DNA of 64,000 bases from positions 933,226 to 997,225 of the forward strand of contig NZ_CP081183.1 of assembly GCF_019693215.1 (NCBI RefSeq). The letters run 5' to 3'. Below are positions 1-64,000 of this stretch, piece by piece. How positions within the stretch are numbered: the stretch's first letter is position 1; each line of letters starts with the position of its first letter. The notes under the pieces were generated by a model, which did no database searches, was not told the origin of the DNA, and saw nothing but the letters and a program-made list of their open reading frames with translations. Both the position numbers and the translations under genes were made by a program. The DNA comes from Salinarchaeum sp. IM2453. Lineage in GTDB: Archaea; Halobacteriota; Halobacteria; Halobacteriales; Salinarchaeaceae.

Positions 1-360
1 AAGCGACATATTGCAACAAATCGAACATATCTAAAAGGATTAAATGCAGACCCTGCATTGCTTGACTGGCCGCCAGACGAAGCCGATAAGTTGGCATTTC
101 GAGTCCGTGAACTTCGGTCAGCACTTGGATCACTCTTATCAGAAGAAGCAATTGCTGCATTGCGGGAAATCAAAGAAATGACGGCTAATCGGTCTGAGTA
201 TGATCGAATCCGAAACGCAGCTAAGGCTACCTTTGAATTAGATGAGGAGGACCGGCGACAACTCAAAGATGGGACGATCCAACAAGAATTGCAACGGCAG
301 CGTGATTTATTACAGGACCTCAAGGCAGAACTTGAATCGGCTCCGGATCCTTCAAATTGA
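1..360 (+). CDS. C-terminal part of an unrecognised protein (5' end outside window)
   Basis: The frame is open from base 1 to a TGA at 358-360, giving 119 residues with no start codon in the window, so this is the tail of a longer gene. I do not recognise the family. The visible part is highly charged and mostly helical in character, with runs of Glu, Lys, Arg and Gln in the last 60 residues that suggest a coiled coil or long helix, and no cysteines or membrane segments. It converges on glmM with about 70 bases between the two stop codons, which is evidence for a separate transcription unit. Function cannot be inferred from what is visible. Confidence 0.7.
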   Translation, partial: KRHIATNRTYLKGLNADPALLDWPPDEADKLAFRVRELRSALGSLLSEEAIAALREIKEMTANRSEYDRIRNAAKATFELDEEDRRQLKDGTIQQELQRQRDLLQDLKAELESAPDPSN

Positions 361-430
361 TATTCCATCGTGACTGATCTTCGTAACCGATTCACAATCC
401 CCCAAGGTATGGGCTTCTGTCCTGACGATG

Positions 431-1786
431 TCATGCATCAGCCTGCATAACAGCGGTTACAGAGTCAAGTAGTTGATTTGCTCGCTGTTCAGTTTGTGCT
501 TCAGCATAGGCACGAATAAGCGGCTCAGTACCACTCGGACGAACAAGCACCCATGAGTCGCCAAAATCAACGCGATGTCCATCTTTCATATCAAGGTCTC
601 CGTCTTGTGCACGAGCCCATTCTTTGGCGCGTTGCAACATTTGCTCACGATCACTGTCGTCAGAATATGTAAGATTGCGTCGAACTGTTGCGTAGCCACT
701 GTATCGTTCTGCAATCTCACTTGCAGGAGTTTCTGTGATAAGTTCTAAGAACCGGGCAGCAGTATAGGCACCATCACGTGCTGTCCGATATGGAGGATAC
801 ATGACACCACCATTTCCTTCGCCAGCAATAGGCACGGAAACACCACTAGACCGGAGTTCACGTATGCGTTGGACGAGATGTGTTGCACCAATTGGAGTAA
901 GTTCAAGCGATGCTCCAACATCAGAGACAGCGTCAACAACCCGCTGAGAGACGTTTACTGCTGAAACTATTGTGTCATCAGAAGAGAGTTCAGCAGCAGC
1001 AAGGGCCGCAAGGGAAGTACTACCATCAATTGGCGACCCTGTTTCATCAACAAACACAGCTCGGTCAGCATCACCGTCATGAGCAATACCAATATCAGCG
1101 TCTGTTTGTTTTACAAGACGACAAAGGTCACTTAAATGAGCTGGTACTGGTTCCGGTTCCCGACCAGGAAATCGGCCGTCTGGATGTGCATTGACAGTAA
1201 TTACATTGCAATCAAGAGCACGAAGTAAGTTCGGACTGGTGAGGCAACCAGCTCCGTGGCCAGGGTCTAAAGCAACTGTTAGATCAGCAGCAGCAATACG
1301 TTCTGCATTGACAGAATTGCATACAGCATGGATGTATTTATCAGTAATAGAATTGACAGTACGACATTGTCCTATGTGCTTCCAAGATACAGTATCAAAT
1401 GCTTCTTCGATAAGCACTTGCTCAATTTGTTCAAGTTGATTGATTGGAAGGCCGATGCCATCTGAGCCGATGAGTTTAATTCCATTAAATTGCGGTGGGT
1501 TATGTGAGGCGGTGACAATTACGACTGGAATACCTTGATCTTCAGCGTACTGTTGGGCTGCCGGTGTAGGTACCGTGCCGAGCCGGTCAACATCAATACC
1601 AATACTAGCCAGACCGCTGGTAGCTGCGTCAGTAAGCATCGAACCAGACGTGCGTGTGTCATGAGCAATAGCAACGCGAGACGTATCCCAGACGGTGCCA
1701 GCCGCCTGTGCAATTTGCATTACAAAGTCCGGAGTCATGCCCTCATTTACAACACCGCGCACCCCGCTTGACCCGAAAACGTCCAT
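431..1786 (-). CDS. glmM: Phosphoglucosamine/phosphohexomutase family protein (GlmM-like)
   Basis: Alpha-D-phosphohexomutase superfamily protein of 451 residues that interconverts sugar 6-phosphate and 1-phosphate, probably glucosamine 6-phosphate to 1-phosphate for UDP-GlcNAc synthesis. The N-terminus FGSSGVRG is the family's substrate loop, TASHNPPQFNG carries the phosphoserine that is the catalytic centre, DGDADR is the Mg-binding loop, and RPSGTEPLIR near the end is the phosphate-binding loop. I start at the ATG ending at 1786, because the family begins right at this point; an upstream in-frame start would add 23 unrelated residues overlapping prs. It is divergent from prs across about 80 bases. 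Substrate choice (GlcN versus Glc or Man) cannot be read from sequence alone. Confidence 0.9.
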   Translation of the reverse strand: MDVFGSSGVRGVVNEGMTPDFVMQIAQAAGTVWDTSRVAIAHDTRTSGSMLTDAATSGLASIGIDVDRLGTVPTPAAQQYAEDQGIPVVIVTASHNPPQFNGIKLIGSDGIGLPINQLEQIEQVLIEEAFDTVSWKHIGQCRTVNSITDKYIHAVCNSVNAERIAAADLTVALDPGHGAGCLTSPNLLRALDCNVITVNAHPDGRFPGREPEPVPAHLSDLCRLVKQTDADIGIAHDGDADRAVFVDETGSPIDGSTSLAALAAAELSSDDTIVSAVNVSQRVVDAVSDVGASLELTPIGATHLVQRIRELRSSGVSVPIAGEGNGGVMYPPYRTARDGAYTAARFLELITETPASEIAERYSGYATVRRNLTYSDDSDREQMLQRAKEWARAQDGDLDMKDGHRVDFGDSWVLVRPSGTEPLIRAYAEAQTEQRANQLLDSVTAVMQADA

Positions 1787-1867
1787 GGATAATGATTCTG
1801 GATGCGGGCACATATCCGTTCCGACAGCATCGAAAGGGGATTTAGCCCCCAACACATTGCATTAGAT

Positions 1868-2719
1868 ATGATCATCAGCGGATCCGTATCACAGTCGCTC
1901 GCCAGTCGGCTGGCGACAGAGCTAGACCGGCCACTGGCAGTAGTCGAGTATGATCGATTTCCGGACGGAGAATTGTACGTGAAAATCGATGATGCGGTCT
2001 CTGAGGAGGTGGTAATCGTTGGGTCAACAATTACATCAGATGCACATATCGAACTATTACAATTACAAGACGCCGCTCGAGAGGCTGGAGCGGAGAAGAT
2101 TACAACCGTAATTCCGTATATGGGATATGGACGTCAAGATAAGGCGTTTAAATCTGGTGAGTCCGTCAGTGCCCGGGCTATGGCTAATGCAATCAGTGTC
2201 GAAACGGACCAAGTGTTTGTGGTTACGCCGCATGAAAAAGCTACCTGTGAGTTCTTCACTCCAACAGCAGTCTCGGTAGACGGGGCAAAACAGCTAGCAG
2301 AGCCACTGCCAGATGATCTACTTGATCCAGTGATATTGGCTCCGGATGCCGGAGCGACTGACTTAGCAGAGGCAGTCAGAAATGAATACGGGACAGGTAC
2401 TGTCAAATCATTCGATAAGATTCGGCATTCAGGAAATGAAGTCGAAATATCAGGAGACGAGATTAATGTTGATGGTCGAGATATCGTCATCGTCGACGAT
2501 ATCATTGCAACAGGGACAACAATGAGCGAAGCGATTGAAACACTACAGACCGATGGGGCTCGGAATGTGTTTGTTACGTGTGTGCATCCGTTGTTAGCAC
2601 AGAATGCGCGTCTGAAGTTATCAAAGGCAGGCGCAACAGAGATTTACGCAACAGATACAATTGAGCAACCAGAAAGCGCGGTGTCTGTTGCACCGGTGCT
2701 TGCAGAAAAGTTGGCCTAG
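1868..2719 (+). CDS. prs: Ribose-phosphate pyrophosphokinase
   Basis: Makes PRPP from ribose 5-phosphate and ATP for nucleotide, histidine and tryptophan synthesis. The 283-residue length is that of archaeal PRPP synthetases. Visible marks are the flexible-loop region with GRQDKAFKSGE, and the PRPP-binding loop VDDIIATGTTM preceded by hydrophobic strands. The ATG at 1868 is chosen because MIISGSVSQSLA matches the usual N-terminal strand; the frame is open 22 codons further up but that part overlaps the glmM promoter region and looks unrelated. It is divergent from glmM, so both may share the roughly 80-base intergenic control region. About 135 bases separate its stop from the stop of ileS, which is convergent. 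Confidence 0.95.
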   Translation: MIISGSVSQSLASRLATELDRPLAVVEYDRFPDGELYVKIDDAVSEEVVIVGSTITSDAHIELLQLQDAAREAGAEKITTVIPYMGYGRQDKAFKSGESVSARAMANAISVETDQVFVVTPHEKATCEFFTPTAVSVDGAKQLAEPLPDDLLDPVILAPDAGATDLAEAVRNEYGTGTVKSFDKIRHSGNEVEISGDEINVDGRDIVIVDDIIATGTTMSEAIETLQTDGARNVFVTCVHPLLAQNARLKLSKAGATEIYATDTIEQPESAVSVAPVLAEKLA

Positions 2720-2854
2720 CAGTATTTTGGCGAACAGTTGTAGGTGATTTTTTATTCAGTTCAGAACGCGCAACAAGCCCTCCCAGATATAATTACATGT
2801 CAGATAGTGGATTATTTGTTGTATTTTCAACAACCACTAAGGGGATAAAAGCAA

Positions 2855-5800
2855 CTACTCAGTAGATGCAATCGCGATCTCAGCCGAGATGTCTTCGATA
2901 TCCCATTCACGACGAAGGCCACTATCTACGGTGGTAATGTCGGCAGCACGGACTTCTTCCATGATCAAGCCTTCGTGCTGTGCGACCAATTCAGAAATGC
3001 GATCATCGCCAATTGAGTATTCAAGATGGATATTCTCCTCAATGTCTAATTCGAGTTCTTTCCGCATCTCCTGAATACGACGAATAACTTCACGAGCATA
3101 TCCTTCTGCTTCAATCTCATCACTAAGAGCTGCGTCAACGTAGATTACACCAAGTGTGTTTCCAGTTTCGTCGATTGTCGCACCGCTAACACTGTCTGGC
3201 GTCTCACGGACAAATTCGACCATCTCTTCGGTCAAGTCATCTTCAGAGTCAAGTACGCCGGATTCATGGAGTTGTTCGGATAGTACATCGAGGCTAGGTT
3301 CATCAATTCGAGCTTCATTCAAAGCGTTCATCACTTCACCAGCACGTCCGCCAAATGCAGGTCCAAGTTCACTCATATCTGCCTGAGCGCTATACGACAG
3401 CCGGCCCCACTCCTCATCAGGCGTCAGCAGCATGATGTTGCGAGTGTTGAGACGGTCAGATAATAGTTCTTGATGGGTATCGATTGCCTCGTAAACACGC
3501 TGGTTATCTGGTGCAATGATAACTGACCGAACAGGCCATCGTAGTTTTCGATCGGCTTGCTGTCGCGCGTTTGACCCTGCTTCTTCAGTTGCTCTGATAA
3601 TCTCAATATCGCGTTCAAGTGTTTTGTCTTGCCACTCTTCTACCGAGGTGGGCCAATCGCACATATGAACAGTTGGATGACCAGCTTCAACGGTGAGCGT
3701 TTGATAAATCTTCTCTGAAAGTAACGGCGTATATGGAGCTAACAATTTGACAACTTCACGAAGCGTGTATGTGAGAGTATGATAGGCTGCAAGCTTCTCT
3801 GGATCATCTTCCTCACGCCACATGCGTTCTCGAACGGCCTGAACATAGAACCGAGACAGATCCTCAATAACGAAGTCCATGATAGTCTCAAAGGCGCGAT
3901 CGAGGCGCAGTTCATCCCAGAATTCAGACGTTGTCTGAATAACAGTTTGCAAGCGAGAAAGGAGCCACTGATCAATTGTTCGCAAGGAATCAGAGACAGC
4001 GTCGGGATCAGCAGTTGCTGGATCGAAATCATCTAGTTCCATGTACGGGAGTGGAAACCGGAACACATTCCAGAGAATGTTCAGATCCCGCTGTGTATTC
4101 TCAAGCTCTTCCCAAGCGAACCGCATGTCTTCTCCGTGCGGATTAACTGAAAGGACAAATGCACGCATTGGGTCAGTTCCATGTCTGTCAATTGCTTCCT
4201 GTGGCGTGACAACATTACCAAGTGACTTTGACATTTTCCGGCCATCTTTGTCAAGCGCCCAACCATGCATCAGCACTTCATTGTATGGGACTTCTCCCAG
4301 TGCCGCGGAAGCCATACCGAGCTGTGACCAGAACCAACCACGTGTCTGATCGTGTGCTTCAAGAATAAAGTCTGCGGGCCATAACTCCTCAAAATCTTCA
4401 GTATTAGATGGATAATCTAATGTACCCCAAGAGGCAGCTCCCGAGTCAAGCCAGACATCAAATACATCTTGAACACGTCGATATGTTGTTCCGTCTTCCG
4501 TTATCGTAATATCATCAACAGTAGGACGGTGAAGGTCAACCTGTTCTGGATCGATATCTTGGTCTGCCCGATCAGCTAACTCATCACGAGTGCCAATTAC
4601 GATAGCATCATCCATGTTTCCACTCCAGTCGTCCGGAATCCAGATTGGAATTGGAATCCCCCAGTACCGCTGTCGAGACACGTTCCAGTCTGGCGAATCT
4701 TGGACGAAGTTGAGGAACCGATTGTCACGAGCTTCTTGTGGGTACCACTTGCTTTCTTTGAGATTCTCAATTAGCTCGTCTTTGATATCAGTAATTGTAA
4801 TAAACCACTGATCAGTGACAAGACGAACAATGTCTGTATCACAGCGCCAGCATTGCCCCTCACGAACAGTATGTCCATCTTCGCTGGCCAGAAGATGCCC
4901 TGTCGTATTGAGATCATCAATTATGGTGCTATTGGCATCGCGGATAAATGTGCCACTGTACTGGCCAGCTTCATCGGCGAATGTACCGTCACCGGTAACA
5001 GGACAGAAAACAGGAAGATTAAGCTCTTGGCCACGATCGAAGTCTTCTTCACCGTGTCCGGGGGCACTGTGTACGAGTCCGGTCCGGTCTGCTTCAACAT
5101 AGTCAGCTGTGTAAACCTGATGAACATCGTCACCGGTTACAGGATCTGATATATATTCGTCAAGTGGATGTTCGTACTCCCAGCCAACAAGTTCTTCACC
5201 TGAGTATTCTTCAACTACCTCATAATCCTCGTAGCGACCACGCTTGAGAACATCTTCAACGCAGGCTTCTGCCATGTACAGGCGCTCAGTATGACCATCT
5301 TTGACTGCGTCGACACCGACATACGAAAGATCGCCATCAGCAGCCACAAAGGTGTTCGCAATGATCGTCCATGGGGTTGTCGTCCAGATTACAAGACTTC
5401 CTTCCCGGTTACGAAGTGAGAACTTGACGTAGATTGATGGTTTTTCGACTTCATGGTATTCAACCTCGTTATTTGCGATTGCAGTCTCACAACGAGGGCA
5501 CTGGTTTATCGAACGTTTACCTTGTTCGACGAGGCCACGTTCATGAGCCTTTTCGAATCCCCACCATGCTGCTTCCATGTATTCAGGGGAAACTGTTTTA
5601 TATGGGTTATCCCAGTCCATCCAGACGCCAAGAGATTGGAAATCGGACTGAAGACCATCGAGTTGTTCGTGCGCAAATGAATTACATTCCTCGATGAAAT
5701 TTTCCATGCCAAAATCTTCGATATCTTTCTTGTTCTCAAATCCTAGTTTCTCCTCTACTTTTGTCTCAATTGGAAGCCCATGCATGTCGTAGCCGGGGCG

Positions 5801-6049
5801 ATCAGTCACATCGTAGCCCTGCATCCGGTGGTACCGAAGAATTGCATCTTTGAGCGTCTTATTCCATGCTGTCCCCATATGCGCAGCCCCAGAAGTGTAT
5901 GGAGGACCATCAACGAAGAAGAAGGACTCATTACCCTCACGGTGATCTACTGTCCGCTCATATGCATCGGTTTCCTCCCAGTACTCAAACATCTCAGATT
6001 CAACAGCATTGGGATCGTACTGGTCGGAGACATCCTCGAACCTGCTCAT
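2855..6049 (-). CDS. ileS: Isoleucyl-tRNA synthetase
   Basis: Class I aminoacyl-tRNA synthetase that charges tRNA-Ile; 1064 residues, normal for archaeal IleRS. The HIGH motif appears as HMGT in PPYTSGAAHMGTAWN, the KMSKS loop as GRKMSKSLGNV, and the CP1 editing domain lies between with the TTTPWTI motif. The C-terminal third holds the anticodon-binding helical bundle. The ATG ending at 6049 (protein starting MSRFEDVSDQYDP) is the conserved start; the frame runs 15 codons further but without support. The preceding gene on the same strand, a class V aminotransferase, stops about 105 bases upstream, so ileS probably has its own promoter. Confidence 0.97.
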   Translation of the reverse strand: MSRFEDVSDQYDPNAVESEMFEYWEETDAYERTVDHREGNESFFFVDGPPYTSGAAHMGTAWNKTLKDAILRYHRMQGYDVTDRPGYDMHGLPIETKVEEKLGFENKKDIEDFGMENFIEECNSFAHEQLDGLQSDFQSLGVWMDWDNPYKTVSPEYMEAAWWGFEKAHERGLVEQGKRSINQCPRCETAIANNEVEYHEVEKPSIYVKFSLRNREGSLVIWTTTPWTIIANTFVAADGDLSYVGVDAVKDGHTERLYMAEACVEDVLKRGRYEDYEVVEEYSGEELVGWEYEHPLDEYISDPVTGDDVHQVYTADYVEADRTGLVHSAPGHGEEDFDRGQELNLPVFCPVTGDGTFADEAGQYSGTFIRDANSTIIDDLNTTGHLLASEDGHTVREGQCWRCDTDIVRLVTDQWFITITDIKDELIENLKESKWYPQEARDNRFLNFVQDSPDWNVSRQRYWGIPIPIWIPDDWSGNMDDAIVIGTRDELADRADQDIDPEQVDLHRPTVDDITITEDGTTYRRVQDVFDVWLDSGAASWGTLDYPSNTEDFEELWPADFILEAHDQTRGWFWSQLGMASAALGEVPYNEVLMHGWALDKDGRKMSKSLGNVVTPQEAIDRHGTDPMRAFVLSVNPHGEDMRFAWEELENTQRDLNILWNVFRFPLPYMELDDFDPATADPDAVSDSLRTIDQWLLSRLQTVIQTTSEFWDELRLDRAFETIMDFVIEDLSRFYVQAVRERMWREEDDPEKLAAYHTLTYTLREVVKLLAPYTPLLSEKIYQTLTVEAGHPTVHMCDWPTSVEEWQDKTLERDIEIIRATEEAGSNARQQADRKLRWPVRSVIIAPDNQRVYEAIDTHQELLSDRLNTRNIMLLTPDEEWGRLSYSAQADMSELGPAFGGRAGEVMNALNEARIDEPSLDVLSEQLHESGVLDSEDDLTEEMVEFVRETPDSVSGATIDETGNTLGVIYVDAALSDEIEAEGYAREVIRRIQEMRKELELDIEENIHLEYSIGDDRISELVAQHEGLIMEEVRAADITTVDSGLRREWDIEDISAEIAIASTE

Positions 6050-6154
6050 ACCTGTATTTGTCTTGCCCAAGAGATAAATGAGAATCGGTCGCAAGTCGCT
6101 ACTGTGTCAGACCTGTTGGCACAGAAAGTGGGACACAATAACCAGATATGGTTA

Positions 6155-7336
6155 TTAGTTGCTCATTGGTGAGACATTTGCTGTCTCAGAGGAATTGACA
6201 TCATATCCCTGCTGTTCGAGAGCATCCGAAAGACAGGAAAGCACGTATTCGACATTTTTCTCTCTGGCAGAGTAACCCATACAGCCAATACGCCAAATAT
6301 CGCCATCAAGGGCACCAAGACCAGAGGCAATCTCTAAGTCATACTCTTCAAGCAGGTATGCGATGACTTCTTTGTCATCAACGCCGTCAGGCACCTTCAC
6401 AGCGTTAAGCGAGTGAAGCCAATGTTCATCTTCAGCAAACATTTCAAGACCTAAGTCTTGAAGACCAGCTTTGAGTTTGCCTGCAACATTTCTGTGTCGT
6501 TCCCAGCGATTCTCTATTCCTTCTTCAGCAACAAGTCGTAGTGCTTCATAGAGGGCATACACATTTGTGATCGGAGCAGTATGGTGGTAGGACCGATCAC
6601 TACCCCAGTATCCTTCGAGGAGGGAGAGGTCAAGATACCACGACTTCGTAGGGCTATCACGGTTAAGCACTTTCTCCATTGCTCGGTCACTCATCGTTAG
6701 TGGGCTAGTGCCCGGAGGCGAAGAGAGACATTTTTGATTCGCTGAGTAGGCAGCATCGACACCCCACTCGTCAACTTGGACCTCAACACCGCCTAGTGAA
6801 GTCACACAATCCATGATTGTGTATGCATCATGATCTCGGGCAATAGCGGTTAGTTCTGGTACATTTGTCTGTCGGATGCCAGTTGTCGTATCGGCATGAC
6901 AGAAGCCAAATACGTCAATATCATTCTGTGCAAAGGAATCTTTGACGTCTTCGGGATCAACTGGCGCATGTGGAGACACATCAAGATCAACAACATTACC
7001 TCCGACACGACGAGCCATCTGAGCCATCCGGTCGCCCCAGTACGCCGATGTTCGGAGGAGGACATTGTCGTCTGGCTCTACAAGATTACCAACTGCGGTC
7101 TCCATGGCTGCAGATCCGGTACCTGAAACTGGAATCGTCCATTGATTGTCGGTCTGAAAAGTGTATCGCAGAAGATCTTGGACATCATCCATTATCTCAA
7201 TGAATGATGGATCCAGATGCCCCACCAGAGGCGTACTCATCGCTTGAAGAACTCGAGGGTGAACATCACTTGGGCCGGGACCCATTAGTGTTCTGTCTGG
7301 CGGGGTCAATTCGTCAACATCTGGCCTTTCGGTCAT
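6155..7336 (-). CDS. Class V aminotransferase (alanine/serine-glyoxylate-pyruvate type)
   Basis: PLP-dependent fold type I enzyme of 393 residues in the AGXT/SPT group, which moves amino groups between alanine or serine and glyoxylate or pyruvate. The N-terminus has the group's MGPGPSDVHPRV substrate loop, VSGTGSAAMETA binds the PLP phosphate, MDCVTSLGG contributes the PLP aspartate, and SANQKCLSSPPG holds the Schiff-base lysine. Start at the ATG ending at 7336. A second, only distantly similar class V enzyme lies at 43223-44332. The gene is divergent from the hypothetical gene at 7500. The exact amino donor is not determinable here. Confidence 0.88.
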   Translation of the reverse strand: MTERPDVDELTPPDRTLMGPGPSDVHPRVLQAMSTPLVGHLDPSFIEIMDDVQDLLRYTFQTDNQWTIPVSGTGSAAMETAVGNLVEPDDNVLLRTSAYWGDRMAQMARRVGGNVVDLDVSPHAPVDPEDVKDSFAQNDIDVFGFCHADTTTGIRQTNVPELTAIARDHDAYTIMDCVTSLGGVEVQVDEWGVDAAYSANQKCLSSPPGTSPLTMSDRAMEKVLNRDSPTKSWYLDLSLLEGYWGSDRSYHHTAPITNVYALYEALRLVAEEGIENRWERHRNVAGKLKAGLQDLGLEMFAEDEHWLHSLNAVKVPDGVDDKEVIAYLLEEYDLEIASGLGALDGDIWRIGCMGYSAREKNVEYVLSCLSDALEQQGYDVNSSETANVSPMSN

Positions 7337-7499
7337 ATTTGTAACACACCACTTAGTTGAAAAAGCGTCCCGAATGGTGCAAGTCTCGCCAGTAATATTG
7401 AGATTTGTCAAAAAACCGGCGAAATTATCTGGAGATGACTTCCGACAGGATCGTTATTATTATCCGTTATCACGGATGAAATCCAATGAGGGAAACGGG

Positions 7500-8027
7500 A
7501 TGGCACTACAAGATATTGCATCAGGACTTGAGATAACTGAAAAACAGCAAGACAAAGGTGTTGCAACCGTTGATAAAACAGAACGCAATCTTACAGATCG
7601 GTTGGCACCATTTGCTGATGAGCTCCCGTGTAATGTGGAAAAAGCAGCTTCAATAGTACAAGAACACGCCAGTGGAAGTGCTCTTGATAAAATCGGAATG
7701 AACGTTGGGATCCCAACGATCACGGTTGCCAAAACACTGCATTTACTTGGCATCGAAGGTATCTGCCCCCTGACGCCACAATCTAGAGAAATTGTACGCG
7801 ATTGGCTTCATGCAGAGGTCGGTCGGAGCACTGCAAGAGAATTAACAGGCGCGTCAGAAACAGAATTTCAACTAACAGTTTACATAGAAACGCATGAGCC
7901 ACTTGAGGGGGCAGCGGAAGCTATTGAACCAACACTAACTGCTGGCTCAAATGCATCTATTGAGAAAAAGGAGCTACTGCAGGAGACAATGAGCACTGTC
8001 GATGATTTACACAACGGTGGTTGGTAG
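7500..8027 (+). CDS. Conserved haloarchaeal protein, function unknown
   Basis: Acidic soluble protein of about 175 residues. The pattern looks like a family I have seen in other haloarchaea as an uncharacterised protein, but I know no function. A segment around residues 60-105 (HASGSALDKIGMNVGIP then TVAKTLHLLGIEG) is helix-turn-helix-like, followed by a helical region ending in DDLHNGG. The start at 7500 is preferred because MALQDIASGLEIT begins the regular part; an ATG at 7476 is also possible, and a T/A-rich stretch at about 7452-7460 could serve as TATA box for either. Divergent from the aminotransferase gene and convergent with the ParA-like gene. Confidence 0.75.
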   Translation: MALQDIASGLEITEKQQDKGVATVDKTERNLTDRLAPFADELPCNVEKAASIVQEHASGSALDKIGMNVGIPTITVAKTLHLLGIEGICPLTPQSREIVRDWLHAEVGRSTARELTGASETEFQLTVYIETHEPLEGAAEAIEPTLTAGSNASIEKKELLQETMSTVDDLHNGGW

Positions 8028-8065
8028 ATCAAATCGTATGAAATTCAGAGCATAGTTTTATTCAG

Positions 8066-8126
8066 GAATTTACAGCGGTAGCGAGACGAAAATCCACAAC
8101 TTCATCCGGGGAGGATGTCAATCACT
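8066..8126 (+). repeat. IS1341 right-end-like hairpin motif, solitary copy
   Basis: Reads TTTACAGCGGTAGCGAG at its left end and closes with CCGGGGAGGATGTCAATCAC. The same head (CAGCGGTAGC-AGGCG) and tail (GGGG-ATG followed by AAGCCGAC or TCAA) recur at several other gaps in this window without a tnpB. It sits between two convergent genes and its end overlaps the stop codon of the ParA-like gene. It may be a transposon-end remnant or a small stand-alone guide-RNA-like locus. Confidence 0.5.
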
Positions 8127-8810
8127 GACACTTGGAAAAACCGCTTCTGCGACTGAACTAAATTCTGATGAGTGTGTACCATGTATAGTGACTGGAACCG
8201 AATTTGGGTCCGTAGGTGGTAATTCTGGAATAGCCGCAGTAGGATTATCAATAAATGAAGAGTTATCAGTGAATGTTATAATTTGTTTATCAACGTCAAC
8301 ATCAATGTCAGATAGTCGTTCATGCATTCGACGCAAGCCGTCAATACCCCGTTGAGTATCCTGGGTTATGGCCACAATGTCATCGGCTGCAGTTATACCA
8401 GCAAGAGATGGATTAGTCGCGACTGGTGGAGTATCGATAATAATGAAATCATACTCAGGGGGCATCTGTTCGATAACGGCATCTAGTTGTTGTGCGTGTT
8501 CTGTTTTACTGGCTTCAGCAATTTTAGACAGTGGTCCAAAAGCAGGGATTACTCCAAGTTTTCCGTCGACCGGTTTTTCGATAGTGCAGATACCCTCTTT
8601 TGTACACGATGGATCGATCAGGGCATCCATCATATCTGCTTCGAGTGGCGCATCAACATACCCTGCAAGTCCTTGAGTCGAGAAATTAACATCAAGAACA
8701 GCCGCTGCGTGCCCTTGTGCTGCAAGTACGCCAGCAGTTTCGATTGCAACCCGAGTTGTTCCAACGCCACCGACAACACCGGTAAAGGCAGCAGTTTCCA
8801 TATTTTGCAT
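8118..8810 (-). CDS. ParA/MinD-like protein with degenerate P-loop
   Basis: 230-residue member of the SIMIBI (ParA/MinD/Soj) fold. The N-terminal loop reads FTGVVGGVGTTRVAIETAG: compared with the family's KGGVGKTT, both the signature lysine and the P-loop lysine are missing. The fold is otherwise kept: VLDVNFSTQGLAGY for switch I, FIIIDTPPVATNPSLAG as Walker B, and a DIVAITQDTQRGIDGLRR region. I recall similar GGVGTTR proteins in other haloarchaea, so this may be a conserved subfamily rather than a mutation. It may bind nucleotide differently or act as a non-hydrolysing partner. The start may be 8810 or the ATG ending at 8801. No ParB-like gene or parS site is evident nearby. Confidence 0.8.
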   Translation of the reverse strand: MQNMETAAFTGVVGGVGTTRVAIETAGVLAAQGHAAAVLDVNFSTQGLAGYVDAPLEADMMDALIDPSCTKEGICTIEKPVDGKLGVIPAFGPLSKIAEASKTEHAQQLDAVIEQMPPEYDFIIIDTPPVATNPSLAGITAADDIVAITQDTQRGIDGLRRMHERLSDIDVDVDKQIITFTDNSSFIDNPTAAIPELPPTDPNSVPVTIHGTHSSEFSSVAEAVFPSVSD

Positions 8811-8875
8811 ATCTTAATATAGCGAAATAAATATTGATAACGAGTCATATTGGCGATGGACCGCTCTGGAGCCAA

Positions 8876-8965
8876 GCTTAGGCACTGTGCCTGCTATTCT
8901 TGTCAACTGCCTCGGAGTCAAGCCCCGTGGCATCCGCCTTGAAATTTCTGTGAAGCAGAAAAATC
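8876..8965 (-). repeat. Right-end-like hairpin remnant
   Basis: Read on the minus strand this gap contains GGATGCCACGGGGCTTGAC followed by TCCGAGGCAGTTGACAA, a pattern of short GC-rich stems ending in GTTGACA. It resembles the hairpin at 20347-20384 and the terminal hairpins of TnpB elements. No open reading frame of note lies between the ParA-like gene and the HIT gene, and the rest of this 228-base gap (8811-9037) shows nothing else. Confidence 0.35.
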
Positions 8966-9037
8966 ACGCTGGGTTCGTTGAGAGCAGTTATGATCGGATA
9001 GAAAAGCAAGTGTTGCTGGATCAGACGCAGAGATAGT

Positions 9038-9466
9038 TTAGATGCGTGTTTCTATATCCTGTGCAAGCTCAGTTAGTTCATCATCCCCGATTTCAGGAGT
9101 GCCACCAAAGATAGAATGAATTGACCCACCATGGTCATCAGGGGTTCGCGGGATTACATGAGCGTGGACATGGGGGATTTCCTGGCCGGCATCCTCACCA
9201 TTATTGATCCCGATTGTCGAGGCATTAGCACCAACACTATTTTCGACGACCGGAGCAAGTTGTGTCAATGCACGTCCAATCGCTGCTCCAACCGCATCCG
9301 GCATCTCATCCATAGTTGAATAGTGGTCTTTTGGAATAATGAGTGTGTGTCCTTCAGCAAGCGGGTTAGCATCAAGAAATGCCATCACAGCATCATCCTC
9401 GTAAACGGTATGGCTTGGGATTTCTCCGTCAACGATCTGGCAGAAGATACAGTCTGATTCGTCCAT
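9038..9466 (-). CDS. HIT family hydrolase
   Basis: 142-residue histidine triad protein, the class of small nucleotide hydrolases or AMP-lyases acting on AMP-linked substrates. The N-terminal CIFCQIVDGEIPSHTVYED is the standard HIT opening, with the usual CxxC zinc pair half, GHTLIIPKDHY follows, and the catalytic HVHAHV triad is near residue 103. Length and order are typical. The gene stands alone between the ParA-like gene and glnA, about 175 bases downstream of glnA's stop. Confidence 0.93.
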   Translation of the reverse strand: MDESDCIFCQIVDGEIPSHTVYEDDAVMAFLDANPLAEGHTLIIPKDHYSTMDEMPDAVGAAIGRALTQLAPVVENSVGANASTIGINNGEDAGQEIPHVHAHVIPRTPDDHGGSIHSIFGGTPEIGDDELTELAQDIETRI

Positions 9467-9641
9467 ATGTTGATTATTAAGATGGCAACATAAGAAGTAT
9501 TACGGACAGACAAAACCATTGTGCACCCAATCAAAAGGATATGTAAAATTATTTTATAGGTGAGAGACTGCTTGTCTTCAAAATGTATACCAGAGATATT
9601 ATCGCTATTTATACCAGATGGCAGCGGCTGAGCACGGCGGG

Positions 9642-10994
9642 CTAGAATTTTTCGAGATACTGGTCGAGTTCCCACTCAGAGACTTCTGCAATGTATTCAC
9701 TGTACTCGGCGCTTTTGGCTTCAACAAACTTCTCACAGACGTGTTCTCCAAGGGCGTCTTGAATAACTTCATCACTCTTGAGAGCATCAACCGCTGCTCC
9801 GAGGTTTGGAGGGAGTGTCTCGATTCCGTACTCCTCTCGTTTCTCTTCATCAAACTCATAGATGTTCTCACGAACAGGAGCAGGGCACTCAAGATCGCGC
9901 TTGATACCGTCAAGCCCAGCTTTGAGCATAACCGCAAGTGCGAGATATGGATTTGCAGATGGGTCTGGTGACCGGAGTTCGATTCGACTAGACGCAGGAG
10001 TACGTGCCGCAGGCTTGCGGACAAGGGCAGATCGGTTAGTATCAGACCAAGCAACGTAGATTGGGGCTTCGTACCCCGGAACCAATCGCTTGTATGAGTT
10101 GACTGTCGGGTTACAGACAGCAGTGATTGCCGGAGCATGGTCTAAAATTCCGGCGAGGAAGCTGTATGCCGTACTGGAGAGGTTATATTCATCATCACCA
10201 TCGTAGAATGCATTGTCACCATTTTCAAACAGCGAAAGGTGTGTGTGCATACCAGATCCATTGATACCAGCAATCGGTTTAGGCATGAAGGTGGCATGCA
10301 GGTCGTTCATCTCAGCCGTTGCTCGGACAACCGATCGGAATGTTGCAATGTTGTCGGCCGTCTGCAGGCCGTCAGCGTACTTGAAATCAATCTCATGCTG
10401 TCCACGAGCCACTTCGTGGTGAGACGCTTCAACATCAAATCCCATCTCGCCGAGATTATAAATGATCTCTCGGCGAAGATCTGACGCAAGATCCTTAGGA
10501 GCGAGGTCGAAGTAACCGCCGCTATCATGTGTGGTCGTTGTCGCACGTCCGTTCTCATCGTTCTCAAAGACAAAGAATTCCGGTTCTGGACCAGCATTAA
10601 GCGTATAGCCCATCTCTGCAGCTTCATCGAGAACAGATTTTAGTACGGTTCGTGGATCACCGGTAAACGGGTCGCCAGTAGAAGTATTATATACATCACA
10701 GACCATGCGCGCTGCAGATCCGTTATCAGTTTCGCGCCATGGCAGCACCGAGTAGGTTTCTGGATCAGGAACGAGACGCATGTCTGATTCCTGAATCCGG
10801 ACAAACCCTTCAATTGATGAACCATCAAAGTAGATACCTTCTGTAAACGCTTTCTCTGCCTGATCAGCAGGGATTGAGACGTTTTTAACAGTGCCGAGAA
10901 TATCGGTAAATTGGAGTCGAAGGAAATCTACATTTTGTTCATCAATTTTCTCAAGCGTTGCCTCTTCAGTGGAAGTAAGTTCTCCGTCTGTCAT
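9642..10994 (-). CDS. glnA: Glutamine synthetase, type I
   Basis: ATP-dependent ligation of ammonia to glutamate; central nitrogen assimilation enzyme, 450 residues. Visible signatures are FDGSSIEGF near residue 75, the [12 protein letters not shown] stretch with metal and glutamate ligands, [16 protein letters not shown] for ATP binding, and [16 protein letters not shown]. No adenylylation loop of the NLYDL type is evident, as expected for archaeal enzymes. The start [12 protein letters not shown] fits the family. The upstream gap to the aspartoacylase-like gene is about 200 bases and AT-rich, so it probably contains its own promoter. No glnB/glnK gene is seen next to it. Confidence 0.97.
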
Positions 10995-11191
10995 CGCATC
11001 AAACTATATTGGGCGCTTAATGGATAAACCGGTTGTGCACAGCGCAAATATTAACCAACAATCCGATATAATCCTATAATATCAATTTATTTCCCACTTT
11101 ATTAAAACATCATTTACAAGATATCATTATCTGCCAGTATAGTTGACAAACACATGGTAATCGTTATCAAAGGGCTGGGTAATAGAACCCA

Positions 11192-11992
11192 TCAATGTTC
11201 TTCGGGAGTAATAATTCCATCCGGTTCACCAAGAACCCCGAAAATATCTTCATAACCGTGTTCACTCGCTAGCACAAGCACTTTATTGTTGTCGGGTGCG
11301 CGGTGGGAAACTTCATCGTCTTCTGCATATAGTTCGCCTGCTGGGATACGCTGGAAATTCCGATAATACAATCGAGGAACACCAGTCCCTTTCTTAATTT
11401 CATGAAGGGCTTTAATGCGGCGTACAGATGTATAAAGAGGATCTGCATCGGCAAGAACGTGGTGAGCACGAAGAAACGCCAGTCCAGCTAAAAGACCAAA
11501 TGAGACAGCCTCCTCGCTCCCTTGAACGCCGGCTTCGAGACTAATTGCACCGGGGTGGACAGAGTCAAGGGTTGTTTGTCTCAGCCCCGAAGAATCAACT
11601 GCATAGTCAACTGGCATTCCCGTTATACTTCTTCTGGTTACAGGATTGAGAGACGTAAAGATGGTAAATGGCGGAGGAAGACTATGGCTGGTATGAAGGC
11701 CAAGGACAGCCTGTGCATCTTCAAGTTCATCATAGACTTCTACGGCTAGTCGTTCTTCATATAGATCAGAGTCGGGATCTCCGGGGAACGCTCTGTTGAG
11801 ATCACAGTCAGTATATCGAACACCAGCATCGAGTGCAGGTTCATTCGCAATGACCAGTTTTACCGTACCTGCAAACTCCAAGTCCATATCGGCAATACGG
11901 TCAACAACCTGCTTTCCGGCAGGTTCATCTCCATGGATCCCTCCAACAATAGCGACCGTTGGATCCCCACTCCCGCGAGTAATAACGTTCAC
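11192..11992 (-). CDS. Succinylglutamate desuccinylase/aspartoacylase family hydrolase
   Basis: Zinc carboxypeptidase-fold deacylase of 266 residues. The first zinc ligands sit in GGIHGDEPAG close to the N-terminus; the substrate-binding segment is TDCDLNRAFPGD, the second histidine ligand is in LGLHTSHS, and a glutamate in ISLEAG is the likely catalytic base. A C-terminal beta-rich region of about 90 residues follows. These enzymes remove acyl groups from amino acids, but the natural substrate of the haloarchaeal members is not known to me. Monocistronic by spacing: 197 bases separate it from glnA and about 125 from the divergent epimerase. Confidence 0.85.
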   Translation of the reverse strand: MNVITRGSGDPTVAIVGGIHGDEPAGKQVVDRIADMDLEFAGTVKLVIANEPALDAGVRYTDCDLNRAFPGDPDSDLYEERLAVEVYDELEDAQAVLGLHTSHSLPPPFTIFTSLNPVTRRSITGMPVDYAVDSSGLRQTTLDSVHPGAISLEAGVQGSEEAVSFGLLAGLAFLRAHHVLADADPLYTSVRRIKALHEIKKGTGVPRLYYRNFQRIPAGELYAEDDEVSHRAPDNNKVLVLASEHGYEDIFGVLGEPDGIITPEEH

Positions 11993-12118
11993 ATCTTAAT
12001 GTTATATGCACTGATTAAAGTCAGTTCCGTCCGTTGCAATTGCTCTGGAGCTATCAGCTACGCTTAGAATAGCCCCAAGCTACTTGTTCATCGTCCCTGT
12101 AGCACTGATTTGACGATA

Positions 12119-13006
12119 ATGCATGCGACTATTCTCGGGTGTGGATACGTTGGTATTAAATTAGCTGAGCAACTTCAACAGGATGGTCACGAGGTAACGG
12201 GGGTTCGTCGATCACAGGCTGGCCTCAGAGTGCTAAAAAAGCACGGGGTAACCCCATTACAAGCAGATATTACAGAAGAACAGTCATTATCATATTTACC
12301 TGAATCGGACTGGGTTATTTTTATGCCGACGCCAGATAAGCGAACACCACAGGCAACCAAAGATCTCCATGTAAAAGGGTTGCAGTCAGTGATTGAAACA
12401 TACGCATCACGGTCAAGCCCTCCAAGACGACTCATCTATGCATCAACTACTGGGGTATACGGTGACCACGACGGGAGATGGGTGAATGAAGACACGCCGG
12501 TTGATCCTCCGACAAAGCGATTGGCAATGTACCGGGAAGCCGAGCAACTAATTGAGACCGTAGCACCACAGCGTGGGATAGACGGTACAGTAATACGGTT
12601 TGCTGGGCTATATGGTCCTGAACGGTATCGGCTGGGCAGATATCTTGAAGGCCCGGTTGTCGAAGGATATCTAAATATGATTCATAGGAGTGATGCTGCC
12701 GGTGTTATCACGAAATTGCTCTGTGATCAACTATTGATGAATGATGTTGCGATTGGTGTTGATACCGAGCCGGTGCACCGTTGGGAGTTTGCTGATTGGC
12801 TGGCGGACCTACACGGTAAGGAACGACCAGAAAAGCAATCAGTTGAAGAATATCTTGCTGGCAAGTCATATACAAAAGCAAGAAAACAGCGAATAAAGGC
12901 AAGCAAACGCTGTGCGAACAAGGGGCTCAAAGAGATAGGATATAAGTATAGAGTGCCAACATACAGAGAAGGCTATAAGCCAACAGTCGAATCAAACAAC
13001 AGCTGA
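12119..13006 (+). CDS. NAD(P)-dependent epimerase/dehydratase family protein
   Basis: Extended short-chain dehydrogenase/reductase fold, 295 residues from the ATG at 12119 (a TTG nine bases upstream is in frame but less likely). The Rossmann motif is LGCGYVGIKLAEQL, close to the YeeZ-type GxGYxG variant, and the YASTTGVYGDH segment contributes the serine of the catalytic set. MYREAEQLIE follows where YxxxK is usual, so the canonical catalytic Tyr-Lys pair is not obvious. The Lys/Arg-rich tail (SYTKARKQRIKASKRCANK) is striking in an acidic proteome. Just 24 bases separate it from the DedA-like gene, so the two are probably co-transcribed. Substrate unknown. Confidence 0.82.
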   Translation: MHATILGCGYVGIKLAEQLQQDGHEVTGVRRSQAGLRVLKKHGVTPLQADITEEQSLSYLPESDWVIFMPTPDKRTPQATKDLHVKGLQSVIETYASRSSPPRRLIYASTTGVYGDHDGRWVNEDTPVDPPTKRLAMYREAEQLIETVAPQRGIDGTVIRFAGLYGPERYRLGRYLEGPVVEGYLNMIHRSDAAGVITKLLCDQLLMNDVAIGVDTEPVHRWEFADWLADLHGKERPEKQSVEEYLAGKSYTKARKQRIKASKRCANKGLKEIGYKYRVPTYREGYKPTVESNNS

Positions 13007-13030
13007 GCACTGTCCACTGGATTATAGAGA

Positions 13031-13564
13031 ATGGAAATTGAGTTTATTACCGAACTTGCCGGAGAGACTGTTTTGCAAATCGGACTTCCTGTACTGATTG
13101 GACTGTTCTTCTTGGAGGGAATGATTGTCGGGAAACTAACACAACCTCCGGTGCTGTTTGTAGGGGTTGTCGCAATTACAGGCCCGTCGCTGGTATATGT
13201 GAGCGCGATAGCGATGTTATGCACATTAGCGTTTGTTGGAGGGCAAATGTTGATATATCGAAGTGTTGATCCTCGAGTTGAAAGTGCGATCAAAATGCAG
13301 GATAAGATCCCATACTTTCAGCGGGGTCAGAGATGGATTATTACACGATTTGGCAAACACAGACTGAAGATTGTTGACACAGTATTTAACCGGTACGGAA
13401 CAATTGGCATAATAATTGGTACATTTATACCAGGAATTCGAGCTGTAATTGCGGTTCCTGCTGCACTGAGTTCATACACGCAACGACGGTTTGTGCTCGC
13501 TATATCTGTCGGGCATCTGCTGTACTTCGTCTTGCTCGGGGCAATTGCATACCAGTTGCTGTAG
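13031..13564 (+). CDS. DedA-like membrane protein
   Basis: 177-residue integral membrane protein with hydrophobic segments at about residues 10-28, 36-68 and two more after residue 125. The stretch FNRYGTIGIIIGTFIPGIRA is the conserved DedA/VTT loop with a proline-glycine-arginine turn that faces the membrane reentrant region. DedA proteins move phospholipids or undecaprenyl-type lipids across the membrane. It follows the epimerase gene closely on the same strand. The TnpB element lies immediately downstream in the opposite orientation. Confidence 0.8.
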   Translation: MEIEFITELAGETVLQIGLPVLIGLFFLEGMIVGKLTQPPVLFVGVVAITGPSLVYVSAIAMLCTLAFVGGQMLIYRSVDPRVESAIKMQDKIPYFQRGQRWIITRFGKHRLKIVDTVFNRYGTIGIIIGTFIPGIRAVIAVPAALSSYTQRRFVLAISVGHLLYFVLLGAIAYQLL

Positions 13565-13689
13565 TGTCGGACGATATTTGCGACAGCATCCTCATGGATC
13601 TGAAACAACATGCAAAACTCAACAACCTCAGAGCCGGTCCTCTGGACCCATCTCGATTTGGCTGTGAAGATGGCTACTAAAAAGTGAGA

Positions 13690-13828
13690 CTGTAAACTAC
13701 TCCACCCTACTTCGCTCACCCGCAGGGAGTTCGCTCGTGGAGGGGAGGGATTTGACGTGGACTCCCGTTCTGGCCACAAGAAAGTGGCACGGAGAGGCCC
13801 GGCTCCCCGTTCAGGGGGCTTTCGGTGC
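13690..13828 (-). ncRNA. Right end of IS1341-type element; candidate omega-RNA 3' region
   Basis: Directly downstream of the broken tnpB on the minus strand. The region is rich in stems: GCCAC-AAGAAA-GTGGC (13773-13788), a GC-rich hairpin at 13802-13820, and the segment with AGGGTGGAGTAGTTTACAG as the likely outer end. In IS200/IS605-group TnpB systems the guide RNA comes from the 3' end of tnpB plus the right end, and haloarchaeal tnpB loci make abundant sense-overlapping RNAs; applying that here is inference. The exact end is uncertain. The remaining 125 bases to the DedA-like gene show nothing clear. Confidence 0.5.
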
Positions 13829-15074
13829 TTACACGTTCACGCTCATCGTCCCGCCATTCAGCGCAACGTCTACGGGTGTGCCTCCGTCGCCCCCAGTCTG
13901 GTTGCGACGGAGTAGCCGCCGACAACACCGCACTGCTATGTTCTTCGCGGCGTTGTAGTCGGCGTGGTTCTCATAGCCACACATCTGGCACTTGAACTGT
14001 TCTTGTGTGGGCCGATTGTCCTCGTGGGTGAACCCACAACTGCTGCATCGCTGAGATGTGTAGGAGGCTGGCACCATCTTCGCCTGCGGACCCCGCTTCA
14101 ACTCCTCAACGTCAATGTTGTAGGCCTTCGCTTTGTACTCAACGTATTCATAAGGGCGGTTGAATCGCCAACGGTGATGCCACGTCGCTCCCTGCGCCCG
14201 TTTCCGGATATCGGTTAAATCCTCAAAGGCGATCACTGAACAGTTGTGTTCGACTGCTTCCGCGACAATCTCGTTGGCGACAATATGGAGATACTGCTTG
14301 TAGTAGGCTGTCTCCTTCTTGCTGACACGCTGGAGTATGCGGTGGGCCTCCTGTGTGCCTGTTTGTTGGAGATCACCACGGCGTTGCCGGAACTCGCGGT
14401 GCCAGTGGTCAAGTTCATCACCCGTCCAGAAGGTGCCGGTTGACGCGATAGCAAGAGTTTCGACGCCGAGGCCGATCCCGAGGACTGTGCTGTGCTCGGG
14501 GACAGCGGCGTCCGCTTGCGTGCTGTCGGTGTCTTTTTCAATCCGTTTGAAGCCGATGTGCAGCCAGAACTCGTCTTCGAACGGCTTGTAGTGAAGTGTG
14601 CTGGTGCGGAATTCCCACTCGTCACCGTTGAGATACTGTTCGAACGGTGTATCCGTTTCATCCTCTGGAGGAACGTAGTCGGCCTCAATGCGCCCGTCCA
14701 CGGTCGACAAGGAAACGTGGTCGTCGTGGAAGGTGGCGGCGCGTTTGTCGTACCGAGCGGTGTCAGCGGTAAACTCGGGTTGGCTGGTGTCTTCATTCTT
14801 TTCGAGGCGTTCGACGCCAGCTTTGACGGCTTCAACGGCTTGGAAGATGGCTTGCTGGACCGAGGTTTGCTGTCAAGTCGTGGGCTGCTTTCAGGTCGTG
14901 GTAGAGCTCGTCTTTGACAGCGTACTTGGCTATTTGCTTGTAGCCGTTGTCGTCCCAGCAGTGGTCGCTGGTCGTGTTGGCGCAGTGTTTATATTGGTCA
15001 ATGGTTTCGAGAAGTGCGTCTCTGTCGCTGTCGGCCACAACGAGTTTCACTGGCAATGTCCGACGCACTTCCAT
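13829..15074 (-). pseudogene. tnpB: IS200/IS605-family TnpB (IS1341 type), frameshifted and RuvC-I mutated
   Basis: Two minus-strand frames form one TnpB of about 415 residues. The N-terminal part (start ending at 15074) runs to about 14862, and the rest continues in another frame; skipping one base at 14860/14861 joins TANL to VQQAIFQA cleanly. The C-terminal part keeps the RuvC-II glutamate (AFEDLTDIRKRA), the zinc ribbon (CSSCG and CQMCG) and the RuvC-III aspartate (ADYNAAKNIA). The RuvC-I motif reads LGIGLGVETLA where IDLG is expected: codon 14473-14471 is GGC rather than GAC. So the gene is both frameshifted and missing a catalytic aspartate. No tnpA is present, as in the IS1341 group. 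Base composition is more GC-rich than the neighbours, in line with transfer. Confidence 0.9.
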
Positions 15075-15271
15075 ATGTGTTTCAGCGTTTTCGATTCAGT
15101 TAGATTTTTTATCATATATTGGGGAGTTGGCCGAGTGCAGAGAGCGGTGTTGGTGAAGGATGTGACGCGCTTCTCCCCTCCCTACTGCGGTACTTGAGAG
15201 ACAGGCGTCTCTCTGCGCTGCTCGTTAAGAAAAGAGGCCCCGCGGTATCTTATACTGAATATGCTGAGTTG
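15075..15271 (-). mobile_element. Left end and promoter of the broken tnpB element
   Basis: On the minus strand an A/T-rich ATATATGATAAAAAATC lies about 30-45 bases before the tnpB start and looks like its TATA box. Farther out, GAGAGAC-AGGC-GTCTCTC at 15196-15213 is a perfect 7-bp hairpin of the kind seen at IS200/IS605-group left ends. The outer boundary of the element cannot be fixed without an empty site; it must lie before the stop of cysE at 15272. Confidence 0.5.
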
Positions 15272-16135
15272 TTATTGTCTTGGTTTTCTGGCCTGTTCAG
15301 GGTGTTCAGAGACAAAGACAGTCGTGTTACTCGGGATGTCATCAGTAACCCATGAGTTGGCTCCAATACTGACGTGATCACCAATCTCAACTGGGCCTAA
15401 GATGTTGCTACCAGAGCCAATGACGACATGATCACCGATGTCAGGGTGCCGTTTATATCCTTTCTGTAGAGTGTGTTCATCGTCTTCACGCTCTTTGAAG
15501 TGCAATGCTCCCAGTGTCACATTCTGGTATATACGGACCCAATCTCCAATGGTCGCTGTTTCTCCGATTACGACGCCAGTTCCGTGATCAATGAAGAAGT
15601 AGTCCCCAATTTTCGCACCAGGGTGGATATCGATACCGCTTTCGGTTTTCGCATACTCAGTTAGTTCCCGAGCGTATTCCTGTGCCTGGTTGTTGTATAG
15701 TTCGTGTGCAACACGCTGAACCATAATTGCACGGAAGCCTGGATACGATCGAATTACTTCGAGATAGCTTTTTGCTGCTGGATCGCCACGATATGCAGCC
15801 TCAACATCTTTTTTCAATGTCCGGCGGATAGCAGGAAGCTGTTCTACAACAGCATTAACAATCGGTTCTGGGTCAGTGTCTATATATGGATCAATACCGC
15901 GATAGCACAGTGAGGCGAACTCCCGAACAGCCTTTTCAACTGCGACTGGATCAGTTGTAAAAGACCCTGAATTCCAGCATCGAGGAAAGAAGAGGTGTTT
16001 AAGAAGGGAGACCTCTTCTCTGAGATCTTTCTGAGGTGGAAAGTCAAGTGTTGAATCAGTTGGAAAAGGGTCTTCATCTTCATTATACGACGCTATAAGC
16101 TCCTGATGGACCTCACCTGTATATGTATACCCCAT
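15272..16135 (-). CDS. cysE: Serine O-acetyltransferase
   Basis: Acetylates L-serine with acetyl-CoA, the first step of cysteine synthesis. 287 residues: an N-terminal helical domain of about 165 residues, then a left-handed beta-helix built from hexapeptide repeats (IHPGAKIGDYFFIDH, VVIGETATIGDWVRIYQNV, IGDHVVIGSGSNILGPV). The His in FIDHGTGVVIG is the catalytic-site region. The long N-terminal part resembles the EpsC/SrpH-type enzymes. serA, which supplies serine precursors, lies 4 kb away. No cysK is adjacent. Its 3' end lies against the left end of the tnpB element, which stopped short of damaging the coding region. Confidence 0.92.
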   Translation of the reverse strand: MGYTYTGEVHQELIASYNEDEDPFPTDSTLDFPPQKDLREEVSLLKHLFFPRCWNSGSFTTDPVAVEKAVREFASLCYRGIDPYIDTDPEPIVNAVVEQLPAIRRTLKKDVEAAYRGDPAAKSYLEVIRSYPGFRAIMVQRVAHELYNNQAQEYARELTEYAKTESGIDIHPGAKIGDYFFIDHGTGVVIGETATIGDWVRIYQNVTLGALHFKEREDDEHTLQKGYKRHPDIGDHVVIGSGSNILGPVEIGDHVSIGANSWVTDDIPSNTTVFVSEHPEQARKPRQ

Positions 16136-16228
16136 GTTTACGCCTTTTCGTATATCAGGACCTCGCGCATGTTAACTCTTTCAACTGACTGCACCAAGCG
16201 CCATTCAGCAGAAAGAGAATATAGTCAA

Positions 16229-16915
16229 TCAGTCTTCATCGGATGAATCTGAACTTTCTGGAGCAGAATGGTATAGGCCTTCAACAGGAGGCTCATGAGA
16301 AAGTGTCTGTCCAGCTCCAAGAGTAACTATCGCAGTGACAGCTTCCCGGATACTTAATGAGGTACTAATAAGTCGATCTTCAGAAACAAATAGAGTGTGT
16401 CCTCCTAGCGTTGGATTTGGTGATAAAGGCACAAATACGGCAACACGGGAGTCAGACAGTGCTGATTGGACATCAGAACGTGCTGATCCGGTGACAAACG
16501 CAAGGACGTGTGTTTGATTTCCTAAGTCAACGAGGACAACATCGTCAAACTCATCATCACTTCGATCGACAAATGCTGCCCGAGCTTCACTTAGTCCGCG
16601 ATAAACTGGGCCGAGAACAGGTATCTTTACTAAATTACGGTCAAGAAAATCCAAGACGGAGCCACCAAGCTGGTTCCGAACAAATATACCCAAGACAATC
16701 AATCCAAAGATAGCAAAGGCAATTCCACCAATAACTGCAATGACCTGAGCAGCTACGCCTTCAAATCCAAGAAGCAACGGGAAATATATCAACTGAGAAG
16801 AAATGCTAGCGATAATCCCATATATTCGTTGTAAAAGAAGGATGATGATAACCACTGGAAGGGCAACGGCGGCCCCAACGATAAGGTTCCGAATTACTGG
16901 TGAACGTGATGGCAT
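16229..16915 (-). CDS. DUF502 family membrane protein
   Basis: 228 residues with two long hydrophobic segments at about 9-27 and 52-78, followed by the typical DUF502 motif region NLVKIPVLGPVYRGLSEA and a soluble C-terminal domain that includes FVPLSPNPTLGGHTLFV. The last 25 residues are acidic and disordered. Function of the family is unknown; in plants a related protein is linked to membrane trafficking, but that is no guide here. It lies 52 bases downstream of the LOG-like gene on the same strand and could be co-transcribed with it. Confidence 0.88.
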   Translation of the reverse strand: MPSRSPVIRNLIVGAAVALPVVIIILLLQRIYGIIASISSQLIYFPLLLGFEGVAAQVIAVIGGIAFAIFGLIVLGIFVRNQLGGSVLDFLDRNLVKIPVLGPVYRGLSEARAAFVDRSDDEFDDVVLVDLGNQTHVLAFVTGSARSDVQSALSDSRVAVFVPLSPNPTLGGHTLFVSEDRLISTSLSIREAVTAIVTLGAGQTLSHEPPVEGLYHSAPESSDSSDED

Positions 16916-16967
16916 ACAAAAGAGTCAGTGATTAAGTAAAAAAAGGTAGCGGCGACCGGCTAGATAG

Positions 16968-17420
16968 TCACATGCTGTTGTTCACTTCGTGCTCTATAGT
17001 GTTGACTGCTTCAGATGGAGATTCAACAGGGGTAACTCCTGATACATTGTGTGTATCAAGCCCCGCGACGGGCATGTCAGAATCGAGTGCAAACGCGATT
17101 TCTGATAAAGTTCCGTATGCTCCATCAATGGCAATCGCCGCGTCGCCATTAAGTACAACTAGCACGTTACGGGCATTACCAAGGCCGGTTGCGACAGGAA
17201 TATCAATATAATCATTAGCATTGGAGGGGTCATCGGTTGGTAACACACCGATTGTTTGCCCCCCGGCTTCAGATGCTCCCTTACTCACTGCCTCCATAGC
17301 ACCGGTTAAACCACCACAAACAACCGTGTGACCGCGATTAGCCAGCGTCTGACCAACTTCATAAGCAACATCATATGTCTGATCATCAATAGTGCTACCT
17401 CCGATAACGCTTACTCTCAT
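16968..17420 (-). CDS. LOG-like Rossmann protein (TIGR00725 type)
   Basis: 150-residue nucleotide-binding protein resembling the SLOG superfamily. VSVIGGSTIDDQTYDVA opens the fold, GGLTGAMEAVSKGASEAGG is the usual glycine-rich turn with nearby base-binding residues, and AIDGAYGTLSEIAFAL corresponds to the PGGxGTxxE motif of lysine decarboxylase-like LOG proteins, with G-AYG in place of GG-xG. True LOG enzymes release cytokinin bases; the small archaeal members are not functionally assigned. The ATG ending at 17420 is chosen since the strand starts there; an upstream start adds 19 unrelated residues overlapping cgi121's end. Confidence 0.82.
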   Translation of the reverse strand: MRVSVIGGSTIDDQTYDVAYEVGQTLANRGHTVVCGGLTGAMEAVSKGASEAGGQTIGVLPTDDPSNANDYIDIPVATGLGNARNVLVVLNGDAAIAIDGAYGTLSEIAFALDSDMPVAGLDTHNVSGVTPVESPSEAVNTIEHEVNNSM

Positions 17421-17466
17421 AGCTACAACTGAGCATCGAAAGGTAATGATTGTTCGGCAAGAGAGA

Positions 17467-17967
17467 CTATTTTTCAACAGTAAGGAGAGCGACTCGTTCA
17501 GACACGAGGAACTCTATTGGAAGATTGGTCGCAAGCTCTTGATCGGTGATGTCAAACCATTTCTGAAGATGCTGTTGGCTACCGTATTCTGCACCAGGAT
17601 TAAGATTTGACACTGTAACGCTGTCCACATTGGAAACCTCATCGCGGGCTTTGTCTTCATCACCACCGTGGAGAATTATCAATGCGGGGGTTCTTCCAGA
17701 TCCTATACCAATATTGAATGCGTTATTTATCTGCCGTGACGCTGCCAAATACAACATAAGCTCGACATTTGGATCACGGGCGATCATATCATCTTGCTGA
17801 ACAGCACGCAAAGTATGATCAACAGCAGTTTGGATGTGAGTCTCTCCGGCAATATACCGAGCATCAACAACCTGTAACAGACAGTCGCGTTCAGATCGAA
17901 TTGTCGAGATCGTATCTATAAACGCGTCGAGATCAGAGATGTCAGTATAACATTCGACCACAATCAT
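17467..17967 (-). CDS. cgi121: KEOPS complex subunit Cgi121
   Basis: Accessory subunit of KEOPS, which makes the universal tRNA modification t6A at position 37; Cgi121 binds Bud32 and the tRNA 3' end. 166 residues with the family's alpha/beta pattern: [20 protein letters not shown], the [15 protein letters not shown] helix and [16 protein letters not shown]. Its ATG overlaps the stop of hel308 by 4 bases (17964-17967), so the two are translationally coupled. The other KEOPS subunits found in this window, Kae1 and Bud32, are fused at 24494-26107; Pcc1 is not seen. Confidence 0.92.
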
Positions 17968-20246
17968 GAGAAATCACCTAAGTGTGACTGGTCATCGGAT
18001 TTTGTAGAGGTCGAGTTATTGTCAGTCGTATCAGATAACTCAGGCGACATAGTATGGTCAGCGGGATTTGCATCGTCAGGTTGTACATCGTCCACCGAAG
18101 GATCGTCTCGGTCGGCATTTTCAAGGATTTTTTCAGTCGTCTTCTCCCTGCCGTCAAGGGCACTCAGAATAGTCGCTTTATTTGCTGTTCGAAGGTCTTC
18201 TGGTGTTTCAATACCGGCTTGATAGAGCTTTCTTGCCCGTTTCCGACCAATATCGCGAATATTAACCAGCTCAAGGAGTTCATCACGGACGCCGTGTTCC
18301 ACTCTACGACGAGCGCGGCGAATACTTGTTGTTAAAGAAAGATCAAGCTCTGCGGCAAGTTCTTCAGCTGCACCCAGTAGCCATTCCGTGGTATCAACTT
18401 TGGACCGAATATCACCAGGGCCAATGCCATATCGTTCCGTAATATCGTCTTCATCAAGTTCGGAGGCCCAGTCCTCAAGCATTCTTGCAGTCTTTAGGGC
18501 AGAAAGCCAGCTCTCAAATGCAGATTCGTCAAATTCGCTTGGAGCAGGTCCCAAAAGTTCTGTCTCGCGCTGGTAATGAATTTCAGTGTATTTCTCTCGA
18601 TCACCAGATCGAAGATATAATTCATACATATCTGGGGTTCGGGTAACAAGATGATACAGTCCAAGTGCTGAGATCGAGCCAGATCCTGCGGAGCGAAGGC
18701 CAGCAATGATCTCAGCTGCACTCATCGGATCTAAGTAAAGCCGAGAGACGGTATGACCGAGACTAGTTGCCGATAACGATTCTTCTGATTGGGTAAGAAA
18801 GCCGTTGTCAGTGAGATATCGGAGGACACGCTGAATAATAGATTTGAGATGTTCCTCATCGGCGTACTGACTAGCGTAGAAAGTCTCAGAGAGAAAAGAG
18901 AACAGTCCACTGCGGGTTGTAACAAATCCAGAGGCGATAGTAGAAAGCACGTGCGTTCTGAGTGCTGGTTCAGCAGCCAGTTTTGAGTCGACTGGTTCCG
19001 GATCAGCGCTAATATATCGGTCAAAGAGCTCATCTAACTCATCATGATTTTTTGCTAATAAAAACGCCTCACCGTATGGGTCGCGTCCGGGTCTACCAGC
19101 TCGGCCCATCATTTGATGCACTTCAAGAACAGGAAGAGGCTTCATTCCGCCAATAGATCCATCGTATCGACGCCAGTCACGGATAATAACACGTCGGCTG
19201 GGCGTATTGACGCCAGCAGCCAAGGTCGGCGTGGCAGAGACCGTCCTGATAAGCCGATCTCGAAATGCATCTTCGATTAATGATCGATGCTCAGAAGTTA
19301 ATCCTGCATGGTGAAACGCGGTACCGCGGGCAACACAATCCGCAAGGTCACTGCTCGTCTCAGTATCACTGACACTGCGTATTTCATCAGCCAATTCAGA
19401 AAGCTCATTTTGCTCCTCTACAGACAGCTCAGAAGAAACGGTCTCACCGAGCCGATCAGCAGCAGTCTCAGCATTACGACGGGAGTTTACGAAAACTAAT
19501 GCTGAACCATCATCTTGGAGAGTGTCACGAACGATTGCTGCAGTTGGGTTCTCGTTAGGCTGAACTGAAAGTTTCTCTGTGTCACCAGTATCATAGTGTA
19601 GTGCATCGCCATAGTGGACTCCTGAGCGGAGTTCAATAGGACGCCAATCCGTATCAATAAGCGCAGCATCAAGCCATTCAGCAATAGCTTCAGCGTTATC
19701 AATGGTCGCTGATAGGGCAACACTCTGGACAGCGGGGTTAAGTCGACGGAGCTTAGCAAGCGTAACCTCAAGTGTTGGTCCGCGTTCTGGGTCATCGATA
19801 AGGTGGACCTCATCGGAGACCACGCAGGAGAGATCATCAATCCACGGAGCATCATTACGAATTAAGGAGTCGACTTTTTCGCTTGTCGCTACAATGATAT
19901 CTTTCTGGGCAAGCCATTCACCCCGATCTTCATAGTTTCCAGTTGCCACTCCAATAGTAATCCCAAGCGATTCAAATTCTTGAAACTCTTCAGCCTTTTC
20001 ACTCGCAAGGGCACGCAGCGGAACGATATAGAGCGCTTTTCCTCCGCGTTCAATCGCGGATAGCATAGCCAGTTGTGCAATAAATGTCTTACCGCTGGCT
20101 GTGGGGACACTTGCAACAAGATTCTCACCAGTAGTGACACCAGCTTCAACTGCTTCAGCCTGTGGCGGGTACAACTCTGTAATACCCTCACGCTCAAAGA
20201 GATCAACAGCACCAGCAGGAAGGTTCGACACCGATGCAACGTTCAT
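17964..20246 (-). CDS. hel308: ATP-dependent DNA helicase Hel308
   Basis: Superfamily 2 helicase of 760 residues that unwinds branched DNA at stalled forks, 3' to 5'. Motif I is VPTASGKT at 47-54, motif II DEVH at 145-148, followed by [11 protein letters not shown] (III), [11 protein letters not shown] (IV) and [11 protein letters not shown] (VI). A winged helix and a ratchet-like domain with [19 protein letters not shown] helix-hairpin-helix follow; the last 50 residues are acidic and disordered, ending in [10 protein letters not shown]. The ATG ending at 20246 fits the family start. It heads a two-gene unit with cgi121 and is divergent from serA. Confidence 0.96.
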
Positions 20247-20346
20247 TAGTAAATGATTGGTTCGTCATTTGGTTGAACCTGTCGAAGGATGTTCAATTTA
20301 GGAGGGAATAGTAACTCTTGGTCTACAGACAGAGCAGGCAGAGTGT

Positions 20347-20384
20347 CTCGGGGTTTTGTCCCGAGGGGGTTGACAGAAGTCAAC
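20347..20384. promoter_or_regulatory. Two adjacent inverted repeats between hel308 and serA
   Basis: CTCGGG-N7-CCCGAG at 20347-20365 is followed at once by GTTGAC-AGAA-GTCAAC at 20369-20384, about 65 bases upstream of serA. They could be an operator or RNA hairpins in the serA leader. The GGGGGTTGACA junction also resembles the terminal hairpins of the tnpB-type ends in this window, so a transposon-end remnant is the alternative. Confidence 0.45.
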
Positions 20385-20450
20385 AGATATAACGCTTATC
20401 GAAAATCTGTGAACGAAGACAATTAACCGCAGCACGGATAATTTAGTAAT

Positions 20451-22052
20451 ATGAAAGTAGTCATAACGGATCCAATTGCAGACGCCGGAGTCGAAAGATT
20501 AAGAGAAGCAGGTCACACTGTCGAGGCAGAATACGAGGCAGAAGGGGAAGAATTGCTGGATGTAGTTGCTGATGCCAATGCATTGATTGTGCGGTCTGGG
20601 ACAACTGTAGACGCCTCTGTGTTTGAAGCCGCAGATGATCTGGTTGTCGTTGGCAGAGCAGGGATTGGTGTCGACAACATTGATATCGACGCAGCGACCG
20701 AACACGGGGTAATTGTCGCTAATGCTCCCGACCCCAACGTGAGAGCAACAGCAGAGCATACTATAGGTATGTTGTTTGCGGCTGCACGTTCTATTCCGCA
20801 GGCTCATCAGCGATTGAAGGCTGGTGAATGGGCGAAAGGCGACTATCTGGGGACAGAAATAAACGATAAGACTCTTGGAATTGTGGGGCTCGGACGAGTG
20901 GGACAACAAGTAGCTAAAAAATGTGATAGTTTGGGAATGGACCTTGTCGCGTTTGATCCGTATATTCCAGAAGAGCGAGCAGAAAAGTTGGGCGTAGAGC
21001 TTGTTGAGGACTTAGATGAGTGTCTCCGTGCTGGAGATTTCATAACAATACATACTCCATTGACACCTGAAACAGAGGGACTAATCGGGGCAGAAGAATT
21101 CGAGCTGTTGGATGGGGGGTATGTAGTGAATTGTGCGCGAGGTGGAATTATTGACGAAGACGCATTAGCTGATGCTGTGCTGCAGGGAAATGTTGATGGA
21201 GCAGCCCTTGATGTCTATAAGACAGAGCCACTGCCAGAAGATAGCCCGCTACTGGAAGTTGATGAGATTGTTACAACTCCACACTTAGGTGCCAGCACAG
21301 AGTCAGCGCAAACAGATGTTGCACTGCTAACTGCAGATCAGGTGATTGCCGCACTTAATCAAGAGCCGGTTACTCATGCATTGAATGCACCATCTGTTGA
21401 TGAAAGCACGTTTGGTCAAATACAACCATACATTGATATTGCGGAGACAGCCGGGCGTGTCGCCACACAGATGCTTGATGGCCGAATTTCCACAGTTGAA
21501 GTGACTTACTCCGGAGAAATTGCAGAAGAAGACATCGAGTTGGTAACAGCGTCCGCACTGAAGGGAATATTTGAGCCGCTACAATGGAAAGTAAATGCAG
21601 TAAATGCGGAAAAAGTCGCCAATGACCGAGGAGTAGAAGTTATAGAATCAAAAACACGGCAGGCAGAGGATTTCCAGAGTGTGGTTCGAGTGACGGTCGG
21701 CAACGACGATAATGAAGTCCATGTTGATGGGACGTTATTTGCAGACAATGAACCACGCATTGTTCGGATTGATGATTTCCGCGTTGATGCAATTCCATAT
21801 GGACGAATGCTAGTCGTTGACAACTACGACGAGCCGGGGGCAATTGGACATGTTGGAACGGTACTTGGAGAACACGAGATTAATATTGCTGGGATGTTCA
21901 ACGGCCGTGAGACAATTGGTGGGGAAGCGATGACTGTGTACAATCTTGATGATCAGGTTCCAGAAGAAGTAATAGATGAACTGGAATCAGATGAGCGAAT
22001 TATCAAGGTGACACAAATCACACTTCAAGAACGAGACGAGGAAGAAGAGTAA
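20451..22052 (+). CDS. serA: D-3-phosphoglycerate dehydrogenase
   Basis: First step of serine synthesis, oxidising 3-phosphoglycerate with NAD. 533 residues, the long form: catalytic halves flank a Rossmann domain with LGIVGLGRVGQQVAKK near residue 145, the NCARGGIIDEDAL segment carries the active-site region, and TTPHLGASTESAQTDVA holds the catalytic His. An intervening (ASB) domain and a C-terminal ACT domain (ending with EPGAIGHVGTVLGEHEINIA) make it a candidate for feedback control by serine. It is convergent with thrC across an 85-base gap with a strong inverted repeat. No serB is visible next to it. Confidence 0.97.
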   Translation: MKVVITDPIADAGVERLREAGHTVEAEYEAEGEELLDVVADANALIVRSGTTVDASVFEAADDLVVVGRAGIGVDNIDIDAATEHGVIVANAPDPNVRATAEHTIGMLFAAARSIPQAHQRLKAGEWAKGDYLGTEINDKTLGIVGLGRVGQQVAKKCDSLGMDLVAFDPYIPEERAEKLGVELVEDLDECLRAGDFITIHTPLTPETEGLIGAEEFELLDGGYVVNCARGGIIDEDALADAVLQGNVDGAALDVYKTEPLPEDSPLLEVDEIVTTPHLGASTESAQTDVALLTADQVIAALNQEPVTHALNAPSVDESTFGQIQPYIDIAETAGRVATQMLDGRISTVEVTYSGEIAEEDIELVTASALKGIFEPLQWKVNAVNAEKVANDRGVEVIESKTRQAEDFQSVVRVTVGNDDNEVHVDGTLFADNEPRIVRIDDFRVDAIPYGRMLVVDNYDEPGAIGHVGTVLGEHEINIAGMFNGRETIGGEAMTVYNLDDQVPEEVIDELESDERIIKVTQITLQERDEEEE

Positions 22053-22062
22053 ACTACTCTAG

Positions 22063-22090
22063 GGTCAAGCCCGGGGGAGTCGGCTTGACC
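22063..22090. terminator. Bidirectional hairpin between serA and thrC
   Basis: GGTCAAGCC at 22063-22071 is perfectly complementary to GGCTTGACC at 22082-22090 with a G-rich loop, placed between the stops of two convergent genes. A shared terminator is the simplest reading. The bases GGTCAAGCC also appear in the end-like motif at 8876-8965, so an element remnant reused as terminator is possible. Confidence 0.55.
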
Positions 22091-22137
22091 GCCTGTACAC
22101 CACAGATTTCTATTCTAGATTCGGTACAAAACTGATC

Positions 22138-23397
22138 TCAGTTATTGATATGATTTAGTACACCGTCAGTGTCACCGGGGACAGGCTCAGGGTCACCACC
22201 TGCTTTAGCTGCTGCCTCTGGGTCTTTCAGGAGATGGCCTGTTGTGAGGCAGACAACCTCTTCATCGTTAGAGACAACACCACTTGAGCGAAGCTTGCGA
22301 AGGCCAGCAATGGATGCAGCACTTGCCGGCTCGACCCCGATGCCCTCACCTGCAAGGTCACGCTGTGCGGCAGTAATCTCTTCGTCAGTGACGGAAACAG
22401 CGGTGCCGCCTGTCTCACGAATGCCAGGCAGGGCCTTCGGTGCATTTACTGGATTTCCAATTCGAATCGCAGTTGCTATCGTTTCAACATCGTTCCACCG
22501 CTCAATGCCGTCCCAGTTATTTTCGACTGCTTCGACAATTGGTGCTGCGCCCGCAGCTTGGACACCGGTAAGGGCTGGAACATCAGCCGGATCCAGTGCT
22601 CCGGGCTGTACCATTTCTCTAAATGCCTTATACAATGCGGAAGTATTGCCAGCATTACCGACTGGTAAGATGATTCGATCGGGGTATGATCCGTGACGCT
22701 CGTAATGTTCTTCAAGGATTTCAAGGCCGATTGTTTTCTGGCCCTCTAGACGGAATGGGTTAAGCGAATTGAGTAGATATACTTCGCCACGGGCAGCCAA
22801 TTCTTGGACGATATCAAGGCAGACATCAAAATTACCATCAACTTCAAGAATGCGAGCTCCATGAAGGCTCGCCTGAGCTACTTTCCCGGCAGCTACTTTC
22901 CCAGCAGGAAGTAACACAAGTGTCTCCATATTTCCCCGTGCTCCGTAGGCCGCTAAAGCAGCAGAGGTGTTACCAGTTGAGGCAACAGCCAAGCGGTCCA
23001 CGCCAAGTCTTTGTGCAACACCTACTCCGACGGTCATGCCTCTGTCTTTGAAAGACCCGGTCCCGTTCATTCCTTCATGTTTAACATGGAGAGACGAGAC
23101 ACTGAGTTCATCCTCTAGATCCGGCACGTGGTAAAGAGGAGTATCCCCTTCTTGGATTGAGACACCTTCTTCAAGTGGAAGCATATCAGTATACCGCCAT
23201 ACACCGCTTCCAGAGAAATCATCGAATGTAGGAAGAGAGTCATAGCGGACTTCGAGCAGTGAATTACAATCAGGACAGGTGTAGAGAATATCGTCAAACG
23301 GTGAGTAAGTCTCCTCGCAACCGATACACGAAAGCCAAACACCATTCGTTGCCTCGGGCGGCGATGGCTCAGCAGCTGAATCCAGTTCAAGCGTCAT
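22138..23397 (-). CDS. thrC: Threonine synthase
   Basis: PLP enzyme that turns O-phosphohomoserine into threonine; 419 residues, fold type II. The N-terminal zinc-ribbon-like part has CIGCEETYSPFDDILYTCPDC, an archaeal trait. The PLP lysine is in GTGSFKDRGM, phosphate binding is by STGNTSAALAAYGA, and LPVGNAGNTSA provides the other PLP contacts. It is convergent with serA; both belong to the aspartate/serine amino acid families. Upstream lies the degraded GC-rich gene, so its promoter must sit within the short A/T-rich part at 23398-23460. Confidence 0.96.
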   Translation of the reverse strand: MTLELDSAAEPSPPEATNGVWLSCIGCEETYSPFDDILYTCPDCNSLLEVRYDSLPTFDDFSGSGVWRYTDMLPLEEGVSIQEGDTPLYHVPDLEDELSVSSLHVKHEGMNGTGSFKDRGMTVGVGVAQRLGVDRLAVASTGNTSAALAAYGARGNMETLVLLPAGKVAAGKVAQASLHGARILEVDGNFDVCLDIVQELAARGEVYLLNSLNPFRLEGQKTIGLEILEEHYERHGSYPDRIILPVGNAGNTSALYKAFREMVQPGALDPADVPALTGVQAAGAAPIVEAVENNWDGIERWNDVETIATAIRIGNPVNAPKALPGIRETGGTAVSVTDEEITAAQRDLAGEGIGVEPASAASIAGLRKLRSSGVVSNDEEVVCLTTGHLLKDPEAAAKAGGDPEPVPGDTDGVLNHINN

Positions 23398-23463
23398 TAT
23401 ACAATGTCATGATATCAAGGGTCAAAAACCAGTAGGTTTCCGGCGAGCTATCACATGAAATAC

Positions 23464-23518
23464 TCACAGCGGTACCGAGGCAAAAGCCCACTCGTTTACG
23501 GGCGGAGATGAAACCGAC
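23464..23518 (+). repeat. Right-end-like hairpin motif abutting a gene fragment
   Basis: Starts CTCACAGCGGTACCGAGGC and ends CGTTTACGGGCGGAGATG then AAACCGAC. The head and tail match the copies at 33902-33953 (minus strand) and 42771-42822. The following bases AACTGGGAA are also shared with the copy at 33902. Immediately downstream begins the GC-rich gene fragment, which has no start codon of its own, as if the motif marks a recombination or insertion junction. Confidence 0.5.
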
Positions 23519-23527
23519 AACTGGGAA

Positions 23528-24324
23528 GTGCTCCACGGGATGTTCGCCCCCGGCCAGTTCGGGACGTTCCCCGAAGAGCACTCTCAGAGCGGCATCCGAC
23601 CGTACCTCGGGAGCGGCCTGCCGGACGTCGAATCCTACGACGACCTGTTCCTGATGCGGAACCCGGCCTATCGTTGGCTTCTCGACAGCCGCCCGCGAGA
23701 CGCGCTGAACACGCACGACAGCCGCGCGCAGAGCGGGTACCCGGCACTTTCCCACGAGACGATCATGGACAAGCCGGAGGGCGCTCGCAAGCAGCAGACC
23801 ACGAAGTGGTACATCAACACCTACCTGCACGCCGATGACCCCGATACGCTCCCGCTGGGCGAGGACGTGCTTGACGGCCTCCAGTTCGGGGGCAAACGGA
23901 ACTACGGCTACGGTATCACGCGGCTGAAGGACACGCAGGTTGTCGGCCTCAATGACCGGGACTACTCCCGGCTCGAAGACGGTGAGGCCCTCCTCGTGGA
24001 GGTGACAACGCCGTTCGTGCTGGAGTCGGAGTACCCCAAGCCGCCGATCAGGATGTCCCGTGATGGCGGAAGGAGAGTCGACGCGATCTTTGTGAGCGAG
24101 CGGAGAAGATCCTCGAGCAACGGGAGGTCTACAAGCTCCAGACCGTCGACCACGGACAGGTCGTGAAGTACGAGGGCGACCGGCCCATCGAGACCGCGAA
24201 GAGCGGCATCCTTCGGGTCGACAGTCACTTGAAGTACGGCTTCGGAGAGCTCCGAGTGAAGCCGGCCGAACCCCGGTCAGACCAGTGTAAGAACTCAGAG
24301 AAGAACGGCGAAACAACGGAGTGA
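23528..24324 (+). pseudogene. Degraded GC-rich gene, RAMP-like glycine motif, family not identified
   Basis: The stretch is much more GC-rich than its surroundings and uses G/C third positions, so it looks transferred. One frame runs from about 23528 to the region of 24045. Its continuation lies in another frame: ADQDVP, then a TGA at 24061-24063 where a Trp codon (TGG) would fit, then WRKESRRDLCERAEKILEQ on to a true stop at 24322-24324. So there is at least one frameshift and one nonsense change, and the 5' end is missing. The region has FGGKRNYGYG near the middle and LKYGFGELRVKP near the end; the glycine-rich loop is reminiscent of CRISPR-associated RAMP proteins, but I cannot confirm that family. 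A long opposite-strand frame here is a shadow of the GC bias. Confidence 0.7.
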
Positions 24325-24375
24325 GAAACCCGAACGATGACAGGCGAATCGACGACTAAACATCACGCGGTTCAG

Positions 24376-24404
24376 TGAATAGAGAAATCGTATTCACAAC
24401 AACT
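24376..24404 (+). repeat. 29-bp AT-rich repeat, copy A
   Basis: Reads TGAATAGAGAAATCGTATT and continues CACAACAACT. It matches the copies at 24437-24465 and 44532-44560 at most positions, with consensus TGAATAnnGAAATCGTATT then AACAACT. It lies in the gap between the degraded gene and the 3' end of kae1-bud32. Confidence 0.6.
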
Positions 24405-24410
24405 GATATA

Positions 24411-24470
24411 GAACGCACAATGTGCCCGTTCTGATCTGAATAACGAAATCGTATTACTAACAACTCACAT
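24411..24470 (+). repeat. About 60-bp composite repeat, copy B
   Basis: Begins with an inverted repeat GAACG-N11-CGTTC (24411-24431), then TGAATAACGAAATCGTATT and ACTAACAACTCA. The copy at 44506-44566 has the same order and the same 11-base spacing. Both are intergenic, just downstream of a minus-strand gene (kae1-bud32 here, polC there). Function unknown; it could be a small mobile-element end, a transcript 3' structure or a protein-binding site. Confidence 0.6.
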
Positions 24471-24493
24471 CTTTCAGCCGAGAGGAGGGGAAG

Positions 24494-26107
24494 TCACTGG
24501 TACCTACCTCGTCCTTCAATTTCATGAAGGCGATCAATAACGGAGCTCGTATTGAGGGTAACATCTGCAGATTGATATCCAGAGAGAAGCGATTCTCGAA
24601 GCGGAACTGGATCGTCAACAGTACCAGTTATTGACTGATCAAAAATATGTAAGTCCATTGCAAAATCTTCAATATGATCAGTGTAATATCCCAGCCCAAA
24701 GTCAATAAAGTACACTTGTTCTGAGTCGACTCGGATATTACGGGTGGTAGGATCACCGTGTACAATACCGGTATTATGGAGCACAGCTAACTGCTTGCCG
24801 ACCGTGTGGATGTTATTTTCAGTAGGCACTGCCTGAAGATCTTCTGTTCCGACGTATAGAAACTCAAGTATCGTTTCATCGAGGTTGATGGCCAGAACTG
24901 GCGGTGTAGGAATTCCTGATCGTCTTGCTTCACTGGTAATTCGAGCCTCAGATGCGGTTCGTTCATTGCGAAGCCGCTCATCTAATTCTGGATGTCGGTA
25001 TGTTTTTTTATTTCGGCGCTTGGTGACTCGGTCATTTTGGTAGGTAACTGTTGCCTCTGCACCTTGGACTGACCCAGATAGGACTGAAGATTGGCTCTGG
25101 GCAACCGATTCCTCTGACCGCCAACTGACAGGAACCTCATCCGGGCGGTATGTTGGGATAACCTCTGAGTCATCAATAGAGATCGTATCACCTGCCGCAT
25201 ACATTTTTGCCCCGAGAACGGCAATCATACCGGCATTGTCACGGAGAAACCGTGGTTCGGGGGCATAAAAGGAAGCACCACGTTGTTCACACATCTCCTG
25301 TAACATCTCTCGAAGACGATCATTCTGTCCAACACCGCCGCCGAGAACTAACTCATCACTTCCAGTCAGGGAAAGCGCACGTTCTGCGACCTCAGTAAGC
25401 ATCCCAAAGATCGTTTCCTGAAGTCCGGTACAGACATTTTGTACGGGAACGCCGTCATCGACTGCGTCTTGTGCAGCTGTGACAATGCCTGCAAATGAAA
25501 AGTCCATTCCCTTGACGACATATGGAAGATCATAATATTCGCCTTCTTTTGCAGCCTGCTCAACTTTTGGTCCGCCAGGATGAGACCACCCAACGTGACG
25601 AGCAAACTTATCAAGACTGTTACCTACGCCAGTATCCATGGTCTCGCCAAGAATACGATATTTACCATTGTGGAATCCAAGTACGTGTGCATTTGCGCCG
25701 CTGGCATTAAGACAGATTGGGGAATCAAATCCGGATTGGTGACGGCCAATTTCAAGATGTGCAACCATGTGGTTTACACCGACGAGAGGAACATCAAGCC
25801 GAGCTGCAAGCGTGCGTGCTGCTGTTCCAACAATGCGAAGACAAGGTCCAAGCCCAGGACCGCGAGAGAAAGCTATTGCATCAATATCGTATGTCGAATC
25901 AGGCGAAGCAGTATCGGCTGCATGGTCCAAAATAGCATCAATGACGGCAGGCAGCGCATCAGCCATGTGGCTGGCTGCTTCTTGAGGGTCAATACCTCCA
26001 TCAGAAGGGAGGTATGCATCTGACTCTATCTGGACATGGTTCTGGTCGACGTCAAAAAGAGCTGCACTTGCGGCCCAAGCAGTTCCTTCAAGACCAAGAA
26101 TGCGCAT
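24494..26107 (-). CDS. kae1-bud32: Kae1-Bud32 fusion, tRNA t6A synthase and associated kinase
   Basis: Bifunctional KEOPS core protein, 537 residues. The Kae1 half (about 1-330) transfers threonylcarbamoyl to A37 of ANN-decoding tRNAs; it shows AFSRGPGLGPCLRI, the metal site HMVAHLEIGRHQ, and LVLGGGVGQNDRLREM. A linker of about 40 residues leads to the Bud32 kinase/ATPase half with GIVHGDPTTRNIR (catalytic loop) and YFIDFGLGYY (DFG). Fusion is common in euryarchaea. It lies three bases downstream of rps27ae in what looks like an rps24e-rps27ae-kae1 unit, the usual archaeal neighbourhood. Cgi121 is encoded 6.5 kb away beside hel308. Confidence 0.96.
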   Translation of the reverse strand: MRILGLEGTAWAASAALFDVDQNHVQIESDAYLPSDGGIDPQEAASHMADALPAVIDAILDHAADTASPDSTYDIDAIAFSRGPGLGPCLRIVGTAARTLAARLDVPLVGVNHMVAHLEIGRHQSGFDSPICLNASGANAHVLGFHNGKYRILGETMDTGVGNSLDKFARHVGWSHPGGPKVEQAAKEGEYYDLPYVVKGMDFSFAGIVTAAQDAVDDGVPVQNVCTGLQETIFGMLTEVAERALSLTGSDELVLGGGVGQNDRLREMLQEMCEQRGASFYAPEPRFLRDNAGMIAVLGAKMYAAGDTISIDDSEVIPTYRPDEVPVSWRSEESVAQSQSSVLSGSVQGAEATVTYQNDRVTKRRNKKTYRHPELDERLRNERTASEARITSEARRSGIPTPPVLAINLDETILEFLYVGTEDLQAVPTENNIHTVGKQLAVLHNTGIVHGDPTTRNIRVDSEQVYFIDFGLGYYTDHIEDFAMDLHIFDQSITGTVDDPVPLRESLLSGYQSADVTLNTSSVIDRLHEIEGRGRYQ

Positions 26108-26110
26108 TCC

Positions 26111-26245
26111 CTACGTCCATTCAGTATATCCGCAGTTTCCACAGTGCTTGCGATCGTCGTGATTAGCAAGGTAGGAATTATCGCAACGTGGGCACGGATC
26201 GTTGGTCACATCGCCATCGTCGGTAAAGAGTTCATGCCGCGTCAT
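26111..26245 (-). CDS. rps27ae: 30S ribosomal protein S27ae
   Basis: Small zinc-ribbon ribosomal protein of 44 residues, MTRHELFTDDGDVTNDPC at its start, with CPRCDNSYLANH and CGNCGYTEW giving the four zinc-binding cysteines. The ATG overlaps the TGA of rps24e by 4 bases and the stop lies three bases before the start of kae1-bud32, so all three are likely one translationally coupled unit. This length and gene order are standard for haloarchaea. It is too short for many gene finders. Confidence 0.95.
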   Translation of the reverse strand: MTRHELFTDDGDVTNDPCPRCDNSYLANHDDRKHCGNCGYTEWT

Positions 26246-26535
26246 GCTTCTTCCTCCTGGCCAATTTTGTTACGCTCGAGCATGTGCGTCTGTTCAATTT
26301 CTTGGGCATATTTTTGATCCTCATAAACTCGAATTTCACCAACGGTCTTCCTCATTCCAAATTGGGTATTAAGTTTACGAACGACTACTTCGTCAGCGTC
26401 TTTATTGAGCATAGCTGCGACACTATCTCGAACGGACAGTCGTTCAGGCGTTGCGTCTTCATGCTGGATTTCGACCCGAAGATCCGTACGATGGAGCATC
26501 GGATTTTCATCCTCTTCAAGAATTTCAATTTCCAT
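26242..26535 (-). CDS. rps24e: 30S ribosomal protein S24e
   Basis: 97-residue ribosomal protein with the family's N-terminal beta strand MEIEILEEDENPML, the LRVEIQHEDATPERL segment and the VVVRKLNTQFGMRKTVGE motif that packs on 16S rRNA. The ATG ending at 26535 is chosen since MEIEI is the conserved beginning; a start eight residues earlier is possible but would reach into the promoter. First gene of the rps24e-rps27ae-kae1-bud32 unit. Confidence 0.95.
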   Translation of the reverse strand: MEIEILEEDENPMLHRTDLRVEIQHEDATPERLSVRDSVAAMLNKDADEVVVRKLNTQFGMRKTVGEIRVYEDQKYAQEIEQTHMLERNKIGQEEEA

Positions 26536-26679
26536 GGTTCGTTGAACCAAAATTGGCACTGAGCCGACTAAAAGGATTTCGAAGAACGTACCAAAGATGT
26601 CGTTCTCTGAGACAGATTACCTAAAGAGATTTTTAGAGGTAGTTATATTACTGAGACAGCGGTTGAACGACCTCTACCT

Positions 26680-26725
26680 ACTCACTGTATTCGACGGTTC
26701 TTGAGGACGGGGACATAGCCTGCAA
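26680..26725. repeat. Dispersed motif, probable tnpB C-terminus remnant
   Basis: TTCTTGAGGACGGGGACA at 26699-26716 and the following AGCCT-CAA-GTTAAAA match a segment on the minus strand around 33370-33405 over roughly 38 positions and, more weakly, 53060-53085. Read on the minus strand it resembles the last codons of haloarchaeal TnpB proteins (V-P-V-L-K). The rest of the 290-base gap 26536-26826 holds only A/T-rich sequence and no gene I can support. Confidence 0.4.
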
Positions 26726-26826
26726 GAGTTAAAACTATAGTTTATTCGATATATTCAGCATAAATATACTTATATTGTCATTAATAAACTTCACTACGTA
26801 CACCAACAATATGCCGATATATCAAA

Positions 26827-27168
26827 CTATTTGTTTACAAGCCAAAGAGTTCGTGAAAATAGAAATCCACCCGCTAAACCGAAAGATGCACTGGCATATG
26901 TTACAAGAGATGGTTGAAGCTCAAAGAGAATCCAGAGTACGGACCCACCTACAACAAAGCCAATGACAGCGCGCATATTCCGGGTGAGAGTAAATGGTCG
27001 AATTTCATGAGTGATCCAGAGATCAGCCATAACAGAGACGGCTATTCCAGCGGCAATCCATAGAGGCGCTACAGAGCCCTCAGTGTACAGAAAGCCAGCA
27101 AATCCGGCTGTGATTAATCCAAGAACGATAAGATGACTAATGGCAAGTCGATTGATCGATTGGCTCAT
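26827..27168 (-). CDS. Small membrane protein, function unknown
   Basis: 113 residues with four hydrophobic segments at about 11-28, 32-48, 62-80 and 85-105, separated by short loops, so almost entirely membrane-embedded. I do not recognise a family beyond small haloarchaeal membrane proteins. The ATG ending at 27168 (MSQSINRLAISH) is preferred to one five codons upstream because the first helix starts right after it. It lies about 115 bases downstream of the dephospho-CoA kinase gene on the same strand, so it could be read through from that operon or have its own promoter. Confidence 0.7.
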   Translation of the reverse strand: MSQSINRLAISHLIVLGLITAGFAGFLYTEGSVAPLWIAAGIAVSVMADLWITHEIRPFTLTRNMRAVIGFVVGGSVLWILFELQPSLVTYASASFGLAGGFLFSRTLWLVNK

Positions 27169-27282
27169 ATAGGTCAGTAACAAGGCTAGATATATTACTG
27201 GCCACGATTCCGATCCAGCAAGAAACAGAAGGTAGTTGACTCAGAGGAAATCCTCTGAGGCGTTAGTATGAATTAGTGTACG

Positions 27283-27837
27283 TTATTTCGCAGCTAGTTT
27301 GTCGAGCAACTGAAGGATTTGTTCAGTGTTTCCGTCCATCTTACCAAGCAGTGCACGAAATGTCGCTTTTTGCTTATCGGTCACATCAATTGGGACCATC
27401 CCCTTGCCAGGTTGTCCATAGACGACAGTGGCTCCAGTCGGGGCAAGGATAACAGCTGGCACAGCAGCTAAATCTTCTTCACCATCGACAAGGATTGTAG
27501 CGGCTGTATCTGAGTTGATTCCATCAGCAAGAGCGGTGATGAGTTCTTCAGTGATTGTGCCGGGCGGGTTTGTGATCTCCAGTTGATTAGGACGCTGAGT
27601 AACAAGAGATTCAATGTCTTCAGCGACGGACTCTCGTTCCGTTCGACCATCAATTACAGCGAGATGAGGCCGGAAGTCAGCACGCTCTAAGTGCCATGTG
27701 ACAATATCACCAACCGCAATCACTGGTGGGGAAAGGTCACTAATTAACGTCGCTGTGTCTGTATAAATTGGTCCAAACGGACCCTTGAATGCTGGGCGAA
27801 GATCTGACGGTAAAGAGACAGACACATTGCTTGGCAC
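27283..27837 (-). CDS. GTP-dependent dephospho-CoA kinase
   Basis: Last step of archaeal coenzyme A synthesis, phosphorylating dephospho-CoA with GTP (DUF359/PF04019 family). 184 residues; the family's opening LRPAFKGPFGPIYTD and PPVIAVGDIVTWHL are present, followed by RTERESVAEDIE and ILVDGEEDLAAVPAVILAP with the conserved acidic residues, and YGQPGKGMVPIDV. It begins with GTG, whose position is fixed because the stop of spt4 lies three bases upstream. Placement right after spt4 and rpoE1 is the common archaeal arrangement. Confidence 0.93.
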   Translation of the reverse strand: MPSNVSVSLPSDLRPAFKGPFGPIYTDTATLISDLSPPVIAVGDIVTWHLERADFRPHLAVIDGRTERESVAEDIESLVTQRPNQLEITNPPGTITEELITALADGINSDTAATILVDGEEDLAAVPAVILAPTGATVVYGQPGKGMVPIDVTDKQKATFRALLGKMDGNTEQILQLLDKLAAK

Positions 27838-27839
27838 GG

Positions 27840-28037
27840 TTATCGAACCTTAAGAGCGTATGGGCCTGGTTCAGTCACTTCCATTTCTTCAGCAATTTTG
27901 CTTTTTTCGGGGTGTGCAATCACAACGTATCCTGCCCAATCTTCGGTCAGCGAAGTAGATCCACACGCCGGACAGATTTCTTCATCAGGCTCAACGACAC
28001 GGTGGCAGTCATGACAGACTAACCGATCCTCTGCCAT
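27840..28037 (-). CDS. spt4: Transcription elongation factor Spt4 (RNA polymerase subunit E'')
   Basis: 65-residue zinc protein that pairs with Spt5 and keeps RNA polymerase processive. The zinc ribbon is CHDCHRVVEPDEEICPACGS, followed by LTEDWAGYVVIAHPEKS, the Spt5-contacting strand. Its ATG shares one base with the stop of rpoE1 and its own stop lies two bases from the kinase start, so it is embedded in the eif2g-PIN-rpoE1-spt4-kinase operon. Confidence 0.95.
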   Translation of the reverse strand: MAEDRLVCHDCHRVVEPDEEICPACGSTSLTEDWAGYVVIAHPEKSKIAEEMEVTEPGPYALKVR

Positions 28038-28609
28038 TATGAATCACCTGCAGTAGCTTCCTGCTTTCGCCGCTCTTCCTCCAACCACTGGTGTTTTCCA
28101 AGACCAGGCTGTTTTGCTGTGAGACCAATCTTGGAATCGCGTGGATTTCGTTCGTCGATTGACATAGTGACGATCCGAGCGCGAACAGGATCATTCTGCC
28201 CAATAATTCGATCAGATTCACCTGACGAAAGTTGCTGATTTTCAGCATCAAAGGAAAGATACTCATCAGATATTTGGGAGACGTGAAGTAGTCCATCAAC
28301 TGGCCCAATGCCAACGAATGCACCGAACTCAACAACTTCAACGACATTACCGTCGACAACTTCCTGCATTTCAGGCTTGTATGTAAGCGCATCAAATTCA
28401 GCTTCATAGTAAACGCCCGGCCGGTTAGGAAGAACTCGGCCGTCACCGATGTCATGGACTTCGGTCACAGAAACGATGGACCCAAGATCTTCGTCCATTT
28501 GACCTTCAAGTTTCTCTTGCAGTAACTCACGAACTAACTCTGGCGTTACATTCGCAAGTTCTTCTGGCGGTACTTCAACCGTATCGCGAACTCGAACCCG
28601 TTTATACAT
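28037..28609 (-). CDS. rpoE1: DNA-directed RNA polymerase subunit Rpo7 (E')
   Basis: 190-residue stalk subunit that partners with Rpo4 (F) and binds nascent RNA. MYKRVRVRDTVEVPPEEL is the conserved tip-domain start; the C-terminal S1/OB domain has VVEVVEFGAFVGIGPVDGLL, its hallmark. A tail of about 30 charged residues follows. Within the operon the upstream PIN gene stops three bases before its ATG, and spt4 overlaps it downstream by one base. Confidence 0.96.
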   Translation of the reverse strand: MYKRVRVRDTVEVPPEELANVTPELVRELLQEKLEGQMDEDLGSIVSVTEVHDIGDGRVLPNRPGVYYEAEFDALTYKPEMQEVVDGNVVEVVEFGAFVGIGPVDGLLHVSQISDEYLSFDAENQQLSSGESDRIIGQNDPVRARIVTMSIDERNPRDSKIGLTAKQPGLGKHQWLEEERRKQEATAGDS

Positions 28610-28612
28610 ATA

Positions 28613-29011
28613 TTATGGCTCCGTGATTGCTAATTTGTTTGTGCCGCGTAAACTAATAATGGGCACACTAGTACTCAGGATACGCTCCTGTAGTGCTTGG
28701 TCGTTTGTAACAACATAGTCTGCGGTTCCCTCTTGTGCGAGTTCAACAACTGCATCATCAGCATACGATACTTCCGTGCTGATTGGAACACAGCGATCCG
28801 TTGCAAGGTCGTGTCCTACACTTGCTGCGATGCCTTCTTCACCACCTTTATCTGAGAGTCTGCGGAGTTCCTCAATGACTGGTTGGGGTACCAACACCTC
28901 GATATCGTCCGTATGGCTCCGTAACACGCGTTCGATCTCATCGAAGAGTCGAACATCGAGTTCGACTGGCATCATCAACGCGTTCGTGTCAACAATAACA
29001 GTTGTCGTCAT
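28613..29011 (-). CDS. PIN domain protein (Fcf1/Utp24-like)
   Basis: 132-residue PIN nuclease of the type that sits between aIF2-gamma and RNA polymerase E' in archaea and is related to eukaryotic Fcf1/Utp24, which cuts pre-rRNA. The metal-binding acids are visible: VDTNALMMP at the start, [21 protein letters not shown] and [10 protein letters not shown]. Start at the ATG ending at 29011, which overlaps the eif2g stop by 4 bases. Role in rRNA processing or quality control is an inference from context and family; it is not a toxin by neighbourhood since no antitoxin gene is adjacent. Confidence 0.9.
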
Positions 29012-30240
29012 TGGATAAGTGTTCCGATGCCGATAAGCCGCCACCTAGATCCAACCCGTCGGTTAATTGCAATTGTGTCGCCTTCCTGCGCACAAACAGG
29101 TCGTTTGAGTCGGACATCACACTCGCCATCACGAGCACTGGTTACAGATCCAACGGTAGTCGCCGTTCCGACGGTAAGCATCAGCGGTTCGCCGGTCGAG
29201 ATTTCATCGACAGATCCTTCCATCTCACCGACAATTCGGTCAAGGAGATCGACCTTCATTGTGAATTGATCCCACGTAGGGGGGAGTGAACCAGGTGGAC
29301 CAGCAAGTTGTCCGGCAAGGGCGTCACCTTTAGTCAGAGCAGGATCAAGGCCCGTTCCAACACCGAGGAGTCCTCCTGGTGTCGCTTCTTCAATCATGTC
29401 TCCTCCAGCTTGGAGCGACCGAACTGTGGTGGTAATCGGCTTGTACTTAGATTTGCCTCCTTCTTCGACCTCGCGACCAGGATGGATCTCAATTTCATCC
29501 CCAGCTTCAAGGGTGCCACTTGACAGGCTTCCGCCAAGAACACCGCCAAGCAAATCATTCCACGTTGCACCGGGTCGGTTAATATCAAAGCTACGCGCTA
29601 CCTGCATCCGTGCATCAGTGTCTGGGTCACGGTCTGGCGTTGGAATTTCTTCTTCAATCGCTTGCATAAGAAGGTCAATATTAACCTCTTGCTGTGCACT
29701 AATTGGAACAATCGGGGCGTCTTCAGCAACGGTACCAGCAACAAACTCTTTGATTTCTTCCGCGTTTTCCATTGCCTGCTGACGATCAACAAGGTCGATC
29801 TTGTTCTGTGCAATGACGATGTTCTCAACGCCAATAATATCAAGTGCCATGAGGTGTTCCTCTGTCTGTGGTTGAGGAACTGGTTCATTAGCACTAACAA
29901 CCAACACAGCACCGTCCATAATTGATGCGCCAGAAAGCATCGTCGCCATCAGAGTTTCATGCCCTGGAGCATCTACAAAGGAAACAGTTCGGACTATTTC
30001 ACTTTTTGAGCCGTCAGGACACTCTTCATCAACCGTGTAGGCTTCTGGGGTATCAAGATTAGGACATCGACGGAATGTCGAGTCAGCATACCCCAGTCGA
30101 ATAGAAATCCCACGCTTCATCTCTTCGGAGTGTTGGTCGGTCCACTCGCCACTCAGTGCCTGGACCAGTGTTGTTTTACCGTGATCCACGTGGCCAACAA
30201 GACCGATGTTTACCTCCGGATGTCGATGGTGTTCTGCCAT
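29008..30240 (-). CDS. eif2g: Translation initiation factor aIF2 gamma subunit
   Basis: GTPase core of aIF2, which brings initiator Met-tRNA to the ribosome. 410 residues. G1 is [14 protein letters not shown] near residue 17, G3 [12 protein letters not shown]4 AQNKIDLVD, with two beta-barrel domains after residue 205. The zinc knuckle region has only two cysteines ([21 protein letters not shown] is the span), as in other haloarchaea that I recall. It is the first gene of the operon; the 150 bases upstream form a divergent promoter region shared with argS. Confidence 0.97.
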
Positions 30241-30390
30241 AGAGGATATAGTCTTAGTATAATTTCGCTGTGAATGAATGATAAACCTACTGTTCTATAG
30301 GCGGAGCAAGTCAAACTGTATACGTCCTCAACATCATAGCGTTCGGACTGTCCCGTTATCCATAAATCAACTGCTACTCTACTCCGTGAC

Positions 30391-32157
30391 ATGTTCCTTG
30401 CAGCCAAGCAGGAGATTAAAGATGCACTTGAGAGCGCTCTTTCTGATCTAAGCTATACGACAGAAGACCTTGGAATTGAACGTCCACCAGAGGATGTTGA
30501 TGCAATCATTGCGTCAAGTGTTGCTTACCGACTTGCAGGAAAAGCACAGGCACCGCCACCAAAAGTTGCAGAGGAAATTGCAGGGGAAATTAACACTGCC
30601 GAGCTCCAATATATTGATGAGGTAACTGCTACAGGCGCATATGTGAATTTTGAGCCCTCTTCAGAGTATCATATTCGGACTCTGGAAGCTGGTCAAAATG
30701 AAAAATATGGAAGACGCCCAGACAAACAGAAGTCAGTTGTCGTTGAGCATACCAGCGCAAATCCGACAGGACCAGTCCATGTTGGCCGAGCACGAAATCC
30801 GATCATTGGAGATGCAATTGCCAGACTGCTAGACTACGCCGGATTTGATGTGGAAACACATTATTATGTAAATGATGCTGGACGACAGATTGCGACATTT
30901 ACCTGGGCATACGAGACATTTGATGAGACAGAGTTACCAGAACCAGAACGAGACAAGCAAGACTATGATTTAGTCCGGTATTATCGAAAAGGGAACACAT
31001 TTCTCGAAGAAGGGCCAGAAGAAGAAGTCGAAGTCGCAGAAGAAGAGATTGCAGCGATTATGCAAGGTTTAGAGGAAGGTAAGCCGGAAACATACGATCG
31101 AGTAAGTGAGGTCGTCGACACTGTTCTTTCGGGAATGCAGGATACACTTAATCGGCTTCCTGCAGAATTTGATGAATTTATCAAGGAGACAAAGTTTATT
31201 CGTGATGGATCGACAAAAGAGATAGTCACACAGCTTAAGAAAACAGAATACGCGCAGGAAACTGAAGACGGCGCGTGGGAGCTAAAACTAGACGATTTTG
31301 GATTTGAGAAGAATCTCGTTTTCGTACGGTCAGATGGAACATCGTTGTATACAACACGGGATATTGCACACCACAGCTGGAAGTTTGATAACTTTGATCG
31401 GGCGGTAACAGTGCTTGGAGAGGATCATAAGCTGCAAGCAAAGCAACTCAGCACTGCATTAGAGTTACTTGGTGAAGATACAGACGCATTAGATTCGATC
31501 CATTATTCATGGGTGAATCTCCCAGACGGAACAATGAGCACCCGCGAGGGTAAAGGGATTGATCTCGATGACCTTCTGGATGAAGCGGTTGCAAGAGCTA
31601 AAGAAGAAGTCGAGAAGCGACTCGGAGACCGGGTAAGGGAAGAAACATTGACTGAGGAGAAAATTGAGCAAATTGCTCATCAAGTTGGAATCGGAGCAGT
31701 TAGATACGATATTGTTGCCAAGCAACCAACAAAGCAGATTACGTTCAAATGGGAGCAGGCACTTGACTTTGAAGCACAGTCAGCACCATATGTACAGTAC
31801 GCGCACGCACGGTGTTCGGGAATCATCGAGGAAGCAGCGGCTGCAGGGATAGCCAGGCCCTCACCTGAAAAGATCACGACAACAGAACTTGAAACGGATG
31901 CAGAAGTTGATCTAGTAGAAACAGTTGCCCGGTTTCCAGCAGTAGTCGAGGATGCAGCAGATGAGTTACAACCTCACGTTGTTGCAACCTACACGAGGAC
32001 AATTGCAGACAAATTCAACGGATTCTATCGAGAATGTCCAGTGCTTGATGCAGAAGGAAAAACACAACAGCAGCGACTTGCAATCGTCGTCGCAACAAAG
32101 CATGCGATCCAGAACGCACTAGATATTTTGGGTATCGACGCACCAAATATAATGTGA
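30391..32157 (+). CDS. argS: Arginyl-tRNA synthetase
   Basis: Class I synthetase charging tRNA-Arg, 588 residues. The N-terminal additional domain (about 1-105) contacts the D-loop, the HIGH motif is [14 protein letters not shown], and [17 protein letters not shown] replaces KMSKS, as in most ArgRS. The C-terminal DALR anticodon-binding domain includes [10 protein letters not shown] and [18 protein letters not shown]. It is divergent from eif2g and convergent with the MinD-like gene; a hairpin pair separates their 3' ends. Confidence 0.97.
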
Positions 32158-32165
32158 AGTACCTC

Positions 32166-32250
32166 GGAGTACCTTGGGGTCAAGTCGTCCAAGAATCCCC
32201 GATTCTTGCGATCACGAAAACCGGAGGTTTTTCGACGACCCCGAGGCACC
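32166..32250. terminator. Nested/double hairpin between argS and minD-like gene
   Basis: An outer pair CTTGGGGTC / GACCCCGAGG encloses two smaller stems, AAGAATCCCCGATTCTT and CGAAAACCGGAGGTTTTTCG. It lies between two convergent genes and probably ends both transcripts. A closely related pair of hairpins is found within the repeat element at about 33638-33690, so this is likely a mobile hairpin unit. Confidence 0.6.
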
Positions 32251-32271
32251 CTGCCTGCTTTTTTCTGTAGA

Positions 32272-33294
32272 TTATCGAAGAAGTCGGGAGAAAAACCCTC
32301 CACCGTCTTCGGATTCTTCTGTATCATCTGAACCCTCATCAGTGGATTGTTCATCAGTTGATGAATTTGTATCAGCATCATCAAGAGCAAGAACAGGACT
32401 ATCATCTGCAGGACCTTCGTCTGAGGATTCGGAGTCAGAAGAAGACGAATTGATGTCGATATCTTCCATTTCGAGTTGCTCGATATCAATATGCAGTTGC
32501 CCGTCTTCTACATCAATGGCATCCATGGTGGTCAGTTCAATTGAATCGAGACCGGCATCAGCAAGGGGATCAGATTGTTCAGATACAAGTTGTTCGTCAC
32601 CAGTGATCCGTTCAGCCACTTGCATAAAACCAGCGGTCGCATCAGAGTCAGGAAGTTCAAGTACATGAGGTATGCCGGTCTCATGAGAAGCCTGAACGGC
32701 TGAGTCTGATGGAATGGTGCCAAGAATCATATGCTCATCCGTGAACGACTCTGGAAGAGTATCACCAGATGTTGTCTGGTTAACGATCAGACCTGCAACT
32801 GCTCCGTCGAGACGGTGTATTAGCTCGATTGTCGTGTTAGCATTTTCGAGCGAAGCCTCTTCGGGAGTAGTAACAATAATAGCAGCATCTGAGAGTCGGA
32901 GTGGTAAGACTGTCTCGTGACTAATTCCAGCTCCAATATCCAAGAATACATAGTCATATCGGGAGCGAAGATCCGAGATCACCGATTCAAGAAGGGATGT
33001 GTCGGTCTCAGTATATGACTCAACATCAGATCGGCTTGGAATGATCGTTACACCACCAGCAGCGTCGTACTCTGCATCAGTGAGATCAGCATCATCAGCT
33101 AAAACTTCATGTAGTGTGGGTCCGGAAGGATCAAGCGCAAACCAGCCGTTGAGATTTGCCATGCCCAGATCAAGATCGACGATAGCGACATCGTAGTCGA
33201 GTTTAGCGATTGCAACGGCGACATTGGCAGTCGCTGTTGTTTTTCCTACACCACCTTTTCCACTGGCAACTGCGTAAACTGTGTCCCCGCTCAT
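32272..33294 (-). CDS. MinD-like P-loop ATPase with acidic tail
   Basis: 340 residues. The ATPase domain (about 1-235) has the intact deviant Walker A ASGKGGVGKTTATANVA at 10-26, switch I VDLDLGMANLNG, and Walker B YVFLDIGAGISHETV where the usual DxPAG/DTPPG appears as DIGAG. After it comes a tail of roughly 100 acidic Ser/Asp/Glu-rich residues, ending in a short basic/amphipathic GGGFFSRLLR that could serve as membrane anchor like MinD's terminal helix. Haloarchaeal MinD paralogues are linked to positioning of chemotaxis arrays and archaella rather than division; which function holds here is not determinable. A divergent 775-base gap with repeats separates it from prf1. Confidence 0.9.
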   Translation of the reverse strand: MSGDTVYAVASGKGGVGKTTATANVAVAIAKLDYDVAIVDLDLGMANLNGWFALDPSGPTLHEVLADDADLTDAEYDAAGGVTIIPSRSDVESYTETDTSLLESVISDLRSRYDYVFLDIGAGISHETVLPLRLSDAAIIVTTPEEASLENANTTIELIHRLDGAVAGLIVNQTTSGDTLPESFTDEHMILGTIPSDSAVQASHETGIPHVLELPDSDATAGFMQVAERITGDEQLVSEQSDPLADAGLDSIELTTMDAIDVEDGQLHIDIEQLEMEDIDINSSSSDSESSDEGPADDSPVLALDDADTNSSTDEQSTDEGSDDTEESEDGGGFFSRLLR

Positions 33295-33369
33295 CGCGTT
33301 CTATTGAATCTATAACACGGGAATGGTCTTAATTCCTTGCAGAATTAGCTGGGGACAGAAACGAGACGG

Positions 33370-33425
33370 ATTTTAACATTTGGAGGCTGCGTCCCCGTCC
33401 TCAAGAAGCGACCGGCGTGAGCGAG
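33370..33425. repeat. tnpB C-terminus-like remnant, second dispersed copy
   Basis: Minus strand reads TTCTTGAGGACGGGGACGC followed by AGCCTCCAAATGTTAAAA, nearly the same as 26699-26735. Plus strand would encode a C-terminal V-P-V-L-K-K ending. It lies at the proximal end of the 33295-34069 gap, which contains no supported gene. Confidence 0.4.
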
Positions 33426-33509
33426 TAAAGCGATGATAAGCAGTTCGCGTCTCTGGCCTGTGGGTGCGAGATAAATACAGATTACAATGCGGTGAAGAGC
33501 ATCGCTGCC

Positions 33510-33960
33510 GGAGATTGTGATTGACCACCTCCCACCCGTGAACAGGGTGAGATTCCCATGGCACCGCACCGCTGGGTTGGGAGTTTCAGGGTTGCAGTCC
33601 AATCGGCATGACCGGACTACTGGCAGGGTTGTTCGAAAATCGGAGATTTTCGTGATGATGAGACTCTTCGATTCTCGAACCACCAAGCAGCGTCTCCGAT
33701 CCCGGCATGGGATTCAGCGTTACCGTGCTGATCGGAATCCACAACCAGCGGCTTGAAGGGGATGCCTTCAGACGTGGTGTGGCCCGAATCCCGATATTAT
33801 CCGTTTATTCGGGCGGCAAGGACGCCTCGGTGCAATCGTGGCTATGTCTCGATCACACATAACACTCCGGAATAGCTCAATCTCGTGGAGAGATTCCCAG
33901 TTGTCGGCTTCATCCCACGGCTAAAGCCGATGAGCGCTCGCCTCGCTACCGCTGTAAATC
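33510..33960 (-). repeat. Roughly 0.4-kb repeat element, copy E3
   Basis: Read on the minus strand: head TTTACAGCGGTAGCGAGGCG (about 33952-33933), tail of the head hairpin GATGAAGCCGACAACTGGGA, a 100-base diverged part, then GATAATATCGGGATTCGGGC, ACACCACGTCTGAAGGC, AAGCCGCTGGTTGTGGATTCC, a hairpin insert, and CCAGTAGTCCGGTCATGCCG, ending with a GC hairpin and GGTCAATCAC near 33517. Element E4 at 42766-43128 has the same blocks in the same order in the opposite orientation. No intact reading frame is present. Likely a tnpB-less derivative of an IS1341-type element. Confidence 0.65.
33638..33690. repeat. Double-hairpin insert within element E3
   Basis: CGAAAATCGGAGATTTTCG and a neighbouring imperfect stem around CTTCGATTCTCG form two hairpins absent from E4. 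The arrangement, two stems joined by a segment with CATCACGAAAA (minus strand), resembles the unit at 32184-32244. Confidence 0.5.
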
Positions 33961-33988
33961 CATTGCCTGCAGACGTCTCGTGGTGAAT

Positions 33989-34050
33989 GGGCCAACAGTC
34001 AACTGGCCCTCAGGTCAGGGGGGTTGAATGTCAACAGGTACTTACCCCCT
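33989..34050 (+). promoter_or_regulatory. Inverted repeats just upstream of prf1
   Basis: GGGCCA-N9-TGGCCC (33989-34009) is followed by AGGGGG (34017-34022) and CCCCCT (34045-34050) enclosing TTGA-ATG-TCAA. The second repeat ends 19 bases before the prf1 ATG, where it could act as an operator or an RNA hairpin near the ribosome entry. An end-of-element origin is also possible, given the GGGGTTGA motif. Confidence 0.4.
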
Positions 34051-34069
34051 GTGAAACTACTAGACAATA

Positions 34070-35320
34070 ATGACTACTCAGGAGGCAGAAGAAGACTCGG
34101 GCCGTCGGAAATACGAATTCCGGAAGGTCATCGAGCAGCTACAGGAGTACGAAGGGTCAGGAACACAACTTGTCTCCATTTACGTTCCACCAGATAAACG
34201 AATTAATGAAATTGTTCAGCATGTTACTACAGAGCACAGTGAAGCAGCGAATATTAAATCAAAGCAAACTCGGACAAACGTCCAAGATGCGCTGTCTTCA
34301 ATAAAAGCGCGGTTGCAGTATTATGACGAGCCACCGGAAAATGGAATGGTATTGTTTTCGGGCGCCGTGGACTCGGGGGGCGGACGAACAGACATGGTAA
34401 CGAAGGTGCTGGAAAACCCACCAGATCCGATTCAATCATTCCGGTATCACTGTGACTCTCATTTCCTGACGGAACCGCTTGAGCATATGCTGGCTGATAA
34501 GGGACTGTATGGGCTCGTTGTGCTTGACCGACGAGAAGCAAACGTCGGATGGCTCAAAGGAAAGCGTGTTGAGCCGGTCAAGTCAGCAACATCATTGGTA
34601 CCTGGCAAACAGCGGAAAGGAGGCCAGTCCGCACAACGATTCGCTCGATTACGCTTGGAGGCTATCGATAACTTCTATCAAGAAGTCGCTGGGATGGCAA
34701 ACGAGTTGTTCGTTCCCAAGCGTCACGAACTAGATGGTGTCTTAATTGGCGGACCTTCGCCGACCAAAGAAGAATTTGTAGATGGAGACTATCTACACCA
34801 CGAACTTCAGGAGAAAGTACTTGGAAAATTTGACGTTTCGTACACCGATGAGTCGGGACTGTATGATCTTGTTGATGCAGCAGAGGAGGCACTCGCTGAC
34901 GCAGAGATCATGGAGGACAAGCGGTTAATGAAGGAGTTTTTCAGCGAGTTACACGGAGGAGAGCTGGCGACATATGGATTCAAACCAACGCGGCAAAACC
35001 TGATTATGGGCTCAGTAGACACACTACTAATCAGTGAGGATTTGCGCAAGGATGTAGTTGTATTCGAGTGTGGAGAATGTGGCAATACAGATTACGAACT
35101 CATTGATCAGCGTCACGATACACCAGAGCACAACTGTTCAGAGTGTGGGGAGCCAGTCACAGCAACAACTCGGGAAGATGCAATAGACCACTTGATTAAT
35201 ATAGCTGATCAACGTGGAACGGGTACGGAATTTATTTCAACTGACTTCGAGAAAGGAGAGCAACTGTACAATGCGTTTGGTGGAATAGCTGGAATCCTTC
35301 GATACTCAACAAACGTGTAA
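34070..35320 (+). CDS. prf1: Peptide chain release factor aRF1
   Basis: Recognises all three stop codons and releases the finished protein. 416 residues, standard for archaeal RF1. The N-terminal domain carries the NIKS-like stop-codon loop, seen here as NIKSKQTRTNVQ, domain 2 has the peptidyl-hydrolysis GGQ loop in KQRKGGQSAQRFARLR, and the C-terminal domain has a mini-zinc-ribbon CGECGNTDYEL with CSECGEP. The upstream gap is unusual for a housekeeping gene: it is filled with transposon-like repeats and inverted repeats up to 19 bases before the start. Confidence 0.97.
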   Translation: MTTQEAEEDSGRRKYEFRKVIEQLQEYEGSGTQLVSIYVPPDKRINEIVQHVTTEHSEAANIKSKQTRTNVQDALSSIKARLQYYDEPPENGMVLFSGAVDSGGGRTDMVTKVLENPPDPIQSFRYHCDSHFLTEPLEHMLADKGLYGLVVLDRREANVGWLKGKRVEPVKSATSLVPGKQRKGGQSAQRFARLRLEAIDNFYQEVAGMANELFVPKRHELDGVLIGGPSPTKEEFVDGDYLHHELQEKVLGKFDVSYTDESGLYDLVDAAEEALADAEIMEDKRLMKEFFSELHGGELATYGFKPTRQNLIMGSVDTLLISEDLRKDVVVFECGECGNTDYELIDQRHDTPEHNCSECGEPVTATTREDAIDHLINIADQRGTGTEFISTDFEKGEQLYNAFGGIAGILRYSTNV

Positions 35321-35362
35321 ACATTTTTATATTAATTCCCTGAATGTCTGATTGGTTCTTGA

Positions 35363-35743
35363 TTATAAAAATTGCTCAAGATGTCGGATACGGCGATCCA
35401 AGTCAATTGCTGGGTTAATATCTGGGTCACGGTTAATACGTGATAAGGTGCTAAAAACGTCGACACCAGCGTGCTCTAACTCGGAAACGAGTTGCTGAAT
35501 TTCACTCCGATTGCTTGCGATAGAGTCGAGTAAGTAGAACAACAGAACAACCCCTGATCCGGCTTCACCACTAGGATAATGATCAGTTATAACTTGTGGT
35601 GAGACAGGATCAGAACCCCCTGAAGCAACACGAAAACAGATAGGACACTGGCGAACGACACCTGCTTGTTCAGGAGTATATTTCCGAAACTGATTGGGTA
35701 CGGCAACAGGAAGCGCAGTGACATCGTGATCACACGGTTGCAT
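35363..35743 (-). CDS. DUF6276-like haloarchaeal protein
   Basis: 126-residue protein with a CDHDVTALPVAVP opening and CPICFRVASG, giving a possible zinc site with three or four ligands, and a helical second half: VLLFYLLDSIASNRSEIQQLV, then HAGVDVFSTLSRINRDPDINP. This matches my recollection of the haloarchaeal DUF6276 family; no function is known to me. It is convergent with prf1, about 40 bases apart. Confidence 0.75.
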   Translation of the reverse strand: MQPCDHDVTALPVAVPNQFRKYTPEQAGVVRQCPICFRVASGGSDPVSPQVITDHYPSGEAGSGVVLLFYLLDSIASNRSEIQQLVSELEHAGVDVFSTLSRINRDPDINPAIDLDRRIRHLEQFL

Positions 35744-35898
35744 AGTGGTTGTCTGGTTTGGAAGAACATGTTAGTTATGCTACGTCATAGTTCAACGTTC
35801 AGGCAGTTCAGGTAAGGTTTGTCCTGAATCATGTTTTTGACAGTGTATGAAAGAACAAATGCGATTATTTAACGGAACGAATAACATAGTATTAGTTA

Positions 35899-36450
35899 AT
35901 GACTGTGATTGCCACTGTTGGATTGCCGGGGAGTGGAAAAGGGGAAGCAGCAACTGTTGCTGAAGAATTAGAGATTCCAGTTGTGGTGATGGGCGATATT
36001 ATTAGAGAGGAGTGCCGTAAGCGTGATTTGGATCCATCGATACATCATGGGGAGGTGGCGAAAAATTTGCGTGAAGAGAATGGTCCAGCTGCGATTGCTG
36101 AATTGTCGCTTCCACGAATCAAAACGTATCTGAGAGGAAATGATATCGTACTCGTAGATGGAATTCGAAGTGACGAAGAGCTTGAGGTATTTAGAGACGA
36201 ATTCGATGACTTTCAGTTAATTAGTATTGAAGCACCATTTGAGACACGGTTAGAACGGCTTGATGATCGAGAACGTGATAGTACCGACACAAAAGAAAAG
36301 TCACTTCGTAAGCGAGAGCAGCGTGAATTAGATTTTGGGATGGGAGAGGCGATGGACCAAGCCGACATCCAGATCAAAAACACGGAGTCTCTTGAGGAGT
36401 TTCATAGGAAAATCAAATCACTACTGACGGAGGATGTGCAAGCACCATGA
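35899..36450 (+). CDS. UPF0200 family P-loop kinase-like protein
   Basis: 183-residue P-loop protein similar to dephospho-CoA and nucleoside-monophosphate kinases. Walker A is VGLPGSGKGEAATVAEEL near residue 7; MGDIIREECRKRDL is the substrate-side helix, VLVDGIRSDEELEVF the Walker B-like strand, and RLERLDDRERDS the lid region. Conserved across archaea, substrate not established to my knowledge. Its stop overlaps the start of the UPF0201 gene by 4 bases (36447-36450), so they are coupled. Confidence 0.88.
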   Translation: MTVIATVGLPGSGKGEAATVAEELEIPVVVMGDIIREECRKRDLDPSIHHGEVAKNLREENGPAAIAELSLPRIKTYLRGNDIVLVDGIRSDEELEVFRDEFDDFQLISIEAPFETRLERLDDRERDSTDTKEKSLRKREQRELDFGMGEAMDQADIQIKNTESLEEFHRKIKSLLTEDVQAP

Positions 36451-36860
36451 TTCGGAGCGTTGATATTCAAATAACGGCACCTGTATACGATACCGAGATA
36501 ACAGACCGGGTAAAGACCGCAGTGACAAATATGTTTCCAGATGCGGATTTAGAAGAAAAAAATAGTGAAATTATTGGGACCGCACACTCGATGGAGCATC
36601 TATCAGAAAAGCTTCACGAGCAGCGAATATTGGATACGGCGCGAAAGCAGTTTTTCAACCAGCGCCGAGGAGATACATTTTCCTTCAGCCTAAAAAAGCA
36701 GGCAGCGTTTGTTGATAGAGTAAACTTTGCTGTTGGGGAGCCGGATGAGCTTGGAGAAATTTATGTTCGTGTACGCGTTGAAGAGCCAGAAATCGATGAG
36801 TATATCGATATGATCGCACCACAAACAGAGGATGGAAATCCGGTTACGGAGGACAATTAG
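36447..36860 (+). CDS. UPF0201 family protein (predicted RNA-binding, COG1931)
   Basis: 137 residues, with the family pattern VDIQITAPVYDTEITDRVKTA..NMFPDADLE, a helix HSMEHLSEKLHEQRILDTAR and the FSLKKQAAFVDRVNFAV core followed by IYVRVRVEEPEIDEYIDMIA. Related domains resemble a ribosomal-protein-like RNA-binding fold; this is a prediction. Overlaps the UPF0200 gene upstream and is convergent with srp54, with only four bases between the stops. Partnership with a kinase-like protein is conserved in several archaea, as far as I recall. Confidence 0.85.
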   Translation: MIRSVDIQITAPVYDTEITDRVKTAVTNMFPDADLEEKNSEIIGTAHSMEHLSEKLHEQRILDTARKQFFNQRRGDTFSFSLKKQAAFVDRVNFAVGEPDELGEIYVRVRVEEPEIDEYIDMIAPQTEDGNPVTEDN

Positions 36861-36864
36861 CCAG

Positions 36865-38268
36865 TTAGAATGGGCCACCGCCCATGCCACCCATACCGCC
36901 CATTCCACCGCCACCACCGCCTTGCATTTGTTTCATCATTCGTTGCATGTCCATATCGCCCATACCTTGGAACTGCTGGAGCATGCGGTCCATGGTGCGG
37001 TATTGTTCAAGGAGATCGCGGACGCGTTCTTCTGAAGTGCCACTCCCACGAGCAATGCGTTTGATCCGACTTTGGCCAATACGGCGCGGATCTTCAAGTT
37101 CTTCTTCTGTCATAGAATCAGTAATGATCTCGAAGTCACGGATACGTTCTTCGGTTACATCCATGACATCGTCCGGTAGGTCATCGAGCGGGCTGGATCC
37201 ACCTCCTCCCATCCCGGGGATCATATCAACAACTTGATCAAGTGGACCCATGTTGTTCATAGTCTCCATTTGCTTTTTCATATCCCGGAGAGTGAAGTCA
37301 CCATCAAGCATATCTTCTGGTTCCCAGTCATCTTCTTCATGACCAGTGTCCTCCATCGCACGCTCAACACGTTCTGCGAGTTGCTTGAGGTCGCCCATCC
37401 CGAGCAATCGAGAGATAAAGCCATTAGGCTCGAATCGCTCAATATCTTTGATCTCCTCGCCAGTACCGAGAAATGCGATTGAAGAGTTAGTTTTACGAAC
37501 TGCTGTCAGCGCACCACCACCTTTTGCAGTACCGTCAAGCTTCGTGATCACAACACCATCAATGCCGATTGCAGAGTCAAATTCTTCTGCTTGATCTTTA
37601 GCTCCTTGTCCGATTGCACCGTCGAGGACAAGCAGAGATCGATCAGGCTCAACGGCTTGATCAATTTGTTTGATTTCCTCGATGAGATCATCCTCTAGCG
37701 CGTGTCGTCCAGCTGTGTCAACAATATGAACATCAGCATCAGATGTTTCTTCAAGACCATTGCGAGCAATTTGGACTGGATCGTCTACGTCTGGATTACC
37801 ATAGAAGTCGATATCAGCGCGCTCAGTCAGTTCTTTGGCTTGGTCATATGCTCCTGGACGGAAGGTGTCGGTCTGGATGACGGCAGTACGAAGTCCTTTT
37901 GTAGAGAGCCACCACGCCATCTTAGCCGCTGATGTCGTCTTACCGGATCCCTGTAAGCCAGCAAGGAGAATTGTTTGCTCTTCAAGGGGTAGCTCCATCG
38001 ATTCGCCAACAATGTCGACCATCTCTTCATAGACAATACGGAGAACATGCTCTCGAGCCGTGGTTCCACCTGGTGGGTCTTCATCAAGGGAGCGGTTTTT
38101 AATGTTCTGTGACAGTTCCTGAACAAGCGAAACCTCGACATCACTCTGCAACAGAGAACGTTGAATCTCACGGACAACATCATCGATTTCATCTTCCGTG
38201 ATTCGGGTCTCTCCACGGAGTTCATCGAGAGTGTCCTGAAGTGAGTCCCCGAGATTATCAAGTACCAT
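36865..38268 (-). CDS. srp54: Signal recognition particle protein SRP54
   Basis: GTPase that binds signal sequences and 7S RNA and docks with FtsY. 467 residues from the ATG ending at 38268 ([14 protein letters not shown] is the conserved start; 19 further upstream residues are unlikely). N domain, then G domain with [35 protein letters not shown] and [13 protein letters not shown], then the methionine-rich M domain. The last 20 residues are Gly/Met-rich (repeated GGMG). It follows ftsY on the same strand after about 120 bases. Confidence 0.97.
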
Positions 38269-38387
38269 TTGTATATAATTACACGTCAGACCGGTTAAAG
38301 TCTTACATACTGGTTCTGTTAACAACCAAAGATCAATCTCTGAAAGGTCTGCCTCGTTATTATATAAAACTCGGAAAGAAAATAGTT

Positions 38388-39620
38388 CTATTTGCCGAGA
38401 AGTTGGTCAACCAACCATTCTGGGTCAAATGGTTCTAAGTCATCATACTCTTGTCCAGTACCGAGGAAAAAGATTGGTTGGCCGGTTACATGGGAGATGG
38501 ATATCGCTGCGCCACCCTGCGCATCGGCGTCAGCTTTCGTGAGTACTGAGCCATCGATTGCTGCTGCGTCATTAAACTCTTCTGCACGACGGACTGCATC
38601 CTGACCTGCGACAGCTTCATCAACGAAAATAGTCAGATCAGGGTTGACTACTCGATCAATTTTAGCAAGCTGATCCATCAGACCTTCGCTTGTATGGAGT
38701 CGACCAGCAGTGTCGCCTAAGACAACGTCAATGTCGTTAGCTTTAGCGTATTCAACCGCATCATAGATAACTGCCGCAGGGTCTCCTCCCTGTTCGTGAC
38801 TAATTAGTTTTTTATTTAAGGCGTTAGCGTGTTCTTCAATCTGCTCGTTGGCACCAGCACGGAACGTATCACCGTTTGCAAGCACAGAGTCGTAGCCTTG
38901 GTTTTCTAAGTACCGAGATATTTTAGCAATAGAAGTAGTTTTTCCGACTCCGTTAACACCAGTGAAAACAAGGACAACTGGCTTATCTGCTTCTTCAATG
39001 GCGGCATCAAAGTCGACATCATCAACCGTCATGACTTCAAGCAGGGCGTCACGCAAGGCATCTTCAACAACTTCATCAACAGATTTTGTAAACCGACGAC
39101 TCTCGCCAAGGAGGTCATCACGGAGGTTCTTGAGGATTCGTTCAGTCACCTCAAGTTCGACATCTGACTCAATCAACGCCATTTCCAGCTCCCAAAGCGG
39201 ATCCTCAAGCTCTTCTTCTTTGATAACAACTTTTCCAGTTGCGATGTTTTTTGCTTTTTTTGCAAAGCCGATACCAGAGGAGCTATTCTCTTGTTCTGGT
39301 TGGTCCGTATCTGTGGTCGAAGGAGACTGGTTGTCGGTCGGCTCTGTGGTTTCAGCCGAGGAAGAAGAAGACTGGTCAGAATCGAGGGTATCCGTCTCTG
39401 TTTTTGTAGATGTGTCTACAGACGCTGAGGTAGAAGAATCGGTGCTCTGTTCAGGGTCAGATGTTGTCTCGGATGTTTCCTGAGGCTCCGGTTCAGGCTC
39501 AGCCTCAGGAAGTGCCTCCTGATCTTCGGGGTCTTCATCTTCCTCTGTTGGCTGTTCTTCGGCCGCCTCCTTTGCGCCTTTCCGGAAGTTTTTGATTTTA
39601 TCTTTGAGCCCGTCAAACAT
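38388..39620 (-). CDS. ftsY: SRP receptor FtsY
   Basis: Membrane-associated GTPase receiving SRP-ribosome complexes. 410 residues: an acidic disordered N-terminal region of about 110 residues rich in Ser, Thr, Glu and Asp, then the N domain and the G domain with [16 protein letters not shown] (Walker A at 221-229), [16 protein letters not shown] and [14 protein letters not shown]. The DARGG-type box appears as DAQGG. It lies three bases after the pfdA stop, so the two are co-transcribed, a common archaeal pairing. Confidence 0.97.
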
Positions 39621-39623
39621 AGC

Positions 39624-40088
39624 CTATTCTTCTTCAGATTCTCCTTGCATTTGTTGCATCTGTTGCTGGAGTTGTTGCTGCTGTAACTGCTGTGCTTGCT
39701 GCTCAAGCCGATCAGATTCTTCTTCAAGTTCTGCAATCTCGTCGTTGATCTCTTCAATTCGTTCGTCAAGATGATCTTTCTTATTCTCTAATGTCTCAAC
39801 AGCACCTTCGGAGTTCCGCTCTGCCGCGTAACCGCCACCGAGGTCAACAATGATTTCCTCAGCATCAAGAATCTCAGCGCGGACTTTAGCACCACCGCCA
39901 AGTGGAACCTGAACAACAGCACCATCGTCTATCGCGTTAATCGCGGAAATCGCCTCATCGATTTCTGACTGATCATCACGAAGTGACTCAATCTCGTTAT
40001 TTAGTGCTTCAATCTGCTGATCGAGTTCTTGTATCTGCTGTGATAGTTGCTGAAGCTCCTGTTGGCTTCCACCGCCTTGGTTCATCAT
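39624..40088 (-). CDS. pfdA: Prefoldin alpha subunit
   Basis: 154-residue chaperone subunit; six prefoldin chains (two alpha, four beta) form a jellyfish-shaped holdase for unfolded proteins. The N- and C-terminal helices form coiled coils with Gln/Glu-rich heptads (QELQQLSQQIQELDQQIEAL is the start of one), and the central beta hairpins include VVQVPLGGGAKVRAEI and IIVDLGGGYAAERN. The tail is glutamine-rich. It precedes ftsY by three bases. In many haloarchaea the ribosomal protein L18a gene sits just upstream; here that place is empty. Confidence 0.95.
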   Translation of the reverse strand: MMNQGGGSQQELQQLSQQIQELDQQIEALNNEIESLRDDQSEIDEAISAINAIDDGAVVQVPLGGGAKVRAEILDAEEIIVDLGGGYAAERNSEGAVETLENKKDHLDERIEEINDEIAELEEESDRLEQQAQQLQQQQLQQQMQQMQGESEEE

Positions 40089-40245
40089 TGTCGAATCACC
40101 TCTGCTGCTGTGGAGGTACTATGACGACGATAACAACAATTGCGAGCAATTGGTACTTGCATATGACTATATGGGACATCACGTCAGAAGTATGTTCCTA
40201 TCAGTTGCTATCAATAGCTCAGAAACTCCCCACAATCACAGATAA

Positions 40246-40692
40246 TTACTGAGACGGGGCATCAACCTCAAGTCGGTCCTTAAGATTTTGAAGGGTCGTT
40301 CTAAGCTCTCGTTGATTATATCTTCGAACGAAAGGCTCAGCAAGCCGAGAGAGAACTCTTCCCGGTAATTTATACGTAGCGGCATATGAGACACGGGTTC
40401 CATCATTTTCCTCGGTAAAGCGCAGATCCAAGTCCCCTTCAAGTTGGCCCCGAAGTTCAAAATTAAGACGCTGGTTCTCTTCATGAAGTATCTCAACAAG
40501 TTCACCATCAAGTGACACTCCAGCCATCCGGTAGGTATGATCAGCTCGTTTCCCCCCATTGTCAAGAGGCTCGACATTTCGAACCTCAACTAAGCTCGGG
40601 GTAATCTCAATGTGGTGGTATGGGTCATCGAGGTAAGTAAAAACGTTCTCGACAGGGGCATTGACGTAAATCGTCTCACTGACGGTAACCAT
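40246..40692 (-). CDS. SRPBCC (START-like) family protein
   Basis: 148-residue protein with the polyketide cyclase/dehydrase-type helix-grip fold: an opening strand VSETIYVNAPVENVFTYLDD, a run of antiparallel strands with RADHTYRMAGVSLDGELVEI, and the long C-terminal helix FVRRYNQRELRTTLQNLKD. Such proteins bind hydrophobic ligands or act in lipid or quinone pathways; nothing indicates the ligand here. It lies between pfdA and eif6, a position usually part of a ribosomal cluster, with gaps of about 155 and 135 bases on the two sides, so it is probably transcribed on its own. Confidence 0.82.
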   Translation of the reverse strand: MVTVSETIYVNAPVENVFTYLDDPYHHIEITPSLVEVRNVEPLDNGGKRADHTYRMAGVSLDGELVEILHEENQRLNFELRGQLEGDLDLRFTEENDGTRVSYAATYKLPGRVLSRLAEPFVRRYNQRELRTTLQNLKDRLEVDAPSQ

Positions 40693-40829
40693 GCGTCTAA
40701 AGTAGGTAACCAGTGCTAAAAAGTTGTGTGTTATTTACGTGCTATATTTCATCACGATACAAAAAATGTAGTCTGGATTTGAGGATATTTTTTTAATAGA
40801 ACCAAAATTGAACAAATTAAGAATCAGAG

Positions 40830-41504
40830 TCAATCAATGTATCCGAGGGCATCCTCAATACGACCAAGTTCTGGGCCGGTTGTTTCTTCACCAGCCACAT
40901 ATCCAGTGTTGTTTGCGAGAAGTCCACTTCCGACGAGTGGGCCTCCGTAATTGATTGTTCCAACATCTGCATAGACATCGAGCAAATTAGATAGACGTTC
41001 AAGTTCACTGTCAGTTGCTTTAGGATGACAGAGAACTCCTGAGTCAGTCGCAACAGCCGCCATTCCTACGGTCCGAACATCAGCGATCATTCCCTGCTCA
41101 ACAGTGACATCAAGCGTATCAGCAATTGTCTCAACTGTTTCGTTTGTAAGGTCAGGGTGAACGTATGCACCAGAGTTATTCGCTAAGATAACATTACCAA
41201 CAGCGGTAATCCGACTGGGGAGTTGCTGAACAGGAACGGATACAGCATCTTGAAGGGTGGATTGTTCTTCTGATGAGATACGGTTACTAACGAGAAGTCC
41301 ATTGTCATTTCCCGCAACGAGTGATCCAACAGTCGTTGATCCACCGACTGTCGTTTCAATAACAGATACAGAGAGCTCACTGGCAATCGCGTCAACAAGT
41401 TCTTGATCTAGATTAGGACGGACTACCAGATAATCATTCGTTACGTGGGCGAACACACCAACGTACGGCGAGCCAAGAAATGATGTCTGAAGCAACGTTC
41501 TCAC
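40830..41504 (-). CDS. eif6: Translation initiation factor 6 (aIF6)
   Basis: Ribosome anti-association factor that binds the large subunit. 224 residues made of fivefold-repeating alpha/beta units, with recurrent N-N-x-G turns such as [36 protein letters not shown] and [11 protein letters not shown]. Its start overlaps the rpl31e stop by 4 bases. Gene order rpl39e-rpl31e-eif6 is the classical archaeal arrangement. Confidence 0.96.
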
Positions 41505-41779
41505 TCAGAGTGTTCAGCTTCGACGATTCCGCGCCCCGCTTCTTGGAAGCGAGCAGCGCGGACACGAAGCTTGCTCGGCGGTTTTGATCGTCCGCGTTCC
41601 CAGACTGCTTCATTGATCGACGGATCAAGCCGGACATCATCCTCCTCGACCGAAAAGTGCTGGGCTAAGTGCTCACGGACGATTGCCATTGCCTTGTCAG
41701 CTCGTTCATGTTTCGGTGCAGCCTTAGCATCACGAAGCGGAATTGTCATGACCCGCTCCTCGAATTCTTCTGCGCTCAT
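41501..41779 (-). CDS. rpl31e: 50S ribosomal protein L31e
   Basis: 92-residue large-subunit protein at the peptide exit tunnel. [20 protein letters not shown] and [20 protein letters not shown] are family hallmarks. It overlaps both neighbours by 4 bases, so translation of rpl39e, rpl31e and eif6 is coupled. Confidence 0.96.
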
Positions 41780-41928
41780 TCGTCAGTATTTGATCGACGC
41801 CAGTTTCGGCGTTTTGGGTTTCGCATAACGTCGCGGTCAGTTTTCATCATTACCCATGCTGGAACACGGCTGTTCTGCCGTTCTAATTTGGCGAGTCGTT
41901 TCTTTTTCGCCCTTGATTTTCCACTCAT
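41776..41928 (-). CDS. rpl39e: 50S ribosomal protein L39e
   Basis: 50-residue basic protein beginning [17 protein letters not shown], with [16 protein letters not shown] and [12 protein letters not shown]39e lines the exit tunnel. ATG ends at 41928; its TGA overlaps the rpl31e ATG (41776-41779). It is short, very basic in an otherwise acidic proteome, and easily missed. Confidence 0.96.
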
Positions 41929-42011
41929 ATGTTGCTGTTATTTTATGCCGACCGGTAAAACCTTGTTCTTTTTGATGCGTATCACAGGACATAGAAGATT
42001 ATGAAAGATTT

Positions 42012-42668
42012 TCATCCCGTGATTTCAGCGACCAGTGTCGTAAGATCAGGAACTTCTATAGTTGGTTTGACGGGCAGTTCAGCAGATTTGCGATGCGGAC
42101 GGCGGATAAAAGCTGCATCAATACCAGCTCGCTGAGCCGCGATAACATCTTTAGGGCTGTCTCCGACATATAACGCATCGGTTGCAGAAAGATCAGTCAG
42201 CGCTTGCTCAATATAATAGGGATTAGGTTTTTTTCTCATTACATCTTCAAGCGTGGGCTGACGGCCATAAACGGTGTTGAACTGATCAATTAACCCGTAG
42301 TGCGAAAGAATATACTGAACGGTCCGGTGCTGGTTGTTACTGACAACACCAAGCGGGCTAGTAATGGCGTCCAACGTAGCAACATCTTCATAGAGATCTT
42401 TCGTACCAGCATCAATCAGCTGGATCTGTGCTGCGGCAACGTTTTGATCACGTCGTTCCCAAAACCGTCCTGGGTCAAGACCATACGTTGAGCACACACT
42501 AAGTAAGTCGGCCATTGTCACTCCGAACAGCTGCTCAATATGCGTTGGATCTGGATCTTGCACGCCAAACTCATGAAATGTCCGCCTTATTGCATTTCGT
42601 ACCGCTTCACCCTCAGTGATACGAGCAAGGACACCATCGTTATCGAAGACGATGGCGTCATAGTCCAT
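42012..42668 (-). CDS. HAD family hydrolase (phosphoglycolate phosphatase-like)
   Basis: 218-residue haloacid dehalogenase-type phosphatase. Motif I is IVFDNDGVL with nucleophile D9 and general acid D11, motif II is GVVSNNQHRTV, motif III the lysine in MRKKPNPYYIEQAL, motif IV YVGDSPKDVIAAQRAG. A helical cap of about 65 residues follows motif I, as in phosphoglycolate or beta-phosphoglucomutase-like members. The start at the ATG ending at 42668 is preferred to one three codons upstream. The substrate is unknown. Confidence 0.87.
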   Translation of the reverse strand: MDYDAIVFDNDGVLARITEGEAVRNAIRRTFHEFGVQDPDPTHIEQLFGVTMADLLSVCSTYGLDPGRFWERRDQNVAAAQIQLIDAGTKDLYEDVATLDAITSPLGVVSNNQHRTVQYILSHYGLIDQFNTVYGRQPTLEDVMRKKPNPYYIEQALTDLSATDALYVGDSPKDVIAAQRAGIDAAFIRRPHRKSAELPVKPTIEVPDLTTLVAEITG

Positions 42669-42765
42669 AGATGACACTGTCCGTATATTAGGAAAACACG
42701 ATATTAGGTGTTTGTGAATAGGTCATTTAGGTGAGAAACTATGAGGAATGTGTAATTGCTCCCTC

Positions 42766-43128
42766 CTACTTACAGCGGTAGCAAGGCGAAATCCCACCCG
42801 TTTACGGGGGGTGAAGTCGACAGCTGAGAATCTATCTATGGGTTTTGCTCTCCTACTGTTTTATATGCAATCAGAGCGTGGGTATGATGGTACCGAGCAG
42901 CTCAGTCGCCCAAGGAACTGGATAATCTCGGGAGCGGACCACACCACATTTGAAGCGATCCCTTCTGGGCCGCTGGCTGTGTATTTCCAAGTAAACCCGG
43001 TAACTTTGAATCCCACGGGATCAGAAACGGCGGCTTGGCCTCGCCAGTAGTCCGGTCATGTCGACTGGTCTGCAAACCCGTAATTCCCAACGTGGGAATC
43101 CCACGGATTCAGCCGTGAGGGGAGTCAA
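42766..43128 (+). repeat. Roughly 0.36-kb repeat element, copy E4
   Basis: Begins CTTACAGCGGTAGCAAGGCG, closes its first hairpin with GGTGAAGTCGACAGCTGAGA, then after a variable part shows GGATAATCTCGGGAGCGG, CACACCACATTTGAAGCGA, GGGCCGCTGGCTGTGTATTTCC, CCAGTAGTCCGGTCATGTCG and a terminal hairpin CACGGATTCAGCCGTGAGG followed by GGAGTCAATCAC at 43117-43128. Blocks match E3 at 33510-33960 in order. The 554-base gap 42669-43222 has no other feature I can support; a 100-codon open frame here is not convincing. Confidence 0.65.
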
Positions 43129-43222
43129 TCACTTGTGCTTGTTACTGAGAAAGGATGCCTCTTGCTTACAGTCGGCTATAATACGGGCAGACCAATACAG
43201 GAAATCAGTTTTTCCTGTTTTA

Positions 43223-44332
43223 CTAGAGTCCAGCGACATCTTCTATTGCGTCAGTGAGTGCCTTGATGCTTTCCAGGTCGTGCTCTCCCATGTGTCCAAT
43301 GCGGAATGTTTTCTCCCCTATGTCACCATATCCATTAGAGAAGACATAATCGTATTTTTCAGAAACTTGCCCAATTGTCTGTCCGACATCAATGTCTTGA
43401 GTATTCTCAATGCAGGTTACTGTTTGGGAGCGATATCCCTCTTCAGCAAAGAGGTCAAAGTGTTGCTTGGCCCATTCCTGTGTGTACTCTGCCATTTCGC
43501 GATGACGACGATCACGCGCTTGATGTCCTTCCTCAAGCATGTGCTTCATTTGCCTTCGATAAGCAAGCATAATAGGAATAGCGGGGGTAGAGTGAGTCTG
43601 GCCTTTTCTGTCGTAGTAATCTAAGCAGCGCTGAAATCCACCATACCATGATGCTGAATCTTTCTCTAACTCTTGTTCATAGGCATCATCGCTGACAACA
43701 CAAACAGCAAGGCCAGGAGGCATTGCAAAGGCTTTCTGTGTCGATGTAAAGATAGCATCAATTCCACTGCCCTCAATATCGATGTAATCACCACCTAAAC
43801 AGGAGATAGCATCAACGATAAAGTAGGTATCTGGATACTCAGACACGATCTCCCCAATTTCTTCGACCGGATTTCGAACGCCGGTTGAAGTTTCGTTCAT
43901 GACCATCCCAACAGCATCATATTGCGTATCAGCTGTTTCTAAGGCGGTTTTAATATCGTCGGGCTTGACAGCTTCTCCCCACGTATACTCAATTCGGTCA
44001 ACATTCTTACCAAGACGTTCAGCAACATTTGCTTGTCGTTCACTAAATGCTCCAGAGGTGGGTACCAAAAGTGAGTCCTCAACCAGGTTCAGGGTTGTTG
44101 CCTCCCAAAACTCAGTACCTGATGCTGTAAGAATGGTAAGGTCATTATCAGTATCAAGAAATTCTTTCGTATCTTCGACTATTGTCGTATAGAGGTCAGT
44201 CATTCGGTCCATCCGATGGCCAAACATCGGTTGAGACATTGCATTGATAACGTCTTCTCGAACTTCCGTTGGACCCGGTAAATAGAGTCGTTTATTTGGG
44301 TAATCACCAGTATATTCACGTTTTTCTGTCAC
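43223..44332 (-). CDS. Class V aminotransferase (second paralogue)
   Basis: 369-residue PLP enzyme. YLPGPTEVREDVINAMS is the substrate loop, TASGTEFWEATTLN binds PLP phosphate, VDAISCLGGDYIDI carries the PLP aspartate, and TSTQKAFAMPPGLAVC the lysine. It belongs to the alanine-glyoxylate / serine-pyruvate / archaeal phosphoserine-like group. It differs clearly from the copy at 6155-7336 in sequence and length, so the two probably have different donors. With serA in the window, one of them might work in serine synthesis or breakdown, but this is inference. Upstream gap 44333-44602 contains the composite repeat copy C. Confidence 0.88.
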   Translation of the reverse strand: MTEKREYTGDYPNKRLYLPGPTEVREDVINAMSQPMFGHRMDRMTDLYTTIVEDTKEFLDTDNDLTILTASGTEFWEATTLNLVEDSLLVPTSGAFSERQANVAERLGKNVDRIEYTWGEAVKPDDIKTALETADTQYDAVGMVMNETSTGVRNPVEEIGEIVSEYPDTYFIVDAISCLGGDYIDIEGSGIDAIFTSTQKAFAMPPGLAVCVVSDDAYEQELEKDSASWYGGFQRCLDYYDRKGQTHSTPAIPIMLAYRRQMKHMLEEGHQARDRRHREMAEYTQEWAKQHFDLFAEEGYRSQTVTCIENTQDIDVGQTIGQVSEKYDYVFSNGYGDIGEKTFRIGHMGEHDLESIKALTDAIEDVAGL

Positions 44333-44505
44333 AGCAGTTCACCGTACTTCCATGATTATAAGTCCGAAGATATGCACGTTTTGTATTGTAAATAACTACG
44401 CCAGGTTTGAGCTACAGTATGTAGACTCCATACACAGACAAAGTAGCTTTATCAGTCATTGGAAAACAAAAATGCCGTTCACTATTCGATGTGCAATTAT
44501 ATATG

Positions 44506-44566
44506 GAACGGGCTTGTTGCACGTTCTAAACTGAATAATGGAATCGTTTTATCAATAACTCAAAAT
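44506..44566 (+). repeat. About 60-bp composite repeat, copy C
   Basis: GAACG-N11-CGTTC at 44506-44526, then CTGAATAATGGAATCG and TTTTATCAATAACTCA. Order and spacing equal copy B at 24411-24470. It lies about 40 bases beyond the stop codon of polC. Confidence 0.6.
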
Positions 44567-44602
44567 CAGAATAAGCATATCTCCGGTGTCGGGCCTCGAT
44601 TC

Positions 44603-47600
44603 CTACATGAAATCAGCAATACCACTTTGTTTGCTTTTATCATTTTCAAAAATTCGGCTAATTGATCTGTCAAGAACTTCAAGTCGTTGCCGTGTGTATT
44701 CGCGAGTGCCGTATTCTTCTGCAATTTCGATTGCTGTTTCAAGATATTTATCCACTGACCCTTCATGAACGGTGAGATTAATATCGCCATCACACTTACG
44801 GCAAGTACCAGAGAGGGGTGCACGACGGTATTTGGTGCCGCAATCCAGACAACGAACTTCTTGTCGGGCAAATGCACGAAGATTTCCAAGCAAGTCTGGT
44901 AAAAAGTGGAATTCAATAATTCGCTCAGCAACATCAGTTTCATCGACCGATCGGAGTTTTCGCGACAGTTCAAGTTGAGCATCCATTTTGTCTTCCATCG
45001 ATTCGAGAGTCTTGTACGCTGAAAGACTTGGTCCAGCAGCAATATCAGAAGTCGGATGCGTATGATCAAATCCGGTGTATTCATGTTCAGTTCCGACGGT
45101 CTCTTCGGCAATTGTCATCATATCAGCAACATCCTCGGGATGAGCGAGTTCACGGGTAGCCTCAAAAAACTCACGTGGATACTGTGACATAATATCAACA
45201 TTGTGGGCCTCATCGTCAATCTCTGCAGGATCAATGCGGGATGACATAACAAGAGGAGCGTCCATTGAGCCACCGCGTTTGTCGGGAAGATATGTTTTGC
45301 TGAAGTTCAATAATCCATCAAGCAGGAGCATAACACAGTCTTCATCACCATCACAATTACGCCGTTTAGCAGCATGGAAGTACGGATGTGCATACCCACC
45401 GGCGACCTCAGTAATCCCGACAACTCGTCCCACAACAGCTGCGGAAGTGTGTGGGGCCATACCGAAGACTAATTCTCCAATAAGATCTTCTGAATTCTCA
45501 AGGTCGTAGTAAGAATCCATATCATAGTATGAGGTAAGTAGATCGTCAACAAAGTCAGCCGTTTTACGCATATGCTCTGCACCGCCTTCAGAAAGAATGA
45601 TATCTTGAACTTTGAGCTCAACCACCTGATCTGCGTGCTGGAGTGGGTCTCCGTGAATATCTTCCGTATATCCAAGTTGTCTGAACTGATTGACTGACGC
45701 ATTGACTTCTTCTGGTTTAACCGCAGTAACAGGGAGGTCAGTCATATCATATCGGACAGTACCATCTTTAAATGCGGAGACACCGTGTTTAGCACGAAGA
45801 ATTCCTTTTTCCAGAGGCTCCGGGGTCTTGACTTCTGAAGTGAGTCCCTTAACGCCCTTGAGAATGTCAAAATGGCTTTTTCTTTCCCCAATGTTTTCAA
45901 GCGCTTCTTGGAACTCATTGGCAAGGTCAATTGTTTGTGTTGCAACGGCCGTTCCTTCTGTTTCACAACGATCACAGTAAACGCGACCAGACTCATCGGG
46001 AGTCAACCCGCGCTCACACTCAGGACATGTGTAGTGTGGATCGATGTGTGTGCCACAAGAAGGACAGCAAGACTTGTGTGTCTCCACATCGCATTCATTA
46101 CAGCGTCGGATACCAACTTCGACTTCAATTTCACCAGGAGTATCTGAAAGAGAGGCTGCCTGTTTTGTAGCGGCCTCAAAATCACGCTGATTCCCGCCAG
46201 CCTCCCCGATCGGGAACAAGGTGTGAACAGCGGGGGAGAGTTCGCGTTCCTCAGATTTTTCTGGGCGACCCATACGATTTCCAACGCGGGTAGGGGCCCG
46301 TTCCTGAATACCAAAAGGAGCGACTTCGTTGATAGCTTTGACCGCATTATCCCATTCTCGAGCGGATGCAGATAATGACTGCCACGTTGGTTTTAGATCA
46401 GTTGTCAGACCAGCAGAGAGAACAAGTGGTCGCCACGTAGGTATAGTAATCGTCGCATCATGTTGTTGGTGTTCGACGACTAGGTTCTCAAGAGTCTGTT
46501 GAACAGCATCTGTTCGTTCAATCCGTAATACATCATCAACAACAGTTCCCTCACTCAGTGCTTTTGTAAGAGTCTCAAGATTATCGGTGGTGATGTCGTG
46601 CCATAGGTAGGTATATTTTGGATGAAGTGGTGCGTCGTATTGTTTTGCCCACGAGATTGCCTGTTCAGGCGAGGGGTGTGAAAGATTTATAGCTGGATCG
46701 TCTTGGAGTGCTTGAACATCCGTTTTTGTAGCTTTTAAATCTTGAATCCACCACTCAACAGTGTATGAAGCCGGGGCAAGTGGATGATTATTTTCAACAA
46801 ACTCACCATAATTGACAAGGTACTCACCTAGATCAAGAATTCTCTCAACGCCGTTTCGAATTTCAATTGCCTCTTCAGCACTGTTGACGCGTCGAACTTC
46901 ACCATTAGCTAAGCGAACAGTTGGGCCCTCGATTGAGTCTACCGGGACAATACCTGCTGCTTTTCCAGGCAACTCAGTTTTGATTTGTGTGCCTGGTGCG
47001 AGAAAGTCATCAACAAGATGCATTGTTGCTGGGTGAATGCCAGCAGTGGCATCACCAAGATTTCGAGTACGACCATATCTAAGACGAAATCCACCAGCTT
47101 TGCTTGGATGTCCGAATACAGGGCGGCCAGCAATTAGGTCCTGAAGATACTTTTTGTTTGGCTCGATACGTTTAGGCCCGGTCATGTCCGTAGAGTCAGA
47201 GTCATCAGACTCTGTATCGGATTCACTGTCATCAGACTCTGTATCTTCATCCTCGTCTTGTGAATTATCCTCACCAATAGTACCGTCAATAAGGTCTTGA
47301 AGCCAAGGCCACTCGACCTCATCAAGGTTACGAGTATAGCGCTGGATCTTCGGGGCCTTTAGGGCAATGCCTTCTGCAAGTACAAGGCACATCCCGCCTC
47401 GAGGAGCATTCGTGTCAATACGTTCGAGATCGCGATATCCAGATACTTCCTCATCACCGGTTGCCTCCCCATCAAGCATGATAGGACAGTTTTCGACAAT
47501 AAATTTCGTTTCCTTATCTTTCGGGGAGTACTGTAATCCAGATTCAGAATCATATAGGCCAACCTCCTCAGCGTATCGTCCGATTTCATCATCGCGTGGT

Positions 47601-48112
47601 TTGAATTCATCTATCCCAAGTAATGATCGAGCATAGTCGGCAACAAGGACAGATAGCGCTTGAGCTGTTCCTCCAGCTGATCGGATTGGCCCAGCGTAGT
47701 AGACGGAGACATATTCCGTACCATCGTCGTTAGTATTGACCTCAACGCGGTCAATACCCTCAATGGGAGCGGCAACGACTCCTTCGGTCAGTAATGCTAC
47801 GGCTGTCCGAACGGCACCTTCAACTTTTCCGCTTTTACTTTCATAATTACCAACCTCGCCGGAAACAAAACCACCAACAAGTTCAAGCGCAGCTTCCTCA
47901 CGGCTCATCTCTCCTTCAAGTTCACGAACCCGTGTAGCGACCCCATCAATGCCAAGGATATTTTCAACACGGTCAGCCATATCTCGGGCAGTTGGGATTT
48001 CAATGTCAGGGCTAGGATCGTTGCCGCGCTGTCGGGCCTGTCGGGCAATCTCGGATGCTCGTTCAAGTTCCGCCTCAAGCCGGGTAAAGTATTGCTCGTC
48101 CTCAGGACGCAT
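44603..48112 (-). CDS. polC: DNA polymerase II (PolD) large subunit DP2
   Basis: Catalytic subunit of the archaeal replicative polymerase D, 1169 residues without an intein. The active-site aspartates are in KRRNCDGDEDCVML, followed by TYLPDKRGGSMDAPLV. Two zinc regions are visible: CNECDVETHKSCCPSCG with CPECERG and CDRCE near residue 670, and CLDCGTKYRR with CRKCDG near the C-terminus. Near residues 275-300 there is an acidic tandem stretch of Glu-Ser-Asp-Asp units. It is followed at its 5' side by the PPC-domain gene with 18 bases between. The small subunit DP1 is not in this window. Confidence 0.96.
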   Translation of the reverse strand: MRPEDEQYFTRLEAELERASEIARQARQRGNDPSPDIEIPTARDMADRVENILGIDGVATRVRELEGEMSREEAALELVGGFVSGEVGNYESKSGKVEGAVRTAVALLTEGVVAAPIEGIDRVEVNTNDDGTEYVSVYYAGPIRSAGGTAQALSVLVADYARSLLGIDEFKPRDDEIGRYAEEVGLYDSESGLQYSPKDKETKFIVENCPIMLDGEATGDEEVSGYRDLERIDTNAPRGGMCLVLAEGIALKAPKIQRYTRNLDEVEWPWLQDLIDGTIGEDNSQDEDEDTESDDSESDTESDDSDSTDMTGPKRIEPNKKYLQDLIAGRPVFGHPSKAGGFRLRYGRTRNLGDATAGIHPATMHLVDDFLAPGTQIKTELPGKAAGIVPVDSIEGPTVRLANGEVRRVNSAEEAIEIRNGVERILDLGEYLVNYGEFVENNHPLAPASYTVEWWIQDLKATKTDVQALQDDPAINLSHPSPEQAISWAKQYDAPLHPKYTYLWHDITTDNLETLTKALSEGTVVDDVLRIERTDAVQQTLENLVVEHQQHDATITIPTWRPLVLSAGLTTDLKPTWQSLSASAREWDNAVKAINEVAPFGIQERAPTRVGNRMGRPEKSEERELSPAVHTLFPIGEAGGNQRDFEAATKQAASLSDTPGEIEVEVGIRRCNECDVETHKSCCPSCGTHIDPHYTCPECERGLTPDESGRVYCDRCETEGTAVATQTIDLANEFQEALENIGERKSHFDILKGVKGLTSEVKTPEPLEKGILRAKHGVSAFKDGTVRYDMTDLPVTAVKPEEVNASVNQFRQLGYTEDIHGDPLQHADQVVELKVQDIILSEGGAEHMRKTADFVDDLLTSYYDMDSYYDLENSEDLIGELVFGMAPHTSAAVVGRVVGITEVAGGYAHPYFHAAKRRNCDGDEDCVMLLLDGLLNFSKTYLPDKRGGSMDAPLVMSSRIDPAEIDDEAHNVDIMSQYPREFFEATRELAHPEDVADMMTIAEETVGTEHEYTGFDHTHPTSDIAAGPSLSAYKTLESMEDKMDAQLELSRKLRSVDETDVAERIIEFHFLPDLLGNLRAFARQEVRCLDCGTKYRRAPLSGTCRKCDGDINLTVHEGSVDKYLETAIEIAEEYGTREYTRQRLEVLDRSISRIFENDKSKQSGIADFM

Positions 48113-48130
48113 CGTTATAAATCGGCTCCA

Positions 48131-48550
48131 TTATAACCAGAGATCAAGTTCAGTAACGTCATCGAATTCTCGATTAAGTTCAGTATCAAAGACACGAAGA
48201 TACAATTCACCTGCAAAGGTAGTACCAGCGTTAAGATGGCCTGCAACGGTTGATCCATCTTCGCGAGACAATACCGCATGAGTATGCGCGAATCGATCAC
48301 CATCAAGCCAAGAGATATTGCCAGTACAAGATGCAACTTCAAGCGGTTCATCGAATTCTACAGGGTAGTACTCTTTATCATCCTGATCATAGAACCAGAG
48401 TTCGGCATCCTGAACTGCACCCATTGCCATGAACCAAGCGGCATCAGCATCGACCTCACCGGCAAATGACTCGATCTGCTGACGCCAGTCTTCTCCTGTT
48501 TCGAATCGACCAAGATATTCAGCCGTGGTGGTAACTTCCCGATAGTCCAT
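48131..48550 (-). CDS. PPC/DUF296 domain DNA-binding-like protein
   Basis: 139-residue PPC domain protein. The DGDRFAHTHAVLSREDGSTV segment supplies the histidines common to the domain's metal or trimer centre, then GHLNAGTTFAGELYLRVF. In plants PPC domains are attached to AT-hooks; stand-alone archaeal proteins are often trimers of unknown role. The start is at the ATG ending at 48550, five codons inside the longest frame, where the regular sequence begins. Located 18 bases upstream of polC, likely the same transcript. Confidence 0.87.
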   Translation of the reverse strand: MDYREVTTTAEYLGRFETGEDWRQQIESFAGEVDADAAWFMAMGAVQDAELWFYDQDDKEYYPVEFDEPLEVASCTGNISWLDGDRFAHTHAVLSREDGSTVAGHLNAGTTFAGELYLRVFDTELNREFDDVTELDLWL

Positions 48551-48685
48551 AGACCATGTTTGCACTGACGGGCCCTTAACTCTTACAAGACATAAAATTA
48601 GTTGTGGATATAGTAGTATATCTTTATTTTGACATATTCAAGCGAGTGGTGAAAACAGAAATTTATCGTAATTCAGAAAGATCTG

Positions 48686-48850
48686 TTACCGCCAAGATGA
48701 TAGGTCAGGGGCATCCCCTGCATCCATTGAAAGCCAGGCACCATCTTCTGTGATATCAGCGATTACATACTCCTGATCTCGACCATCGCCATCAACTGAG
48801 CTAACGATGCGTGAGTCGCCGTTATCTTCGGGATTTGGTGCCACGGCCAT
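48686..48850 (-). CDS. Small haloarchaeal protein (DUF7556-like)
   Basis: 54-residue acidic protein starting MAVAPNPEDNGDSRIV with the core YVIADITEDGAWLSMDAG and ending DLSSWR. The core matches my memory of a small haloarchaeal family. Function unknown. The frame starts at the ATG ending at 48850. It is separated by about 135 bases from the PPC gene and by about 130 from taw2, in which no other gene is seen. Confidence 0.7.
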   Translation of the reverse strand: MAVAPNPEDNGDSRIVSSVDGDGRDQEYVIADITEDGAWLSMDAGDAPDLSSWR

Positions 48851-48978
48851 GTTAATCGGTAACGAACACCGACATATAAGTCCGTCGGATTTGATCCGAG
48901 GAAAACAGAATAGATAGATACAAGAGGGCGATCAAATCTGAAAATTTTATACAAAGTAATCTAACGCGAAACAAATTA

Positions 48979-50064
48979 TCAAAAAACGCGAGTATCAATT
49001 ACAACGTGATAAATTCCTTCAGCATACGATTTAATCCGATGCTGGCCTTCTATTGAGATATCACGATCAACTGAACTTGCTGCTTCTGTTAGAGTACTGG
49101 CTGGCTGGGACCAAAGGTTCGCATCTGGTACGAGAGCATGATAGTGGACAACGCCGTTATATTGGACCGTCTGAAGAGCAGTCTGTAAGTACTCAGAAGA
49201 GTCATAATGACCCATAACAACACGATCCACGGCATTGGGTTCTAAATTCCTGCAGTTTGTGCGATAGGGCGTGACTCGGTCATCAACGTTATTCAAGGAA
49301 AGATTCGTGCGAAGATATTCAAAGGAAGTCGGATTAATCTCGGCAGCGGTGACAGATGCACCAGCAACAGCTATTGGGAGAGTAAAGTAGCCAATACCAG
49401 CAAACATATCAAAGACGTGTTCATCGGGGGAAATACCGTCAAGTGAGCGAAGATCATCTGGAATGTCCGAAACAGTTGTTGCCGGGCGATCCTGGGTAGT
49501 TGATTCTGCAATAAGAGCAGCCATGCGGGCGCGCTCACGCTTGTTGCCAGGAGAAAACATAACCTTAGAGAGGTCAAGTTTGTATTTGACTCCGTGCTCT
49601 TCATGGATTGTTTCTGTGTTACCAGTTCCAGCGATGACACGATGGTCAGGGATTCGGCGCTGTCCACTGATTTCGTGGCGATTTAACACTGTCTCTGCGT
49701 GTCCGTGAAGTTCAAGAAGAGCGTCACCAAGTTCAGATTCGTCAGGACAGTCGTCTGGGACAGAAACCAATATGACAGATCCAATGACAGCCCAGGAAGA
49801 AGGCGCACAATTAATATCCTGTTCAGACCATCCGCGGTCTCGAAGGAGTATATCTAATGTCTTGGGTCTATGTTCAGGATATTTCTGTTGAATGACGCGG
49901 ATAATATCTACATCTGGGGGTTCCGTGATAGGAATCGCTAGTGTGCCGTCCGAATGCTCAATAATGCGTCGAGAATCATCATATACGCCTTCAGAGCGAA
50001 GAGTGGAAAGAACTTCTTCCCCGCGTGGTTTTCGGACAATAGCTGCTAAGCGGTTGTCAGTCAT
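48979..50064 (-). CDS. taw2: tRNA wyosine synthesis methyltransferase-fold enzyme (Taw2/Trm5 group)
   Basis: 361 residues. SAM-fold enzyme of the Trm5/TYW2 group acting on G37 of tRNA-Phe. The SAM loop is VFDMFAGIGYFTLPIAVAG, and DRVVMGHYDSSEYLQTAL stands where Trm5 has a NxPxxA-type motif; the Gly-Tyr variation favours Taw2, which transfers aminocarboxypropyl from SAM to imG-14-type wyosine, over Trm5. MFSPGNKRERARMA is the substrate motif that precedes the SAM domain. It overlaps the end of nmd3 by 8 bases, so they form a unit. Calling it Taw2 rather than Trm5 is moderately sure. Confidence 0.82.
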   Translation of the reverse strand: MTDNRLAAIVRKPRGEEVLSTLRSEGVYDDSRRIIEHSDGTLAIPITEPPDVDIIRVIQQKYPEHRPKTLDILLRDRGWSEQDINCAPSSWAVIGSVILVSVPDDCPDESELGDALLELHGHAETVLNRHEISGQRRIPDHRVIAGTGNTETIHEEHGVKYKLDLSKVMFSPGNKRERARMAALIAESTTQDRPATTVSDIPDDLRSLDGISPDEHVFDMFAGIGYFTLPIAVAGASVTAAEINPTSFEYLRTNLSLNNVDDRVTPYRTNCRNLEPNAVDRVVMGHYDSSEYLQTALQTVQYNGVVHYHALVPDANLWSQPASTLTEAASSVDRDISIEGQHRIKSYAEGIYHVVIDTRVF

Positions 50065-51160
50065 GATCTGATGGGAGAATATGAAGACCAGCACGACTCT
50101 TTAAAACCGTCGTCATTTCAGAAGAAGAGTCAAAATATGTAGGACGGGCAATCGTCTTCGACTCATATGTATCAGGATCTAACACCTGAACAGCGTGTTC
50201 GTCCTCGACATTTACAACTGTTGTCTCCTCACCGTCGCTAACGGATCCAAGGTACTGGGCTTCCGGGAAATCATCAATGTCATATTCGGTCTCATATGCT
50301 TCGCCTGTCGTTATATACCGTCCTTTGAGATTACCTTTGACACTGTCAACAAGAATTGGATCATCGAGGTCTTCAATGGTAATTATATCACCCGGTTTGT
50401 ATGGCGGTAGACGAACAGCATACGTAACCCGATAAACCTCATTTCCGTCCGCATCCTCAGTGACAAGAGTTTCTGAGGCTGAGACTGCTCCGCCGAAACG
50501 ATTGACAATTTTGTCTGCAATTTTGCGACCGATTTTAGTTGTAGAGACCTTCATGTCGAGACCGCCAGCAACTTCTCCAGTTTCGGTGATAAACGCGTTT
50601 CGGTCGCCGGTTTCTTCCATTGAGGAGACAACATCTTCAGCAATTTCTCGAGCAGCCTGTTGTTCTTCATCAGTTGGTTCTCGATCAACCGCTCGAACTT
50701 GGACAACGCTTGCATAGTAATCACCAGCAATACGGCCACATCGCGTACATGTCTCTGCGGCTAACGTCACTGGTACAACCACGGTTTCTTCAACAGGAGT
50801 TTCTCGAACCGCTCCTGAAAAGTGACAATGCATCCGTATCGTACTATTGTCAACCTGCTCTGGTTCCACACGCCATGTAATTGAATCAGCATCAACGTGT
50901 ACTCCAAGCGATTGCCGAACAGCTTCAACGGCAATATCGGTGTAATCCTGTGCACCGATATCAACCCATCTGTTGCCTTGATGTACAGCTCCGCATTGTG
51001 TACAGTGTCGGACGGTAATTCGATCGGGCGCATCAACAAGTTCGAAATTCTCAAAATAACAAGCGTCACATAGAGACGGATCTCCACGCTCCGCACGAGT
51101 AGACCGTGCAGTTTCAATTGAATCGCCGCATCGAGGACAGATTTCGTGTTTATTAGTCAT
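50057..51160 (-). CDS. nmd3: NMD3-related protein
   Basis: 367 residues. Archaeal homologue of the eukaryotic 60S subunit export adaptor NMD3; in archaea it probably acts in 50S maturation or aIF6 release. Four zinc-type clusters: CPRCGDSIE with CDACYF, CTQCGAVH and CTRCGRIA. C-terminal part has beta domains resembling the eIF5A-like and SH3 parts. The start is the ATG ending at 51160 after MTNKHEICPRC; six further upstream codons are unsupported. aIF6 is encoded 9 kb away in this window. Confidence 0.9.
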   Translation of the reverse strand: MTNKHEICPRCGDSIETARSTRAERGDPSLCDACYFENFELVDAPDRITVRHCTQCGAVHQGNRWVDIGAQDYTDIAVEAVRQSLGVHVDADSITWRVEPEQVDNSTIRMHCHFSGAVRETPVEETVVVPVTLAAETCTRCGRIAGDYYASVVQVRAVDREPTDEEQQAAREIAEDVVSSMEETGDRNAFITETGEVAGGLDMKVSTTKIGRKIADKIVNRFGGAVSASETLVTEDADGNEVYRVTYAVRLPPYKPGDIITIEDLDDPILVDSVKGNLKGRYITTGEAYETEYDIDDFPEAQYLGSVSDGEETTVVNVEDEHAVQVLDPDTYESKTIARPTYFDSSSEMTTVLKSRAGLHILPSDHD

Positions 51161-51329
51161 AATTAGCAGATAAGCCACCGTAGGATAACACGGAAGTGCA
51201 AATAACTTGGTTCAAGACTTTGGCATCCGCAAGTATAGGTGTTTCTTGTTAGATGGGATCAGCACAGAATCACGACAACTGGTCAATGAAGTCGATTCAA
51301 AACTATCATGAAATTATTCGATAATCGTC

Positions 51330-51338
51330 TTTATTAAT
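51330..51338 (+). promoter_or_regulatory. TATA box of htpX
   Basis: TTTATTAAT lies 25-33 bases before the htpX ATG, the distance expected for an archaeal promoter giving a leaderless transcript. Nothing resembling a Shine-Dalgarno sequence precedes the start. Confidence 0.6.
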
Positions 51339-51362
51339 CCTCAGACCGTATATAAGAGTACG

Positions 51363-52226
51363 ATGAACTGGCAGAATGATTGGGGTCTTCGCGGTCGAAT
51401 GATGGTCACTGCCGGGCTACTTGCAATCCTGTATATTGCGTTTGCAGTCGTCCTGATTGAGGTTCTCGGCGCAGGGATCCCAGTCGCACTGATGTTTGTC
51501 GGAGGGTTTTCGCTTGTTCAGTACTACCTCAGCGATAAACTGGCTCTCCGTAGCATGGGTGCAAAAAGAGTAGATGAATCGGAATATCCGGAGTTACATC
51601 AGCAGATTTCCCGCCTTTCACAGCAAGCTGATCTTCCAAAACCTGATGTCGCAGTTGCTGAGTCAGAAGTTCCAAATGCATTTGCAACTGGACGTAACCA
51701 GAATAACGCAGTTGTCTGTGTGACGACTGGATTGCTACGTACGCTGGATGACGACGAACTCGAAGGCGTTCTTGCCCACGAGCTAGCTCACATCAAAAAC
51801 CGTGATGTGATGATTATGACGATTGCGTCGTTCCTCTCAACGATTGCATTTATGGTGGTGCGCTATGGGGCGCTCTTCGGTAATCAGAACCGACAGGGTG
51901 GAATTATAGTCGCTATTGGAGCATCATTCATTGTCTGGATTCTGAGCTTCATCCTTATCCGGGCACTGTCGCGATATAGAGAGTATGCCGCTGATCGGGG
52001 GGCAGCTCAGATCACAGGAAACCCAGGTGCTCTGGCTTCAGCGTTGATGTCGATTTCCGGGAAAATGGATCGAGTACCGAAGAAAGATTTACGAGAGCAA
52101 TCGGAGATGAATGCGTTTTTCATCATTCCAATCTCAAAGGGGTTCATCGGGAAATTGTTCAAAACCCACCCATCGACAGAGAAACGAATCAGTCGGCTAC
52201 AGGAGATGCAGGCCGAAATGGCGTAG
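51363..52226 (+). CDS. htpX: Membrane zinc metalloprotease HtpX
   Basis: 287-residue M48 family protease that removes damaged membrane proteins. Transmembrane segments at about 14-32, 38-54, 151-170 and 181-200. The catalytic motif HELAH is at 139-143 and the third ligand glutamate lies in REYAADRGA. The first residues MNWQNDWGLRGRMM are typical of haloarchaea. It pairs with pspAB 215 bases downstream, a pairing seen in haloarchaea and linked to membrane stress. Confidence 0.95.
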   Translation: MNWQNDWGLRGRMMVTAGLLAILYIAFAVVLIEVLGAGIPVALMFVGGFSLVQYYLSDKLALRSMGAKRVDESEYPELHQQISRLSQQADLPKPDVAVAESEVPNAFATGRNQNNAVVCVTTGLLRTLDDDELEGVLAHELAHIKNRDVMIMTIASFLSTIAFMVVRYGALFGNQNRQGGIIVAIGASFIVWILSFILIRALSRYREYAADRGAAQITGNPGALASALMSISGKMDRVPKKDLREQSEMNAFFIIPISKGFIGKLFKTHPSTEKRISRLQEMQAEMA

Positions 52227-52300
52227 TTGCCCGTTGAGCTAATTTTTATTCAGAATGATTGATACAAGAGTAGAGCTGGAGGTTACTATACCCATTTCTA

Positions 52301-52325
52301 GTTAGGTTGACTGCTCTAGCCTAAC
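52301..52325 (+). terminator. Hairpin downstream of htpX
   Basis: GTTAGG and CCTAAC (52301-52306 and 52320-52325) pair across a 13-base loop and are followed by ATTTTTATG, so this may end the htpX transcript before pspAB. Confidence 0.4.
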
Positions 52326-52412
52326 AATTTTTATGTATGCCAATCGCGGTTGATTGATTGGTATAGATCGGGGGACAGGTGAGTGACAACACAAGCAGAA
52401 GAGACTGGTACA

Positions 52413-52418
52413 TATAAA
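52413..52418 (+). promoter_or_regulatory. TATA box of pspAB
   Basis: TATAAA lies 23-28 bases before the pspAB ATG, consistent with a leaderless mRNA, so pspAB need not depend on htpX transcription. Confidence 0.6.
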
Positions 52419-52440
52419 CACGGAGAATGGAATACAAATA

Positions 52441-53016
52441 ATGGGATTATTTGATCGAGTCCGGTCGATATTTTCAGATGCAGATGAGCGACAGGGTTCT
52501 GATCCCGAGGATTTGCTTGACATAAGCTCAGCAGCGTTTACGATGAAAGACATTGGATATGAACTTATACCGAAAGCGGCGCTGTGTTTTCATGCACCTG
52601 ACGGGTTTGAGACGACACTTGATGAGCTGCAGTCAATTGTTGATGCAACAGGAGAAGAAAAAACGGAGGTTCGAGAAGATAGCCACGGATTTCGATGGCT
52701 AATTGTAGAAGACACTGCAGCCGAAGGGTTAGCAACGGCATTACAGTTTAGTGCAGAGACATTTCTGACAAAAGGAGCGGAAGACGAGCTTCTTGCCGCA
52801 GTATTCGGGTTTGAAAAAGATCACTCGGCATATTTGATCTACTCGTTTGAGCGGGGTCGATTTTATCCATTCGTCCCAGAAGGGACGGAAGATCGTGATA
52901 TGCAAACAGAGTTTAAGATACAAGGTGTCCTTAGGGAGGAAATACCAATTGAAGATGATGAGTCAGAGTGGTATCCGTTGTGGCCAGACCGTCCCGGAAA
53001 GCACCCATGGGAGTGA
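52441..53016 (+). CDS. pspAB: PspA-associated protein PspAB
   Basis: 191-residue acidic soluble protein of the PspAB family, which neighbours PspA or HtpX genes in archaea and actinobacteria and is presumed to help the membrane stress response. Features are MGLFDRVRSIFSDADER at the start, the segment RWLIVEDTAAEGLATALQF, and a C-terminal WYPLWPDRPGKHPWE. No membrane segments. PspA itself is not in the window. Confidence 0.88.
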   Translation: MGLFDRVRSIFSDADERQGSDPEDLLDISSAAFTMKDIGYELIPKAALCFHAPDGFETTLDELQSIVDATGEEKTEVREDSHGFRWLIVEDTAAEGLATALQFSAETFLTKGAEDELLAAVFGFEKDHSAYLIYSFERGRFYPFVPEGTEDRDMQTEFKIQGVLREEIPIEDDESEWYPLWPDRPGKHPWE

Positions 53017-53036
53017 TTATAGTAATCTACCTCAGT

Positions 53037-53200
53037 CTACTCACGCACCGCTGACGCGAATCGTTCCTTGAGGCAGGGGCACTCTAATTCCTCGACACAC
53101 TTTTTCGCAGACTGTTGGCTGATGCCCCCATCTGCACAAGGAGCGCAGTCTCCACAGGCGTGAATTTGGACATGCTCCGATCTATGCAGTGGTGACGGAA
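53037..53200 (-). pseudogene. tnpB C-terminal remnant
   Basis: On the minus strand a frame of over 50 codons ends at TAG (53037-53039). It reads HVQIHACGDCAPCADGG, then QQSAKKCVEELECPCLKER, which recalls the C-terminal tail region of haloarchaeal TnpB proteins. No start codon or catalytic domains are present, so this is a leftover fragment. The 309-base gap between pspAB and radA contains this and an AT-rich promoter near 53257-53270. Confidence 0.4.
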
Positions 53201-53325
53201 AAAGAAGTCTGATCGGGGGGATGAACCCACTTCAAGCCAGACTCATGAGAAAAATATGTATATTTATTTTACTTTCACTATCCTGTTAACGGGGGTTTAT
53301 GTGCCGAGAGAATACAGTTACAAAC

Positions 53326-54357
53326 ATGGCAGGAGATGATCTTGAAGAACTTCCCGGTGTTGGCCCAGCAACTGCAGAGAAGCTACACGACGCCGGATTT
53401 GATTCGTATCAAGGTATCGCAGTAGCGAGCCCAGGTGAACTTTCAAATACAGCAGACATTGGTGAATCGACTGCATCCGATATTATTCAGGCGGCACGAC
53501 AGGAAGCAGACATTGGTGGATTCGAGACGGGATCAGCAGTGCTTGAACGACGAGAAAAGATTGGTAAATTAAGCTGGATGATTGACGAAGTAGATGAACT
53601 ACTTGGAGGAGGAGTTGAAACACAGTCGATCACAGAGATATATGGAGAGTTCGGGTCAGGAAAGTCGCAGGTTACACATCAGCTGTGTGTAAATGTGCAA
53701 GTCCCACCAGAACACGGCGGTCTCGGTGGATCTGCGATCTTTGTTGATAGTGAGGATACGTTCCGCCCAGAACGAATTGATGACATGGTTCGGGGGCTGT
53801 CAGATGACGCAATTAATGCAATGCTCGAAAACCGGGAAATCGAAGGGACAGCAAATGATAGTGCTGCCCTTGACGAGTTGATTGAAGACGTATTGGATAA
53901 GATACACGTCGCCAAGGCATTCAATTCAAACCACCAGATTCTGCTTGCAGAAAAGGCTCAAGAGCTCGCCAGTGAAAGTCAAGAGGACGAATATCCTGTG
54001 CGGCTACTCTGTGTGGATTCACTGACAGCACATTTCCGAGCTGAATACGTTGGTCGGGGAGAACTCGCCGAGCGACAGCAGAAACTTAACAAGCACTTAC
54101 ATGACTTAGCACGTGTTGGCGATCTCAACAACACAGCTGTTGTAGTAACGAATCAAGTAGCTGCAAACCCAGATTCATTCTTTGGGGATCCAACAGAGCC
54201 AATTGGTGGGAATATTCTTGGACATACGTCCACATTCCGTATCTACTTGCGAAAGTCAAAAGGGAACAAGCGAATTGTTAGGTTAGTCGACGCACCAAAC
54301 CTTGCAGACGGAGAAGCCGTAATGCGCGTTGAAGATAGTGGACTGAAACCAGAGTAA
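53326..54357 (+). CDS. radA: DNA repair and recombination protein RadA
   Basis: Archaeal RecA/Rad51 family strand-exchange ATPase, 343 residues. An N-terminal helix-hairpin-helix domain ([17 protein letters not shown]) precedes the core with Walker [10 protein letters not shown] at 107-115 and Walker [13 protein letters not shown]. No intein. The start at 53326 agrees with the family ([13 protein letters not shown]); an ATG at 53299 would add nine residues and is nearer the TATA-like TATATTTATTTT at 53259-53270, so the transcript could be leaderless from there. It is convergent with hisH with a 4-base gap. Confidence 0.96.
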
Positions 54358-54361
54358 GCAG

Positions 54362-55021
54362 CTAGTCAGCACAGTACGAGACGAAATTTTGGAGGATACG
54401 AAGTCCCGTTTCTCCACTTTTTTCGGGATGAAACTGTGTTCCAAATACATTTCCATCTTCATTGGCGATTATACTTGGGAACTTAGCTCCGTACACCGTC
54501 TCTGCAACAACTGCATCTGAGTCATTTGGCTCAGCGTAGTATGAATGGACAAAGTATGCGTACCGACCGTCAATTCCTTCTGTCAACGGATGTGATCGGG
54601 TTACTGAAAGCTGATTCCATCCCATATGGGGAACTGTTTGATGGTCCGAGAACCGGATATTGTTTCCTGGGATGAGATCAAGTCCTTGAGCATCTCCTTG
54701 GCCTTCGTGAGATGCTTCTTCGCTATCAGTTAGTAACATCTGCATGCCAAGACAAATACCAAAGAGCGGCATACCAGAGTCAGCCAACTCAATAAGCGTG
54801 TCACGGTAAGGACCAGCATTCTCGACACCTTCACGAAATGCACCGACACCTGGAAGGACAATGCCATCAGCATTAGCAAATGCATCCGGATCAGAAGAGA
54901 TATCTACAGATGCGCCCGCTCGGAGAAGACCTTGTTGAACGCTCCGAAGATTGCCAAGACCATAATCAACCACAATAATGTGCGCATCAGAGTCGACGGA
55001 TTCTGACGACTGATTACTCAT
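54362..55021 (-). CDS. hisH: Imidazole glycerol phosphate synthase glutaminase subunit HisH
   Basis: 219 residues; class I glutamine amidotransferase feeding ammonia to HisF in histidine biosynthesis. The N-terminal DYGLGNLRSVQQGLLRAG strand, LPGVGAFREG oxyanion region, nucleophile cysteine in FGICLGMQML and the His-Glu pair in TQFHPEKSG are all present. Other his genes are not in the window. The upstream 208 bases lead into the direct repeat before the toxin-antitoxin pair. Confidence 0.95.
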   Translation of the reverse strand: MSNQSSESVDSDAHIIVVDYGLGNLRSVQQGLLRAGASVDISSDPDAFANADGIVLPGVGAFREGVENAGPYRDTLIELADSGMPLFGICLGMQMLLTDSEEASHEGQGDAQGLDLIPGNNIRFSDHQTVPHMGWNQLSVTRSHPLTEGIDGRYAYFVHSYYAEPNDSDAVVAETVYGAKFPSIIANEDGNVFGTQFHPEKSGETGLRILQNFVSYCAD

Positions 55022-55128
55022 ATGTAGTGTTTAATTCGAATAATCAAGTCCCTTTCTCTTGTATCACTTGTTTCTGCAGCGTAATAGAGAAAGGATGGTG
55101 GCTCAGTTGAACCCATCATCACAAGGGG

Positions 55129-55152
55129 CTCAGTGGGGGTAACAGTTCGTCA
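55129..55152 (+). repeat. Direct repeat DR1 flanking toxin-antitoxin module
   Basis: CTCAGTGGGGGTAACAGTTC followed by GTCA; 23 of 24 bases equal DR2 at 56077-56100, same orientation. Similar sequence extends beyond the core (CAGCCACC-AT then TTGGAG against TGGCCATTG and TTGGAG). Confidence 0.7.
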
Positions 55153-55229
55153 CAGCCACCATCTTGGAGTACGATGGTCCGACTGAAAAACCCGTTCGTT
55201 GGAGCGTCCTGGTGTCGATGGACTCGAAA

Positions 55230-55697
55230 TCACGTTCCAAGAAATCTGTTCAGTTCGGCAAACTCGTCAGGTGATAGAATTACTTCGGTCTCGAACGCAT
55301 CGAACTGTTCGAAATCATCGTCGATCGTCAACATCGTATTCACTCCTTCGTCAATCGCAACCTGCGCATAATATCCGTCCCATCCGTTGATGTTTGCTTC
55401 ACTCGCTTGTGAAAACCCACCTCGAACAACATCAGTAGGCATCCGGTCGTACCAGTGGATTCGCTTTGCATCCATGAAATTCTGAAGGACACGCGAGGCA
55501 TCTTCGTTTGCGTACCCGTAGTAGGTCGTGAGGACGGTATGAGCTCCGAACAGTGCAGGATAGGGAACAACAGCATCGATGGCTCCAGTGATTCCCTCCC
55601 GAACGTACGAGAGTGCAGACTCACGAACCGGTGCTGGCGAGTGTGCAAGAGCAATCACCCCAACATCGAGCAGATACGGGCCACCAGGGTTACTCAT
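55230..55697 (-). CDS. PIN domain toxin-like protein (VapC type)
   Basis: 155 residues. PYLLDVGVIALAHS is the first PIN strand, but D-x-G replaces D-x-N/S; YPALFGAHTVLTTYYGY, and further acidic residues in NGWDGYYAQVAI and TIDDDFEQFD complete the set. It is the downstream partner of an AbrB-type antitoxin whose stop overlaps its start by 8 bases (55690-55697). Type II VapBC modules of this sort cleave RNA, often tRNA; target unknown here. The ATG ending at 55697 is chosen; the open frame extends upstream only through the antitoxin gene. The module is bracketed by direct repeats. Confidence 0.85.
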   Translation of the reverse strand: MSNPGGPYLLDVGVIALAHSPAPVRESALSYVREGITGAIDAVVPYPALFGAHTVLTTYYGYANEDASRVLQNFMDAKRIHWYDRMPTDVVRGGFSQASEANINGWDGYYAQVAIDEGVNTMLTIDDDFEQFDAFETEVILSPDEFAELNRFLGT

Positions 55698-55974
55698 CAC
55701 TGTCACGCTCCGCTCCGCGCTGAACAGCAGTTCTGTGTTTGTGAGCGACTGGATCGACCCCTTCAGAAAGCGGTGTCGTCTCCGCTCTGTTCGACGCTGC
55801 TTGTTCAACGAGCTGTTCCATCCGTTCGAGAATTTCGTCGGGGCTGTCCTCTGGCTCGACAACCACTTCCCCCTCTTCTTCGCGGACCGTTACCTCTGTC
55901 CCCGGCGTAATACCGAGGCGTTCTCGTATTTCCTGCGGGAGAACAATTCGTCCCTTTGAATCTATCTTGGGCAT
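55690..55974 (-). CDS. AbrB/MazE-type antitoxin
   Basis: 94 residues. The swapped-hairpin DNA-binding domain is at the N-terminus: MPKIDSKGRIVLPQEIRERL then GITPGTEVTVREEEGEVVVEP. The C-terminal half is acidic and likely binds the toxin. The first gene of the pair; autoregulation through its own promoter would be usual for the type. Located inside the 55129-56100 direct-repeat interval. Confidence 0.88.
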   Translation of the reverse strand: MPKIDSKGRIVLPQEIRERLGITPGTEVTVREEEGEVVVEPEDSPDEILERMEQLVEQAASNRAETTPLSEGVDPVAHKHRTAVQRGAERDSDE

Positions 55975-56076
55975 ATTCCCACATAGAGTGGGAACAAGTA
56001 TAGTCGTTTTGGATGGGACACAGGATTTTGATTCGTTTCTGAACAGTAATGATCGGTCTATTAATAGAAACTGGGT

Positions 56077-56100
56077 CTCAGTGGAGGTAACAGTTCGTCA
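56077..56100 (+). repeat. Direct repeat DR2 flanking toxin-antitoxin module
   Basis: CTCAGTGGAGGTAACAGTTC followed by GTCA, one mismatch to DR1 (55129-55152). The distance between the two repeats is about 0.95 kb and encloses the whole toxin-antitoxin unit. Confidence 0.7.
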
Positions 56101-56157
56101 TGGCCATTGTTAGATGGTTGGAGAGCAATGTATGTTAGCCGTTTGGAAATCGACATG

Positions 56158-56220
56158 ACCCGTTTACGGAAGATTCGAGGCGAAAGCCTCGCCCTTTAGG
56201 GCGGGGATGAAGCCGACATG
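56158..56220 (+). repeat. Right-end-like hairpin motif upstream of intact tnpB
   Basis: Contains GAGGCGAAAGCCTC followed by GCCCTTTAGGGCGGGGATGA and AGCCGAC. It is the same kind of tail as at 23464 and 33902, now 75 bases before a tnpB start. It may be the remnant of an adjacent element or part of this element's left end. Confidence 0.5.
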
Positions 56221-56294
56221 ACATACCACTTTCTACATGACTGTGACCCTCTGTAATCCCAACGTTTATGATATTTGACTTTTAATAATTCGGT

Positions 56295-57695
56295 GTGAGT
56301 GACCGGCCACAACGAACGAATACCTATACTGCTGAAGCAACTACCGCCAGGTATCGGCAGTGTTTGTTCGACTGGCTGGCCACCCAACCCCCACTCTGGA
56401 ACCAGATTAATTACCGCCGCCGACAAGCGTACTTCAGCGACGATGGTGACGTATGGGACGCTGACTACACCGGTCTCTACGACGAGTATGCCCCCATCAT
56501 TGGGAAAGCAACCTGCCAGCAAATCGCTCGCAAGAATAGCGAAGCATGGCGCAGTCATTTTCGGTTGCTCGATCAGTACCACGACGACTCCAACATGACG
56601 GTCACTGAGAAACCGTCACCGCCGGGATACTGGGGCAATCGTGAAAAAGGCTACGAGTTGCATGGTCTCGTCCGCAATGACCTCTATACGTTCGACTGGG
56701 ACGAAGACAAAAGCACACTCTCATTTGGCGTTGGTGACGTACTCAAAGACCGATACGGTCTTGGCGGTAACGAGCGCATCACGCTCGAAGTCAAAGGCAA
56801 CCCACAGTGGGACGGTGACGACAGTCGACTTGAGTTCATCTACGACGAACACGCTGACCAACTTCGTGTCCAGCATCCTGTTCGCATTCAACCAGACAAG
56901 ATCCGTGAACAGCGAGAGGATGCCTTCACTCATACACTCGATCCCGAGAACACGACGCAGGCAGCCGCTATCGACGTAGGTGCGAACAATACGTTGGCTG
57001 TTGTCACAGAAGACGGTGGTACTGCGGTGTACCACGCTCGCCCAGAGTTTGAGCGATTCCAGAACTATTCCGAGCGAATCGCCACACTTCAATCGAAACT
57101 TCCAGAAGATGGATACACGAGCGACCGTATCCAACGCCTGTATGATGAGCGGTCACGAAAGCGAGATCATAGTCGAGATGCAGCGGTGAAACACGTTGCT
57201 GAGTGGCTGCTCGAACGCAACGTTGACACGGTATACGTTGGTGACTTGACCGATGTGTTGGACACACATTGGAGTGCTGACGTGAACGAGAAGAATCACG
57301 CCTTCTGGTCACATCGACAACTGCTGGAGCGGATACAACTGACACTCGGTGATGTTGGTATCAGTGTCCAGGAAGTGAGCGAAGCGGATTCGAGTAGCGA
57401 GTGTCCCGAGTGTGGAAGTAGTGATGTGACTCGCAATGGCGATTCGTTCCGGTGTCATGACTGCGAGCTAGACGCTCACAGTGACGTGGCAGGGACGTGG
57501 AACATCTTGCAATCCGAAGAGGGGCCGATGGCCCGGCCCGCTGCCCTGTCTGCTGAACGCGACAGGGACGCACCCGTGGATGGGGCGTACTGGCAGTGGA
57601 ACGAACACGACTGGATACCTGCTGATTTTGGGGAACAGTCGCGTTCAGTTGACCAACCCAGCCTCAGCAAACCCGCAAGTTCACAGCCGGGGTAA
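56295..57695 (+). CDS. tnpB: TnpB-family protein of IS1341 type, intact frame, RuvC-II glutamate absent
   Basis: 466 residues from a GTG at 56295. N-terminal wedge-like part with a basic stretch, RuvC-I at AAAIDVGANNTLAVV (D227), bridging region with IQRLYDERSRKRDHSRDA, RuvC-II region VDTVYVGDLTDVL, zinc ribbon CPECGSSD (C370, C373) and CHDC (C387, C390), then RuvC-III HSDVAGTWNIL (D397). At the usual E-D-L position the sequence is G316-D317-L318: the catalytic Glu is a Gly. TnpB is an RNA-guided nuclease using an omega-RNA from its 3' end; without the glutamate it may only bind DNA, or use a different acid. I recall similar VYVGDLTDVL stretches in other haloarchaea. GC content is higher than the surroundings. 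Confidence 0.92.
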   Translation: MSDRPQRTNTYTAEATTARYRQCLFDWLATQPPLWNQINYRRRQAYFSDDGDVWDADYTGLYDEYAPIIGKATCQQIARKNSEAWRSHFRLLDQYHDDSNMTVTEKPSPPGYWGNREKGYELHGLVRNDLYTFDWDEDKSTLSFGVGDVLKDRYGLGGNERITLEVKGNPQWDGDDSRLEFIYDEHADQLRVQHPVRIQPDKIREQREDAFTHTLDPENTTQAAAIDVGANNTLAVVTEDGGTAVYHARPEFERFQNYSERIATLQSKLPEDGYTSDRIQRLYDERSRKRDHSRDAAVKHVAEWLLERNVDTVYVGDLTDVLDTHWSADVNEKNHAFWSHRQLLERIQLTLGDVGISVQEVSEADSSSECPECGSSDVTRNGDSFRCHDCELDAHSDVAGTWNILQSEEGPMARPAALSAERDRDAPVDGAYWQWNEHDWIPADFGEQSRSVDQPSLSKPASSQPG

Positions 57696-57757
57696 TCGAA
57701 CTGGTTGGATTACCCACGGAGGAATCCTCGCGCTTCAGCGCGGGGAGGAGGTCAAAG
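57696..57757 (+). ncRNA. Right end of intact tnpB; candidate omega-RNA 3' scaffold
   Basis: After the TAA come two hairpins: AATCGAACTGGTTGGATT and CCTCGCGCTTCAGCGCGGGG, ending AGGAGGTCAA. By analogy with other TnpB systems the scaffold would end here and the guide would be read from the adjacent bases starting about 57758. The exact end is a prediction. The gap up to the eIF2B-like gene has nothing else. Confidence 0.5.
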
Positions 57758-57798
57758 ATTATCAGGTGAACACACGTGCTTTAGCGGGACAAAGAGAG

Positions 57799-58743
57799 TC
57801 AACAATTATCAGGAGTTACCTCATTGATTTCATCTGGCGTAAAAACGCCTTTGTCGGTTAAGTATTGAGTAATATATTTTGCTGGAGTAACATCGAACAC
57901 CGGATTGAGCACGTTTATATCTCTTTTCCCGTTATATATTGCCGAGGTTTCTCCGTGCTCAAGACTTACTGCCGTTTTGCCAGTGATTTTGTCAGCCGCT
58001 GAAACAACATACACTGGTGTGTCTTCAGCAAAAGCCGCTATTGCGAGCGTCCGAGTTCCAGTCTTATTCACTACTGAACCGTCTCGGAGAATTGTGTCAG
58101 CTCCAACTAGCACTGCATCGACTGTGTACTTGGAAAGTACGTGTGCCAATGCAGCGTCCGTGTGGACCGTTACTGTATTAACAGACTTGATGTCTTCAGC
58201 AACTTTGATCCCCTCACGCTCCGGGCGAGATTCAGCCACGTATAGCTGTTGTGGTTTATTCATTTGAATTGTTGTATTTACTGTATCAGATCTGGAGTGT
58301 GTTAGAATTGTGTTCGGAGAGATTGCTTCCACGGCCGTGGTCGCTGCTTTTTTCTGTGCAGAAACTGCTTGCTGAATTTCTTTGTTTACTCGTTGCAGGA
58401 TTTCTTTTGTAGTCATTCCTTCGGATAGTACTCGTTTTACACGGTTGTGCAATACAGCCATACTAGGACGAGACTCACATAATCGATCTCCAAGTGCTTG
58501 TAGTTCATCTCCCGTGTCCCCTGGCTCCTGAGCCAAAATAGCGGCCTGATCCCGGATTACCTCCAGTGCCCTGATTGAAAGATATGCTGCCCCGTGTTCG
58601 CTATCTGCAGCGATTGAGCGAACCGATGGTCGAATACGGTCATATGCATCCCAGAGCCAAGGGACAGTTGCTCGTGTAAGAATTTCCTGCGGGGATGCCC
58701 ATTCTATTTCCCTGTTGTCTATCTCAGTAACCTGTGATTGCAC
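57799..58743 (-). CDS. eIF2B-alpha/ribose-1,5-bisphosphate isomerase-like protein
   Basis: 314 residues. It belongs to the eIF2B-alpha/beta/delta, methylthioribose-phosphate isomerase family: AISPNTILTHSRSDTVNT, VYVAESRPEREG, VDAVLVGADTILRDGSVVNKTGT and PVFDVTPAKYITQYLTDKG are all diagnostic. Real archaeal members may be R15P isomerases or aIF2B; assignment is unsure. Initiation appears to be GTG at 58743, but the sequence upstream matches the Nudix half in the other frame, so the gene is probably the C-terminal half of a Nudix-eIF2B fusion and this GTG may be artificial. Confidence 0.85.
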   Translation of the reverse strand: MQSQVTEIDNREIEWASPQEILTRATVPWLWDAYDRIRPSVRSIAADSEHGAAYLSIRALEVIRDQAAILAQEPGDTGDELQALGDRLCESRPSMAVLHNRVKRVLSEGMTTKEILQRVNKEIQQAVSAQKKAATTAVEAISPNTILTHSRSDTVNTTIQMNKPQQLYVAESRPEREGIKVAEDIKSVNTVTVHTDAALAHVLSKYTVDAVLVGADTILRDGSVVNKTGTRTLAIAAFAEDTPVYVVSAADKITGKTAVSLEHGETSAIYNGKRDINVLNPVFDVTPAKYITQYLTDKGVFTPDEINEVTPDNC

Positions 58744-58748
58744 ATCGA

Positions 58749-59015
58749 CTAAGGAAGCATATACCTCTGTTTGGCGTTTTCTTTTTCAATGGTTGTAATT
58801 GGTGATTCAGTCAAGCGTACAACGGTAACTGATTCGATCGGATTTCCAATCTCAGATGACACTTTTTCTGCTACCGATTCATCTGATGGTTTTGAGTCAA
58901 TCGATACGGAATAGCCATCCCATACATTTGAATTAAGCAGAGAGTGATCTGGACAACGGGAAAGTAAAATATCACTATCAGAACGACAAAATATGGTTAC
59001 AACTGCGTCCTCCAT
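58749..59015 (-). pseudogene. Nudix-like N-terminal half of a split Nudix-eIF2B gene
   Basis: 88 residues, MEDAVVTIFCRSDSDILLSR onward, ending RYMLP at a TAG (58749-58751). In haloarchaea this domain is, as I recall, fused to the eIF2B-like protein. The minus-strand sequence CTTCCTTAGTCGATGTG would read LPLVDV straight into the eIF2B frame if one T were added, so the split is one missing base. The Nudix box is also degenerate: SDESVAEKVSSEIGN lacks the Glu cluster (REExxEE) and the Gly, so this domain would not be catalytic. Confidence 0.75.
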
Positions 59016-59208
59016 GATTGACGATTTCGCTCGGAATACAAGAAATTATGCGAAGAGCTGAATATATAATTTGATCTCTCTTCACCACGAAATCGGAGTG
59101 AGTTCGTCTTGGAGACTCGGGAGATTGGCCGTAGTATTGACTGAGGATCTGTGATTAGGTATGTGGAATTGCGAGTGTTTCAAGCCGCTGAGGCCGTAAT
59201 GTATTGTA

Positions 59209-61260
59209 ATGGCATCTAGTAGTCCGCTCTCACCAGACAATCCTGAAGAGGAGCGGCAATTTCAAGTTGATGCACCGTTCGAACCAGCCGGCGATCAGCC
59301 GGAAGCAATCAGCAAATTGGTCGAAGGGTTTAGTCAGGGAATGGATAAACAGACACTGTTAGGTGTAACTGGATCAGGGAAGACGAACACGGTATCGTGG
59401 GCTATTGATGAGTTAGAAATGCCAACATTGGTTATTGCACACAATAAGACATTGGCAGCACAACTGTACGAAGAATTTCGCGAGCTTTTCCCAGACAATG
59501 CAGTTGAGTATTTTGTCTCATACTATGATTATTATCAGCCAGAAGCCTATGTTGAGAGCTCTGATACCTATATTGACAAGGACGCGTCAATAAATGAAGA
59601 AATAGATAAGCTGCGACATTCAGCAACGCGATCACTGTTGACCCGCGATGATGTGATTGTTGTAGCCTCTGTTTCTGCAATATATGGGCTTGGTGATCCA
59701 AGCAACTACACGGAGATGGCGCTTCGATTAGAGCGTGGCGAGACAGTTGGGCGTGAGGGATTACTCTCAAAACTTGTTGACTTGAACTACGAGCGTAATG
59801 ATGTTGATTTCACTCAAGGAACATTCAGAGTCCGTGGAGACACAATTGAAATCTATCCAATGTATGGACGGTATGCCGTCCGGGTGGAACTGTGGGGAGA
59901 CGAAATTGATCGGATGCGAAAGATCGACCCAATTGATGGAGAGATTATAAGCGAAGAACCAGCAGTCTTAATTCACCCAGCAGAGCACTATTCGATTCCA
60001 GAAGAGCAACTGAATCGCGCAATAGAAGAGATCGAAAAAGATCTTGACCAGCGTATTCGGTATTTCGAGCGACAAGGCGATCACGTTGCTGCACAACGGA
60101 TTGAAGAGCGAACGACGTTTGACATAGAGATGCTCAAAGAAGCTGGATATTGCTCCGGGATTGAAAATTATTCAGTATATCTATCTGATCGAAATCCAGG
60201 GGATGCGCCGTATACGTTGCTAGATTACTTTCCAGATGACTTTCTCACTGTGATTGATGAATCGCATCGGACAATTCCGCAGATTCGGGGGCAATTTGAA
60301 GGAGATAAATCTCGAAAGGAGTCGCTGGTCGAAAACGGATTTCGGTTAACGACAGCGTTTGATAACCGTCCGCTGACATTTGAAGAGTTTGAAGAACGGA
60401 CTGAAAAAACACTGTACGTGAGTGCAACACCGGGGGAATATGAGCGAGAAGAAAGTGGACAGGTGGTCGAGCAAATTGTGAGACCGACATATCTTGTGGA
60501 TCCAGAAGTATCAGTTCGGCCAGCTGAAGGGCAAGTTGAAGACCTAATTGAGCAAATCAATAGCCGGATTGAGCGAGATGAACGAACGTTGGTGACAACA
60601 TTGACAAAACGAATGGCAGAGGATCTTACAGAATATCTCGAAGGTGCCGGGATTGATGTAGCATATATGCATGATGAGACTGACACGTTAGAACGACATG
60701 AGCTAATCAGATCACTTCGTCTGGGTGAAATTGACGCACTAATCGGAATTAACTTACTTCGTGAAGGACTTGATATCCCAGAAGTCTCTTTGGTAGCAAT
60801 TCTTGATGCAGATCAAGAGGGATTCTTGCGATCCGAGACGACACTTATCCAGACGATGGGCCGAGCGGCACGAAATGTCAACGGTGAAGTAGTTCTATAT
60901 GCAGACGATCCATCTGATGCTATGGGGCGTGCAATCGAAGAAACAAAACGTCGTCGTCAGATTCAGAAAAAGTTTAATGAGACGCATGATGTTGAGCCGA
61001 CAACGATTCAAAAGGAGATTAGCGAACCGAATCTGCCAGGTGCAGAAGCAGATACAGAAGGTGTCTCAACAGAAGATCCGGAAACAACACAAGAGGCGGT
61101 ACAGCAAATTGAAGAACTAAACAGTCGAATGCAAGAGGCCGCAGAAAATCTTGAATTTGAGTTAGCGGCAGATATTCGAGATCGGATTCAGGAGCTTCGT
61201 GATCAACATGATATTAGCGGGGATGACGGAGTATTACCCGAGATCAACTCAGAGTTTTAG
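59209..61260 (+). CDS. uvrB: Excinuclease ABC subunit UvrB
   Basis: 683-residue helicase-like damage-verification subunit of nucleotide excision repair. Walker A is [10 protein letters not shown] at 51-60, the beta-hairpin that inserts at lesions has [26 protein letters not shown]-like box VIDESH, motif [13 protein letters not shown] and the C-terminal UvrC/UvrA-binding coiled coil [21 protein letters not shown]. Bacterial-type NER acquired early by haloarchaea. UvrC is at the window's right end, with an XPB-type helicase in between; uvrA is not visible. Confidence 0.97.
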
Positions 61261-61287
61261 CTGATAGCAGGCGGTGGATTGCTTTTC

Positions 61288-61336
61288 AAAGAGGTAGCAA
61301 GGCGAGGTCCCCACCCCACTGTGTGCGGGGCAGTTG
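61288..61336 (+). repeat. Right-end-like hairpin motif between uvrB and the XPB gene
   Basis: GAGGTAGCAAGGCGAGGTCCCC followed by ACCCCACTGTGTGCGGGG then CAGTTGATCG. A stem of GC-rich bases with the usual head (GGTAGC-AGGCGA) and a tail beginning GTTGA. Confidence 0.45.
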
Positions 61337-61382
61337 ATCGTATAAGTGGTCATTGCAGCAAGGTAGGTATGACAGTTTGTAG

Positions 61383-63263
61383 TTGACAGCACTCTTTGCC
61401 GTTCAGCGGCTAAATGTGGATGTGGCTGAAGAAGGGTTTACGCTTGAGGAGATTCACCAAGTGTTACAGACGATTGAGCAGCCAGTAGTAACGGCTGAGC
61501 GACTGACACGAGAATTTGAGCGCACACAGGCAGATATCGAAGCCCAACTTGCTGAGTTGGTCGAAGCAGGTGATCTCAATCGATTAGATGTACAGTCAGA
61601 TCCAATTGTATATTATCCGTCTGAGTTGGCAAAGCTAGCGCAGACGGAACGAGTAGTTCCATTTCCCGATCGAAGAGAGATTGCGATAGACTATCCAAAA
61701 CAGTTCACACGAGCACAATGTTCTCAGTTTGCACGGCTCATAACTGTTGAAGATGGGAGATATCTTTACGAGATTCGTCCAGAAGACATCTGGGGGGCAC
61801 CATACGAGACAGTTGACCGGTTACTCGAAACAGTTCATGGCGTATTGCCAAGTCCAGCACCGAATCTTGATAGATGGATAAAAGATCAGTGGGCACGGGC
61901 AGGGAAGTTCAAACTACTCACCCACAAGGATGGATATACCGTACTCGAAGCAGAATCGGAGTCGTTAATGGGAAATGTCGCACAGCAGAAGTTGGATGAT
62001 GGACAATTACGAGCGCCAATCTCTGACACAGAGGCATGGGTGGCAGAGGAAGCAGTCGCTGAAGTAAAGCGAGTCCTGTACGAAGCAGGATATCCAGTAC
62101 AGGATATTCGTGAATTAGAGTCAGGGGAAGAACTCAACGTTGAGCTAGAATTGCCACTGCGCGACTATCAAGAGGAGTGGGTAGAGAGATTTATAGAAGC
62201 AAAATCTGGGGTGTTGGTTGGGCCTCCCGGATCAGGAAAAACGGTAGCAGCAATGGGTATTATGGGGGAGATTAAAGGTGAAACGCTTGTTTTGGTTCCA
62301 AGTCGAGAGTTGGCAAGTCAATGGGAGAGTGAGTTGTTGATGAAAACAACACTCTCCGAGGAGCAAGTTGGTCAGTATCACGGAGGAACAAAGCGTCAAC
62401 GGCCAGTAACAATAGCTACATATCAAATAGCCGGGATGGACAAACACCGGCAACTATTCGAATCAAGAGAATGGGGACTAATCATATTTGACGAAGCTCA
62501 TCATATTCCAAGTCCAATCTACCGACGAGCAACACAAGTGCAGTCTAAATATCGGTTGGGTTTGACTGCATCACCAGTCAGAGAAACAGGTGATGAAAGT
62601 GAAATATACACATTAATCGGTCCACCAATCGGAACAGATTGGGAAACACTATTTGAAGCGGGCTATGTCGCAGAGCCGGAAATCGAATTACAGTATCTTC
62701 CGTGGGACACAGAAGAAGTACAGAATGAGTACGTAAGCGCAAGTGGACATAAGCGTCGACAAGTTGCAGCAACAAATCCAGCAAAAATCAAGCAGGTAAA
62801 GCGCTTATTGAAACAAAATGCGGGAGCTAAGATGCTTATTTTTGTAGACTATCTACAGCAAGGTGAAGATATTTCCAGTGCAACAGAGATTCCATTCCTA
62901 AGTGGTGAAACACCACACGCCCGCCGAGAGCAGTTACTATCGCGATTCCGATCAGGAGATTTGACAAAACTCATCGTGTCTCGTGTTGGAGATGAAGGGA
63001 TTGATTTACCAGAAGCTGAGGTTGCTATCATTGCGTCCGGATTAGGAGGATCCAGAAGACAGGGCGCTCAGCGTGCTGGACGAACCATGAGGCCTGCAGG
63101 AAAAGCACAGGTGTGTATACTTGCCACGCAGGGAAGTGAGGAAGAAGAATTTGTACGGAAACGGACACGATATCTAGCTGGGAAAGGGGCCCGAATCAAA
63201 GAGACAGTAATTGAAGAAACAATTCTACAAGCAGGTCAAGAAGACCGTGCAGAGGAGACATAA
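61383..63263 (+). CDS. XPB/Rad25-type DEAH helicase
   Basis: Superfamily 2 helicase of about 626 residues. N-terminal parts of roughly 260 residues look like a damage-recognition/XPB N-domain; then the motor with VGPPGSGKTVAA (motif I), LIIFDEAHHIPS (II), LGLTASPVRE (III), and QGAQRAGRTMRPAG (VI). XPB in archaea works with Bax1 in strand opening during repair; Bax1 is not visible here. The best start is unclear: the frame opens with TTG at 61383 just after a TAG, with no ATG nearby, though an ATG at 61369 is in another frame. Its stop is only 10 bases from that of uvrC, to which it is convergent. Confidence 0.87.
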   Translation: MTALFAVQRLNVDVAEEGFTLEEIHQVLQTIEQPVVTAERLTREFERTQADIEAQLAELVEAGDLNRLDVQSDPIVYYPSELAKLAQTERVVPFPDRREIAIDYPKQFTRAQCSQFARLITVEDGRYLYEIRPEDIWGAPYETVDRLLETVHGVLPSPAPNLDRWIKDQWARAGKFKLLTHKDGYTVLEAESESLMGNVAQQKLDDGQLRAPISDTEAWVAEEAVAEVKRVLYEAGYPVQDIRELESGEELNVELELPLRDYQEEWVERFIEAKSGVLVGPPGSGKTVAAMGIMGEIKGETLVLVPSRELASQWESELLMKTTLSEEQVGQYHGGTKRQRPVTIATYQIAGMDKHRQLFESREWGLIIFDEAHHIPSPIYRRATQVQSKYRLGLTASPVRETGDESEIYTLIGPPIGTDWETLFEAGYVAEPEIELQYLPWDTEEVQNEYVSASGHKRRQVAATNPAKIKQVKRLLKQNAGAKMLIFVDYLQQGEDISSATEIPFLSGETPHARREQLLSRFRSGDLTKLIVSRVGDEGIDLPEAEVAIIASGLGGSRRQGAQRAGRTMRPAGKAQVCILATQGSEEEEFVRKRTRYLAGKGARIKETVIEETILQAGQEDRAEET

Positions 63264-63273
63264 TCAACTTTAG

Positions 63274-64000
63274 TTACAGCGAACGGTGAATCTGCTGTGC
63301 TAATGATGGACCTACGCCATCGACATCTTGAAGCTCCGTCACTGAGGCTGTACGAATCCGATCGATGCTTCCGAAACGACGGAGCAGTCGATCTCTGGTG
63401 GTCGGACCAACTCCGTTGATCTGATCAAGAGCTGTAGAGACATTATCACGAACTGTTTCGTGGTACTGTACAGCAAAACGGTGAGCCTCATCGCGAATCT
63501 GGGTGAGCAATGTGTGTGCATCGTCGGAGATGTTAACTTGACCGTTTGGGCCGAGGATTCGATCGCGCTGTTCTGACTTTGCAATGGCATATGTTGGGAT
63601 ATTCCATCCTGCATCAGTGATAGCATCGACTGCTGCTTCTCGCTGGCCTTTCCCACCATCAACAAGCAGGATATCCGGATCCGGACGGTCGTCTCTCTCC
63701 TCAACAGCGCGGGTTGCGCGCCAGTGAAGAAGAGTATACATATTACGATAGTCATCATTTTCATCATGAAGACGCTTTCTTCGATAGCCGGATGCATCAC
63801 GAGATCCATTAGTAAATGTCACATTGCTACCAACAACACCAGAACCATCTGTATGGCTAACATCAAATCCCTCAATTCGAGACATAGAAGAAAGTCCAAG
63901 GTCAGCCGCAAGAGATTGGGTCGGGTCAGTGGTCAGCTCGCCTTTACGTGCATTTTTCATTGCCAAGTCAACAAGGCGAGCACCACGTCCAGAACCAGGA
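63274..64000 (-). CDS. uvrC: Excinuclease ABC subunit UvrC, C-terminal part
   Basis: The frame is open from the right window edge to a TAA near 63274; about 241 residues are visible. It contains the RNase H-like endonuclease that makes the 5' cut: RIEGFDVSHTDGSGVVGS with its catalytic Asp, DILLVDGGKGQ with a second, and DEAHRFAVQYHE. Two helix-hairpin-helix motifs follow: INGVGPTTRDRLLRRFGSI and DVDGVGPSLAQQIH. The GIY-YIG domain and UvrB-binding part must lie outside. Convergent with the XPB gene and one gene away from uvrB. Confidence 0.95.
   Translation of the reverse strand, partial: PGSGRGARLVDLAMKNARKGELTTDPTQSLAADLGLSSMSRIEGFDVSHTDGSGVVGSNVTFTNGSRDASGYRRKRLHDENDDYRNMYTLLHWRATRAVEERDDRPDPDILLVDGGKGQREAAVDAITDAGWNIPTYAIAKSEQRDRILGPNGQVNISDDAHTLLTQIRDEAHRFAVQYHETVRDNVSTALDQINGVGPTTRDRLLRRFGSIDRIRTASVTELQDVDGVGPSLAQQIHRSL

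What the first reader, a model, noticed from the sequence alone, without database searches (positions are those of the whole stretch)
23460..24324. GC-rich broken gene with a RAMP-like loop, joined to a right-end-like hairpin
From 23520 base composition jumps to GC-rich. The frame lacks its 5' end exactly at the hairpin motif, has a frameshift around 24040-24047 and a TGA at 24061 where TGG would continue the protein. The FGGKRNYGYG loop brings CRISPR RAMP proteins to mind, but I cannot name a family. The meeting of a transposon-end-like motif and a foreign gene fragment suggests capture or insertion at that junction.
Basis: partly seen in the sequence, partly recalled or inferred. Interest (0 to 1): 0.5.

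Follow-up and report, generated by a model that had tools for sequence, protein, structure and literature searches.

The report
Relic of a RAMP-carrying haloarchaeal transposon
The broken GC-rich gene is a dead piece of a jumping DNA element of salt-loving archaea that carries relatives of CRISPR proteins; better-preserved copies elsewhere show that these CRISPR-like genes move as part of a transposon.

Summary
The GC-rich piece 23534-24297 is a 5'-truncated, frameshifted, stop-bearing copy of a gene 93% identical (DNA) to the last gene of a cassette on a Halobacterium plasmid. The protein is a RAMP: 34 of 35 relatives match Cmr3 models and the predicted fold matches Cas6 and Cmr subunits. The cassette (RAMP1-2-3) is orthologous to the core of canonical haloarchaeal RAMP (HRAMP-like) operons but lacks their DEDDh exonuclease and HNH gene. 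The hairpin on the left is not the gene's transposon end; it resembles an IS200/IS605 left end. The real end is 3' of the gene, a 31-bp repeat at 24375-24405. Related units have it inverted at both ends, 4-bp NTAN target duplications (19 of 20 elements I chose; 33 of 47 unfiltered pairs) and, in one case, an exact empty site in sister plasmids. Some carry an ISH3-like DDE transposase. An end follows RAMP3 in 45 of 56 trio loci, 0 of 32 canonical loci. So a derived CRISPR-like module is cargo, or part, of a haloarchaeal transposon family. The window copy is a relic; the same genome holds one intact 3.5-kb copy. Function is untested; a passenger (defence) role seems likelier than CAST-like transposition.

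The parts
23461..23527 (+). Palindromic piece that resembles the left end of an IS200/IS605-type element (PATE-like); abuts the truncated gene
   Evidence: Homologues at two other places in the window and in L003, L004, L005, L184; in L003 directly upstream of tnpA-like and tnpB-like ORFs
23534..24040 (+). RAMP3 pseudogene, first frame (residues 47-216 of 302)
   Evidence: tblastn 91% identity; DNA 93% identical to L013
24034..24297 (+). RAMP3 pseudogene, second frame (residues 215-302), with TGA at 24061-24063
   Evidence: tblastn 89% identity; stop seen in translation
24298..24374 (+). 3' tail between RAMP3 and the transposon end, shared with Halobacterium copies and with G000:C1:782239-782347
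24375..24405 (+). 31-bp right terminal repeat of the RAMP transposon; followed by ATAT (NTAN form)
   Evidence: 45.8 of 54.3 bits; aligned with other right ends
24436..24466 (+). Second, decayed right-end-like repeat, probably of an older element of the same family
   Evidence: 39.7 bits

Best explanation
The feature is the decayed right part of a haloarchaeal transposon that carries a derived CRISPR-like (HRAMP-type) RAMP trio. SHOWN by sequence in relatives: 31-bp terminal inverted repeats; RAMP1 (Csm3/Cas7-like), RAMP2 (no family match) and RAMP3 (Cmr3-like) reading toward the right end; often a small HTH gene divergent from them; in a subset an ISH3/IS4-like DDE transposase toward the left end; 4-bp NTAN target duplications; one exact empty site. 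INFERRED: the DDE transposase cuts at the repeats and moves the unit, and is supplied in trans for transposase-less units. INFERRED: the RAMP trio forms a small RNA-binding complex kept by selection for its own benefit, probably interference with other mobile DNA, and rides as a passenger. The window copy, close to Halobacterium plasmid copies, is dead: an IS200/IS605-type left end is joined to codon 47 of RAMP3, the left part of the unit is gone, and the rest has a frameshift and a stop. My odds: relic of this transposon about 0.95; passenger-defence role about 0.5; the confidence below is for the whole statement.
For: 93% DNA identity to L013 over 23534-24412. RAMP3 family: Cmr3 models in 34 of 35 members, fold match to Cas6/Cmr. 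RAMP1 and RAMP2 orthologous to canonical operon genes. End motif 3' of RAMP3 in 45 of 56 trio loci at 12 bits or more, 0 of 32 canonical loci, 0 of 88 shuffled regions (the matrices were built from trio loci). Target duplications in 19 of 20 chosen elements against 9.7% in crossed pairs; unfiltered pairs 14 of 17, 8 of 13, 6 of 10, 5 of 7, overlapping sets. Empty site: the 6,008-bp pNRC200 element is absent from 6 records; in the 3 read, the joined flanks match at 74 of 76 bases with one GTAA. dN/dS 0.055, 0.133 and 0.078 for RAMP1-3 (L013/L014). Passenger role: only 15 of 56 trio loci have a transposase nearby, and short elements without RAMP genes have matching duplications too.
Against: Left ends were found for only a part of the trio loci, not for the RAMP unit of L014 itself; 11 of 56 trio loci show no end; L020 has unequal duplications. 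The element with the empty site has lost RAMP1. The left end of the window copy is gone, so its own transposition is inferred from relatives. Against a pure passenger role: of the 12 closest transposase places 11 have RAMP genes beside them. No defence assay exists.
Confidence: 0.65

Rival explanations
1. CAST-like element: the RAMP trio, without its nucleases, directs or licenses the DDE transposase, perhaps with a guide RNA that is not encoded in an array (for instance read-through RNA at the right end, toward which the RAMP genes are transcribed).
For: In 392 sampled genomes RAMP genes stand beside the transposase in 11 of the 12 best places and in 7 of 7 after leaving out the five that correspond to rows of the profile. 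Exonuclease and HNH genes are absent from the trio clade. Both transposase and trio are under purifying selection.
Against: Trio kept without transposase in 41 of 56 loci; a 4,917-bp transposase unit without RAMP genes (L014/L213) and MITEs have matching duplications. No CRISPR-like repeats in three stretches searched; insertion sites dispersed, no shared target beyond weak matches at E 0.016. Over all 27 transposase places the RAMP association is 15 of 27.
Confidence: 0.18
2. The trio is a copy-control or self-regulation device of the transposon rather than a defence or targeting module.
For: A small HTH gene is often divergent from the trio; trio sits inside the ends.
Against: The orthologous trio exists outside transposons with nucleases, so its ancestral role was probably not transposon control.
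Confidence: 0.1
3. One reading: a foreign gene captured by the hairpin-ended element.
For: The fragment does abut an IS200/IS605-type end.
Against: The gene has its own transposon end on the other side, at a spacing that recurs in many loci.
Confidence: 0.03

Closest known systems
HRAMP, haloarchaeal RAMP system (Makarova et al. 2019, fnz079; not held, known here through passages of PMC8730458 and PMC12669027)
   Same: Diverged Cas5/Cas7-type RAMP proteins, haloarchaeal, no array; RAMP1, RAMP2 and RAMP3 are 59%, 50% and 51% identical to those of operons with exonuclease and HNH
   Different: Trio without the exonuclease and HNH genes, inside a terminal-repeat transposon with target duplications, partly with a DDE transposase
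ISH3 / IS4 family insertion sequences
   Same: DDE transposase, NF033541 ISH3 E 1.3e-23, Pfam DDE_Tnp_1 above cut-off; short terminal repeats and short duplications
   Different: Below the ISH3 equivalog cut-off (83.5 against 225 bits); about 610 aa; unit of 3.4-10.9 kb with cargo; duplications of 4 bp, while ISH3B/C/D are listed with 5 bp in PMC10264941 (passages)
CRISPR-associated transposons (Tn7-like CASTs, CasMu, telomeric)
   Same: CRISPR-derived effector genes without their nucleases beside a transposase inside one mobile unit
   Different: No array seen, other transposase family, no sign of guided integration; known ones listed in PMC12669027 (passages) and PMC10910872 (passages)
PATEs / IS200-IS605 elements of Haloquadratum (PMC3119063, passages)
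   Same: Short palindromic ends, often involved in element-into-element insertions; a model for the left hairpin piece
   Different: Only about 67 bp of a left-end type is present; not assigned to a named family

Membership tests
HRAMP | Diverged Cas5/Cas7-type RAMP proteins | tested here: met
   Cmr3 models in 34 of 35 RAMP3 members; RAMP1 weak Csm3 match E 4.7e-4; fold of RAMP3
HRAMP | Orthology to the array-less operons with nucleases | tested here: met
   hhalign RAMP1 59%, RAMP2 50%; RAMP3 51%. That those operons are HRAMP rests on the published description, since the original paper was not held
HRAMP | No CRISPR array | tested here: met
   No array-like repeats in L019 and L165 units and part of L013; other loci not searched
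HRAMP | Associated HNH or PD-(D/E)xK nuclease | tested here: not met
   HNH and exonuclease absent within 4.5 kb 3' in the trio clade (labels defined by these genes, the single-branch split is the result); PD-(D/E)xK not specifically tested. Five loci instead have a TnpB-like RuvC half-protein
Terminal-inverted-repeat DDE transposon | Inverted terminal repeats | tested here: met
Terminal-inverted-repeat DDE transposon | Target-site duplication | tested here: met
   19 of 20 chosen elements; 33 of 47 unfiltered pairs in overlapping sets. Not testable for the window copy, whose left end is lost
Terminal-inverted-repeat DDE transposon | Empty site | tested here: met
   pNRC200 element, 6 records without it, 3 read
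ISH3 family | NCBIfam ISH3 equivalog cut-off | tested here: not met
   83.5 bits, cut-off 225
CRISPR-associated transposon (CAST) | CRISPR effector genes and transposase in one mobile unit | tested here: met
   9 of the 17 RAMP-bearing elements have a transposase; 8 do not; the window copy has none
CRISPR-associated transposon (CAST) | CRISPR array or homing guide | tested here: not met
   No array-like repeats in three stretches
CRISPR-associated transposon (CAST) | RNA-guided integration | not testable with these tools
   Needs experiment; insertion flanks share no clear target
IS200/IS605 (left piece only) | Terminal sequence next to tnpA and tnpB | tested here: met
   Homologue in L003, ORFs recognised by eye; one locus inspected

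The most novel reading that the evidence does not exclude
A new kind of CRISPR-derived transposon outside Tn7, Mu and telomeric elements: an array-less RAMP trio that has lost its nucleases assists or guides an ISH3-like DDE transposase in haloarchaea, with a guide RNA from an unknown source, possibly read-through RNA at the right end, toward which the RAMP genes are transcribed.
Probability: 0.18. Interest if true: 0.92.

Novelty: new variant of a known kind. Interest (0 to 1): 0.6.

Why it matters
HRAMP is an orphan derivative of CRISPR without array or known function. Finding that a clade of it lies inside a terminal-repeat transposon, with target duplications, an empty site and in part its own transposase, gives it a mobile carrier and makes its role testable in Halobacterium salinarum, whose plasmids pNRC200 (NRC-1) and pHSAL1 (91-R6) carry such genes. 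If the trio takes part in transposition, this is a further capture of CRISPR machinery by a transposon; if it is cargo, it shows how array-less RAMP modules spread.

Tried and rejected
Phage or virus origin: no match in the phage collection by DNA or protein; 16 pattern matches in viral contigs, none confirmed. Sequence searches of solved structures with RAMP1 and with the exonuclease gene gave nothing. The RAMP2 model was poor (mean pLDDT 62.9) and was not searched. A conserved RNA upstream of RAMP1 was looked for by eye in an alignment of 27 of 28 loci tried (no structure statistics were run): only a small ORF shared by part of them and, in L042 and L049, a tRNA-Leu-like stretch that ARAGORN calls in L042 only and Rfam's gathering threshold in neither. 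Array-like direct repeats: none in three stretches, only short two-copy families. Shared insertion targets: only weak matches at E 0.016. Papers: the original HRAMP paper and the ARAMP paper are not held. Searches listed no paper that I could recognise as describing RAMP trios in haloarchaeal transposons; the library lacks most subscription journals.

Rows dropped: the 20 elements were picked by me after seeing the pairs; left out were second or low-scoring pairs (L013, L029, L044, L051), a 99-bp pair (L035), same-locus repeats, and the short elements of this genome, including four pairs there that disagree. One search kept 80 of 90 relatives. The tree used 85 of 88 proteins (identical ones dropped) and only full-length intact ones. 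A few of the 88 rows are the same locus under two ids (L015/L050, L022/L068).

Full report
WHAT IS THERE. The window lies in a 2.66-Mb single-contig haloarchaeal genome, G000:C1:933226-997225. The piece 23534-24297 has GC 0.639 against 0.478 for the window. It matches the last gene of a cassette on Halobacterium plasmids: 93.0% DNA identity over window 23534-24412 to NZ_LN831303.1 (L013) and 90.9% over 23533-24409 to NZ_CP038632.1 (L014). 29 of 72,556 plasmid records have a DNA match to the region, 19 over at least 80% of it; no phage record matches. The copy is broken: residues 1-46 are missing, the frame changes near 24034-24040, and a TGA at 24061 stands where relatives have Trp.

THE PROTEIN. 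It is a RAMP. The intact relative in L013 matched PADLOC Cmr3 at E 3e-6; of 35 aligned members (25 from trio loci, 10 from canonical loci) 34 match PDLC01478 Cmr3 and 32 match PDLC00979 Cmr3 at E 0.01 or better. A model of the family (mean pLDDT 75.7) matched Cas6 chains (4ilm, best E 7.6e-5) and Cmr subunits (9l7c_C E 3.3e-4, 9x25_C E 4.7e-4) in the PDB; TM-scores of these are modest, about 0.3-0.5. Pfam and NCBIfam gave no match for it.

THE CASSETTE. Upstream lie RAMP1, with weak matches to Csm3 (E 4.7e-4) and TIGR03986 (E 0.0033, far below cut-off), and RAMP2, with no match. A scan of genome contigs confirmed 90 relatives of RAMP3 and kept 80, in 79 loci. The gene maps fall into two arrangements. 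In one, a trio is followed by a DEDDh-type exonuclease (PADLOC E 1.5e-4) and an HNH protein (E 3.5e-5; both for L077), which fits the published description of HRAMP (passages of PMC8730458, and PMC12669027). In the other, the trio lacks them. The trios are orthologous: RAMP1 59%, RAMP2 50% (hhalign), RAMP3 51%. In a tree of 85 RAMP3 proteins the 32 rows with exonuclease or HNH lie on one side of one branch, support 100/100.

THE TRANSPOSON. L013 and L014 share 8.8 kb at 90% identity, and the similarity stops within a few bases of a motif that also ends the window copy. The 31-bp motif (24375-24405 in the window, 45.8 of 54.3 bits) recurs 3' of RAMP3 in other loci, and a sister group has a variant of it. 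Searching from 60 bases before to 300 after the RAMP3 stop, 45 of 56 trio loci have one of the two forms at 12 bits or more (34 type 1, 11 type 2), against 0 of 32 canonical loci and 0 of 88 shuffled regions; at 24 bits it is 38 of 56. The matrices were built from trio loci and a few rows are the same locus twice, so the contrast with the canonical loci is the informative part. Inverted copies lie to the left in part of the loci. The four bases outside paired ends agree in 14 of 17 pairs, 8 of 13, 6 of 10 (this genome) and 5 of 7; the sets overlap and several failures are unrelated end pairs. In 20 elements that I picked, 19 agree, all 40 flanks have the form NTAN, and crossed pairs agree in 9.7%. 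Seventeen of the 20 bear RAMP genes (16 agree; nine with transposase, eight without; L015, L037 and L106 have incomplete trios, and RAMP1 of L046 is poorly matched). The exception is L020. No left end was found for the RAMP unit of L014.

EMPTY SITE. The 6,008-bp element of pNRC200 is present with its flanks at 100% identity in 6 records and missing in 6 Halobacterium records that match only the flanks, over 4,088 or 4,089 bases. In the 3 that I read, the joined flanks match at 74 of 76 bases with a single GTAA. This element has no RAMP1 match, keeps 74% of RAMP2, and RAMP3. It is the strongest evidence that RAMP genes move with the unit.

TRANSPOSASE. A DDE transposase related to ISH3/IS4 (NF033541 E 1.3e-23 but below cut-off; DDE_Tnp_1 above cut-off) lies toward the left end in part of the units, with forms only 32-37% identical to that of L013. 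Of 392 genomes drawn from the order, 23 have a member at E 1e-60 or better. I fetched the surroundings of all 27 places (two of the 28 rows are one broken gene; some stretches are cut by contig ends). RAMP genes stand by it in 15 of 27 and in 11 of the 12 best; five of those 12 correspond to rows of the profile, and without them it is 7 of 7. The 12 of 27 without RAMP genes are one RAMP-less unit with matching duplications (L213), remnants (L166, L227) and others, mostly distant. The reverse association is weak: 15 of 56 trio loci have a transposase within 9 kb. RAMP3 homologues of both arrangements occur in 89 of 392 genomes.

SELECTION. dN/dS between L013 and L014 is 0.055 (RAMP1), 0.133 (RAMP2) and 0.078 (RAMP3); the transposase gives 0.126 (L013/L029); seven other RAMP and transposase pairs give 0.093-0.155; the two window fragments against L013 give 0.291 and 0.264.

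THIS GENOME. Sixteen RAMP3 matches; only 1485810-1486712 spans nearly the whole profile in an open frame. It lies in a 3,540-bp unit (L165:7709-11248) with RAMP1-3, an HTH-like ORF and a further ORF, no transposase, and ATAA on both sides. The end core occurs 16 times exactly and 37 times with up to two mismatches, against 1 for the backward control. Short elements of 110 bp (three copies), 243, 402 and 517 bp have matching duplications; pairs in L175, L176 and L181 do not. The best transposase match is a 552-base fragment, E 5.6e-94. The window copy is another lineage, 93% like the Halobacterium copy and 72% like the intact local one.

LEFT SIDE. The palindromic piece has relatives at window 42767-42830 and 33880-33955 and in other loci. 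In L003 the relative is directly upstream of tnpA-like and tnpB-like ORFs, so it is a left end, not a right end. Haloquadratum genomes are known for such pieces and for insertions of mobile elements into each other (PMC3119063, passages). The simplest history, inferred, is that such an element entered the RAMP unit or its border and a deletion removed its body together with the left part of the RAMP unit. The flanking host ORFs 22138-23397 and 24494-26107 look to me like threonine synthase and Kae1-Bud32 (recalled, not searched).

MECHANISM. Shown: mobility of the unit (ends, duplications, empty site) and conservation of the trio. Inferred: the DDE transposase moves it; the trio is an RNA-binding complex. 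For a passenger role speaks that the trio is kept without transposase in 41 of 56 loci and that units without RAMP genes have matching duplications. For a CAST-like role speaks that the closest transposases nearly always come with RAMP genes and that exonuclease and HNH are gone. Some units have just upstream of RAMP1 a 220-aa TnpB-like half-protein (Pfam Cas12f1-like_TNB E 4.7e-10; Cas12u3 E 1.3e-13) that keeps residues aligned with the RuvC D/E/D and the zinc ribbon of TnpB (catalytic assignment recalled); dN/dS 0.15-0.20. It could serve as a nuclease.

NOVELTY. The passages that I read describe HRAMP as array-less and tied to HNH and PD-(D/E)xK nucleases, and CRISPR transposons as Tn7-like, Mu-like or telomeric (PMC12669027; PMC10910872; PMC10293859; start of the abstract of PMC11406308). 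The searches listed no paper that I recognised as describing RAMP trios in ISH3-like transposons. The original HRAMP paper was not available and may mention part of this.

Noticed in passing
L020:7753-8412, L033:7697-8311, L052:7918-8574, L216:12484-13140: A 220-aa TnpB/Cas12f-like half-protein (RuvC and zinc-ribbon part, N-terminal part missing) sits directly upstream of RAMP1 and is conserved.
   Followed up: partly
L042:8207-8301 and the matching stretch in L049: A tRNA-Leu-like stretch inside the RAMP transposon, upstream of RAMP1; called by ARAGORN in L042 only, no Rfam gathering match.
   Followed up: partly
L171, L174, L177, L168, L182, L179 (this genome): Short elements of 110-517 bp with the same ends and 4-bp duplications, MITE-like derivatives of the RAMP transposon.
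   Followed up: partly
L013:4183-6876 and L014:17716-22632: Other cargo between the ends: a TPR protein with weak P-loop matches in L013, and a metallophosphoesterase gene in the RAMP-less second unit of L014.
   Followed up: no
L241 (Halobacterium sp. GN101 megaplasmid 2): Related transposase unit at the same place as the pNRC200 element, with a 3.8-kb ORF as cargo; right flank matches at 39 of 40 bases, left flank only 24 of 40.
   Followed up: partly
window 44531-44561, 33880-33955, 42767-42830: A weak RAMP-transposon end (23.7 bits) and two more copies of the IS200/IS605-like palindromic piece.
   Followed up: no
L070 (3,067-bp contig titled Elusimicrobia MAG): A RAMP trio on a short contig filed under a bacterium; possibly mis-binned haloarchaeal DNA.
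   Followed up: no
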